37,081 bases of DNA, from positions 1-37,081 of the forward strand of contig QNES01000021.1 of assembly GCA_003645255.1 (NCBI GenBank). Direction: 5' to 3'. Below are positions 1 to 37,081 of the stretch, piece by piece. Below the pieces are notes generated by a model, which was given only the letters and a program-made list of their open reading frames with translations, had not been told where the DNA came from and did no database searches. The DNA is from Gammaproteobacteria bacterium. GTDB lineage: Bacteria; Pseudomonadota; Gammaproteobacteria; Beggiatoales; Beggiatoaceae. The position numbers and the translations under genes are program-made. Every line of letters begins with the position of its first letter. Within the stretch, counting starts at the first letter, position 1.

Positions 1-1
1 T

Positions 2-718
2 AATTATTGGGTTATCGTGCCAGCGGCGGGTAGTGGTTCGCGGATGGCTAGTCAGCGTCCTAAACAATATTTACCCTTACATGGTAAACCCATTCTCCAA
101 CATACTTTAGAACGATTATGTTTGTCACGCATTGCAGGTATTGTCGTTTGTTTAGCAAAAGAGGATGCTTATTGGGAAACGGTGACTTTACCTAGAACGG
201 TCTTATGTGTTGATGGTGGAACTGAACGCTGCCATTCAGTATTAAACGGCTTAGAAGCTTTACAACATGCAGAACCTAATGATTGGGTGTTAGTGCATGA
301 TGCGGCGCGTCCTTGTGTGCGACAAGCGGATATTGAAAAATTGATGAACCAATTGGCTGATCACCCAGTTGGTGGACTTTTAGCCGTACCAGTATGCGAT
401 ACTATAAAACGGGCATGGAAAAATCATTCTAATACTCATTCATTTGGGAAAAAACAAAATATAGAAATCGGAGAAACGGTTAACCGTGAAGGTCTGTGGC
501 ATGCCCTCACGCCACAAATGTTTCGAGTAAAAACATTGTATCAGGCTTTACAAAGCATATTAAATAAGGGAGAATTAGTGACCGATGAAGCACAAGCGAT
601 AGAAAAAATGGGATTGCGCCCTGTATTAATTGAAGGGCATCCGGATAATATTAAAATCACTCATCCACAAGATTTAAATTTAGCAGAATTATTTCTGCAA
701 CAACAGGCAAACACGTAG
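2..718 (+). CDS. ispD: 2-C-methyl-D-erythritol 4-phosphate cytidylyltransferase (5' end outside window)
   Basis: IspD transfers CMP from CTP to methylerythritol phosphate, the third step of the MEP pathway to isoprenoids, in the cytosol. The frame is open to the window edge and reads NYWVIVPAAGSGSRM, so the GTG at 17 is an internal valine and the true start lies a few codons upstream. Visible family signatures are the glycine-rich CTP loop PAAGSGSRM followed by PKQYL, the DGG..R segment, VLVHDAARPC, the GLWHALTPQ block, TDEA, and EGHPDNIKIT near the C-terminus. The length fits a nearly complete protein of about 235-240 residues. The usual neighbour ispF does not follow; a palindromic repeat and a convergent gene do. 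Identification is firm. Confidence 0.95.
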   Translation, partial: NYWVIVPAAGSGSRMASQRPKQYLPLHGKPILQHTLERLCLSRIAGIVVCLAKEDAYWETVTLPRTVLCVDGGTERCHSVLNGLEALQHAEPNDWVLVHDAARPCVRQADIEKLMNQLADHPVGGLLAVPVCDTIKRAWKNHSNTHSFGKKQNIEIGETVNREGLWHALTPQMFRVKTLYQALQSILNKGELVTDEAQAIEKMGLRPVLIEGHPDNIKITHPQDLNLAELFLQQQANT

Positions 719-721
719 GGC

Positions 722-752
722 AAACCTGACATGTTTCAGAAACCTGTCAGGT
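722..752. repeat. CCTGNCAGG palindromic repeat, degenerate copy
   Basis: This is an imperfect inverted repeat made of AAACCTGACATGTTT and AACCTGTCAGGT, lying between the convergent ends of ispD and the exoprotein gene. It is a diverged member of the family best seen at 9526-9558, and its position suits a transcript end. Confidence 0.55.
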
Positions 753-772
753 CTAAAACCTGTTAATTCAAA

Positions 773-3511
773 TTAAAATAACTGTTTGGGAACAATATTA
801 TTCTCTTTTACAGCTTGGCTTTTGACAGAAAAATCGGTTTTGTTATGCGACGATTGAAGCAATGCAGGTTGACATCCTGTCACTAATGCAACTAAAGGAA
901 AAGATTTTGTAGTCGGCGCATTTTTATCTTGCTGGGCTTGATGCGTTTTAACAGGTACCGGTAATGCATTGAATAACAGGGGACCACTCCCAAATAAATC
1001 TGTGACAGCGTTAGAGGTACCTTGGCTCGGAATTAACAAAAAACGACTGAGATTTTCAGCCACTCGTTGACCACAGGGCGTATTCATTAGAGCACTGGCA
1101 TCAAAAAAAGTAGCGGGTAAGGCAAAGAAACCTTCAACAGCAGTGTTATCGGGAGTATTAATAATCACCACACCATCAACTCCAAATTCTGAAGAAGCAT
1201 TAATGACATCTTCTACGGCTTCCCCTGTAAAGTTATAAATGCCGGTAGTCGTGACATCAATATTACCCCCTTTGCCTTTTTTAGCTTTGGCAAATATTTG
1301 AGCACCACTTAACACAACAAATTCTGGACTGGCAGTAATATTACCCCCACCCCCAAAATCTTCATTGACACTGGTCGTGATTTGACTATTAATCAGATAG
1401 ACATAACTTGGAGCGCTGATCGTTAAATTACCCCCATCAGCACTTTCAGCCTTCGTTTCGATAGAAGAACCATTACGCATTACCAGCTTGTCTTCTAAAA
1501 TTATGGCTATTTGCCCTGCATTACCTTGAGCTTCACTGAAGGCAGTAATGATAGCTTTATCAGTCAACATGAGGGTATTGCTTTGAATACTGACATTGCC
1601 CCCTTGGGCTGATCCATAAGTACCTGCATTGATCTCAGCTTGATCGATTAAATGTAAATCACCGGCTATCAATACAATCGTGCCACCATCGCCTGCATTA
1701 TCCGTTTGACCTTGTGAAGTCGTAAAAAGACCACTACGAAAGCTATCTTCACTTTGGTCATGACCCGTAAAAGTGGCACTTTTAGCGACTTTGACCACAA
1801 CAGCGCCACCTTGTCCCGGACCAAAGCTACTCGTGCCTATTTGTGCGCCATCACTGATTTGTAAACGCCCTGCCGTTAATTCAATGGTGCCGCCATCACC
1901 TGCATCTTTTGTTCTACCAACCGTTTGCGCCGTTATATAACTACCATAGCCAGCACTATCTAAACCTTCCAATTTGACTTGATCACTGACTTGAATTTGG
2001 ATATGACCGCCTTGACCGGTTCCACCGCCGTCTGCACTGATATGACTTCCCTCAGTGACACTTAACTGTTTAGCGTCTAAGCTAATACGACCACCATCCC
2101 CTGAACCGGCACTGCTTGTCGAAATGCTGCTGGTAAATCCTCGTCTATCCTCACCCGATAAGGTGACATTGCCAATGGCTTTAATATTGATTTGCCCTCC
2201 TTGACCGGTACCATAAGTGAATGCGCCTATCTGTGCGCCATCTTTTAGGGATAATTGTTCGGATTCAAGAACAATGGTGCCACCTTGCCCTGCATTTTCC
2301 ATTTTGCCCCGGGTATTTGTCGCAATCGCACTGCCCTGCCCCAAAGCACCTAGTCCAGAAAGCGTAATGGAATCAGTCGCCTGAATGTTAATATAACCCC
2401 CTTGCCCAGTTTCCATATTCATCGCATTGATATTGGCACCGTCTTCTAAATGTAAGGCACCTGTTTCTAATTCGATAGAACCAGCATCTCCTTCCTTCAT
2501 TGATCCAGCCACAATTCCACTGGCGTTGACTCGTCCAGTCGTTGAAATTTTTTTATAACCAGAAAATGTAATCAATCCATCGACTTTAATTTTTATCATA
2601 CCCCCTGGCTGACTTCCCAGGGCATTACTGAGAAACCGACTACCACGCCTTGCGATTAATTCACCCGCTTGCACATCAATTTTACCACCTTCAGCAAGAT
2701 CGGCTGTAGTAGCTTGCACGGTGGTATTATCCAGAAAAAACTCCCCCGCACGGATATAAATACCACTATGACGACCACCATGATTCACACTTAAATTGGA
2801 ATTTTGTAGAGTAATAGGACCAGGTTGGGCGGATAATGTTAAATCTTCTAGCAATGGTACCACCTCACCGGCGGATGCAACGCTTGCCATATTGATACGT
2901 CCAGAAGTTGCTCTTAACAAAAAATTATTGGCTTCAATGGGACCCCCTATGAGAGAAAGCGTGTTGCCTGGGGTAGCATTCAAGCGACTACCTTCAATAA
3001 ATAACGAGCTGGGAGAATCCGTCAAAAAACCAAATGCTGAGACGGGTGCCACACTTAATACACTCTCATGAGGATTTAGCGCATTAAATTGACCACCATC
3101 TTGTAAATACAATGTATCAGCAGTGCTAGCATGGAAAGAACCTGGTATATCCAGTTTAGCATTGGCTCCAAACATCATGCCGGCTGGATTAATTAAATAA
3201 ACATCGGCATCTGGAATTGTACTTCGGAGTAAGCCATCAATACTTGAAGGGCTACCACCTGTCACGCGACTGATAACATGACTAATCTGTTCAGGACCAG
3301 AAAATGTCGCACTTTCGTCCAGATTAAGATTGAATTGATCAAAACTATGAAATAGATTAGTACCGTGTTGTTGCCCAAAATCAGCACCAATGGTATAATC
3401 AGGTCCATCCAGGGCAACGCGAGGGCCCAAGGTGCCGTCCAGCGTGACTTCCGCCTGGAGGTTTGTAACAGATAATAAGCTTACAATAAATAAGGAAATA
3501 AATAATTTCAT
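773..3511 (-). CDS. Secreted filamentous-haemagglutinin-type exoprotein (TPS-domain, TpsA-like)
   Basis: The 912-residue protein has a Sec signal peptide (residues 1-20, cleavage after LQA) followed by a two-partner-secretion haemagglutination-activity domain (about 21-200) with the hallmark NPAGMMFG at 108-115. Residues 342-670 hold five tandem units of about 65 residues, each starting near a GDGGTIxL motif and containing DGAQI and GTGQGG, as expected of a right-handed beta-helix. The C-terminal part has a conserved Cys-Gly (about 813) and a second Cys near 876, typical of TpsA-like proteins of cyanobacteria and Thiotrichales. It is expected to be exported by an FhaC/TpsB-type outer-membrane channel, but no such gene lies in the window. 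The role (adhesin or sheath protein) is inferred; the family call is firm. Confidence 0.9.
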   Translation of the reverse strand: MKLFISLFIVSLLSVTNLQAEVTLDGTLGPRVALDGPDYTIGADFGQQHGTNLFHSFDQFNLNLDESATFSGPEQISHVISRVTGGSPSSIDGLLRSTIPDADVYLINPAGMMFGANAKLDIPGSFHASTADTLYLQDGGQFNALNPHESVLSVAPVSAFGFLTDSPSSLFIEGSRLNATPGNTLSLIGGPIEANNFLLRATSGRINMASVASAGEVVPLLEDLTLSAQPGPITLQNSNLSVNHGGRHSGIYIRAGEFFLDNTTVQATTADLAEGGKIDVQAGELIARRGSRFLSNALGSQPGGMIKIKVDGLITFSGYKKISTTGRVNASGIVAGSMKEGDAGSIELETGALHLEDGANINAMNMETGQGGYINIQATDSITLSGLGALGQGSAIATNTRGKMENAGQGGTIVLESEQLSLKDGAQIGAFTYGTGQGGQINIKAIGNVTLSGEDRRGFTSSISTSSAGSGDGGRISLDAKQLSVTEGSHISADGGGTGQGGHIQIQVSDQVKLEGLDSAGYGSYITAQTVGRTKDAGDGGTIELTAGRLQISDGAQIGTSSFGPGQGGAVVVKVAKSATFTGHDQSEDSFRSGLFTTSQGQTDNAGDGGTIVLIAGDLHLIDQAEINAGTYGSAQGGNVSIQSNTLMLTDKAIITAFSEAQGNAGQIAIILEDKLVMRNGSSIETKAESADGGNLTISAPSYVYLINSQITTSVNEDFGGGGNITASPEFVVLSGAQIFAKAKKGKGGNIDVTTTGIYNFTGEAVEDVINASSEFGVDGVVIINTPDNTAVEGFFALPATFFDASALMNTPCGQRVAENLSRFLLIPSQGTSNAVTDLFGSGPLLFNALPVPVKTHQAQQDKNAPTTKSFPLVALVTGCQPALLQSSHNKTDFSVKSQAVKENNIVPKQLF

Positions 3512-3558
3512 GAGTATGTATGTCCTGTTTTGAAAAAAATGCTTACCTTAAAGCAAGC

Positions 3559-3580
3559 GTAGGGTGCGTCCCACGCACCA
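3559..3580. repeat. GTAGGGTGCGT-type hairpin repeat
   Basis: The stem GGTGCGT / ACGCACC has a CCC loop and is perfect over 7 bp. It belongs to a loose group of short hairpins that begin with GTAGGG. A second, slightly diverged copy is at 3758-3780. Confidence 0.6.
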
Positions 3581-3603
3581 TTCATCGAACATAAGCATTA
3601 TAT

Positions 3604-3632
3604 AAAAAAAGGCAATCTGTCGGATTGCCTTT
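3604..3632 (-). terminator. Intrinsic terminator, minus-strand direction
   Basis: A perfect 10-bp stem (AAAGGCAATC at 3608-3617, GATTGCCTTT at 3623-3632, 5-nt loop) is followed on the minus strand by a run of seven T. It would end transcription from the ATPase gene and insulate the exoprotein gene downstream. Confidence 0.7.
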
Positions 3633-3644
3633 AATAAAAATATT

Positions 3645-3729
3645 GTCTGAATCAGAATTTTCAAAATGTTTGGGGTTAATTGTGTTTTAATTCTGTGAAT
3701 TCTTAAATTCTGTGAATTCTGATTCAGAC
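3645..3729. repeat. MITE-like inverted-repeat element (85 bp)
   Basis: The ends GTCTGAATCAGAATT (3645-3659) and AATTCTGATTCAGAC (3715-3729) form a perfect 15-bp inverted repeat. The inside carries a direct repeat of ATTCTGTGAATTCT. It has no coding capacity and resembles a small non-autonomous mobile palindrome. Confidence 0.6.
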
Positions 3730-3757
3730 TGTTAATTATTAGATAGAACCAACAAAC

Positions 3758-3780
3758 GTAGGATGCCTCCCACGCACCAT
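3758..3780. repeat. GTAGGATGCCT-type hairpin repeat, degenerate
   Basis: This is a diverged copy of the hairpin at 3559-3580, ending in the same CCCACGCACCAT, next to the 3' end of the ATPase gene. The two copies bracket the element at 3645-3729. Confidence 0.5.
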
Positions 3781-3786
3781 ACAGGT

Positions 3787-5028
3787 TTACAATGCGAAAT
3801 TATTTTTTTGAACAGAACTAAAACCGGGACTCCAAAATTCCAACGCCTTTTGTTCAGTCGGTTTAGTGAATACCGGTTGCCCCATCTCATCACGTTCTAC
3901 TAATATAATATGCTCTAGCTGTAGTAAATCCAGAATATACGGAGAATGAGTCGTTACAATTATCTGTGCTTTACCCGATTCCACGATATGATGTATTTCT
4001 TTTACAATCATGTGAAGAGTACGCGGTTCTAAACCATTTTCAATTTCTTCAATCACAATCAAGGGAGGTGGTTTGGGATGACGCAACAACGCAAGTAGTG
4101 CCACAGTCCGCAAAGTGCCTGTCGATAATAACCATTCTGCAATTTTGCATTCTCCCTCCGTTAGCTGTAAATAAACACTGCGTTCTAATTCTGTACTCAA
4201 AACCACTTGCAAATCTTTCGCATACGGCAATAGAGATTGTAATGTTTTTAAAATACTATCATAAGTACTTGGGCTTAATCTACGAATGTTTAATAAATAC
4301 CTGGCGAGGTTAGAACCGTATTTATTGAGTCGCATATCACCGCTCATTCGTTTTTGCACTCTTGATGTATCCACCCTATCGGGATTGAGTGTGAGAAATT
4401 GCCAATCAAAACTATCCCAGAAGCGTTTATTTTTATTGATGCTTTTTAACCATGTTATCAGCCTCATTTCTGAAGAGGGATTTTGTATAGTGTTAACATA
4501 CCGTGATAGTGCAGCCCATAATGCGGAATTAGCCCTTGACAAGATTGAAAACTCACTGCCGGCAGGGGCAGAAAAATCAAATGACTCAATTTCTGGAAAA
4601 TAAAAGGCATTATTTGTTTGACGTTCTACTATCAACTTCTCCTCAAAAAATAGCTTTTCACTCTGGATAAAGATATCCTGTTTCTCTCCAAGAGTCACTG
4701 ACATATTAGCGCGAAATATCGAATTATCCATTTTTTGGCACAATTCAAATACCATAGGATTCGTTTCATAAGCACTATCACCCAATGTTTTTAACTCGTG
4801 TGGATTCATTCGATTACGCACCTGTTCAAAGCCCCGCCAACGATTCATAGCAATATCTAAACCCTGCTTAATAATCGTTTGGTAAGTTTCCAAAGCTTCA
4901 ATGAAACTACTTTTGCCAGAGCCATTATTACCCATAAAAACGGTTAAGGGTGAAAGTTCAAGCGTGCCACTGTCTCGAATCGCTTTAAAATTTTTGATTC
5001 TGAAGCTCTTAATAGTTAAATTATTCAT
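3787..5028 (-). CDS. AAA family ATPase (SMC/OLD-like, stand-alone)
   Basis: This is an ABC/SMC-type ATPase of 413 residues. It begins IKSFRIKNFKAIRD, then has Walker A GNNGSGKSS (33-41), a signature-like LSTGTLR segment, Walker B LIVIEEIENGLEP and the switch histidine in IIVTTHSPYILDLL. Such proteins (AAA_15/AAA_21) often act with a nuclease in DNA maintenance or phage defence, but no TOPRIM nuclease is fused (the C-terminus ends soon after the switch motif) and none is adjacent. I chose ATG 5028 because homology begins there; a TTG at 5079 would add 17 residues. The region in front of the start (5041-5092) resembles the 62-bp leader repeated at 15757 and 16207. The partner and function are unknown. 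Confidence 0.85.
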   Translation of the reverse strand: MNNLTIKSFRIKNFKAIRDSGTLELSPLTVFMGNNGSGKSSFIEALETYQTIIKQGLDIAMNRWRGFEQVRNRMNPHELKTLGDSAYETNPMVFELCQKMDNSIFRANMSVTLGEKQDIFIQSEKLFFEEKLIVERQTNNAFYFPEIESFDFSAPAGSEFSILSRANSALWAALSRYVNTIQNPSSEMRLITWLKSINKNKRFWDSFDWQFLTLNPDRVDTSRVQKRMSGDMRLNKYGSNLARYLLNIRRLSPSTYDSILKTLQSLLPYAKDLQVVLSTELERSVYLQLTEGECKIAEWLLSTGTLRTVALLALLRHPKPPPLIVIEEIENGLEPRTLHMIVKEIHHIVESGKAQIIVTTHSPYILDLLQLEHIILVERDEMGQPVFTKPTEQKALEFWSPGFSSVQKNNFAL

Positions 5029-5040
5029 TTTATCAAATTT

Positions 5041-5092
5041 TTGTTCTTGATGCTCAAGTTTTAAAACCGTGAACGACAAGGATTGTATATAA
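5041..5092 (-). promoter_or_regulatory. Diverged copy of the 62-bp leader repeat, upstream of the ATPase gene
   Basis: Compared with 15757-15818 and 16207-16268, this stretch keeps GATGNTCAAGTTTT at one end and the exact 17-mer ACAAGGATTGTATATAA (5076-5092) at the other, with gaps between. It ends just before the ATG of the ATPase gene. On the minus strand it contains TATACAAT, a possible -10 element. Its role as promoter or leader is inferred from position. Confidence 0.45.
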
Positions 5093-5098
5093 GTTTAA

Positions 5099-5120
5099 GG
5101 GCAGACCTGTATGTCTGCCC
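5099..5120. repeat. GGGCAGAC hairpin
   Basis: The stem GGGCAGAC / GTCTGCCC (8 bp, 6-nt loop) lies between the aldolase stop codon and the ATPase leader. A related GGCAGACACGCAGGTCTGCC hairpin occurs inside the element at 14412-14544. Confidence 0.55.
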
Positions 5121-5143
5121 TGACTTAACGACAAATAGCCTCC

Positions 5144-6097
5144 TTATTCAACAATCTCAGGCATGGTTAGCTTGTCATAAAACTCAGTATACTTCTCCTT
5201 ATCCGGACTAGCCCTCAAAGCCATCGCTGAGCGTGGGTGTTCATTCAACGTCCCTGTTATCATCATCGGTATGAGATAACCCCATTCTATCTCATTTCTC
5301 AATTGAACGAAATATTCCTCAATGAGTTTTAGGATGGGTCTGATGTTATACTTGGGATTCTTAAGAAAGCCAAGCAAGAGTTCAAGCGTACAATTACCAG
5401 CCCCTCGACCAATACCGTAAACAGAGCCATCTAATATATTAGACCCTTCAATAATCGCCTGAATAGTATTTCCAAAAGCCAATTGACGGTTATTGTGGCA
5501 ATGAATGCCTATCGTTTTGCCCGGCAATGCCCTCAAATACTTTTGCGTTAAAAACGTGATGTCTTCACAGTAAAAAGAACCGAAAGAGTCAACCAAATAC
5601 ACATAAGGAATTTCCGTTTGACTGATCTGTGAAAGAGCCTCATCAATATCTTTTTCAAGATTGGTTGAAACAGCCATCAAGTTAAGGGTGACATCTTTAT
5701 AGCCCTTATCCAGAATCTGATTAGCCAGGGCAATACCTTTATCAACATCTTTGATATAGCAAGCGACACGCATCATATCAAAGATAGACTGTTCAGCAGA
5801 TAAAATATCTTCATCTCTGACTCTGCCAATATCTACCATACAGGATAGTTTTGACTTCAATTCAAGACCATCAAGGACCTTTCGTACATCATCTTCCCGA
5901 CAAAAACGCCACTTTCCATATTCTTTTGGATCAAACATGTCATCAGACGCTTTATATCCGATTTCCATGTAATCAACACCCGCTTCACAAACGGCTTGAT
6001 AGGTAGCACGTACCAACTCATCACTAAATTGCCATTTATTGATCAAACCACCATCTCGAATGGTGCAATCAAGTAGCTTTATTTCAGGTCTATACAT
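5144..6097 (-). CDS. HMGL-like / DmpG-type aldolase family protein
   Basis: This 317-residue TIM-barrel enzyme belongs to the HMG-CoA lyase/isopropylmalate synthase/4-hydroxy-2-oxovalerate aldolase superfamily. The N-terminal LLDCTIRDGG (8-17) supplies the metal-binding Asp and the catalytic Arg, and IGIHCHNN supplies the metal histidines (199 and 201). YLVDSFGSF (167-175) and GIGRGAGN (228-235) are further family signatures. No regulatory or acetaldehyde-channel domain follows. Stand-alone members of this type often lie in cell-surface sugar or lipopolysaccharide clusters, but no such genes are present here, so the substrate cannot be named. It is monocistronic or cotranscribed with the ATPase 115 bp downstream. 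Confidence 0.85.
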   Translation of the reverse strand: MYRPEIKLLDCTIRDGGLINKWQFSDELVRATYQAVCEAGVDYMEIGYKASDDMFDPKEYGKWRFCREDDVRKVLDGLELKSKLSCMVDIGRVRDEDILSAEQSIFDMMRVACYIKDVDKGIALANQILDKGYKDVTLNLMAVSTNLEKDIDEALSQISQTEIPYVYLVDSFGSFYCEDITFLTQKYLRALPGKTIGIHCHNNRQLAFGNTIQAIIEGSNILDGSVYGIGRGAGNCTLELLLGFLKNPKYNIRPILKLIEEYFVQLRNEIEWGYLIPMMITGTLNEHPRSAMALRASPDKEKYTEFYDKLTMPEIVE

Positions 6098-6631
6098 AGT
6101 TTAAGTTTGTTCCTGGTTATTAATAACTTATGTGAACTTTTTGAGCATTTTACCCGACATTAATTATAGTTTATGCTATCAATAAACGGTTTATTTCAAT
6201 TTTTTAATTCTACTCCGTATAAAAAACAAAATTTAATATTATTATAATTCTTATTCTTAATTGATTAGCAATTAATGTGATCGTTTTTTAAAAGGGCTTG
6301 AATAAATACTATTTTTTAACTGGAAACCAAGTTTTTTTAAAAAACGTGGTGCTAAAATAATTTATTTTTCTGAACATCTATAACAAAATTCGGGTTAATG
6401 TAGAAAAATGAAAAAAAAACCATATTATAGTTAAGAATCACATTTTTTGCTATAAACTCGATGTTTTAGTTTTTAAAATCAAAAGGCTTAAAGAAATACT
6501 CTATATAAGAAATCGGATTTTTGAAAAAATCGGATTTCTTATAGGTTCTATATCCCTGGCGTTCACCAAAAATAGAACATTGAGTATAAATTAAATTCAA
6601 TTGGTATATCACTTACAACTGAGATAACTTT
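6098..6631. other. 534-bp AT-rich intergenic region upstream of korA
   Basis: No open frame of coding character is visible on either strand. The region separates the divergent aldolase and korA genes and should hold both promoters, but no clear -35/-10 pair stands out. It contains the hairpin at 6504-6543 and a weak relative at about 6320-6350 (GGAAACCAAGT...). No riboswitch-like structure was recognised. Confidence 0.5.
6504..6543. repeat. GAAAT-type hairpin repeat
   Basis: The 19-bp arms TATAAGAAATCGGATTTTT and AAAAATCGGATTTCTTATA pair with a single mismatch and a 2-nt spacer. It belongs to the intergenic family also seen at 25842, 31010, 34309 and 36736, and lies about 90 bp upstream of korA. 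Confidence 0.7.
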
Positions 6632-8536
6632 ATGAATAAACCATTGGAAGCATCGGCTGAAAATACCTCAACCAAGCAGCCAAAGCGAATTGATGAACAT
6701 ATTGTAGAAATCGTTAGCGACTCAGGAGAAGGCGCACAAAAAGCAGGGCAAACATTTGGTAACATCAGTGCTAAAATGGGCAATGGTGTCTGGACGGTTG
6801 AAATTATCCCGGCTGAAATTCAACCACCTGCTCGTTCACCTGCTGGTGCCAGTGGTATTCGTGTCCGTTTAGGCTCACATCACATGACGAATATGGGAGA
6901 TGCCGCAGATATGGCAGTGGCACTTAACGAACAAGTCCTTTATTCCCGTATCGCCACTCATGCCTACAAGCCAGGAACGGTTATTTTGTTGGAAAACAAA
7001 TGGCTTACCGATCCTAATCCTGAAATCAGGAAACAATATCAAACCTCGGTGGCAGAATTTCGTGAAAATGGTTTGATCGTTCAGGAAGTGCCTATGGAAG
7101 AAGAATGCCTAAAAATTACGCCCAACCCCCGCCGGGGAAAAAACATGTTTGTATTAGGTATGCTTTGTTATATCTATAGTCGGGAGTTAGAAAGGGCTAA
7201 TCAGGAAATCGAAGCCACTTTTGGGCAAAAAGGCAAAAAAGTGGTTGAAAACAATCAACAACTACTTAAATCCGGTTATGAATATGCCAAAGAAAACCTG
7301 GATTATTGGTATGAAGTGCCGCCTTGGGAGCGTGATTCAAACGAGCCTTTGATAGTGACTAATGGTAATCAAGCTATGGGATTGGGGGTTATGGCTTCAG
7401 GGATGGACCTGGTGTCTATGTATCCGATAACACCGGCTACGTCAGCATCACACTATCTGGCTGAAGTTTATGATAAAGTCGGTGGATTTGTACATCAGGC
7501 AGAAGATGAAATTGCCGCGGTTGGATTTGCCATCGGTTCTTCGTATGCAGGTAAAACGGCTTGTACCATCACTTCAGGTCCAGGTTTAGCCTTAAAAACA
7601 GAATTTCTTGCCCTGGCAGTGATGGCGGAAATACCATTGGTTGTCGGCGTGGTACAACGAGGCGGACCATCTACGGGTTTACCGACTAAAGTTGAACAAG
7701 GAGATTTATTAGCTTCTTTATATGGTGAGCCTGGTGATGCACCTAAAGTGGTTATTGCAGCAGCGACGATTGAAGAATGCTTTCATTTTGTCATCATGGC
7801 GCGTAAGCTTGCTGAAACATTTCGTACCCCTGTCATTTTGCTCACAGATGCTAACTTGGGAACAGGGGTGCAGCCTTATCCCCGTCCAAAAGCAAAGGCT
7901 GAATGGATGGCGGCACCGGTTGATCAATCCGCTTGGAAAAAAGAAACACCGCCTTTTGATTGGAATGAAGAAACCGGCTTATCACCGCGCCCCATTGTTG
8001 GGCAAGCTGATGGGCAATATGTTTTAACCGGGTTGGCACATACTAATCAAAGTAAAGTGGCTTATGATCGTGAATCTAACCAGCGTGGTTGTAATATGCG
8101 TAGCCGCAAATTAGCAGCCCTTTATAGTACCTTGAAACCACCCAAAGTACACGGCGCGGAAGAAGGTGATTTGTTGATTGTGGGTTGGGGTTCAACTTTG
8201 GGTGCGATTGAAGAAGCGGTTGATAGAATAAGGGCAGAAGATCATAAAGTCTCTTCCCTACACCTACGCTTCCTATCGCCACTTGAACCGGGCTTAAAGG
8301 AGATATTTGCTCGCTTCAAAAACATTTTAACCGTCGAAATTAATTACAGTGATGAAGCCGATGCACCGCTTATCAACCCAGGTAATCGGCGTTATTCGCA
8401 ACTGTCTATCCTTCTGAGAACACAAACTTTAGTTGATGTGGACTGTTGGACCAATGTTTATGGGCAACCGATGCAGCCGGGATTAATTTATGACGAACTG
8501 ATCCGTCGTATCAAAGCAATGAAAGGAGAAAAATAA
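6632..8536 (+). CDS. korA: 2-oxoacid (2-oxoglutarate):ferredoxin oxidoreductase, fused gamma-alpha subunit
   Basis: With KorB it interconverts a 2-oxoacid plus CoA and acyl-CoA plus CO2 using ferredoxin, in the cytosol. The 634-residue chain carries the gamma domain first (about 20-200, with GSHHMTNMGDAADM at 82-95) and the alpha domain from about 237 (NGNQAMGLG, YPITPAT at 264-270, TSGPG, QRGGPSTGLPTKVEQGDL at 342-359), ending in a transketolase-C-like domain with LIVGWGSTLG. This is the architecture of the two-subunit OAFO family, which contains 2-oxoglutarate and 2-oxoacid enzymes. The name 2-oxoglutarate is the usual annotation, not proven by the sequence. A GAGATA stretch lies 8 nt before the ATG. 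The stop overlaps the korB start. Confidence 0.93.
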   Translation: MNKPLEASAENTSTKQPKRIDEHIVEIVSDSGEGAQKAGQTFGNISAKMGNGVWTVEIIPAEIQPPARSPAGASGIRVRLGSHHMTNMGDAADMAVALNEQVLYSRIATHAYKPGTVILLENKWLTDPNPEIRKQYQTSVAEFRENGLIVQEVPMEEECLKITPNPRRGKNMFVLGMLCYIYSRELERANQEIEATFGQKGKKVVENNQQLLKSGYEYAKENLDYWYEVPPWERDSNEPLIVTNGNQAMGLGVMASGMDLVSMYPITPATSASHYLAEVYDKVGGFVHQAEDEIAAVGFAIGSSYAGKTACTITSGPGLALKTEFLALAVMAEIPLVVGVVQRGGPSTGLPTKVEQGDLLASLYGEPGDAPKVVIAAATIEECFHFVIMARKLAETFRTPVILLTDANLGTGVQPYPRPKAKAEWMAAPVDQSAWKKETPPFDWNEETGLSPRPIVGQADGQYVLTGLAHTNQSKVAYDRESNQRGCNMRSRKLAALYSTLKPPKVHGAEEGDLLIVGWGSTLGAIEEAVDRIRAEDHKVSSLHLRFLSPLEPGLKEIFARFKNILTVEINYSDEADAPLINPGNRRYSQLSILLRTQTLVDVDCWTNVYGQPMQPGLIYDELIRRIKAMKGEK

Positions 8537-9489
8537 TGTTTGGTTTAAAAGCAGATTGGTCCCTAGATGTCAAGCAGCGTTATTTCACCTTAGGTGATTA
8601 TATCGGTGGAGAACCTCGCTGGTGTCCTGGATGTGGTGATCATGGTGTACTTACCATAGTACAACGTATTTGCCGCGATAAACAATTACCACCGGAAAAG
8701 ACCGTAACGGTTTCCGGAATTGGTTGTTCCAGCCGTTTACCCCATTATTTGGGGACTTATGGTTTTCATGGCATACATGGACGTGCCTTGCCGGTCGCCT
8801 GTGGAATCAAATCACGCCGCCCTGAATTAGATGTTTGGGTAGCCACCGGAGATGGTGACTGTTATTCCATTGGTGCAGGGCATTGGATGCATGCCGTGCG
8901 CTATAATATGAATATGACAGTATTAGTATTTGATAACAATATCTATGGTTTGACTAAGAAACAGACTTCACCCACTACGCCACTTGGCTTTAAGAGTAAT
9001 ACTCACCCAACCGGTGCGATTTTAGCACCTCTTAACCCATTAACGGCAACTTTGGGCATCAGTAATGTTTCATTCCTGGCTCAAACGATAGATTGGAATC
9101 CAGCCCATCTTTATGAAACGATTAAAGCGGCGCATGACCATCGAGGCTTTAGTCTGGTTAATATTATTCAGCGCTGTCCGGTTTATTCGCCAGAAGCGTA
9201 TGAACATCTACAACAGGATCAGTCTAATCTGTTGTTGCTGACTCATGACAAAGGTATTCAACTGGAAAAAAACATCTTACGCCTGTTTCCAAACCAGCAA
9301 GAGCATGATCCATCTAATATGTCAAAAGCGTATGAATTTGCTTTACCCGAAATGCCCAAACCAGTTGGTTTGCTCTATCACAATCCTGAAGTACCCTGCT
9401 ATGAAGATTTTTCTAGTCAAGGCAAGGATATGGGAGTAGAAGAAAAATTAGCGGGACTAAATGAAGCGTTTGATCAGTTTGCTATTTAG
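8536..9489 (+). CDS. korB: 2-oxoacid (2-oxoglutarate):ferredoxin oxidoreductase, beta subunit
   Basis: This is the TPP- and 4Fe-4S-binding subunit of the korAB enzyme. CPGCGDH (30-36) and a third cysteine in GIGCSSR (Cys64) are cluster ligands, and GDGD (105-108) with NNIYGLTKKQ (134-143) is the TPP/Mg motif. A fourth cysteine may come from CPVYSPEAY further on. The 317-residue length is slightly above that of simple beta subunits. The ATG overlaps the korA stop (TAATG at 8534-8538), with AAGGAGAA as ribosome-binding site inside korA, so the two are translationally coupled. There is no separate ferredoxin-like delta subunit, which fits the two-subunit class. Confidence 0.95.
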   Translation: MFGLKADWSLDVKQRYFTLGDYIGGEPRWCPGCGDHGVLTIVQRICRDKQLPPEKTVTVSGIGCSSRLPHYLGTYGFHGIHGRALPVACGIKSRRPELDVWVATGDGDCYSIGAGHWMHAVRYNMNMTVLVFDNNIYGLTKKQTSPTTPLGFKSNTHPTGAILAPLNPLTATLGISNVSFLAQTIDWNPAHLYETIKAAHDHRGFSLVNIIQRCPVYSPEAYEHLQQDQSNLLLLTHDKGIQLEKNILRLFPNQQEHDPSNMSKAYEFALPEMPKPVGLLYHNPEVPCYEDFSSQGKDMGVEEKLAGLNEAFDQFAI

Positions 9490-9525
9490 GAATGAGATTT
9501 TAAGAACTGAAAAAACTTTCAAGCC

Positions 9526-9558
9526 AAACCTGCCAGGTTTTTTAAACCTGGCAGGTTT
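9526..9558. repeat. CCTGNCAGG palindromic repeat, copy downstream of korB
   Basis: AAACCTGCCAGGTTT (9526-9540) and AAACCTGGCAGGTTT (9544-9558) form a perfect 15-bp inverted repeat. Each half is also nearly self-complementary, so one large or two small hairpins can form. Position after korB suggests a transcript-end role. Confidence 0.8.
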
Positions 9559-9616
9559 AGTATTCGAGGTTTGAGTTTTTCTTCATTCCTTAGTACCTGA
9601 TTGAAAATCCAAGCGT

Positions 9617-9649
9617 AAACCTGCCAGGTTTTTAAAACCTGGCAGGTTT
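9617..9649. repeat. CCTGNCAGG palindromic repeat, second copy between korB and radA
   Basis: This has the same perfect 15-bp arms as 9526-9558 with a 3-nt spacer. Two tandem copies fill the space between the convergent korB and radA genes. Confidence 0.8.
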
Positions 9650-9678
9650 AGAACTGGGATATTATTTCAGGCATATTC

Positions 9679-11091
9679 CTAAGTCTGTTCACTGTTTACC
9701 GTAGAAGTAGATACACTATGCAAAGCATCCACCAAACGCAAGACAGGTATCACTTCCAGAGTCGGTATTCTGTCACGGGGCGCATTAGATTTAGGCACAA
9801 TAGCCCTTTTAAAACCATGTTTAGCGGCTTCGCGTAAACGGTCAGCACCATTAGGTACAGGGCGAATTTCACCAGCCAATCCCACTTCACCAAATACCAC
9901 AAGATTTTTAGACAAAGTCACATTACGCAAACTAGATAATACCGCTAACAATACCGCTAAATCTGCCCCCGTTTCATTGACTCTGACACCACCCACAACA
10001 TTGACAAATACATCCATATCAAAAGTTGCTAGCCCGCCATGCCGATGCAGTACCGCCAATAGCACCGCTAAACGATTTTGATCTAATCCCAAAGCCACAC
10101 GACGCGGATTAGGAGTAGCTGATTCATTCACTAAAGCTTGTACTTCAACCAACAAAGGGCGCGTTCCTTCATGTGTCACCATAACAATACTACCAGGCAC
10201 TTCCGCTTCATCGCGTGATAGAAAAATAGCAGAAGGATTGCTAACCTCTTCTAAGCCCCTATCGCTCATCATAAATACGCCCAACTCATTGACCGCACCA
10301 AAACGATTTTTAATCGCCCGTATCACCCGGAAACGGGTACCACTGTCCCCTTCAAAATAAAGTACCGTATCTACCATATGTTCTAAAACCCTGGGACCTG
10401 CTAATGAACCTTCTTTGGTCACATGCCCCACCAAAAATACGGCGGTATTTGTCTGTTTCGCAAAACGTACTAGTTGTGCTGCACTTTCGCGAACTTGTGA
10501 AACCGAGCCTTGGGCGGATTGTAATAGTTCAGTATGTATGGTTTGGATAGAATCTATCACCATCACCTTAGGCTGTTCTTTAGCAGCAATACTCAGAATT
10601 TTTTCAACTCGTGTTTCCGTCAGCAATTTTACCTGATGAACATCTAAACCTAAGCGTTGAGCACGTAAGCTAACCTGTTGTGGGGATTCCTCTCCAGTGA
10701 CATATAAAGGAGAAGTGGAAGAACTTAAACTCAATTGCGACATGGTTTGCAGTAGCAAGGTAGATTTACCTATGCCAGGATCACCCCCAATCAAAACAAC
10801 TGAACCACCTACTAAGCCACCGCCTAATACACGATCTAATTCAGCCAACCCCGTAGCAGTCCGTGCCTCATCTACTACTTCTACCGCATCTAATAAACAA
10901 ACCGTCGCTTCAACACCACTATAACTGATTGAACGACGACTACCTTGATCAGCTTGATAGGTACTAGGTGCTTCTTCTATGGCAGTTTCTTCTAAAGTAT
11001 TCCATTCTCCGCACTCAGAACATTGTCCAATCCATTTTGTGGAAACGGCATCACATTTTTGACAAGTATAGGCCGTTTTTTTACGTGCCAT
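9679..11091 (-). CDS. radA: DNA repair protein RadA (Sms)
   Basis: RadA is a RecA-like ATPase that promotes branch migration of recombination intermediates. The protein has an N-terminal C4 zinc finger (Cys10, Cys13, Cys24, Cys27), Walker A GGDPGIGKST (about 102-111), the RadA-specific KNRFG motif in the middle, and a C-terminal Lon-protease-like domain ending in a segment like GLAGEIRPVPNG. I chose ATG 11091 because the family begins M-A-x-x-K just before the zinc finger; an in-frame ATG at 11103 adds four residues, and neither start has a clear ribosome-binding site. It stands alone, convergent with korB. Confidence 0.96.
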   Translation of the reverse strand: MARKKTAYTCQKCDAVSTKWIGQCSECGEWNTLEETAIEEAPSTYQADQGSRRSISYSGVEATVCLLDAVEVVDEARTATGLAELDRVLGGGLVGGSVVLIGGDPGIGKSTLLLQTMSQLSLSSSTSPLYVTGEESPQQVSLRAQRLGLDVHQVKLLTETRVEKILSIAAKEQPKVMVIDSIQTIHTELLQSAQGSVSQVRESAAQLVRFAKQTNTAVFLVGHVTKEGSLAGPRVLEHMVDTVLYFEGDSGTRFRVIRAIKNRFGAVNELGVFMMSDRGLEEVSNPSAIFLSRDEAEVPGSIVMVTHEGTRPLLVEVQALVNESATPNPRRVALGLDQNRLAVLLAVLHRHGGLATFDMDVFVNVVGGVRVNETGADLAVLLAVLSSLRNVTLSKNLVVFGEVGLAGEIRPVPNGADRLREAAKHGFKRAIVPKSNAPRDRIPTLEVIPVLRLVDALHSVSTSTVNSEQT

Positions 11092-11225
11092 GGTCGATAT
11101 CATTTTGTATTTTAAATTGTAATTTTAATTATTAAATTAAAATATATTATATCTGCTATTTAAGTTTTTTTATATAAATCAAATCTGTGAAATGCGAATT
11201 AAGAGCTCGTGTATGTAGCTCGTGT

Positions 11226-11255
11226 AGGGTGTATAAGCGAAGCGTCATACACCAA
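11226..11255. repeat. GTAGGGTGTAT hairpin repeat
   Basis: The stem GGTGTAT (11228-11234) / ATACACC (11247-11253) lies about 40 bp past the hemL stop codon, upstream of radA. It is a member of the loose GTAGGG hairpin group. Confidence 0.5.
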
Positions 11256-11295
11256 ATTGTGCTCATAAAAATATGAGTGCAGGACGCTATACAAA

Positions 11296-12570
11296 TTACA
11301 AAGTCGCAAAAACGGCTTCAGCAGCATTTAAAGTGGCCTCCATATCTTCTTGGGAATGAGCCGATGAAACAAACCCCGCTTCAAAAGCTGATGGTGCCAA
11401 ATAAATGCCCTTTTCTAACATGCCATGAAAGAACTTTTTAAATCGTTCAACATCACAAATACTGACTTGTGCAAAATTTTCAATTTTGTCATCACCAGTG
11501 AAGAATAAGCCGAACATGCCACCAATAGATACACCTGTCGTAGGAATGTTAGCGGCATTAGCAAGAGCTAACAGGTTTGTAATGAATTGTTCCGTTTTGC
11601 TACTCAGTTCAGGATAAAAATGAGGTTCGGAGATAATTTCCAAAGTGGCTAGCCCTGCTGCCATTGCGACTGGATTGCCGGATAAAGTACCTGCCTGATA
11701 AACCGGACCAAGGGGTGCAATTTGTTCCATGATGTCACGTTTACCCCCAAATGCGCCGACGGGCATTCCGCCTCCAATGACTTTACCGAGTGTTGTTAGA
11801 TCAGGTTTAACATTGTAATAGCTCTGTGCGCCGCCCAGTGCAACCCGGAAGCCAGTCATAACTTCATCAAAAATTAACACACTACCATATTTGTCACAAA
11901 TTTCACGCAATCCTTCTAAAAAACCGGGTACTGGGGGGATGCAATTCATATTACCTGCTACCGGTTCAACAATAATAGCAGCAATCTCTACTCCTATTTC
12001 TGCGAATACCGTTTTAACTTCCTCTAAGTTATTGTATGTAAGGCTTAAAGTGTGTTCGGCTAGGGAGGCTGGTACCCCAGGACTATTAGGTAAGCCTAAA
12101 GTCAGGACACCAGAGCCAGCTTTAACTAATAAAGAATCGGCGTGTCCATGGTAGCAGCCGGTAAATTTAAGGATTTTATCGCGTCCGGTATAGCCGCGTG
12201 CTAATCGTATCGCGCTCATAGTGGCTTCTGTGCCAGAATTAACCATACGTACCAGTTCAATAGACGGAATTAATTCACAAATTTTTTCAGCCAGGCGCGT
12301 TTCAATCACGGTGGGGGCACCAAAACTCAGTCCATTGGCAGCGGTGTCTTGTACTGCCTTCACGATTTTGGGATGCGCATGTCCGGCGATCATGGGTCCC
12401 CAGGAAGCAACATAGTCAATATAACGTTTATTATCAGTGTCATAAAGATAGGCACCTTTGGCGCGTTGAATAAAAATCGGATCGCCACCGACACCTTTAA
12501 AAGCGCGTACTGGGGAATTGACACCGCCAGGGATATATTGTTGAGCGGCGATAAAATTTTGAGTGGTCAT
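11296..12570 (-). CDS. hemL: Glutamate-1-semialdehyde 2,1-aminomutase
   Basis: This PLP enzyme makes 5-aminolevulinate from glutamate-1-semialdehyde, the C5 entry to haem, sirohaem and cobalamin. The 424-residue chain shows [11 protein letters not shown] at the N-terminus, SGTEA (112-116), the YHGH block, FDEVMTGFR (234-242), and [18 protein letters not shown] with the cofactor lysine at 263. Its ATG lies within the ATGA overlap with the metW stop (12567-12570), preceded by AAAGGAAA, so translation should be coupled to metW. Placement at the end of a methionine-synthesis operon is unusual for hemL. Confidence 0.97.
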
Positions 12571-13199
12571 TTTTTTTTCCTTTGATAAATTCTTTTAACG
12601 GGTTTGCTACGAAATCGATAGATGGCAATTTCTCCAAATAAATTAGGCATTAAACGCATAGAACGACTAGTATGATGCGTCGTATCTACCACTGCCCTTT
12701 GTAATACTTCAATATCTAGCGTATGACAGAGTTTTTCAAAATCATGTAAGGAACATAAATGAATATTTTCCGTATTGTACCATTCACTGGGTAAGGCACG
12801 AGATGTCGGCATCACGCCTCCAAACAATAATGAAATACGCGCCCCCCAATGCCCAAAATTAGGAAAAGTCACAATACCCTCGCGTCCAACGCGCAACATT
12901 TCCAATAATAATAAATCAGGGCGGTGGATGGTTTGCAAAGCTTGTGTCATCACGACATAATCAAAACTATCATCTGAAAAATCAGATAAGCCTTGATTTA
13001 AATCTGTGTGAATCACATTAACGCCGGCTTGAATACAATATACGATATTCTCATCATCAATTTCTAAACCATATCCGGTCACAGAGCGCGTCTCATGTAA
13101 ATGTGCCAGTAAAGTGCCATTACCACAGCCTAAATCTAAGACATGCGAATCTTCAACAATCCATTCGCTAATCAGTGCCAAATCAGTACGCAATTTCAT
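12567..13199 (-). CDS. metW: Methionine biosynthesis protein MetW
   Basis: MetW is a class-I methyltransferase-fold protein (SAM motif VLDLGCGNG at 20-28) that accompanies MetX in many proteobacteria and is needed for full MetX function; its exact chemistry is not settled. [11 protein letters not shown] and FPNFGHW are typical MetW segments. At 210 residues it has normal length with a short basic tail (KRIYQRKKK). It starts 2 nt after the metX stop and ends in a 4-nt overlap with hemL, so the three form one operon. Confidence 0.95.
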
Positions 13200-13201
13200 G
13201 G

Positions 13202-14347
13202 TTATTTATTCGATATTTCTATGTGCTGCATATACGCTTGAAAAGTTTGTATAAAACGAGGAATCGGCATCAAAAAGGCATCATGTCCTTCATGTGCTTT
13301 TATTTCAGCATAGCTAACTTCTTTTTTATTGTCTAATAAGGCTTTAACTATTTCGCGTGAGCGGGCGGGTGAAAATCGCCAATCGCTCGTAAATGAAATC
13401 ACTAAAAATTTCGCTTGTAGTTTTGCAAATGCGGCAGATAGATTGTTTTTGTATTCGCTGGCAGGATCAAAATAATCTAGGGCTTTAGTCATTAATAAAT
13501 AAGTATTTGCGTCGAAACGATCTACAAAAGAGCTACCTTGATAGCGTAAATAACTTTCGACTTGAAATTCCACGTCAAAACCAAAATTGATTTTACCTTC
13601 GCGCAATTCTCGTCCAAACTTTTTACGCATGGCAAATTCCGATAAATAGGTAATATGCCCTAGCATTCGTGCCAACATTAAACCGCGACGCGGTAAAGTA
13701 TTATGTTGATAATAATGTCCAGCATGAAAATCGGGATCACTTAAAATCGCTTGACGAGCGACTTCGTTAAAGGCAATGTTTTGTGCTGTTAATTTCGATG
13801 CTGCTGCAATGACGACGCAATGACGCAAATGTTTGGGATAATCTATCGCCCATTGTAATGCTTGCATACCCCCTAAGCTGCCACCTACCACGGCTGCCCA
13901 TTGTGAAATACCTAAAACATCACCTAAACGTGCTTGACTTTTTACCCAGTCGCGTACTGTGATAATCGGAAAATCAGGACCATAAGGTTTATTTGTATCT
14001 GGATTGAGAGTATTAGGACCGCTTGATCCTTTACAGCCCCCTAAATTATTGGGAGAAACGACAAAAAAACGGTTAGTATCAATCGGTTTCCCAGGTCCAA
14101 TACAGCTTTCCCACCAGCCTGGTTTTTTATCTTGCATACTATAATAACCGGCAGCATGATGATCGCTACTGAGGGCATGGCAAATTAGCACCGCATTAGA
14201 ATGGTTTTTATTTAAAGTACCATAAGTTTCATATATCAACTCATAACTTGGTAAGGTGCGCCCACAGTTTAATGCCAATGGCGTGGTAAATTTATGGGAT
14301 TGTGGCGTGACTAATCCCACGCAATCAGGAGATAATATGTCTGGCAT
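13202..14347 (-). CDS. metX: Homoserine O-acyltransferase MetX (succinyl- or acetyltransferase)
   Basis: MetX activates homoserine for methionine synthesis. It has an alpha/beta-hydrolase fold with nucleophile Ser157 in GGSLGG, acid Asp322 in SDWRFSP and His355 in EGHDAF, for 381 residues. The LVTPQ start, GPGKPIDT and [11 protein letters not shown] resemble Pseudomonas-type MetX; MetW-associated enzymes of this kind are often succinyltransferases, so the acyl donor is left open. The start codon is preceded directly by three TGATAAC heptamers (minus strand) and has no Shine-Dalgarno sequence. It is the first gene of metX-metW-hemL. Confidence 0.95.
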
Positions 14348-14351
14348 GAAT

Positions 14352-14379
14352 GTTATCAGTTATCAGTTATCAGTTTTTA
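14352..14379 (-). repeat. TAACTGA heptamer tandem repeat before metX
   Basis: Three perfect GTTATCA units plus a fourth diverged one lie directly upstream of the metX ATG (TGATAAC on the coding strand). Similar arrays occur at 30908-30935 and 35779-35792. TAACTGA direct repeats are known from marine Beggiatoaceae. They occupy the place of the ribosome-binding site. Confidence 0.75.
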
Positions 14380-14411
14380 ACACAAGCAAGGTTCGGTTAA
14401 TATTAACCTTT

Positions 14412-14544
14412 GAGGCTCTTGCAAAACTCATGTCACGAGGGCAGACACGCAGGTCTGCCACCTACAAAACATCACATATTTTCGGATGGTAGGGGCGAAC
14501 CTAAGTTCGCCCTCGCTTTCATCCATGAGTTTTGCAAGAGCCTC
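14412..14544. mobile_element. MITE-like element with perfect 21-bp terminal inverted repeats
   Basis: The ends (14412-14432 beginning GAGGCTCTTGCAAAACTC, and 14524-14544) are perfect 21-bp inverted copies. The 91-bp interior holds two nested hairpins, GGCAGACACGCAGGTCTGCC (14440-14459) and one built from GGGGCGAAC...GTTCGCCC (about 14491-14513). There is no coding capacity. The GAG...CTTGCAAAA ends resemble those of IS5-type elements, which is an inference; no clear target duplication is visible. Confidence 0.65.
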
Positions 14545-14630
14545 TATTTAAAAAAATTTGTTGTCGATTTAGAAACATTATCACGTAATCGCCTTTATTT
14601 TCAAGGGCTATAGGAAAATTCAAAACACCT

Positions 14631-14741
14631 ATGAGCTCATATTATATTACTATTCAGTTGTTTTGTCCAATCGAAGATAACGAAAAACTTATAAATCTTT
14701 ATAGAAATAATGGTTTTGAAGTATACTGTACACGGGCATAA
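14631..14741 (+). CDS. Possible 36-residue peptide or gene remnant
   Basis: This is a short open frame with protein-like composition (MSSYYITIQLFCPIEDNEK..., ending NNGFEVYCTRA). It has no ribosome-binding site, and repeats lie on both sides. It could be the surviving N-terminal part of a larger gene cut by repeat insertion. I do not recognise the family, and coding status is uncertain. Confidence 0.25.
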   Translation: MSSYYITIQLFCPIEDNEKLINLYRNNGFEVYCTRA

Positions 14742-14757
14742 CTTAAACTTTTATGTC

Positions 14758-14783
14758 GGGTGGGCAAGTGTTTTTGTGCCCAC
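14758..14783. repeat. GGTGGGCA hairpin
   Basis: GGTGGGCA and TGCCCACC form a perfect 8-bp stem with a 10-nt loop. It is one more short hairpin in the repeat-packed space between metX and the membrane-protein gene. Confidence 0.5.
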
Positions 14784-14877
14784 CTACCTCCCCAATGCCA
14801 TTAAGTATTGTGGGGAAGTTGTGGAAATAAAGGCTCAAATCAGATAAATTGTTCCTGGTTAAATTTTGATTAAAATT

Positions 14878-15441
14878 ATGAAAATAATACATTCTATTTT
14901 GAATATTATAATGAAACCCGTCATTTTCGTTTGGAACGTTATAACGAAATTTTTCATTTTCGTTTGGAATATTATAAGAAATCGACTATCTTTTCTTTGG
15001 AAAAAAAGAAAAACATCATCTTTTTTGAAAGTCGTATCAGCCTTTTTTTTCTTTTTAGTATTTTTCTCATTTCTAGCCAGTTTTTCTGGTGCATTGATTT
15101 TTTTCACAGAAGCTCCTCATGATGAGCCTTTAAAACCTATTAAATTATTTTGCCCGAAACCAGAAAAAAATTATTATATTGAACCGACTGTTGCTAACCC
15201 ATTTTTTAGTGCGGGTTTGCCGGCTGAATTTAAAAATAAACTTTCTGATTTAACAATCCCTCGAAGTAAAAGTGAATTTGAATTCGCAGTCTCTGAATTA
15301 CTTGAAAACAACAAACTGGCTTTATCTATAGCGTTTTTCGTTTGGGTGAGATACAGGGCAACCATTCAGTCTTGCCCCTACAAAAGATGTACTTCACTCA
15401 AAAGGGAAATGCTATACACATTCATCAACAGCAACACCTGA
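14878..15441 (+). pseudogene. Membrane-anchored protein of unknown function, probably 3'-truncated
   Basis: The N-terminal 45 residues contain two near-copies of the segment FVWNVI/FVWNII, encoded by an imperfect DNA repeat at 14920-14972. A lysine-rich stretch and a strong transmembrane segment (FFFFLVFFSFLASFSGALIFF) follow, then a soluble stretch with PEKNYYIEPTVANPFF. After about 15330 the reading frame enters a GTAGGGGCAAG-type repeat (15351-15381) and the start of an IS607 relic, so the last 35 or so residues are junk and the original C-terminus is lost. I chose ATG 14878; a TTG at 14866 is also possible. I do not recognise the family. Confidence 0.5.
15351..15381. repeat. GTAGGGGCAAG-type repeat inside the truncated gene
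   Basis: Read on the minus strand this is GTAGGGGCAAGACTGAATGG followed by TTGCCCTGTAT, a GGGCAA/TTGCCC hairpin. It marks the point where the membrane-protein gene loses coding character. Confidence 0.6.
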
Positions 15442-15705
15442 TGACAGACAGAACGGTTCTATCGCCATTATTTGAGACTTTAGATCATCTTTTTGAGAAT
15501 GGCTGGAAACCCTGCAATAAACAACAACTTTTCTTTCATTGTTTTCTATTCCCAATAATTGTCTGACATCAGATTTATCATAATACCGATGTCCAGAAGA
15601 ATGTTTCTTGGCGAATAATTCACCAGACGCATCCCATCTTCTAAGCGTTGATATTGATCTAGCAACTCGTTTTGCAAATTGACATAAGCTATATAATCTA
15701 TTCAT
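15412..15705 (-). pseudogene. IS607-family serine recombinase TnpA, C-terminally truncated
   Basis: The 97-residue product has a MerR-like DNA-binding N-terminus (STLRRWDASGELF, SGHRYYDKSDVRQLLG) and then the first strand of a serine resolvase domain, VVVYCRVSSHSQKDDLKSQI, whose YCRVSS motif carries the catalytic serine. Family members are about 190-210 residues, so more than half of the catalytic domain is missing after about 15430. No tnpB follows. It is a dead insertion-sequence relic beside the truncated membrane-protein gene. Confidence 0.85.
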
Positions 15706-15756
15706 TTGAATAGTTTTGCATAGATTTAGATAGAAATCAAGTTGCCGTTTTTAACT

Positions 15757-15818
15757 CCTTTTGTTTCGATGATCAAGTTTTTAATCTAACAACAATAACT
15801 ACAAGGATTGTATATAAA
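15757..15818 (-). repeat. 62-bp direct repeat, copy 1 (leader-like)
   Basis: This copy differs from 16207-16268 by a single base (A for G at 15787). It runs from CCTTTTGTTTCGATGATCAAG to GGATTGTATATAAA. It lies about 50 bp upstream of the IS607 relic, read on the minus strand. Confidence 0.85.
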
Positions 15819-15839
15819 AAAGGATTTTTTTGCTAACCA

Positions 15840-15886
15840 CGACGCTGGCGCGTCGCTAAGATATTCCCACGCCAGCGCGTGGGAAC
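15840..15886. repeat. Double hairpin CCCACGCCAGCGCGTGGG
   Basis: Two GC-rich hairpins stand in an otherwise AT-rich stretch: GACGCTGGCGCGTC (15841-15854) and TTCCCACGCCAGCGCGTGGG with flanking AA (15864-15885). They share the element GCTGGCGCG/CGCCAGCGCG in opposite orientation, so a longer cruciform is possible. Confidence 0.6.
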
Positions 15887-15966
15887 GAGAGTTACGAGAG
15901 TTTTTCGTAAAGCTGCGATCAATTAACAGATTGTTATTTGAGGATGATAAAAAAAATCCGTTGTAC

Positions 15967-16200
15967 TCAATTTAAGGCTGAGTAGTTACAATTTGGCTTG
16001 GCGATAATCGCCTCATTATACTTATCTTGCAAGCGCGTTTGCGACATTGCATTACTGATATTATTTTCCCAGGCGATAACCTCAATAAACTTACCATCCT
16101 GGTATAAAGATTGACATCGCTGGTAAATAAAATTTTCAAATACCCGTCGTTCTGACTCCAATTCTTCAGACGAGGCAAGAAAAATGGTGATTTTTGACAT
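15967..16200 (-). pseudogene. DUF4062-like protein, N-terminal fragment
   Basis: The first 63 or so residues (ITIFLASSEELESERRVFE, then EVIAWENNISNAMSQTRLQD.YNEAI) match the N-terminus of the large-sulfur-bacteria and cyanobacterial proteins that begin with this putative nucleotide- or TIR-like domain. The family normally continues for at least 50 more residues of the domain and often into NTPase or TPR parts. Here similarity stops at YNEAI and a stop follows 14 residues later, so it is truncated. It has a good ribosome-binding site (AAAAGGGC) that is part of the 62-bp repeat. The family identification is from memory of sequence style. Confidence 0.6.
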
Positions 16201-16206
16201 AGATGC

Positions 16207-16268
16207 CCTTTTGTTTCGATGATCAAGTTTTTAATCTGACAACAATAACTACAAGGATTGTATATAAA
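16207..16268 (-). promoter_or_regulatory. 62-bp direct repeat, copy 2, leader of the DUF4062-like gene
   Basis: On the minus strand this repeat ends 7 bp before the ATG at 16200 and supplies AAAAGG as ribosome-binding site. It contains TATACAAT about 60 bp upstream of the start, a possible -10. Copy 1 is at 15757-15818 and a diverged copy precedes the ATPase gene at 5041-5092. Confidence 0.6.
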
Positions 16269-16331
16269 CAGGGATAAATCGTTTGAACTTGAGTGCTGGA
16301 ATAAGCTGTGGCTCTAATTTCGGATAACCTC

Positions 16332-16432
16332 CTAGTACGACGCGCCGTCAATTCAGAAGATTATTCATCTCACCACCAATCAAGAGGGTTGGTACAATTA
16401 TTATCCGATATATTAGCGGCGCGTCGTACTAG
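16332..16432. repeat. Inverted-repeat element with 16-bp arms (101 bp)
   Basis: CTAGTACGACGCGCCG (16332-16347) and CGGCGCGTCGTACTAG (16417-16432) are perfect inverted copies. The interior carries a smaller imperfect hairpin around CCAATCAAGAGGGTTGG. It is non-coding and unlike the other repeats in its GC-rich ends. It lies downstream of mdh. Confidence 0.65.
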
Positions 16433-16545
16433 TTATTTCAGGCACGTTCCTTAGTGTTCATCCAAAAACGCTTGCAAAACGCCCTGTACAAAGATAAAAA
16501 TATCAAAGGCGAACACTAACTAAAGGGTAGCCCTTACATTAAGCA

Positions 16546-17520
16546 TTATTTTAATAAATCCGCAATGGCATCGCGTTCCTGTTCTAGTTCACGTTGACTA
16601 GCTAAAATACGAGCTCGGCTAAATTCATCAATTTCTAATCCTTGCACGATTGAAATTTCCCCATCTTTAATCGTCACAGGGAAAGAATACATCAAGCCTT
16701 CAGGAATGCCATAACTACCATCGCTAGGAATAACCATGCTAACCCAGTCATCGCTTCCCATCGCCCAATCACGCACATGCGAAAGGATTGCAAAAGCCGC
16801 AGAAGCGGCACTGGATTTGCCCCGTGCCTTAATAACCGCAGCACCCCGTTGTTGCACTGAAGGAATAAAATCATTCACAATCCAATCTTGATCGACAAGA
16901 GATTTAGCGGGTTGACCATTGACAAGTGCATGACTCACATCAGGGTATTGGGTAGCAGAATGGTTGCCCCACACCACCATATTTTTGATAGCTGTGACAT
17001 AGACTCCCGTTTTGGCTGCTAATTGGCTGACCGCACGGTGATGATCAAGGCGCGTCATAGCCGTAAATTGTTTGGATGCCAAGTCAGGGGCTGAATGCAT
17101 GGCAATATAGGCATTGGTATTGGCAGGATTACCAACAACCAATACTTTAACATCACGGGCAGCATGGTCATTCAGTGCTTTACCCTGAACCGTGAAAATC
17201 TCACTGTTGACTTTAAGCAAATCGCTTCTTTCCATCCCAGGACCCCGAGGGACGGCACCAACCAGTAAAGCATAATCAACCTCGGAAAAGGCTAAGTTGG
17301 GATCGTCTGTCATCATGACATCTTGCAAAAGCGGATAGGCACAATCATCAAGTTCCATGATGACACCTTTTAAGGCTTCTAAAGCGGCTGGTATTTCCAG
17401 CGTATGCAGAATGACTGGCTGATCAGGACCTAGCATTTCACCAGATGCAATACGAAATATTAAAGAATAGGTGATTTGACCTGCGCATCCGGTGATAGCA
17501 ACACGTACTGGTGGTTTCAT
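16546..17520 (-). CDS. mdh: Malate dehydrogenase (NAD-dependent)
   Basis: It interconverts malate and oxaloacetate in the TCA cycle. The 324-residue protein belongs to the cytosolic-type group ([21 protein letters not shown]). The nucleotide loop has Thr at the third glycine position of the GxxGxxG motif (residue 17). Other signatures are [12 protein letters not shown] with substrate arginines 92 and 98, GNPANTN (130-136), MTRLDHHRA and the catalytic His187 in WGNHS. AAAGGAAAT before the ATG is a good ribosome-binding site. It is divergent from lpdA with 241 bp between the starts. Confidence 0.96.
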
Positions 17521-17761
17521 AGTAAAATTTCCTTTAAGTGAGATTTTGACATTAAGGGATGAGTTTTTTAAAATTTAACTTGATCGAGTATAAACGGAAA
17601 AAAGAAAATTGCCAATTATGTTAATAATTAATAACTGATATAAATTTTTAATGATATATTGATATATAACTTGATGTTCAAGTTTTTAAGCTTTGGGATT
17701 TATCCCAAGGGTGCTATTAATAGACTTCTCCCTTTTTAATTTCAATCGTCTTAAAAAAACT

Positions 17762-19177
17762 ATGGCTGATTATAATGTGATCGTAATAGGTGCAGGTCCT
17801 GCCGGTTATGCGACTGCTATTCGGTGCGCTCAACTGGGTATGAAAACAGCGTGTATTGATAAATGGAGCAATCCGGCGGGTAAACCCTCTTTAGGTGGAA
17901 CTTGCCTTAATGTAGGTTGTATCCCCTCTAAAGCACTGCTGGATTCTTCCCATCACTATGAATTTATGCAAACACAAGCCGTAGCTCATGGCATCCAATG
18001 CGAAAACTTAAATATTGATATTGCAGCCATGCAGGCACGTAAGAACAAGATCATTAAAATACTTACCCAAGGCATTGCCATTTTATTTAAAAAGAACAAA
18101 ATTATCTCGTTTCAAGGCACCGCCCGTTTAAGCACTGATAAACAAGTGGAAATCACTGCCCTAGATGGTCATAAAAAAACCCTCACGGCTGATAATATTA
18201 TCATCGCCACCGGCTCAGTACCGGTTCAAATACCGATTGCGCCCACGGATGATAAATGGATAGTTGATTCCGCAGGTGCCCTAGCCTTTGAAAGTCAACC
18301 TAAACGCCTGGGTGTAATAGGTGCAGGAGCCATTGGTTTAGAATTGGGCAGCGTATGGAATCGCTTAGGTAGTCAAGTGACTATTTTGGAAGCATTACCC
18401 GATTTTCTCGCTACCGCAGATCGCAAAATAGCAACCGCCGCTCAGCGTGAAATGAAAAAACAAGGATTGAATATCCATTTAGGGGCTAATGTCACTTCAA
18501 CAACGATTGCTAATGATGAAATCACCGTCACTTACCAAGATAAAAAAGCTGAACAAAAGCTTATCGTAGATAAACTAATCGTCGCGGTGGGACGTAAACC
18601 GAATACAGAGGGTTTAGGAGCGGCTGAAATAGGTATCGAAATCAATGCTCGTGGTTTTATTCAAGTCAAAGAACACCGTGAAACGACAATACCCGGCATT
18701 TATGCCATCGGAGATGTCATTGGTGGTCCCATGTTAGCACATAAAGGCTCTGAAGAAGGTGTTATGGTTGCAGAGCATTTAGCCGGCCAACTTAGTAAAA
18801 TGTCTTATGAAACAGTACCTTATGTTATTTATACCAGGCCAGAAATCGCATGGGTCGGCAAAACTGAGGAACAACTCAAAGCCGCTGGTATTGAGTACAA
18901 AGTCGGTCAATTTCCGTTTATGGCAAGTGGTAGGGCAAGAGCTTATGGTGATACAAGCGGTATGGTTCGCATTATTGCAGAAGCCCAAACAGATCGCCTA
19001 TTAGGCATACACATTTTGGGTACTTCTGCATCCGAATTGATTGCGGAAGCGGTGCTTGCTATAGAGTTAAAATCCAGCGCTGAAGATTTAGCGAGAACTA
19101 TTCACGCGCACCCCACTCTTTCTGAAGCAATACATGAAGCTGCCCTGGGTGTTGATGGTCGGATGATTCACGCTTAG
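17762..19177 (+). CDS. lpdA: Dihydrolipoyl dehydrogenase (E3)
   Basis: This flavoprotein reoxidises dihydrolipoamide in 2-oxoacid dehydrogenase or glycine-cleavage complexes. The 471-residue chain from ATG 17762 shows the FAD loop GAGPAG (10-15), the redox disulfide GGTCLNVGCIPSK (Cys48, Cys53), the NAD loop GVIGAGAIGLELG, YAIGDVIGG, and the active-site His450/Glu455 pair in AHPTLSEA. A GTG/ATG further upstream (17693) would add 23 residues without homology, so it was not used. No E1 or E2 gene lies in the window, so its partner complex is elsewhere. Confidence 0.96.
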   Translation: MADYNVIVIGAGPAGYATAIRCAQLGMKTACIDKWSNPAGKPSLGGTCLNVGCIPSKALLDSSHHYEFMQTQAVAHGIQCENLNIDIAAMQARKNKIIKILTQGIAILFKKNKIISFQGTARLSTDKQVEITALDGHKKTLTADNIIIATGSVPVQIPIAPTDDKWIVDSAGALAFESQPKRLGVIGAGAIGLELGSVWNRLGSQVTILEALPDFLATADRKIATAAQREMKKQGLNIHLGANVTSTTIANDEITVTYQDKKAEQKLIVDKLIVAVGRKPNTEGLGAAEIGIEINARGFIQVKEHRETTIPGIYAIGDVIGGPMLAHKGSEEGVMVAEHLAGQLSKMSYETVPYVIYTRPEIAWVGKTEEQLKAAGIEYKVGQFPFMASGRARAYGDTSGMVRIIAEAQTDRLLGIHILGTSASELIAEAVLAIELKSSAEDLARTIHAHPTLSEAIHEAALGVDGRMIHA

Positions 19178-19183
19178 GAATGG

Positions 19184-19226
19184 TTTCGAGGTTTTAGTTT
19201 TTTTTCAAAAAACTAAAACCTCGAAA
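19184..19226. repeat. Perfect 20-bp inverted repeat after lpdA
   Basis: TTTCGAGGTTTTAGTTTTTT (19184-19203) pairs exactly with 19207-19226, leaving a 3-nt loop. It lies 6 bp past the lpdA stop. There is no T-run after the stem on the plus strand, so it is a structural repeat and perhaps a 3'-end stabiliser. A degraded relative (CGAGGTTTGAGTTTTTC) is near 9565. Confidence 0.7.
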
Positions 19227-19388
19227 ATGAAATAATTTTCCGTTTTGTATTTTTACGTGAGTTACCACAGGCGGAACCTGTGGTAACTATTTTTTATTAA
19301 AATTTATTAGCCTTGAAATAAATTTATTCAAAGTTTATCTCAATACAGGTTAGTCATTAACAATCAACAATTCACAATTAAAAAAAAT

Positions 19389-20741
19389 ATGAACCCTTTA
19401 CCAGCTTTCAAACGACGTTTTGCACATGGTATTCATCCCGACGAATTGACTGAACAAACTGTTCATTTGCCGATTCAGCGCGTACCTTTTGTCAATCAAT
19501 ATATTTTACCATTAGGGCAACACTTAGGTGCACCTGCCAAATCCATTGTTAAAGTTGGAGAACGTGTACAACGTGGACAACTGATTGCCGAACCAGGTGC
19601 CTTTGTATCCACCGCCTTACACAGTCCCGTAACGGGTTGGGTGCGAGCCATTGAACCACGTCGTTATCCTGGGGAAAAACTGCAAGCCGTCATAGAAATT
19701 GAAGCCGATCCTTATGCCACTCAGCGTCTTGAACCTAAAGCCTCAATTAATTGGTCATCCCTATCCCAGGATGAATTTGTCAAGCATGTTCAGCAAGCAG
19801 GGATTGTCGGTATGGGGGGAGCCGCTTTTCCAAGCCATGTCAAATATGTCTTGCCTGATGGTTTACACATCAAACATTTAGTGATCAATGGTGCAGAATG
19901 TGAACCCTATCTCACCAATGATCATCGACTGATGTTAGAACGCCCCGATACCGTACTACAAGGTGTAGAAATGGTACGACAAAAACTGGGAGCTGAACAG
20001 GCAACAATCGGCGTAGAAATGAATAAAGCCGATGCCATTGATATTTTACAAAAACAGGTTAAACATCAGCAATATCAACACATTGATATTATCCCCTTGC
20101 GGGTAAAATATCCCCAGGGGGCTGAAAAAATGCTGATTCAATCCATATTCGGCGTAGAAGTCCCAACAGGTCAATTACCGCGTGATATCGGTGTGACCGT
20201 CAATAATGTCGGTACCATTGTAGCCATTGCTGATTATTTTGAAACGGGGATGCCACTGATTGAACGTATTGTCACCGTTTCAGGTCCTGGTGTTGAACAT
20301 CCCGCTAATCTGATTGTCCCATTGGGTACGCCTGTGCGTGAAGTATTACGATTTTGTGGTGGTTTAAAACAAACCACTCGCGAAGTCATCATGGGCGGTC
20401 CTATGATGGGAACCCCCATTGCCAGCCTTGATGTGCCCATATTAAAAGGGAGTTCCGGCATTCTCGCCTTCACCGCAGCACAAACCAGTAAACCTAAAGA
20501 ATATCCTTGCATTCATTGTGGTCGTTGTGTCGAAGCTTGCCCTCATTTTCTGAACCCGTCGCGCCTGGCGCGGCTTGCAAAAGTCAGTGAATATGAAGAA
20601 ATGGCTGAATATTATGCAATGGATTGTGTCGAATGTGGGGCATGTACTTTTTCCTGCCCTTCAGGCATTCCAATTGTTCAGCTTATCAAGGTAGGTAAAA
20701 TGGAGATACGCAAAGCCAAAGTGGTCGCTGCTTCAAAGTAG
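19389..20741 (+). CDS. rnfC: RnfC-type electron transport complex subunit (orphan)
   Basis: RnfC is the peripheral NADH/FMN- and iron-sulfur subunit of the Rnf/Rsx complex that couples ferredoxin and NAD to a sodium or proton gradient. The 450-residue chain has the barrel-sandwich N-terminus, GMGGAAFPSHVK (NADH/FMN site), NGAECEPYLTNDHR, and two ferredoxin clusters at the C-terminus: Cys374/377/380/384 and Cys413/416/419/423. It ends soon after the second cluster, without the long Ala-rich tail of the enterobacterial protein. No rnfA, B, D, G or E gene is adjacent, so it may work with a distant operon or another flavoprotein. No ribosome-binding site precedes the ATG. Confidence 0.92.
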   Translation: MNPLPAFKRRFAHGIHPDELTEQTVHLPIQRVPFVNQYILPLGQHLGAPAKSIVKVGERVQRGQLIAEPGAFVSTALHSPVTGWVRAIEPRRYPGEKLQAVIEIEADPYATQRLEPKASINWSSLSQDEFVKHVQQAGIVGMGGAAFPSHVKYVLPDGLHIKHLVINGAECEPYLTNDHRLMLERPDTVLQGVEMVRQKLGAEQATIGVEMNKADAIDILQKQVKHQQYQHIDIIPLRVKYPQGAEKMLIQSIFGVEVPTGQLPRDIGVTVNNVGTIVAIADYFETGMPLIERIVTVSGPGVEHPANLIVPLGTPVREVLRFCGGLKQTTREVIMGGPMMGTPIASLDVPILKGSSGILAFTAAQTSKPKEYPCIHCGRCVEACPHFLNPSRLARLAKVSEYEEMAEYYAMDCVECGACTFSCPSGIPIVQLIKVGKMEIRKAKVVAASK

Positions 20742-20773
20742 GAAATGCCTGAAATGTTGAAATTGATCCAACA

Positions 20774-20797
20774 GGGGCAATCCTTTGTGGTTGCCCT
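20774..20797. repeat. GGGGCAA hairpin repeat
   Basis: GGGGCAATC pairs loosely with GGTTGCCC between the convergent rnfC and coiled-coil genes. It is the same type as 23218-23240. Confidence 0.5.
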
Positions 20798-20808
20798 TTG
20801 CGAGTTAC

Positions 20809-21777
20809 CTAACTTAAAATAGTTGCCTTAGAAGCCGCAATCAACTTCGTTTCCAAACGTTCCAGAGCTTTTCTTTCACGCTCAAGCGCACTTTCCGCTT
20901 TAATCGTGCGATTTCTAAGAGATGTCACCTCACTTCTAGCGACTTCTAAGTCTTTATCCTGTTTAGTCTTTATTTCTTTATACCCTGCCTCCTGAGAGTC
21001 AGCACGCGCCGTAACAGCAACAACCCTCTTTTCCATTTCAATACGAGCTTTGATTTCAGCATCCAAAATTTCTCTTAGCTCATGCTTTTCTTGTTTTAGC
21101 AGCTTAATAGAAGCTTCAGATTTTTTAGTGGCTTCAACTTTTTCATGAACGACAGATTCTGCAATAGAAGCCCGCCTTTGCTCATCTTTAAGTTTTTCCC
21201 AAACATTTTTACTTTCTTTTATTGCCACTTTGAGATCTTTATCTATACGCTCAGAAGTACGTAAGTTAACAGCCGCATCTTCACGAGACTCTTTAAGCAT
21301 TGCGCTTTCTTGTTCTAGCTGACGATTAACTTCATACAAACGTCTTTTCAAATTCTCAGCACTTTCACTAGATCGTCCAACATCTTCAGTCAAATGCTTG
21401 ACTTCATGTTCTTGTTCAGCAATCGTTTCTTCAAAAATATTTTTTTGAACGGCTGCATTTTTAAGAGCATCATTTTTGTGGTTAATGTCAACCTGTAATG
21501 ATTTATTTTCCCTCGTTAAAATTTCAATAGCCGCATTAGCTGCAGCAAGCTTTTGACTGGTTTGTTCCGCTTTTTTTATAGCTGCCTGAAGCTGTTGTAA
21601 AATTTCAGCTTCATATTGTTGATAGCGTTTTTTAATTGTATCAATTTCGTTTTGGGCAATATCTTGTGAAGTTTGCCAAAAAATTTGCAAAGCATCTATA
21701 CCTATGCGTTCAACCTCTTCAGGTATTTTAGAGGGTTTATCCTCAATCACGGATAGATTGATTTTTTTTAGAATCAT
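20809..21777 (-). CDS. KfrA-like coiled-coil protein without the HTH domain
   Basis: The 322-residue protein is almost entirely alpha-helical coiled coil from about residue 45 to 315, rich in E, K, A and R. The segment IPEEVERIGIDALQIFWQTSQDIAQNEI resembles the part that follows the N-terminal helix-turn-helix in KfrA, the plasmid coiled-coil DNA-binding protein, but the helix-turn-helix itself is absent. No signal peptide or membrane segment is seen. The ATG is preceded by TAAC-rich heptamer-like repeats and not by a Shine-Dalgarno sequence. It lies between rnfC (convergent) and dnaN (same strand, 187 bp upstream). It could be a structural or scaffold protein; the KfrA relation is tentative. 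Confidence 0.6.
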   Translation of the reverse strand: MILKKINLSVIEDKPSKIPEEVERIGIDALQIFWQTSQDIAQNEIDTIKKRYQQYEAEILQQLQAAIKKAEQTSQKLAAANAAIEILTRENKSLQVDINHKNDALKNAAVQKNIFEETIAEQEHEVKHLTEDVGRSSESAENLKRRLYEVNRQLEQESAMLKESREDAAVNLRTSERIDKDLKVAIKESKNVWEKLKDEQRRASIAESVVHEKVEATKKSEASIKLLKQEKHELREILDAEIKARIEMEKRVVAVTARADSQEAGYKEIKTKQDKDLEVARSEVTSLRNRTIKAESALERERKALERLETKLIAASKATILS

Positions 21778-21839
21778 ATTATCAGTGTTAATGGTTAATG
21801 ATTAACGGGATAGTGTACAAAAAATATTATTGGGTAAAG

Positions 21840-21869
21840 ACCTGCCAGGTTTTTAAAACCTGGCAGGTC
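21840..21869. repeat. CCTGNCAGG palindromic repeat downstream of dnaN
   Basis: ACCTGCCAGGT and ACCTGGCAGGT form a near-perfect hairpin through TTTTAAA. It is a family member like 9526 and 9617. Confidence 0.75.
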
Positions 21870-21892
21870 TGGCAACGATTCTTAACTCGAAA

Positions 21893-21924
21893 GGAAATCC
21901 GATTTTTTCAAAAACTCGGATTTA
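21893..21924. repeat. GAAAT-type hairpin repeat, degenerate
   Basis: GGAAATCCGATTTTTT, C, AAAAACTCGGATTTA forms an imperfect inverted repeat. With the neighbouring CCTGCCAGG palindrome it makes a double hairpin between dnaN and the coiled-coil gene. Confidence 0.6.
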
Positions 21925-21964
21925 TTTTTGCATTAACGGATAAGTTTTCCCATTAACCATTAAA

Positions 21965-23086
21965 TTAAAGACGCATCGGCATAACAATAAATTTACAATC
22001 TTCGTTATCTTCTTCAGTAATCAAGCATGAACTGTTAGAATCTGAAAGGGCTAATTGTGTCATTTTGGTAGAAATAACATTGAGCGCATCAAGAAGATAA
22101 ATGCCATTAAAACCAATTTCCAGCTCTTCACCCTCGTACTCAACTTCTACAATTTCTTCCGCCTCTTCTTGATAGGCATTTTTGGCACTGATAGTTAGTA
22201 GATTAGATGTGACTGCCAGCCGAACTCCCTTATACTTTTCATTGGAAAGTATGGAAGCGCGAGTCAATGAATGTTTCAATGAAGCCGTTTCACCCACTAC
22301 CATTTTATCAGGGTTAGCCGGTAGAACCGTTTGCCAATCAGGAAATTGACCATCAATGAGTTTTGAGGTGATGATTAATTCATGACTTAACTCAAATCGA
22401 ATATGGTTATCATCAAATGTCACTTTGATGTTCGCATCATCATCATCAGTCAGCAATTTTGACAATTCCAGCACCGCTTTGCGGGGGATAATCACTTTAG
22501 CTTCTTGCTCACTTTCAAAGTCATGTTGTGCCACCGCCATTCTATGACCATCTGTTCCAACTAAGGAAATTTTTCCTTCACCAATTTCCAATAATAATCC
22601 TGTTAAATAATACCGCACATCATTAACAGCAATACAAAACGAAGTTTTATAAAGTAAATTCTTTAAATGGTGCTGAGAAATCTGAAATTCAGTCGGTTCA
22701 GTCAATTTAGGCGTGTTTGGAAAATCTTCAGCTGGCAACGTTTGTAATTTGAATTTACTTTTGCCGGCTTTGAGTACGGCCTGATTTTCATCCGTGGTAT
22801 CAATTTGAATCATAGCACCATCGGGCAATGATTTGCAAATATCGAAAAATTTACGTGCCGGTATCGTTATTTCCCCATCATTATCAGTGTTTAAGCCACC
22901 GCCTGATTCTAAGGGCAAACGACATGCAATTTCTACCTCAGCATCAGTAGCCGTTAAATGTAGGGTATTATCTTTGACACAAGTCAAGGTATTAGCCAAA
23001 ATGGGCAAAGTTTGCCGCTGTTCAACCACCCCAATAATCATTTTTAAGGGGGTTAATAATTTTTTTCTAGAAATTTCAAAGTACAT
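21965..23086 (-). CDS. dnaN: DNA polymerase III beta subunit (sliding clamp)
   Basis: The clamp tethers the polymerase to DNA. The protein has 373 residues (usual about 366) with the three-domain fold. Clear segments are RQTLPILANTL near the start, IPARKFFDICKSLP, LVGTDGHRMAV in the middle and the terminal IVMPMRL that ends the binding groove. The gene is normally second in dnaA-dnaN-recF, but here its 5' side faces rpmH divergently and dnaA is absent. A TATAAT at 23119-23124 (minus strand) may be its -10 box. Confidence 0.97.
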   Translation of the reverse strand: MYFEISRKKLLTPLKMIIGVVEQRQTLPILANTLTCVKDNTLHLTATDAEVEIACRLPLESGGGLNTDNDGEITIPARKFFDICKSLPDGAMIQIDTTDENQAVLKAGKSKFKLQTLPAEDFPNTPKLTEPTEFQISQHHLKNLLYKTSFCIAVNDVRYYLTGLLLEIGEGKISLVGTDGHRMAVAQHDFESEQEAKVIIPRKAVLELSKLLTDDDDANIKVTFDDNHIRFELSHELIITSKLIDGQFPDWQTVLPANPDKMVVGETASLKHSLTRASILSNEKYKGVRLAVTSNLLTISAKNAYQEEAEEIVEVEYEGEELEIGFNGIYLLDALNVISTKMTQLALSDSNSSCLITEEDNEDCKFIVMPMRL

Positions 23087-23118
23087 ATTGATAATTATTT
23101 TGATATGGTAAAATAATT

Positions 23119-23124
23119 ATTATA
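23119..23124 (-). promoter_or_regulatory. Possible -10 box of dnaN
   Basis: A perfect TATAAT on the minus strand lies 33 bp upstream of the dnaN ATG. A weak TAGATA stands 17 bp before it as -35. Confidence 0.4.
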
Positions 23125-23217
23125 CAATAGATTGACTCAAATATCTATATTTTTTGAGATAAATATTTTTGCAGGGCGAACACTAAAGGTTTGCCACTAC
23201 GTCAAATATTTTATTGT

Positions 23218-23240
23218 AGGGGCAATCTTGTGGTTGCCCT
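23218..23240. repeat. GTAGGGGCAA hairpin repeat
   Basis: GGGGCAATC pairs with GGTTGCCC around a short loop in the dnaN-rpmH divergent region. A related fragment (GGGCGAACACTAAAGG) is just upstream at about 23175. Confidence 0.55.
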
Positions 23241-23304
23241 TGGCATATTAGGTAAATCAATGGATTACATTAAATCGGTATAATGTCTATTAATCAAAAA
23301 TAAC

Positions 23305-23334
23305 TTGACAAATTATTAAACAAAAAAATAGAAT
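23305..23334 (+). promoter_or_regulatory. Sigma-70 promoter of rpmH
   Basis: TTGACA (23305-23310) is a perfect -35 and TAGAAT (23329-23334) a five-of-six -10, with an 18-bp spacer, 32 bp before the rpmH start codon. Confidence 0.7.
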
Positions 23335-23366
23335 ATTATATTTTTTAGCTTAAATAGGATATTATT

Positions 23367-23501
23367 ATGAAAAGAACTTTCCAACCCAGTCGAATTATAC
23401 GTAAACGTCGTCATGGCTTTCGCGCCCGTATGAGTACAAAAAGTGGGCGGGCTATTATTAATGCGCGACGTGCTAAAGGGCGTAAAAACCTTAGTGCTTA
23501 A
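23367..23501 (+). CDS. rpmH: Ribosomal protein bL34
   Basis: The 44-residue protein of the large ribosomal subunit reads [19 protein letters not shown] at its start and ends in a basic tail [11 protein letters not shown]. It is typical in length and sequence. A good promoter lies directly upstream. It is followed after 6 bp by rnpA, as in nearly all bacteria. Confidence 0.98.
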
Positions 23502-23507
23502 ATAGAC

Positions 23508-23849
23508 ATGTACCCATTCACGCGACAACACCGTTTAGTAAAAGCTCAAGATTACCAATTAGTTTTTGAGCAACCTGGTAAATCAAGTGACTCTTATTTT
23601 ACGGTATTAGCCAGGAAAAATGAACGAAATTTCGCTCGCTTAGGATTGGCTATTGCCAAAAAACGGGTTAAGCGTGCCGTAGAAAGAAATCGTATTAAAC
23701 GCTTAATCCGTGAAAGTTTTCGCCATCATCACTCGTCTTTACCAGGGTTAGATTATGTCGTTTTGACAAAAAATGGGGTTGAACAAGTCAATAATCATAC
23801 CTTATTAAATTCATTAGCCAGGCATTGGCTTAACTTAAAACGGTCATGA
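23508..23849 (+). CDS. rnpA: Ribonuclease P protein component
   Basis: RnpA binds the RNase P RNA and helps process tRNA 5' ends. The 113-residue protein has the [22 protein letters not shown] motif followed by RLIRESFR, and FTRQHRL at its start. It lies 6 bp downstream of rpmH in the standard order. A CCTGACAGG palindrome follows, before yidD. Confidence 0.96.
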
Positions 23850-23862
23850 TTTTTATTTTATG

Positions 23863-23889
23863 CCTGACAGGTTTTTAAAACCTGTCAGG
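23863..23889. repeat. CCTGNCAGG palindromic repeat between rnpA and yidD
   Basis: CCTGACAGG (23863-23871) and CCTGTCAGG (23881-23889) are perfectly complementary. The middle A/T pair replaces the C/G pair of other copies, a compensatory change. It splits an otherwise tight operon. Confidence 0.75.
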
Positions 23890-23914
23890 TTTGTTGTTAT
23901 AAGTTATTACGTCG

Positions 23915-24169
23915 ATGCAAAAATTTTTCATTTTGTTAATACGGGGCTATCAGTTGGTTATCAGTCCCTGGTTAGGCCCGCATTGTCGATTCTATCCAAG
24001 TTGTTCTGAATATACACTGATTGCCATCAAAACTCACGGAGCTTTATATGGCATCGGATTAGGTATTAAACGAATACTCCGTTGTCACCCCTGGCATCCC
24101 GGTGGATTTGACCCGGTACCGGAACCCAGGAAATTAGATAAACCGCACAAAGAAAATAAACATGGATAA
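23915..24169 (+). CDS. yidD: Membrane protein insertion efficiency factor YidD
   Basis: This small amphipathic inner-membrane-associated protein of 84 residues has the three conserved cysteines and core [11 protein letters not shown] and [14 protein letters not shown]. It assists YidC-dependent insertion. Its 3' end overlaps yidC by 8 bp, so the two are translationally linked. Confidence 0.95.
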
Positions 24170-25832
24170 TTTTAGACTCATTTTGATTTTTACTTTGATT
24201 TTTATTTTGTTAATGATGTACCAGGCTTGGCAGGAAGATTATGGTAGCAAGCAACCTAGCGTGGCTAGTACATCCACTTCTGATATGCCCAGGGCTGTTT
24301 CACCTTCATCGGATTCCGATTTAGAATCTGAATTACCGCAACTCTCGGAAGTCGGATCCGTTGACTTGCCAGGCGCGCAAACTCAACATTTGTTGTCTAG
24401 CGACTCGCGTATCTACGTTGAAACGGATGTGCTGAAACTGGAAATTGATACGACAGGTGGCGATGTGCGGCGAGTTAGTTTGCTGAAATACCCGGTTGAT
24501 GCAAAAATACCGGATAATCCCTTCAGTTTGATGAATGATGAATTGCCAAACTTATTCGTGGCACAATCCGGTTTGTTGCCTAAAGAATCTGCACCTACCC
24601 ATCAAGCGGTTTATCAAAGCGAACAAACAAATTATCGTCTCCAAGATAATAGCCCTGATTTAAAGGTTAAATTGCATTGGCAAAATGATAAGGGCATATC
24701 GGTCAGCAAGATTTATACTTTCTTGCCTGGCAGCTATGTGATTGACGTGAAATATGTGGTCAAAAATGACTCCAACCAACCATGGCAAGGTAGGTTATAT
24801 GGACAATTTCAACGCACTTTAGCGGATTTGGGAAATTCTCGTTTTCTATATACCTATATGGGCGGTGCTATTTCCAGCCCGGCACAACGTTACGAAAAAA
24901 TTTCTTTCGATGATATACAGGACAATAGTTTCAATAATGAACATCGCCCCGCTTGGCCCAATGGTTGGATTGCTATGCTTCAGCATTATTTTGTCGGTGC
25001 TTGGATACCAGAGCGTGAGCAAAATTATACTTATTATACTAAAATGCTCCCGCTAGGTAATCGCCATGTATTAGGGCTTTATGGACCAGCACAAACAGTT
25101 GCACCCCATAATATTAAGGAATTTAACATCAGCTTGTTTGCGGGACCTAAATTACAAAATGAACTGGGAGACATTGCCACTGGACTTGATTTAACCGTGG
25201 ATTATGGCTGGCTATGGTTTATCTCTCAACCCTTGTTTTGGATGTTAGACATGATTCATGAATGGGTTGGCAACTGGGGCTGGGCAATTATCATTTTAAC
25301 GATATTGATTAAGTTAGCCTTTTTCCAATTGTCAGCTGCCAGTTATAAATCTATGGCAAACATGCGCCGCTTACAGCCACGTCTTGTATCAATTAAAGAA
25401 CGTTATGGTGATGATAAAGCTCGCCTTAATCAAGCCATGATGGACCTTTATAAGAAGGAAAAAATTAATCCATTAGGAGGATGTTTACCGATTGTTGTTC
25501 AAATTCCGGTGTTTATTGCCCTTTACTGGGTGCTATTGGAAAGTGTTGAATTACGGCAAGCGAGTTTTATTTTCTGGCTCAATGATTTATCAAGCCCCGA
25601 TCCCTTTTTTGTGCTGCCGCTAATCATGGGTGCAACCATGTTAGTCCAACACCACCTTAATCCCGCCCCAATCGATCCAATACAGCAAAAAATGATGCTG
25701 GCTTTACCAATTATATTTACGGTGTTTTTTGCATTTTTCCCATCTGGATTAGTATTATATTGGACAGTTAATAATGTTTTGTCGATTGCCCAACAATGGG
25801 TGATTACTAAGAAAATTGCAGGTAATGTTTAG
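24162..25832 (+). CDS. yidC: Membrane protein insertase YidC
   Basis: YidC inserts and folds inner-membrane proteins, alone or with SecYEG. The 556-residue Gram-negative form has an N-terminal membrane anchor (about 4-20), a large periplasmic beta-sandwich domain (about 60-340), and the five-helix core including [17 protein letters not shown], the conserved arginine region [30 protein letters not shown] and [11 protein letters not shown]. The usual next gene, mnmE, is missing; a repeat and a toxin-antitoxin pair follow. Confidence 0.97.
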
Positions 25833-25841
25833 TCGCATTTT

Positions 25842-25872
25842 AGAAATACGATTTTTAAAAAATCGTATTTCT
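25842..25872. repeat. GAAAT-type hairpin after yidC
   Basis: AGAAATACGATTTTT (25842-25856) pairs exactly with AAAAATCGTATTTCT (25858-25872). It starts 9 bp past the yidC stop and could act as a transcript end. The flanking TTTTAGAAATACGATT recurs at 25901-25916. Confidence 0.75.
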
Positions 25873-25900
25873 TCTTTATACAAGCTGCAAGTGTCAAACG

Positions 25901-25930
25901 TTTTAGAAATACGATTAAAAAAAATCGTGT
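25901..25930. repeat. GAAAT-type hairpin, second copy, upstream of the antitoxin gene
   Basis: TTTTAGAAATACGATT is a direct copy of 25838-25853; its right arm AATCGTGTAT is degenerate. It lies 17 bp before the antitoxin ATG, where it would overlap the promoter or leader. Confidence 0.6.
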
Positions 25931-25946
25931 ATATGAAGGTAAGAAA

Positions 25947-26183
25947 ATGCAACTCACAATAGATTTACCTAATATTTGGTCTAGCGAAAAAATTTTTCCG
26001 TTGATTGAAAGAATAGAGCAAATTTTTATCAAGGAAAACGTGTCTTTTGAAATTAAAACAGCATTACCCGCAGAACCAGATCCCTGGGATAACCTTGACA
26101 TTGAAAAAATTTCAATTGATACCGGTATTAAAGATTTTGCCCAAAATCACGATTATTATTTGTACGGAACACCTAAAAAATAA
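25947..26183 (+). CDS. Putative antitoxin of a PIN-domain toxin pair
   Basis: The 78-residue acidic protein has a C-terminal segment TGIKDFAQNHDYYLYGTPKK of the kind seen in antitoxins partnered with PIN toxins in cyanobacteria and sulfur bacteria. No recognised DNA-binding fold (AbrB, RHH, Phd) is obvious. Antitoxin status comes from size, charge and the TAATG overlap with the toxin gene at 26181-26185. GAAGGT precedes the ATG. Confidence 0.7.
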   Translation: MQLTIDLPNIWSSEKIFPLIERIEQIFIKENVSFEIKTALPAEPDPWDNLDIEKISIDTGIKDFAQNHDYYLYGTPKK

Positions 26184-26599
26184 TGAAACCCATATTTGTT
26201 GATACTTCAGCATTAATTGCTCTCGGCAATAAACGTGACGCTTTTCATTTGCCAGCTATCAGAATAAGAGAAGAATTAAAGCAAACAAATAGACACCTGG
26301 TCACGACAAGTGCGGTTTTGCTTGAATTCGGGAATGCCTTTAGTTCAGTCACTTTAAAGCCGATTGCCATAAAATTTATTGAAGCAATCAGACAATCAAA
26401 TAAATGGAATTACATTGACATAGATGATGTTATTCTTAAAAAAGGATTTGAATTGTATAAAAAAGTGGCAGATAAAGAATGGGGATTGGTTGATTGCACC
26501 AGTATCATATTAGCGAAGGATATGGGGATTTATGAAATCTTTACGACCGATCATCATTTTGAGCAAGCCGGATTTACAATTTTGTTAAAGCAAAAATAA
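26183..26599 (+). CDS. PIN-domain ribonuclease toxin (VapC-like)
   Basis: The 138-residue protein has all four acidic PIN residues: Asp7 in FVDTSALIAL, Glu48 in LLEFGNAF, Asp104 in WGLVDCTSI and Asp123 in FTTDHHF, so it should be an active Mg-dependent endoribonuclease, probably acting on tRNA or mRNA. It starts inside the stop codon of the antitoxin gene. The pair sits directly after yidC and is likely acquired. The exact target cannot be read from sequence. Confidence 0.88.
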   Translation: MKPIFVDTSALIALGNKRDAFHLPAIRIREELKQTNRHLVTTSAVLLEFGNAFSSVTLKPIAIKFIEAIRQSNKWNYIDIDDVILKKGFELYKKVADKEWGLVDCTSIILAKDMGIYEIFTTDHHFEQAGFTILLKQK

Positions 26600-26647
26600 A
26601 ATAAACGAAGTTTAGCACCAAAATTCGTTGTATAATGAACGGAAACC

Positions 26648-26730
26648 AAATCTGTGAAAATGTTGATCAGTATAGAAATCAGATTTTTTTCAAAAATAGG
26701 ATTTCGGAATGAATAAATTTTCACAGATTT
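26648..26730. repeat. Nested inverted repeats after the PIN toxin gene (83 bp)
   Basis: The outer arms AAATCTGTGAAAAT (26648-26661) and ATTTTCACAGATTT (26717-26730) are a perfect 14-bp inverted repeat. Inside sits a GAAAT-type hairpin at 26674-26706 (AGAAATCAGATTTTTTT, CAAAAATAGGATTTC). It is non-coding. Confidence 0.65.
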
Positions 26731-26781
26731 CAAGTACGCTCAGTATATATATAAAAGTATTTACTCGAAATGGCTAACCGG

Positions 26782-27159
26782 TCACTGGAGTTGACGCGAA
26801 AAAAGTCCACATTCAATTTGAAAATCAGTCGTTCTAACGATGGGACGAACAGCTTTGCTCGTTTTGACTAATTCGATAATCCCATAATGTTCCATTGTTT
26901 TTAAACTTTGAGATAGATGGTTAGATTTTTTACCCGTTGTTTCAGCTAATTCGTCAATGGAATTGGGTTGCGTTTTGTCGATAATCTCAAGCAAGGCTTG
27001 ATTTTCATCACTTAATACTTGTGCTAACGTTTTCATTGAAGCAAACCAAATTTTCGGCTCATCGGGTTTGGGTTTATATTTTCCTTTCGCAATGGCAATG
27101 GTATAGGCTTGAAATTTAGGTTTCGACATAATTCCAATTTTAAGGATTTTACGATTCAT
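26782..27159 (-). CDS. HTH antitoxin (HVO_A0114 / MarR-like DNA-binding protein)
   Basis: The 125-residue protein begins (from the likely internal start MSKPKFQAY at 27126) with YTIAIAKGKYKPKPDEPKIW and continues with a winged helix-turn-helix: SIDELAETTGKKSNHLSQSL, then MEHYGIIEL. This family is commonly the antitoxin/autorepressor of small toxin pairs. The in-frame ATG at 27159 adds 11 residues and lies 2 bp after the stop of the wrecked toxin reading frame at 27162. The gene looks intact although its toxin does not. Confidence 0.8.
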   Translation of the reverse strand: MNRKILKIGIMSKPKFQAYTIAIAKGKYKPKPDEPKIWFASMKTLAQVLSDENQALLEIIDKTQPNSIDELAETTGKKSNHLSQSLKTMEHYGIIELVKTSKAVRPIVRTTDFQIECGLFSRQLQ

Positions 27160-27161
27160 TT

Positions 27162-27269
27162 TTACTCACCAACTTCATAAGCTTCAAACTTAACCCAATA
27201 ATTCTCATCTAGCCAATATTCTATTCCGCTCAATTCTAATAATGTATCAAGTCAGGTATCTTTTATCAT
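27162..27269 (-). pseudogene. Remnant of a toxin gene preceding the HTH antitoxin
   Basis: On the minus strand ATG at 27269 opens MIKDT, then an in-frame TGA (27252-27254), then LDTLLELSGIEYWLDENYW, VKFEAYEVGE and a stop at 27162. The ELSGIEYWLD..YWVKFEAY stretch resembles the N-terminus of the small toxin (TumE-like/DUF6516-type) normally found before this class of HTH antitoxin, which runs to about 90-130 residues. So the gene is both interrupted and cut short. The family link is from memory of sequence style. Confidence 0.55.
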
Positions 27270-27281
27270 ATTATAATTTTC

Positions 27282-27329
27282 TCAGATTGTAAACAAAATA
27301 CTGATTATATTGGCATCCACAGGAATCAT
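27282..27329 (-). pseudogene. First codons of a deleted PIN toxin
   Basis: ATG at 27329 overlaps the stop of the upstream antitoxin remnant (TAATG) and encodes MIPVDANIIS, the start of a PIN domain with its first catalytic Asp, then runs out at a TGA 16 codons in. The remainder of the toxin gene is gone. Confidence 0.5.
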
Positions 27330-27573
27330 TATTCACGCCCCTCACATTTAGCCAGTTCAAGCCATTCCTCAGTGATAGGAAAACCGACGTTAACCGGTTT
27401 AACAGATTTGAGCCATTCTTTGTCATCATTGGGTTTTAAAAGATGTTGTTTTGGTGAGGTTGGTTTAATTAATATGATAATTTCTACGATTGCGCCGATT
27501 GGCAATTGTGAAAATAAAACTTCAAACCGTCCCCCTTTCCTACAATAGCTTGTTGCCTAATACTATTAATCAT
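27329..27573 (-). pseudogene. Frameshifted antitoxin gene
   Basis: ATG at 27573 with AGGAAG as ribosome-binding site opens MINSIRQQAIVGKG, then a run of five G (27531-27535) shifts the frame. One extra G would restore a continuous 81-residue protein: GRFEVLFSQLPIGAIVEIII, LIKPTSPKQHLLKPNDD, and the end ITEEWLELAKCEGRE. The FEV..SQLPIGAIVEIIILI strand pattern is typical of AbrB- or Phd-like antitoxins of PIN toxins. The stop overlaps the ATG of the PIN remnant. Confidence 0.6.
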
Positions 27574-27615
27574 AATTCTTCCTATTATTGAACGTTGTAA
27601 TTGCTAACTTTAAAA

Positions 27616-27655
27616 GGATGGCAGGTAAATAATTTTCAAAAACCTGTCAGGTTTA
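27616..27655. repeat. CCTGNCAGG palindromic repeat, degenerate
   Basis: GGCAGGTAAATAATTTTC and AAAACCTGTCAGGTTT form an imperfect hairpin upstream of the decayed antitoxin gene. Confidence 0.5.
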
Positions 27656-27702
27656 TAAAGGGCAGACAAGCATATTTTCCATACAGTATGTATGTTATTC
27701 TT

Positions 27703-27731
27703 GTAGGGCGATAACGAATGTTCGCCCCTAC
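27703..27731. repeat. GTAGGGCGA hairpin repeat
   Basis: GTAGGGCGA pairs with TTCGCCCCTAC around ATAACGAATG. It lies 37 bp past the stop codon of the lipoprotein-sorting gene and could serve as its transcript end. Confidence 0.55.
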
Positions 27732-27767
27732 GTCATTATCTGAACGTCTATATATCGTTAAAATTAT

Positions 27768-28604
27768 TCACCGTACCCGTTTCAGAGTATTCTTATCAAA
27801 ATCCCGATCCGTTAAGCCCTTGCCAAATTGATACTGTTTAAAGTTGAGCGTGGTATTTTTGCCTGTTTGATGGTTTTTCATAAACATCTCATCGACACGC
27901 CAAAAAGTTTTGCCATTGACAACGTATGATTTGTATCCAATAAAAGTCAACGTTTTCAAGAGCGCGTTCTTGCGATCATAATAAACGGTTTTTTGCGGAT
28001 TGAAATGTGCTTTATCGATCCAGCCTACTTGGAAAGTATAGCCAGAATACTTGTAGGCAGGACGGCGTTCCAGCACGTAGCAGTCTATACCATTGAGAAT
28101 TTCATCTCGCAAATAGGTATAGGTGTACTTTTCCACTTCCTGCGAAGCGAGATCTTCATAAGCAAACTCACTGCCCATAAAGGGTCCAGATTTGTTTCTT
28201 GAAGAAATCCGTTTGATCCGCTTGAGGGCCGGTAGATAAAGCCATTGATCATCAGGCAAAAGCGCATGTGACCAAGTCAGCATCGCTGTCCCCTTAATAT
28301 CACGGGGCGTGTCAAAGATAGACATGGATTTATCACCATCGCCGATCACTTCCAGCGTTTTGGTTCGCATCTTGCGTTGACTTTCATCACCACTGCGGTT
28401 ACGCAAGATCATCAGCAGCTTCGCTTCCGAATCCTGCCAACCCGTGTTACGGTAATCTGCCATCTCTGCAATCGCCAAGCCCTTTGCATCTGGCGTTTTA
28501 GCATCGGTAATCGCCTGGACACCTTCTTCTTCGGACACAACGGTTGCTGTGTTGGCTACCAATGGTAGCAAAGTCAATAAAGTCAATAAGCATAATCGCT
28601 TCAT
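27768..28604 (-). CDS. Outer membrane lipoprotein-sorting protein (LolA-like)
   Basis: The 278-residue periplasmic protein has a Sec signal peptide (MKRLCLLTLLTLLPLVANTA). The body has a LolA/LppX-type half-barrel fold: DSEAKLLMILRN, DIKGTAMLTWSHALLPDDQWLY region, RIKRISSRNKSGPFMGSEF, and the C-terminal FDKNTLKRV. Such proteins accompany MMPL-type RND exporters and presumably carry lipids or a hydrophobic cargo for them. Its ATG lies in an ATGA overlap with the exporter stop (28601-28604), so translation is coupled. Confidence 0.9.
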   Translation of the reverse strand: MKRLCLLTLLTLLPLVANTATVVSEEEGVQAITDAKTPDAKGLAIAEMADYRNTGWQDSEAKLLMILRNRSGDESQRKMRTKTLEVIGDGDKSMSIFDTPRDIKGTAMLTWSHALLPDDQWLYLPALKRIKRISSRNKSGPFMGSEFAYEDLASQEVEKYTYTYLRDEILNGIDCYVLERRPAYKYSGYTFQVGWIDKAHFNPQKTVYYDRKNALLKTLTFIGYKSYVVNGKTFWRVDEMFMKNHQTGKNTTLNFKQYQFGKGLTDRDFDKNTLKRVR

Positions 28605-30889
28605 ACATTTTTCTCCTCAAGTTTCATTAATAAAGGGGGTAAAAATAGAAAATCAACCATCAAAGCGAAGGCGATAGTCACTGCAGTCATGATACCCATA
28701 GTGGAATTAAGATAAAAATGGGATAACGACAAAATGGCAAAGCCTACTACCAGAACAAGCGATGTCACCCACAAAGCTAAACCAACGCTACGAAAAGCAT
28801 AACGCACCGCATCTGGCGGTGCCAGTCCCTTTTCGTTGCGAGCGCGTAGGTATTTACTTAAATAGTGAATTGTATCATCAACCACGATACCAATGGTTAA
28901 TCCAGCAACGACTGATAAGCCCATACCCACTTGCCCAACTAATAGCCCCCATAAGCCAAAAGCCATTCCTGTCGGTACTAGATTTGGAATAAGGCTAATT
29001 AAGCCAAATTTTAATGAGCGCAGCGCAAAAATAAGCAGGGCAGAGATCAATACCAATGCCAGTGCGGCACCCATTAACATGTTCTGAATATTACGCGCAC
29101 CAATATTAGCAAACATAATGGCTGTACTCGCACCGGGGACTTGCATACTTGGCAAACCATTTTTTTTAAGCCATTGTTGAGCGCGTTCTTCTAATGCCAG
29201 CACCTCATTAGTAGATAATGTTTCCATAATAACCATAACCCGAGTGGCTGATTTATCAACATTAATCTGATTATTGAGATCTAAACCATAAGGTAAAGAC
29301 ATTTCATAGAGCAATAAATACTGCGCTGCCAAATCACGTTGCTCTGGTAAGCGGTAATAAGCAGGATCATCGCCGTGCATGTTTTTATTCAAGCGCTTAA
29401 AAGTATCCGTGATCGTACTGACATAAATCACCTCAGGTTGGCTGCGATACCAATTCGTAAAGGCATCCACCTTTTGTAAAAAAATGGGCTCACTAATTCC
29501 TTCCGATTCACCTGCCCCTAATGAATAATGTATATCATACAAACCGGTTAGATTCTCCGTGACGAAATCGGTCGCACGGCGGAACGCAAAGCTCTCATCA
29601 AAGTATTCTACAAAAACATCATTCAACTCATTACGTGGAATGAAGGATATCAATAGCACAATAACACCCGCCATACCCCACATTAACATAAAGCGTCGGC
29701 GCACCACAAATTCTCCTAAATGGTCCATAGCGTGAACCGTTTCAGTGGTTTGGGGTTTTATGCGTACCGGCAAGACTGCCATCATGGCGGGCAAAAAAGT
29801 AACGGATAAAATAAAGGCTATCGTAACTCCCATGGCAACCATATTCCCTAAATCATGAAAGGGCGGTACATCGCCAAAATTCATACTCAAAAAGCCAATT
29901 GCTGTGGTTAAACTTGTCAAAAAAATGGGCATTAAATTCACCCGCAAACTTTCCACAATCGCTTCCCATTTTTCGCGTCCATTATACCACATTTCGTGCC
30001 GAAACGTCACCAAAAAATGTACGCTATCAGCGATGGCTAAAGTGAGAATCATCACCGGTGCCGTACTTGAAGGACCCGTCAAGGCAATACCCATTAATCC
30101 CGCCAATCCTAAAGCTGAAAGAGCTGAAAATATAACGACTAAAACGGTGCTAAACACCCCGGAAAATCCCCGCAATAGCAACCATAACATAGCAATAATG
30201 ATCAAAAACATCAACGGGAGAAGATTTTGCATGTCTGATTTGGAAGCCTCTGGAAAAGAGTTATTCATCATCACAATACCGGTAAGATAAACTGTCAGAT
30301 GAGGATGACGAGTGTGTACCTGCTCCTTAAGATCACGGACAAATTCAACGACTTCAGGTACTTCCAGATCGGGATTTTTACCCGGCAATTGGACCGTAAT
30401 ATTAACTGCCGTGACATGCGCCTTTGGCGAAATCAGCCTATTCACTAATAGGGGTTCAAGAAGGGCAATGTTCTTGGCTTGTGCCATTTCCGCCTCGGAA
30501 AGCGTCTTCGCCTCAAAAATCAAATCTTCAACGGTGAGATCATCCCCTTCGGCGTAGGTATGTTGAAAATTGCTGATAGAATCAACCCGGATGGAATAGG
30601 GAATCTGCCATGCTTCGTTAGTCAACCATTCTACCGCGTCTAATGTGTCGTGTGTAAATACCTGCCCATCTTGAGGTGCGAGTACAAATAACACGTTATC
30701 ATTTTTAGTATAGGTATCTTGTAATTCCTCAAAAGCAATGAGTTGCGGATTTTCTTTGCTAAAAAATACCCGATAGTCAGTATCAAATTTGAGTGGTAAA
30801 CCAAAAATCGTTAGTACTACTAATACCAAAGTAGTAAAAATAATAAAATAACGCCAACGGATCACCCATTGACCATAATGTTCAATCAT
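28601..30889 (-). CDS. MMPL/HpnN-type RND family transporter
   Basis: The 762-residue inner-membrane exporter has two halves, each with one N-terminal helix, a periplasmic domain and a bundle of helices: residues about 15-30, 220-380, 400-420 and 610-760 are hydrophobic. The first half carries LTLAIADSVHFLVTFRHE and the second LTIGIVVDDTIHYLSKYLR, the two matching DD/SVHF proton-relay helix motifs of the MMPL family. Members move lipids, hopanoids or siderophore-like compounds; the cargo here is unknown. It is coupled to the LolA-like gene, and TAACTGA heptamers lie 18 bp upstream of its start. Confidence 0.92.
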   Translation of the reverse strand: MIEHYGQWVIRWRYFIIFTTLVLVVLTIFGLPLKFDTDYRVFFSKENPQLIAFEELQDTYTKNDNVLFVLAPQDGQVFTHDTLDAVEWLTNEAWQIPYSIRVDSISNFQHTYAEGDDLTVEDLIFEAKTLSEAEMAQAKNIALLEPLLVNRLISPKAHVTAVNITVQLPGKNPDLEVPEVVEFVRDLKEQVHTRHPHLTVYLTGIVMMNNSFPEASKSDMQNLLPLMFLIIIAMLWLLLRGFSGVFSTVLVVIFSALSALGLAGLMGIALTGPSSTAPVMILTLAIADSVHFLVTFRHEMWYNGREKWEAIVESLRVNLMPIFLTSLTTAIGFLSMNFGDVPPFHDLGNMVAMGVTIAFILSVTFLPAMMAVLPVRIKPQTTETVHAMDHLGEFVVRRRFMLMWGMAGVIVLLISFIPRNELNDVFVEYFDESFAFRRATDFVTENLTGLYDIHYSLGAGESEGISEPIFLQKVDAFTNWYRSQPEVIYVSTITDTFKRLNKNMHGDDPAYYRLPEQRDLAAQYLLLYEMSLPYGLDLNNQINVDKSATRVMVIMETLSTNEVLALEERAQQWLKKNGLPSMQVPGASTAIMFANIGARNIQNMLMGAALALVLISALLIFALRSLKFGLISLIPNLVPTGMAFGLWGLLVGQVGMGLSVVAGLTIGIVVDDTIHYLSKYLRARNEKGLAPPDAVRYAFRSVGLALWVTSLVLVVGFAILSLSHFYLNSTMGIMTAVTIAFALMVDFLFLPPLLMKLEEKNV

Positions 30890-30907
30890 ATTTCAATAGT
30901 CCTTTCT

Positions 30908-30935
30908 GTTATCAGTTTTTAGTTATCAGTTATCA
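30908..30935 (-). repeat. TAACTGA heptamer tandem repeat before the MMPL gene
   Basis: Three GTTATCA units and one diverged unit (GTTTTTA) in tandem read TGATAAC on the coding strand. Unlike before metX, a separate AAAGGA ribosome-binding site is present between this array and the ATG. Confidence 0.75.
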
Positions 30936-31009
30936 AGAAATTGAATCATTTAATCATTATAGTGTAAAATAAATTCAAGTATAACTTTAAGCTAATTTAA
31001 AACCTATAT

Positions 31010-31042
31010 AGAAATCAGATTTTTGAAAAAAATAGGATTTCT
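31010..31042. repeat. GAAAT-type hairpin repeat before aspC
   Basis: AGAAATCAGATTTTT, GA, AAAAAATAGGATTTCT is an imperfect inverted repeat placed 20 bp upstream of the aspC start codon, so it lies in its 5' leader or promoter. Confidence 0.65.
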
Positions 31043-31062
31043 TTAACAAGGGAAACTCAATA

Positions 31063-32247
31063 GTGAATTTACAAATTGCGGGGCGGGTTCAAGCTATTAA
31101 GCCCTCCCCAACTTTAGCTGTCACGGCGCGTGCTGCTGAAATGCGAGCTGCCGGGCATGATATTATTGGCTTAGGGGCGGGTGAACCCGATTTTGATACG
31201 CCACACCATATTAAACAAGCGGCTGTAGCTGCACTCAACCAGGGTCATACTAAATATACCCCTGTAGATGGTATTCCTGCATTAAAACAGGCTATTATCG
31301 AAAAATTTGCCCGTGATAATCAACTTGAATATGGTATGAAACAAGTGCTTGTATCATGTGGTGGCAAACAAAGCTTTTATAATTTGGCACAAGCATTGCT
31401 CAATCCTGGGGATGAAGTTATTATTCCTGCCCCTTATTGGGTATCTTACCCTGATATGGTTAAGTTAGCGGGTGGAGAACCGGTGATCATCAGTGCGGGT
31501 CTCCAACAAGGGTTTAAAATTACGCCTAAACAATTAGAAGGTGCAATGACTGAAAAAACCAAACTATTTGTTATAAATAGTCCGTCTAATCCAACCGGGG
31601 TACATTATGCCCCGGCAGAATTAGCAGAATTAGGTGCGGTTTTGGAGAATTACCCAAAAGTCATAGTGGCAACTGATGATATGTATGAACATATCTTGTG
31701 GGAAGGGACACCTTTTAAGAATATCCTTAATATGTGTTCCCATTTATATGAGCGTACCTTTGTACTGAATGGGGTATCTAAGGCGTATGCCATGACAGGA
31801 TGGCGTATTGGTTATGCTGCAGGACCTGAGCAACTGATACAAAAAATGAAAACCATTCAATCGCAAAGTACCTCTAATCCGGCTTCAATTTCCCAATATG
31901 CTGCCCTTGCCGCCCTGGAAGGTGATCAGTCTTTCATTGAAGAAATGGTAACTACCTTTAAAGAACGACATGATTTTGTATTAAAGTCTTTATTGGAAAT
32001 TAACGGCGTTGAATGTCAAGCCAGTCAAGGTACATTTTACATTTTCCCAAGTATGCAGGGAGCGATGGAGCGTTTAAACATCAAGACGGATGTCAAATTG
32101 AGTGAATTTTTGATTGAAAAAGCCGGTGTGGCTTTAGTCCCTGGTTCCGCCTTTGGTTTTCCGGGTTATGCACGAATTTCCTTTGCAACGAGCATGGAAA
32201 ATCTAAAAAAAGCAATGGAAAAACTTCATAATGCTCTTAGTGCTTAA
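31063..32247 (+). CDS. aspC: Pyridoxal phosphate aminotransferase, aspartate aminotransferase type (class I, AT-Ib)
   Basis: It exchanges amino groups between aspartate (or related acids) and 2-oxoglutarate. The 394-residue chain starts with GTG at 31063 after AAGGGAAA. Motifs are GLGAGEPDFDTP, TKYTPVDGIPALK, NSPSNPTG (172-179), DDMYEH (205-210), the PLP lysine at 240 in SKAYAMTGWRIGY, and the carboxylate-binding arginine in YARISFA near the end. This is the subgroup Ib type that also includes prephenate-type aminotransferases. It is monocistronic. Confidence 0.94.
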   Translation: MNLQIAGRVQAIKPSPTLAVTARAAEMRAAGHDIIGLGAGEPDFDTPHHIKQAAVAALNQGHTKYTPVDGIPALKQAIIEKFARDNQLEYGMKQVLVSCGGKQSFYNLAQALLNPGDEVIIPAPYWVSYPDMVKLAGGEPVIISAGLQQGFKITPKQLEGAMTEKTKLFVINSPSNPTGVHYAPAELAELGAVLENYPKVIVATDDMYEHILWEGTPFKNILNMCSHLYERTFVLNGVSKAYAMTGWRIGYAAGPEQLIQKMKTIQSQSTSNPASISQYAALAALEGDQSFIEEMVTTFKERHDFVLKSLLEINGVECQASQGTFYIFPSMQGAMERLNIKTDVKLSEFLIEKAGVALVPGSAFGFPGYARISFATSMENLKKAMEKLHNALSA

Positions 32248-32255
32248 TGTGAAAA

Positions 32256-32292
32256 TTCAGAAACCAAGTTTTTTGAAGATACTTGGTTTCTC
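32256..32292. repeat. GAAAC-type hairpin repeat after aspC
   Basis: AGAAACCAAGTTTTTTGAAG and ATACTTGGTTTCT form a hairpin 10 bp after the aspC stop, a variant of the GAAAT family with ACCAAG/CTTGGT in the stem. Confidence 0.6.
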
Positions 32293-32480
32293 AAAATTAA
32301 TTAATTTGTCATTCATAAATTAGCAATAACAATTAATAATTGATAATTAACAATTGAAATTTTTGCTATTTAAAAATATTTTTAGATTTTAAAAAATATA
32401 TTATTCCTTAAAAAACAAAGACTTATTTTGAAATTGACAGTCAGATATAAAAAATAATTTAATTTTTTTTGATTTAGGGG

Positions 32481-32509
32481 TTGATCTTTTTCAAAAAAGC
32501 GAGTATGAT
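32481..32509 (+). promoter_or_regulatory. Sigma-70 promoter of tRNA-Asn
   Basis: TTGATC (32481-32486) as -35 and TATGAT (32504-32509) as -10 with an optimal 17-bp spacer stand 37 bp before the tRNA gene. Confidence 0.7.
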
Positions 32510-32545
32510 ATTCACTAACATCATTTGAAGCCACTTCTAATTCCT

Positions 32546-32621
32546 TCCTCGGTAGCTCAGTTGGTAGAGCGGTTGGCTGTTAACCAACTTGTCGGCGGTT
32601 CGAGTCCGTCCCGGGGAGCCA
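32546..32621 (+). tRNA. tRNA-Asn (anticodon GTT)
   Basis: The 76-nt gene folds fully: acceptor stem TCCTCGG/CCGGGGA with one T-G pair, D-loop AGCTCAGTTGGTAGAGC, anticodon stem GTTGG/CCAAC with loop CTGTTAA (GTT at 32579-32581), T-loop GGTTCGAGTCC, discriminator G and encoded CCA. A promoter precedes it. Confidence 0.98.
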
Positions 32622-32679
32622 AATTCTTTAAAGATTAATTTCATAAAAAAAATTGACCATCAAACAACAAATATGTATG

Positions 32680-32714
32680 TTAGAAATACTATTATTTGAA
32701 TAAATTGTATTTCT
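32680..32714. repeat. GAAAT-type hairpin, degenerate
   Basis: AGAAATACTATTATTTGAAT and AAATTGTATTTCT form an imperfect inverted repeat between the tRNA gene and the 3' end of the kinase gene. Confidence 0.5.
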
Positions 32715-32766
32715 TTAAAATCATAATTTTTTATGTGTGAAATAATTTTTCGTTCCCAATTTCCAA

Positions 32767-34242
32767 TTATTTAACATTTAAAAATATCTGGAAAGTCGTC
32801 CCTTTTCCGACTTCACTTTCTATTTCTATTTTCCCATGATGTTTGTCTATAATTTTTTTGACAATATCCAACCCCAAGCCACTCCCTTCACCACGTCCTT
32901 TAGTCGTAAAAAACGGTTCAAAAATTCGTTCTTTGATGTTCTCCGGTATACCGCAACCGGTATCCGTAAAACTGATAATCACTTGATCCTGTGAATAAAC
33001 TGTTTTTAAGGTTAATTTCCCTTTATAGTCCATTGCCTGAAGCGCATTGTGAATAATATTGGTCCAAACCTGATGAACTTCATCAGTATAACACCAAACA
33101 AGTGGCAGCTTTTGATATTGCTTGATGACTTCAGTACCCTGTTTTATTTGGTTATAATAAAGCGTTAGCACCGTCTCAATACTGTCAATCAGATCTAGTT
33201 CCGCTTTTTCACCTGAGGTATCGTGATGAGCAAATTTTCGGAGTGCGAACACCACTTTTGACGCTTTGTCCACTGCTAAAGTGATATTACTGCTGTTGTT
33301 TTGTATAGAAACAAAATTGCGAGCCGTTTTGGCAATAGAAATAGCCTCCTTATCTTTTAACCAAGGTAATAAATCTTCAAGATATTCGCCTATTTTCATG
33401 TAGATTAAAGTATCGGCAAGTGTTGAGGCACCTTCAATGTGTTCGCTAGATAACTTTTGGCGGAGTTGCCGCTTGAGCGTTCTTTTTTCTTTAGACGTTA
33501 AATTGGTTTTAATTGTGGAAGCCTTTTCTAACAAGCCCATAAACAGCTTCAAACGATTTGCCTGGGTGAAAATAGATTCTGCTAGTTGGGGCAAACTAGC
33601 AACCATATCCCTATAAGAAGCTAATATGTTGTCAATGGAGGCGCGGATCGCGCCCAACGGCGTGTTGATTTCATGGGCAATGCCGGCAATCAATTGCCCT
33701 AAAGCAGCCAACTTTTCTGCTTGAATGAGTTGAAATTGCGTGGAATGCAATTCTGTCAGGGTTTTTTGCAATGCTTCTTCTGCCCGTTTACGCTCGGCAA
33801 CTTCCTGTTGCAGTATGACATTTTTTGCTTCAAGTTGCTTTTGTACGTGACGCAAATTAATATGTGTCACCACGCGAACCAGCACTTCTTTTGCTTGAAA
33901 GGGTTTCGTAATGTAGTCCACTCCACCGACGGAAAACGCTTTTATTTTGCCAAAGGTTTCGTTTAATGCACTAATAAAAATAATTGGAATGTCCCGTGTT
34001 AGTTCATTGGCTTTTAAACATTTGCAAGTTTCATAGCCATCCATTCCCGGCATCGTAATGTCAAGTAAAATTAAATCAGGGCTATTTGAGCGCACAGCAG
34101 ATAGTGCTTGGACCCCACTATTGGCAGAACGAACTTCATATCCTTGCTCACTTAACATAGTAATTAAAAGATATAAATTTTCAGGCGTGTCATCAACCAC
34201 CAGAATATTTCCTTTGGGAGTCTTGATTTGATTATTAGTCAT
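32767..34242 (-). CDS. Response regulator-histidine kinase fusion
   Basis: The 491-residue soluble protein begins with a receiver domain (VVDD at 15-18, phospho-acceptor Asp61 in LLLDITMPGMDG, Lys113), followed by a coiled-coil linker (about 130-175), the dimerisation/phospho-histidine box GIAHEINTPLGAI (His190), a long helical insert, and the HATPase domain with the N box WTNIIHNALQAM, DTGCGIP, FEPFFTTK and GEGSGLGL. This order (receiver first, no sensor or membrane domain) is common in large sulfur bacteria and cyanobacteria. It is an orphan; its input partner is not nearby. Confidence 0.95.
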   Translation of the reverse strand: MTNNQIKTPKGNILVVDDTPENLYLLITMLSEQGYEVRSANSGVQALSAVRSNSPDLILLDITMPGMDGYETCKCLKANELTRDIPIIFISALNETFGKIKAFSVGGVDYITKPFQAKEVLVRVVTHINLRHVQKQLEAKNVILQQEVAERKRAEEALQKTLTELHSTQFQLIQAEKLAALGQLIAGIAHEINTPLGAIRASIDNILASYRDMVASLPQLAESIFTQANRLKLFMGLLEKASTIKTNLTSKEKRTLKRQLRQKLSSEHIEGASTLADTLIYMKIGEYLEDLLPWLKDKEAISIAKTARNFVSIQNNSSNITLAVDKASKVVFALRKFAHHDTSGEKAELDLIDSIETVLTLYYNQIKQGTEVIKQYQKLPLVWCYTDEVHQVWTNIIHNALQAMDYKGKLTLKTVYSQDQVIISFTDTGCGIPENIKERIFEPFFTTKGRGEGSGLGLDIVKKIIDKHHGKIEIESEVGKGTTFQIFLNVK

Positions 34243-34308
34243 TTTTAATTAACCTTATCTATCTGGGAATGGGGAATTGGAGTTCAAACCTTTAGGTTTA
34301 GGCATTCC

Positions 34309-34341
34309 AGAAATACCATTTTTTCAAAAAATGGTATTTCT
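34309..34341. repeat. GAAAT-type hairpin after bamC
   Basis: AGAAATACCATTTTTT (34309-34324), a single C, and AAAAAATGGTATTTCT (34326-34341) are perfect 16-bp arms. It is located just downstream of bamC. Confidence 0.8.
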
Positions 34342-34358
34342 TTTATTCCAATTCCCAA

Positions 34359-35459
34359 TTATTTAAGTTGCTCATGTAGCAAGGTTAAAATGCGTTCAGC
34401 CGTTTTGTTGGACGAAATTTTACCTTGGTTATTTAATACAACAATGCGCGTTGTAGAAGATTCATCAAGCAAATTGATACGATAGACTTGGTTATCTTTT
34501 TCTTTCTTGCCGCCAAAAATTCTTGCAAAAAATCCTTTTTCTTTATCCGGATCAATGTAGCGAATCAAATATAAACCACTTGAACGATTACGATCTTCCA
34601 GCGTAAATCCAAGGTGATCTAAAGCCAGCCCGGTGCGTCGCCAGGTTCGTGCAAAATCTTCCTGAACCATTAAATCAACTTGACCTTCTTTTTTATGGAT
34701 AAGATGAGCGCGTGAAGTAGGTTCTTTCTTTTCAGTCTTTGCAAGTAAAGTTTCAGCTTGTTCTTTTTCTACACCGATAAAAACCATAAGACGATTAAGC
34801 ATTTCAGCTTCTAGTTCCGGTTCTGAAGGACGGTTTTGCCAAGTAAAATTATTACCCCTAGCAACTTCCTCAGCACCCCGATGAGTTATGTAAAGTTCAG
34901 TTGTACCTGCGATATGACCTCGTTCTAAACGAACTCTAAATTTATCGCGGGTAGGTGCTGAATATAACATACTCAATGCCTTGCCTAAGTATTTACGGAT
35001 ACCCTCTTGAGGAATATCAGCACGATTTTCTGACCATTCAGTTTCCATAATCCCAATGGCAGCATTTTCAATCTTCAAGGTAAAACCATTTTTTAGCCAA
35101 AATTGTTTAACTTTGGGCCAAAATATCGCAGGTTCAGTTTGTAATAGCAGCCAACGAATATTACCATCGTGTTTGATTTGCACCGTTTCTGACAAGGGTA
35201 AAACTTTGACTTTGGAAGACTGTGATGATAGCCCATGACTTCGTGTACGACTGTAATTAGAAAAAGTGGTGCTTTCACTGACATCTGGCATAACCTTATG
35301 TTCATCAATACTGGTTGAGCCAATTAAGTCAGGTGGAACTTCAAGAGGTGGCACGGTGGTACTTTTTTTGTATTCCGCTTGCGAACTTGACGTTGTACCA
35401 CATCCCCCTATTACTATAATAAGCAAACACGAAAGGGTTGTTTTTAAAAGGTGTAACAT
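34359..35459 (-). CDS. bamC: Outer membrane assembly lipoprotein BamC
   Basis: BamC is a lipoprotein of the BAM complex that inserts outer-membrane beta-barrels. From ATG 35459 (with GGAACAGG before it) the protein is 366 residues with a lipoprotein signal peptide ending IGGC (Cys20), an unstructured N-terminal segment YKKSTTVPPLEVPPDL, and two helix-grip domains (IRWLLLQTEPAIFWPKVKQF and AHLIHKKEGQVDLMVQEDF to RIVVLNN). An in-frame ATG at 35519 would add 20 residues without a signal sequence and was rejected. It is third in dapA-lipoprotein-bamC, the usual place for bamC. Confidence 0.92.
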   Translation of the reverse strand: MLHLLKTTLSCLLIIVIGGCGTTSSSQAEYKKSTTVPPLEVPPDLIGSTSIDEHKVMPDVSESTTFSNYSRTRSHGLSSQSSKVKVLPLSETVQIKHDGNIRWLLLQTEPAIFWPKVKQFWLKNGFTLKIENAAIGIMETEWSENRADIPQEGIRKYLGKALSMLYSAPTRDKFRVRLERGHIAGTTELYITHRGAEEVARGNNFTWQNRPSEPELEAEMLNRLMVFIGVEKEQAETLLAKTEKKEPTSRAHLIHKKEGQVDLMVQEDFARTWRRTGLALDHLGFTLEDRNRSSGLYLIRYIDPDKEKGFFARIFGGKKEKDNQVYRINLLDESSTTRIVVLNNQGKISSNKTAERILTLLHEQLK

Positions 35460-35533
35460 AGCCTGTTCCGATACATTTTTTTTTGCAGGACGGGTGCCGT
35501 CTATAACATTTGATGCCATGATTGAGACTTACG

Positions 35534-35582
35534 AAAAAAACGTGACGGACGGGGTTGCAAAGTCCGTTCCGCCACGTAACTG
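35534..35582. repeat. Hairpin repeat ACGTGACGGAC...GTCCG..CCACGT
   Basis: ACGTGACGGACGGGG and AAAGTCCGTTCCGCCACGT pair imperfectly in the 136-bp space between the small lipoprotein stop and the bamC start. It is GC-rich compared with its surroundings. Confidence 0.45.
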
Positions 35583-35595
35583 TATGCCGGTTTCC

Positions 35596-35775
35596 TTATG
35601 TCTGCGAGTTTTCGCTTAATTCAGACGAAATTTCTAAAGGCGGCAGTGCTTGACTTTTTTCATAAACCGTTTTGTCATCCACCCAACTGGAATCAAGATG
35701 TCTGATAGCCGCACCACATCCTGACAAGAAAATTAACAATAATAATAATATTAGCGTTTTGATTTTAATTAACAT
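35596..35775 (-). CDS. Small lipoprotein resembling the N-terminus of BamC
   Basis: The 59-residue protein starts at ATG 35775 with a lipoprotein signal peptide (MLIKIKTLILLLLLIFLSGC, lipid-anchored Cys20). The mature part AIRHLDSSWVDDKTVYEKSQ then LPPLEISSELS mirrors the BamC stretch YKKSTTVPPLEVPPDL. A longer frame from 35853 would overlap dapA and spoil the signal peptide. It stands between dapA and bamC in the same direction. TAACTGA heptamers lie directly before the ATG in place of a Shine-Dalgarno sequence. Confidence 0.7.
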   Translation of the reverse strand: MLIKIKTLILLLLLIFLSGCGAAIRHLDSSWVDDKTVYEKSQALPPLEISSELSENSQT

Positions 35776-35778
35776 ACA

Positions 35779-35792
35779 GTTATCAGTTATCA
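35779..35792 (-). repeat. TAACTGA heptamer repeat before the small lipoprotein
   Basis: Two perfect GTTATCA units (TGATAAC on the coding strand) end 3 bp from the ATG at 35775 and occupy the ribosome-binding position. Confidence 0.7.
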
Positions 35793-35812
35793 GTGACGCA
35801 GTGAAACAATTA

Positions 35813-36688
35813 TTAAAGCACTTGTGCTTGCTGCATGGCTTGTTTAACCACATCGTGGTATTTTTCGGATAAGGGAGTCAGTGGTAAACGGATAGCGGGT
35901 GAAATTAATCCCAGGGTATGCACCGCCCACTTAACAGGGATAGGATTCGCCTCAACAAATAAATTCTTATGGAGGCCCATTAAACGTTGGTTAATTTTTT
36001 CTGCACCTTGACTATCACCAGCAAGAGCCATCTTCAACATATCATGCATAGCCCTGGGTGCCACGTTAGCTGTCACGGAAATCGCACCTTTTCCGCCATG
36101 TCGAATTAATTCCAGCACCGTGGCATCGTCACCACTGTAAATCGCAAACTGATCACTGGCATAAGCCACTAATTCACGCATCCGCGTGACATCACCTACC
36201 GCCTCTTTAATACCAATAATATTATCTATCTCTGCTAGACGTTTAACTGTTGCTGGCAACATATCACAAGCAGTGCGCCCAGGCACGTTATAAAGCAATT
36301 GAGGAACGGGAACAGTTTCAGCTACCTTTTTATAATGCTGATATAAACCCTCTTGTGTGGGTTTATTATAATAGGGTGTCACTAATAAACAGGCATCAGC
36401 CCCCGCTTTAACCGCACAACGGGTGTAGTCAATCGCCTCTGCCGTAGAATTAGACCCGGTTCCTGCGATCACTGGTACACGACCAGCCACTTGCTCAACC
36501 ACAATACGAACCACTTCACAATGTTCATTATGATTTAGGGTTGCTGATTCACCAGTGGTACCCACTGCGACAATGCCATCAGTCTGATTGTCAATATGAT
36601 AATCTACTAAGTGGCGTAAACTGGTCTCATCTATACTATCATCTTCATTCATAGGCGTGACCAGTGCTACCATACTGCCTTGAAACAT
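35813..36688 (-). CDS. dapA: 4-hydroxy-tetrahydrodipicolinate synthase
   Basis: DapA condenses pyruvate with aspartate semialdehyde, the first step specific to lysine and diaminopimelate synthesis. The 291-residue TIM barrel has Schiff-base Lys161 (GIKEAVGD), Tyr133 (YNVPGRT), GTTGES (43-48) and the Tyr107 region TPYYNKP. A GATGGAG ribosome-binding site precedes the ATG. It is the first gene of the dapA-lipoprotein-bamC set. Confidence 0.97.
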   Translation of the reverse strand: MFQGSMVALVTPMNEDDSIDETSLRHLVDYHIDNQTDGIVAVGTTGESATLNHNEHCEVVRIVVEQVAGRVPVIAGTGSNSTAEAIDYTRCAVKAGADACLLVTPYYNKPTQEGLYQHYKKVAETVPVPQLLYNVPGRTACDMLPATVKRLAEIDNIIGIKEAVGDVTRMRELVAYASDQFAIYSGDDATVLELIRHGGKGAISVTANVAPRAMHDMLKMALAGDSQGAEKINQRLMGLHKNLFVEANPIPVKWAVHTLGLISPAIRLPLTPLSEKYHDVVKQAMQQAQVL

Positions 36689-36735
36689 CTTAATAACTCC
36701 ATCTATAGTAAGTTAGAAAAACTTGATGTGCCATC

Positions 36736-36768
36736 AGAAATAGCATTTTTTCAAAAAATAGTATTTCT
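36736..36768. repeat. GAAAT-type hairpin upstream of dapA
   Basis: AGAAATAGCATTTTTT (36736-36751), C, AAAAAATAGTATTTCT (36753-36768) has two mismatches in the arms. It lies 47 bp before the dapA start. Confidence 0.65.
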
Positions 36769-36788
36769 TGCACAAATTAAATTCACAA

Positions 36789-37076
36789 TTAAGACCGTTC
36801 CTGTCGTACACTTCGTATAAAATCTCGACGTTCATCAAGGGCCTGTGCTGTTAATTCATGGCCTTCTTTATGGGCACTGATTATAATAGAACTGAGTAAA
36901 AGATCCGCTTGATCTTCAAGTAAACTAGGATGTTTTTCTATCACCTGGATGGCATCTTCCAGACTGGTTGTTTGAATAAAAGCGTCTATTGCCGCTCGAA
37001 TATCTTGAGGTTCAGAAGATTCTATTTCCATCCATTTTTCCAAGTTATCATAATGTAAAGACTCAGGTTTATTAGA
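36789..37076 (-). CDS. Small helical module of CHAT/TPR proteins, possible fragment
   Basis: The frame encodes AAIDAFIQTTSLEDAIQVIE, KHPSLLEDQADLLLSSIIIS, then ALDERRDFIRSVRQ, a helical module that recurs at the N-terminus or between TPR blocks of CHAT- and TPR-containing proteins in cyanobacteria and large sulfur bacteria (W/SLEDA..V.E.HP.LL...AD.LL; L.ERR..). Here it stands alone. Upstream the frame stays open to a TAG at 37077, with only TTG (37043) and ATG (37031) as starts, so it is either a small protein or the tail of a gene broken by the TAG. It lies directly upstream of dapA on the same strand. Confidence 0.55.
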   Translation of the reverse strand, partial: SNKPESLHYDNLEKWMEIESSEPQDIRAAIDAFIQTTSLEDAIQVIEKHPSLLEDQADLLLSSIIISAHKEGHELTAQALDERRDFIRSVRQERS

Positions 37077-37081
37077 CTATA

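Follow-up and report, generated by a model that had tools for sequence, protein, structure and literature searches.

The window, the whole stretch of 37,081 nucleotides analysed here (contig QNES01000021.1, Gammaproteobacteria), carries at its end the genes dapA, X and bamC in this order, all on the minus strand. X (35596..35775, minus strand), recognised from its open reading frame and translation (MLIKIKTLILLLLLIFLSGCGAAIRHLDSSWVDDKTVYEKSQALPPLEISSELSENSQT), its homologues and its dN/dS values, encodes a small lipoprotein of 59 amino acids, provisionally identified as a lasso-only paralogue of the BAM subunit BamC. Its signal peptide, as read off the sequence, comprises residues 1–19 (35719..35775, minus strand) and ends at the lipobox LSG-C, from which lipidation is predicted, leaving a mature protein of 40 residues, CGAAIRHLDSSWVDDKTVYEKSQALPPLEISSELSENSQT. 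Residues 20–57, counted from the lipidated cysteine (35605..35718, minus strand), are homologous by hhalign to the part of the BamC lasso nearer the membrane, its membrane-proximal half, and include the core motif VYEKSQALPPLEISSEL (residues 37–53; 35617..35667, minus strand). The upstream neighbour dapA, an open reading frame at 35813..36688 (minus strand), lies 37 bases from X and shares approximately 60–86% identity with those family loci where a dapA was found. The gene bamC (34359..35459, minus strand; PF06804, E 3.5e-40, 138.4 bits) encodes 366 amino acids when read from the ATG that yields a signal peptide of 19 residues (a longer frame could start at 35519) and is the sole match to PF06804 in the window's genome; its tail core motif EYKKSTTVPPLEVPPDL (35325..35375, minus strand), located by translation, stands at the start of the PF06804 match.

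The direct repeat TAACTGATAACTG (35777..35789, minus strand) ends 1 base upstream of the start codon of X and occupies the expected Shine-Dalgarno position of this gene. The window contains two copies of this repeat, the other at 14357–14369 on the minus strand, where 0.01 would be expected, and the same repeat directly precedes X in another genome of the family (G002). Repeats of this class are known from the Beggiatoaceae and have been proposed to act in post-transcriptional regulation (PMC4679880). None of the Pfam and NCBIfam models matches X above its cut-off, the sub-cut-off matches of the LPAM_1 and LptM models being confined to the signal peptide region. LptM was rejected as the identity of X (PF13627, 9.1 versus 27.3 bits; NF047847, 15.8 versus 27.7 bits; residues 1–21 of X only), as were membership of PF06804 and identity with BamF (PF11233), neither of which gives a match to X at E ≤ 10.

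The earlier note on this DNA proposed that X mirrors the N-terminal tail of BamC, and the alignment agrees, as VYEKSQALPPLEISSEL and EYKKSTTVPPLEVPPDL can be paired without a gap and are identical at 8 of 17 positions. The residues quoted there for the X motif are correct, except that the dot placed within it corresponds to alanine and not to a gap; the motif match is real, but a likeness limited to the motif is too narrow a description, the similarity spanning most of mature X. A profile built from 17 homologues of X, searched against the window's genome, finds X first (E 3.6e-28) and the N-terminus of BamC second (E 3.3e-6), BamC being the only other match below E 0.01; the next matches (E 0.018, 0.17 and 0.48) cover the signal peptide only, and one match at E 0.63 covers part of the mature region (model positions 29–46). 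When the signal peptide and cysteine are removed from the profile, the matches at E ≤ 1e-3 among 4507 ORF segments are the 31 source X sequences, 51 of 71 BamC segments (counted with overlapping loci unmerged and with some loci fetched by the X profile) and two others, namely the X of G028, split by its intron, and the BamC of G013, which is a tail only. Among loci picked without X (2979 segments), the threshold of 1e-3 is passed by 21 of the 33 BamC of the family and by 4 of the 10 from outside it, and that of 0.1 by 31 and 6, respectively; a good share of single BamC tails is therefore too diverged for one-by-one recognition.

The comparison of X with 18 BamC tails by hhalign gives a probability of 98.2 (E 5.9e-14, 37 columns); with the cysteine removed, the score is 55.9, and the best of 200 column shuffles scores 21.2. 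Because X had been used to find the loci of 12 of these 18 tails, hhalign was repeated on 14 tails chosen independently of X, which derive from 15 loci selected by PF06804 or synteny (6 X-lacking family members and 8 from outside the family, one locus without a lipobox being dropped). Without the cysteine, this comparison gives a probability of 94.7 (E 6.1e-8, 28 columns) and a score of 39.4 versus a maximum of 16.1, none of 200 column shuffles being as good, and the 8 outside-family tails alone give a probability of 94.4 over 35 columns, again with none of 200 shuffles as good. At the level of sequence, chance is excluded as the source of the likeness between X and the BamC tail. The consensus of X is CGxxIxxLDSxWxDxxTVYxKSxPLPPLEIPPEL, and that of the BamC tail is CSxxxxLDxVxPDxRxEYKKSxxLPxLEVPPDLT; the second half of the BamC lasso has no counterpart in X, and the PP pair, which is invariant across the aligned BamC rows, is relaxed in X.

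Conservation in close relatives had been set beforehand by the earlier note as one of the points on which its proposal could fall, and X is present in 32 of 42 genomes of the family, with an intact frame in 30 and a group II intron within the frame in the other 2. It was not found in 6 genomes (G007, G010, G014, G015, G017 and G031), in which only BamC matches the X profile, and its presence could not be judged in 4 (G005, G035, G058 and G062; completeness 52–87%). The 42 genomes comprise 25 genera, which is the number listed for Beggiatoaceae in GTDB according to PMC11172852, and the family is therefore very probably Beggiatoaceae; the names attached to 8 loci with the gene are Thiomargarita, Ca. 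Parabeggiatoa, Ca. Marithrix and Thiotrichaceae. X comes after dapA in all loci read where dapA was found and precedes bamC wherever bamC is linked, and in two genomes (G021 and G034) X lies beside dapA with bamC on another contig. Of 369 genomes in a class sample, 46 have a match to the X profile at E ≤ 1e-6, 4 of them belonging to the family and 42 not, in a search that scores the best first-look candidates (up to 17 per genome) and is thus a sample from which a free-standing X could escape. All 42 outside-family matches lie in ORFs of 211–640 amino acids, and 25 of the 26 outside-family loci read have a BamC-type tail behind a lipobox, the stretch in the remaining one (L166) being uninformative. 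Among the genomes searched, X appears to mark one clade of one family.

The two group II introns (L088, approximately 2345–4838, in G028; L125, up to approximately 1290, in G061) have maturase-like genes and RF00029 matches, and they interrupt the X frame at different points in two genera. The C-terminal end of X also varies: the X proteins of genus g10 (G011 and G029; L070 and L089) are divergent, with a long C-terminal extension of low complexity that brings their total lengths to 138 and 154 amino acids as read, and the X proteins of G016, G019 and G061 (L075, L078 and L125) have a C-terminal extension ending in P-I-L.

In the BamD tree of 40 family genomes (G001 and G035 being left out), a single branch (100/99; 200 of 200 bootstrap trees) parts 31 X-bearing genomes, including both intron-interrupted ones, from the 6 X-lacking genomes; among the genomes that could not be judged for X, G005 falls with the X-lacking group, and G058 and G062 fall with the X-bearing group. 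In the DapA tree of 38 rows, which omits G002, G017, G020 and G022 as their loci contain no dapA, one branch (94/94; 96% of bootstrap trees) sets the 25 X-bearing rows apart from the 5 X-lacking rows, with which the 8 outgroup rows fall. As presence and absence are parted by one BamD branch and the outgroups fall with the X-lacking rows, a single gain of X in the stem of its clade is the simplest account, and no loss is seen. Across the whole frame, dN/dS is 0.09–0.41 in 14 comparisons, which are non-independent, in some cases near saturation, and include a few rows with upstream or extension codons. For mature X alone, pN/pS is 0.17–0.72, and constraint on this part is moderate, because 3 of the 14 comparisons reach 0.63–0.72 (G003–G027, 0.72; G019–G060, 0.72; G019–G033, 0.63). 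These values point to purifying selection on X since its origin, and the gene would most simply have arisen through a partial duplication that took in the 5' part of bamC beside it.

The AlphaFold2 model of X (23 aligned sequences; mean pLDDT 78.4, pTM 0.30) consists of the signal helix, a helix at residues 20–31, an extended segment at residues 32–50 and a short helix, with no strands and no globular core. Lipoproteins in which the residue at position +2 is other than aspartate are usually sorted to the outer membrane. The residue at +2 after the cysteine is G, S, T or A in all 31 X sequences and never aspartate, so that X is predicted by this rule to be sorted to the outer membrane. Exactly one BamD lies above the cut-off in 40 of the 42 family genomes and no second BamD above the cut-off was found in any of the 42, the two fragmented genomes G001 and G035 giving weak matches only, while BamE has a match in 39 of 42, which is weak and partial in G001 and G061; the three genomes without a match are 52–63% complete. 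A second BamD serving X and a replacement of BamE by X were both rejected on these counts, and X is thus explained neither by a second BamD nor by a missing BamE.

The earlier note stated that the unstructured N-terminal tail of BamC contacts BamD in E. coli, which is supported by three papers, where this tail, the lasso, is the BamD-binding part of BamC (PMC4890855, PMC5056442, PMC13067283). According to PMC4890855, the tail lies in the pocket of BamD presumed to hold the substrate, and the globular domains of BamC are reported to be mobile and seldom resolved (PMC13067283); the part available of a solid-state NMR study (PMC6175958) makes no mention of the BamC tail.

X is probably a lasso-only paralogue of BamC, matching the membrane-proximal half of its lasso, with a single origin in a clade of Beggiatoaceae, maintained under purifying selection and docking on BamD as a minimal accessory subunit of BAM. 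Its homology, single origin, retention, purifying selection and lack of a predicted folded domain, as well as the single BamD, are backed by sequence comparison, whereas the duplication itself, the outer-membrane sorting, the binding to BamD and any effect on substrate handling are inferred. As X copies the membrane-proximal half of the lasso, docking on the same part of BamD is the simplest mechanism: the lipid-anchored X would most likely lie in the BamD groove taken by the start of the BamC lasso, and would then be a second, minimal accessory subunit that takes turns with BamC on the single BamD or supplements it. X has apparently not taken over the site of BamC, because the BamC proteins of X-bearing genomes have for the most part retained their own motif; X and BamC would thus alternate, or X would serve those BAM complexes that lack BamC. 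Several points count against this reading, namely that two ligands of one BamD groove would have to alternate, that at least 6 members of the family live without X, and that X lacks the second lasso half, has a relaxed PP pair and a moderately constrained mature part, and is divergent in g10.

Alternatively, X might act as a competitor or buffer which displaces the BamC lasso from the BamD groove and so tunes the share of BAM complexes carrying BamC, for example under translational control through the TAACTGA repeat. The common motif, the single BamD and the presence of both tails side by side in many genomes agree with this proposal, as do the repeat at the start codon of X in two genomes and the location of the BamC tail reported in PMC4890855, in the pocket of BamD presumed to hold the substrate; however, X is kept in G013, whose BamC is itself only a tail, as well as in G021 and G034, where BamC sits on another contig, and competition is considered unlikely. 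It is improbable that X docks on BAM by its motif and works elsewhere, such as by tethering another factor through its variable C-terminal end. The C-terminal extensions do differ in length, up to the 154 residues of X in G011 as read, but X ends 3–10 residues past the motif in 17 of 31 sequences and within 11 residues in 20 of 31, and since most X proteins end shortly after the motif, little room is left for a second function.

Slightly less probable again is convergence, in which X would be an unrelated lipoprotein that gained a short linear BamD-binding motif, as argued for the alphaproteobacterial lipoprotein BamF. The shortness of the similar segment is compatible with this, and an independent origin is favoured for the BamF/BamC pair by Anwari et al. 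2012 (PMC3359395). By hhalign, the BamF tails (23 rows from 28 loci, with at least 4 mis-framed rows kept, L228, L231, L232 and L241) share only about 14 columns with BamC tails at a probability of 49.6, and 9 columns with X tails at a probability of 17.1. The X/BamC alignment, in contrast, extends over 28–37 columns and takes in the residues between the cysteine and the motif, and X adjoins bamC, as expected from a tandem partial duplication. A functionless, decaying remnant of a bamC duplication, to which the shortness of X and the two intron-interrupted copies among 32 might point, is hardly credible, given a whole-frame dN/dS below 0.42 in 14 of 14 comparisons, the occurrence of X in every genome of its clade that could be judged, and a frame kept across many lineages.

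BamC proteins shortened towards the lasso also occur. A lasso-only lipoprotein is found at the bamC position in three genomes of three families (L072 in G013, L176 in G192 and L179 in G336), each case resting on a single assembly; no profile match to the BamC globular region was obtained at this position, and PF06804 has no match in the whole of these genomes. The BamC of G013 is a tail of 52 amino acids, and the DNA downstream of it looks, by eye, like that following bamC in its congener G030; the tail-only proteins of G192 and G336, members of two other families, have 85 and approximately 113 amino acids, respectively. As judged with the globular-region profile, the tail is joined to the first BamC domain only in G004, G012 and G024, and to all or part of the second domain in G018, G030, G242, G383 and G176, while the BamC of G154 gives a weak match to this profile; each of these proteins has a tail. 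The BamC of G338 and G121 is cut by contig ends. The short BamC ORFs were sought among the matches listed (to E approximately 6e-7) from a search in which 201 of 369 genomes matched. A modular truncation series of BamC, with the tail kept and only the first or only the second globular domain (or a portion of the latter) remaining, is seen in L064, L071, L084, L077, L090, L178, L180 and L182. The tail motif is degenerate in G030 (L090), and the tail is therefore not strictly kept. BamC frames have 350–404 amino acids in all 6 X-lacking genomes, whereas BamC is shortened in 8 X-bearing genomes from 5 genera, 6 of these 8 having been checked by profile; a link between the presence of X and truncation of BamC is suggestive, with few independent events.

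More tentatively, and with somewhat less than even confidence, the lasso rather than the globular domains may be the working core of BamC, and a free lipidated lasso may be a self-sufficient BAM subunit which has arisen repeatedly, as the paralogue X, as a bamC cut down to its tail in G013, G192 and G336, and, by a separate route, as BamF. The X clade, with two lassos for one BamD, would then have BAM complexes of two kinds. Together with the lasso-only BamC proteins, X would be a natural experiment that separates the lasso from the globular domains, from which it is predicted that a lipopeptide of approximately 35 residues suffices for the conserved part of BamC function, and these proteins may point to a short natural ligand of the BamD pocket presumed to hold the substrate.

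Among known systems, BamC (NlpB; PF06804, Lipoprotein_18) shares with X the lipid anchor, a homologous lasso through the LPPLE-PP-L motif and the adjacent gene, but it has two helix-grip domains and a second lasso half, neither of which is present in X; a lipidated lasso with the LPPLE-PP-L motif occurs in X as its membrane-proximal half only, the lipidation being predicted from the lipobox. The lasso-only BamC proteins of G013, G192 and G336 resemble X in having a lipidated tail and no BamC globular domain that could be found; however, they stand in the place of bamC, and in G192 and G336 are the sole tail found, whereas X is an additional gene beside bamC. LptM (YifL), a small lipoprotein of the outer membrane, is like X a tiny lipoprotein, and it acts as a peptide on a barrel machine. 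In the matches listed from the open-licence literature, as far as those texts were available, no free-standing or tail-only BamC was found besides BamF, and a lasso-only BamC paralogue kept next to BamC appears to be new. BamF (PF11233, DUF3035) is a lipoprotein of alphaproteobacteria that, according to PMC3359395, co-purifies with BAM in Caulobacter and has a disordered N-terminus sharing the core P-L-x-[IV]-P-P with BamC; the core PL-x-[IV]-PP is visible by eye in many BamF tails. BamF is known only from alphaproteobacteria, which lack BamC, whereas X adjoins bamC in a gammaproteobacterial family whose representative here, the window's genome, has no match to PF11233 at E ≤ 0.001; BamF also has a C-terminal region and shares less with BamC tails (14 columns) than X does (28–37 columns). 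X thus seems closer to BamC in sequence than BamF is, and it is predicted to work most like BamF, as a tail-motif lipoprotein docking on BAM.
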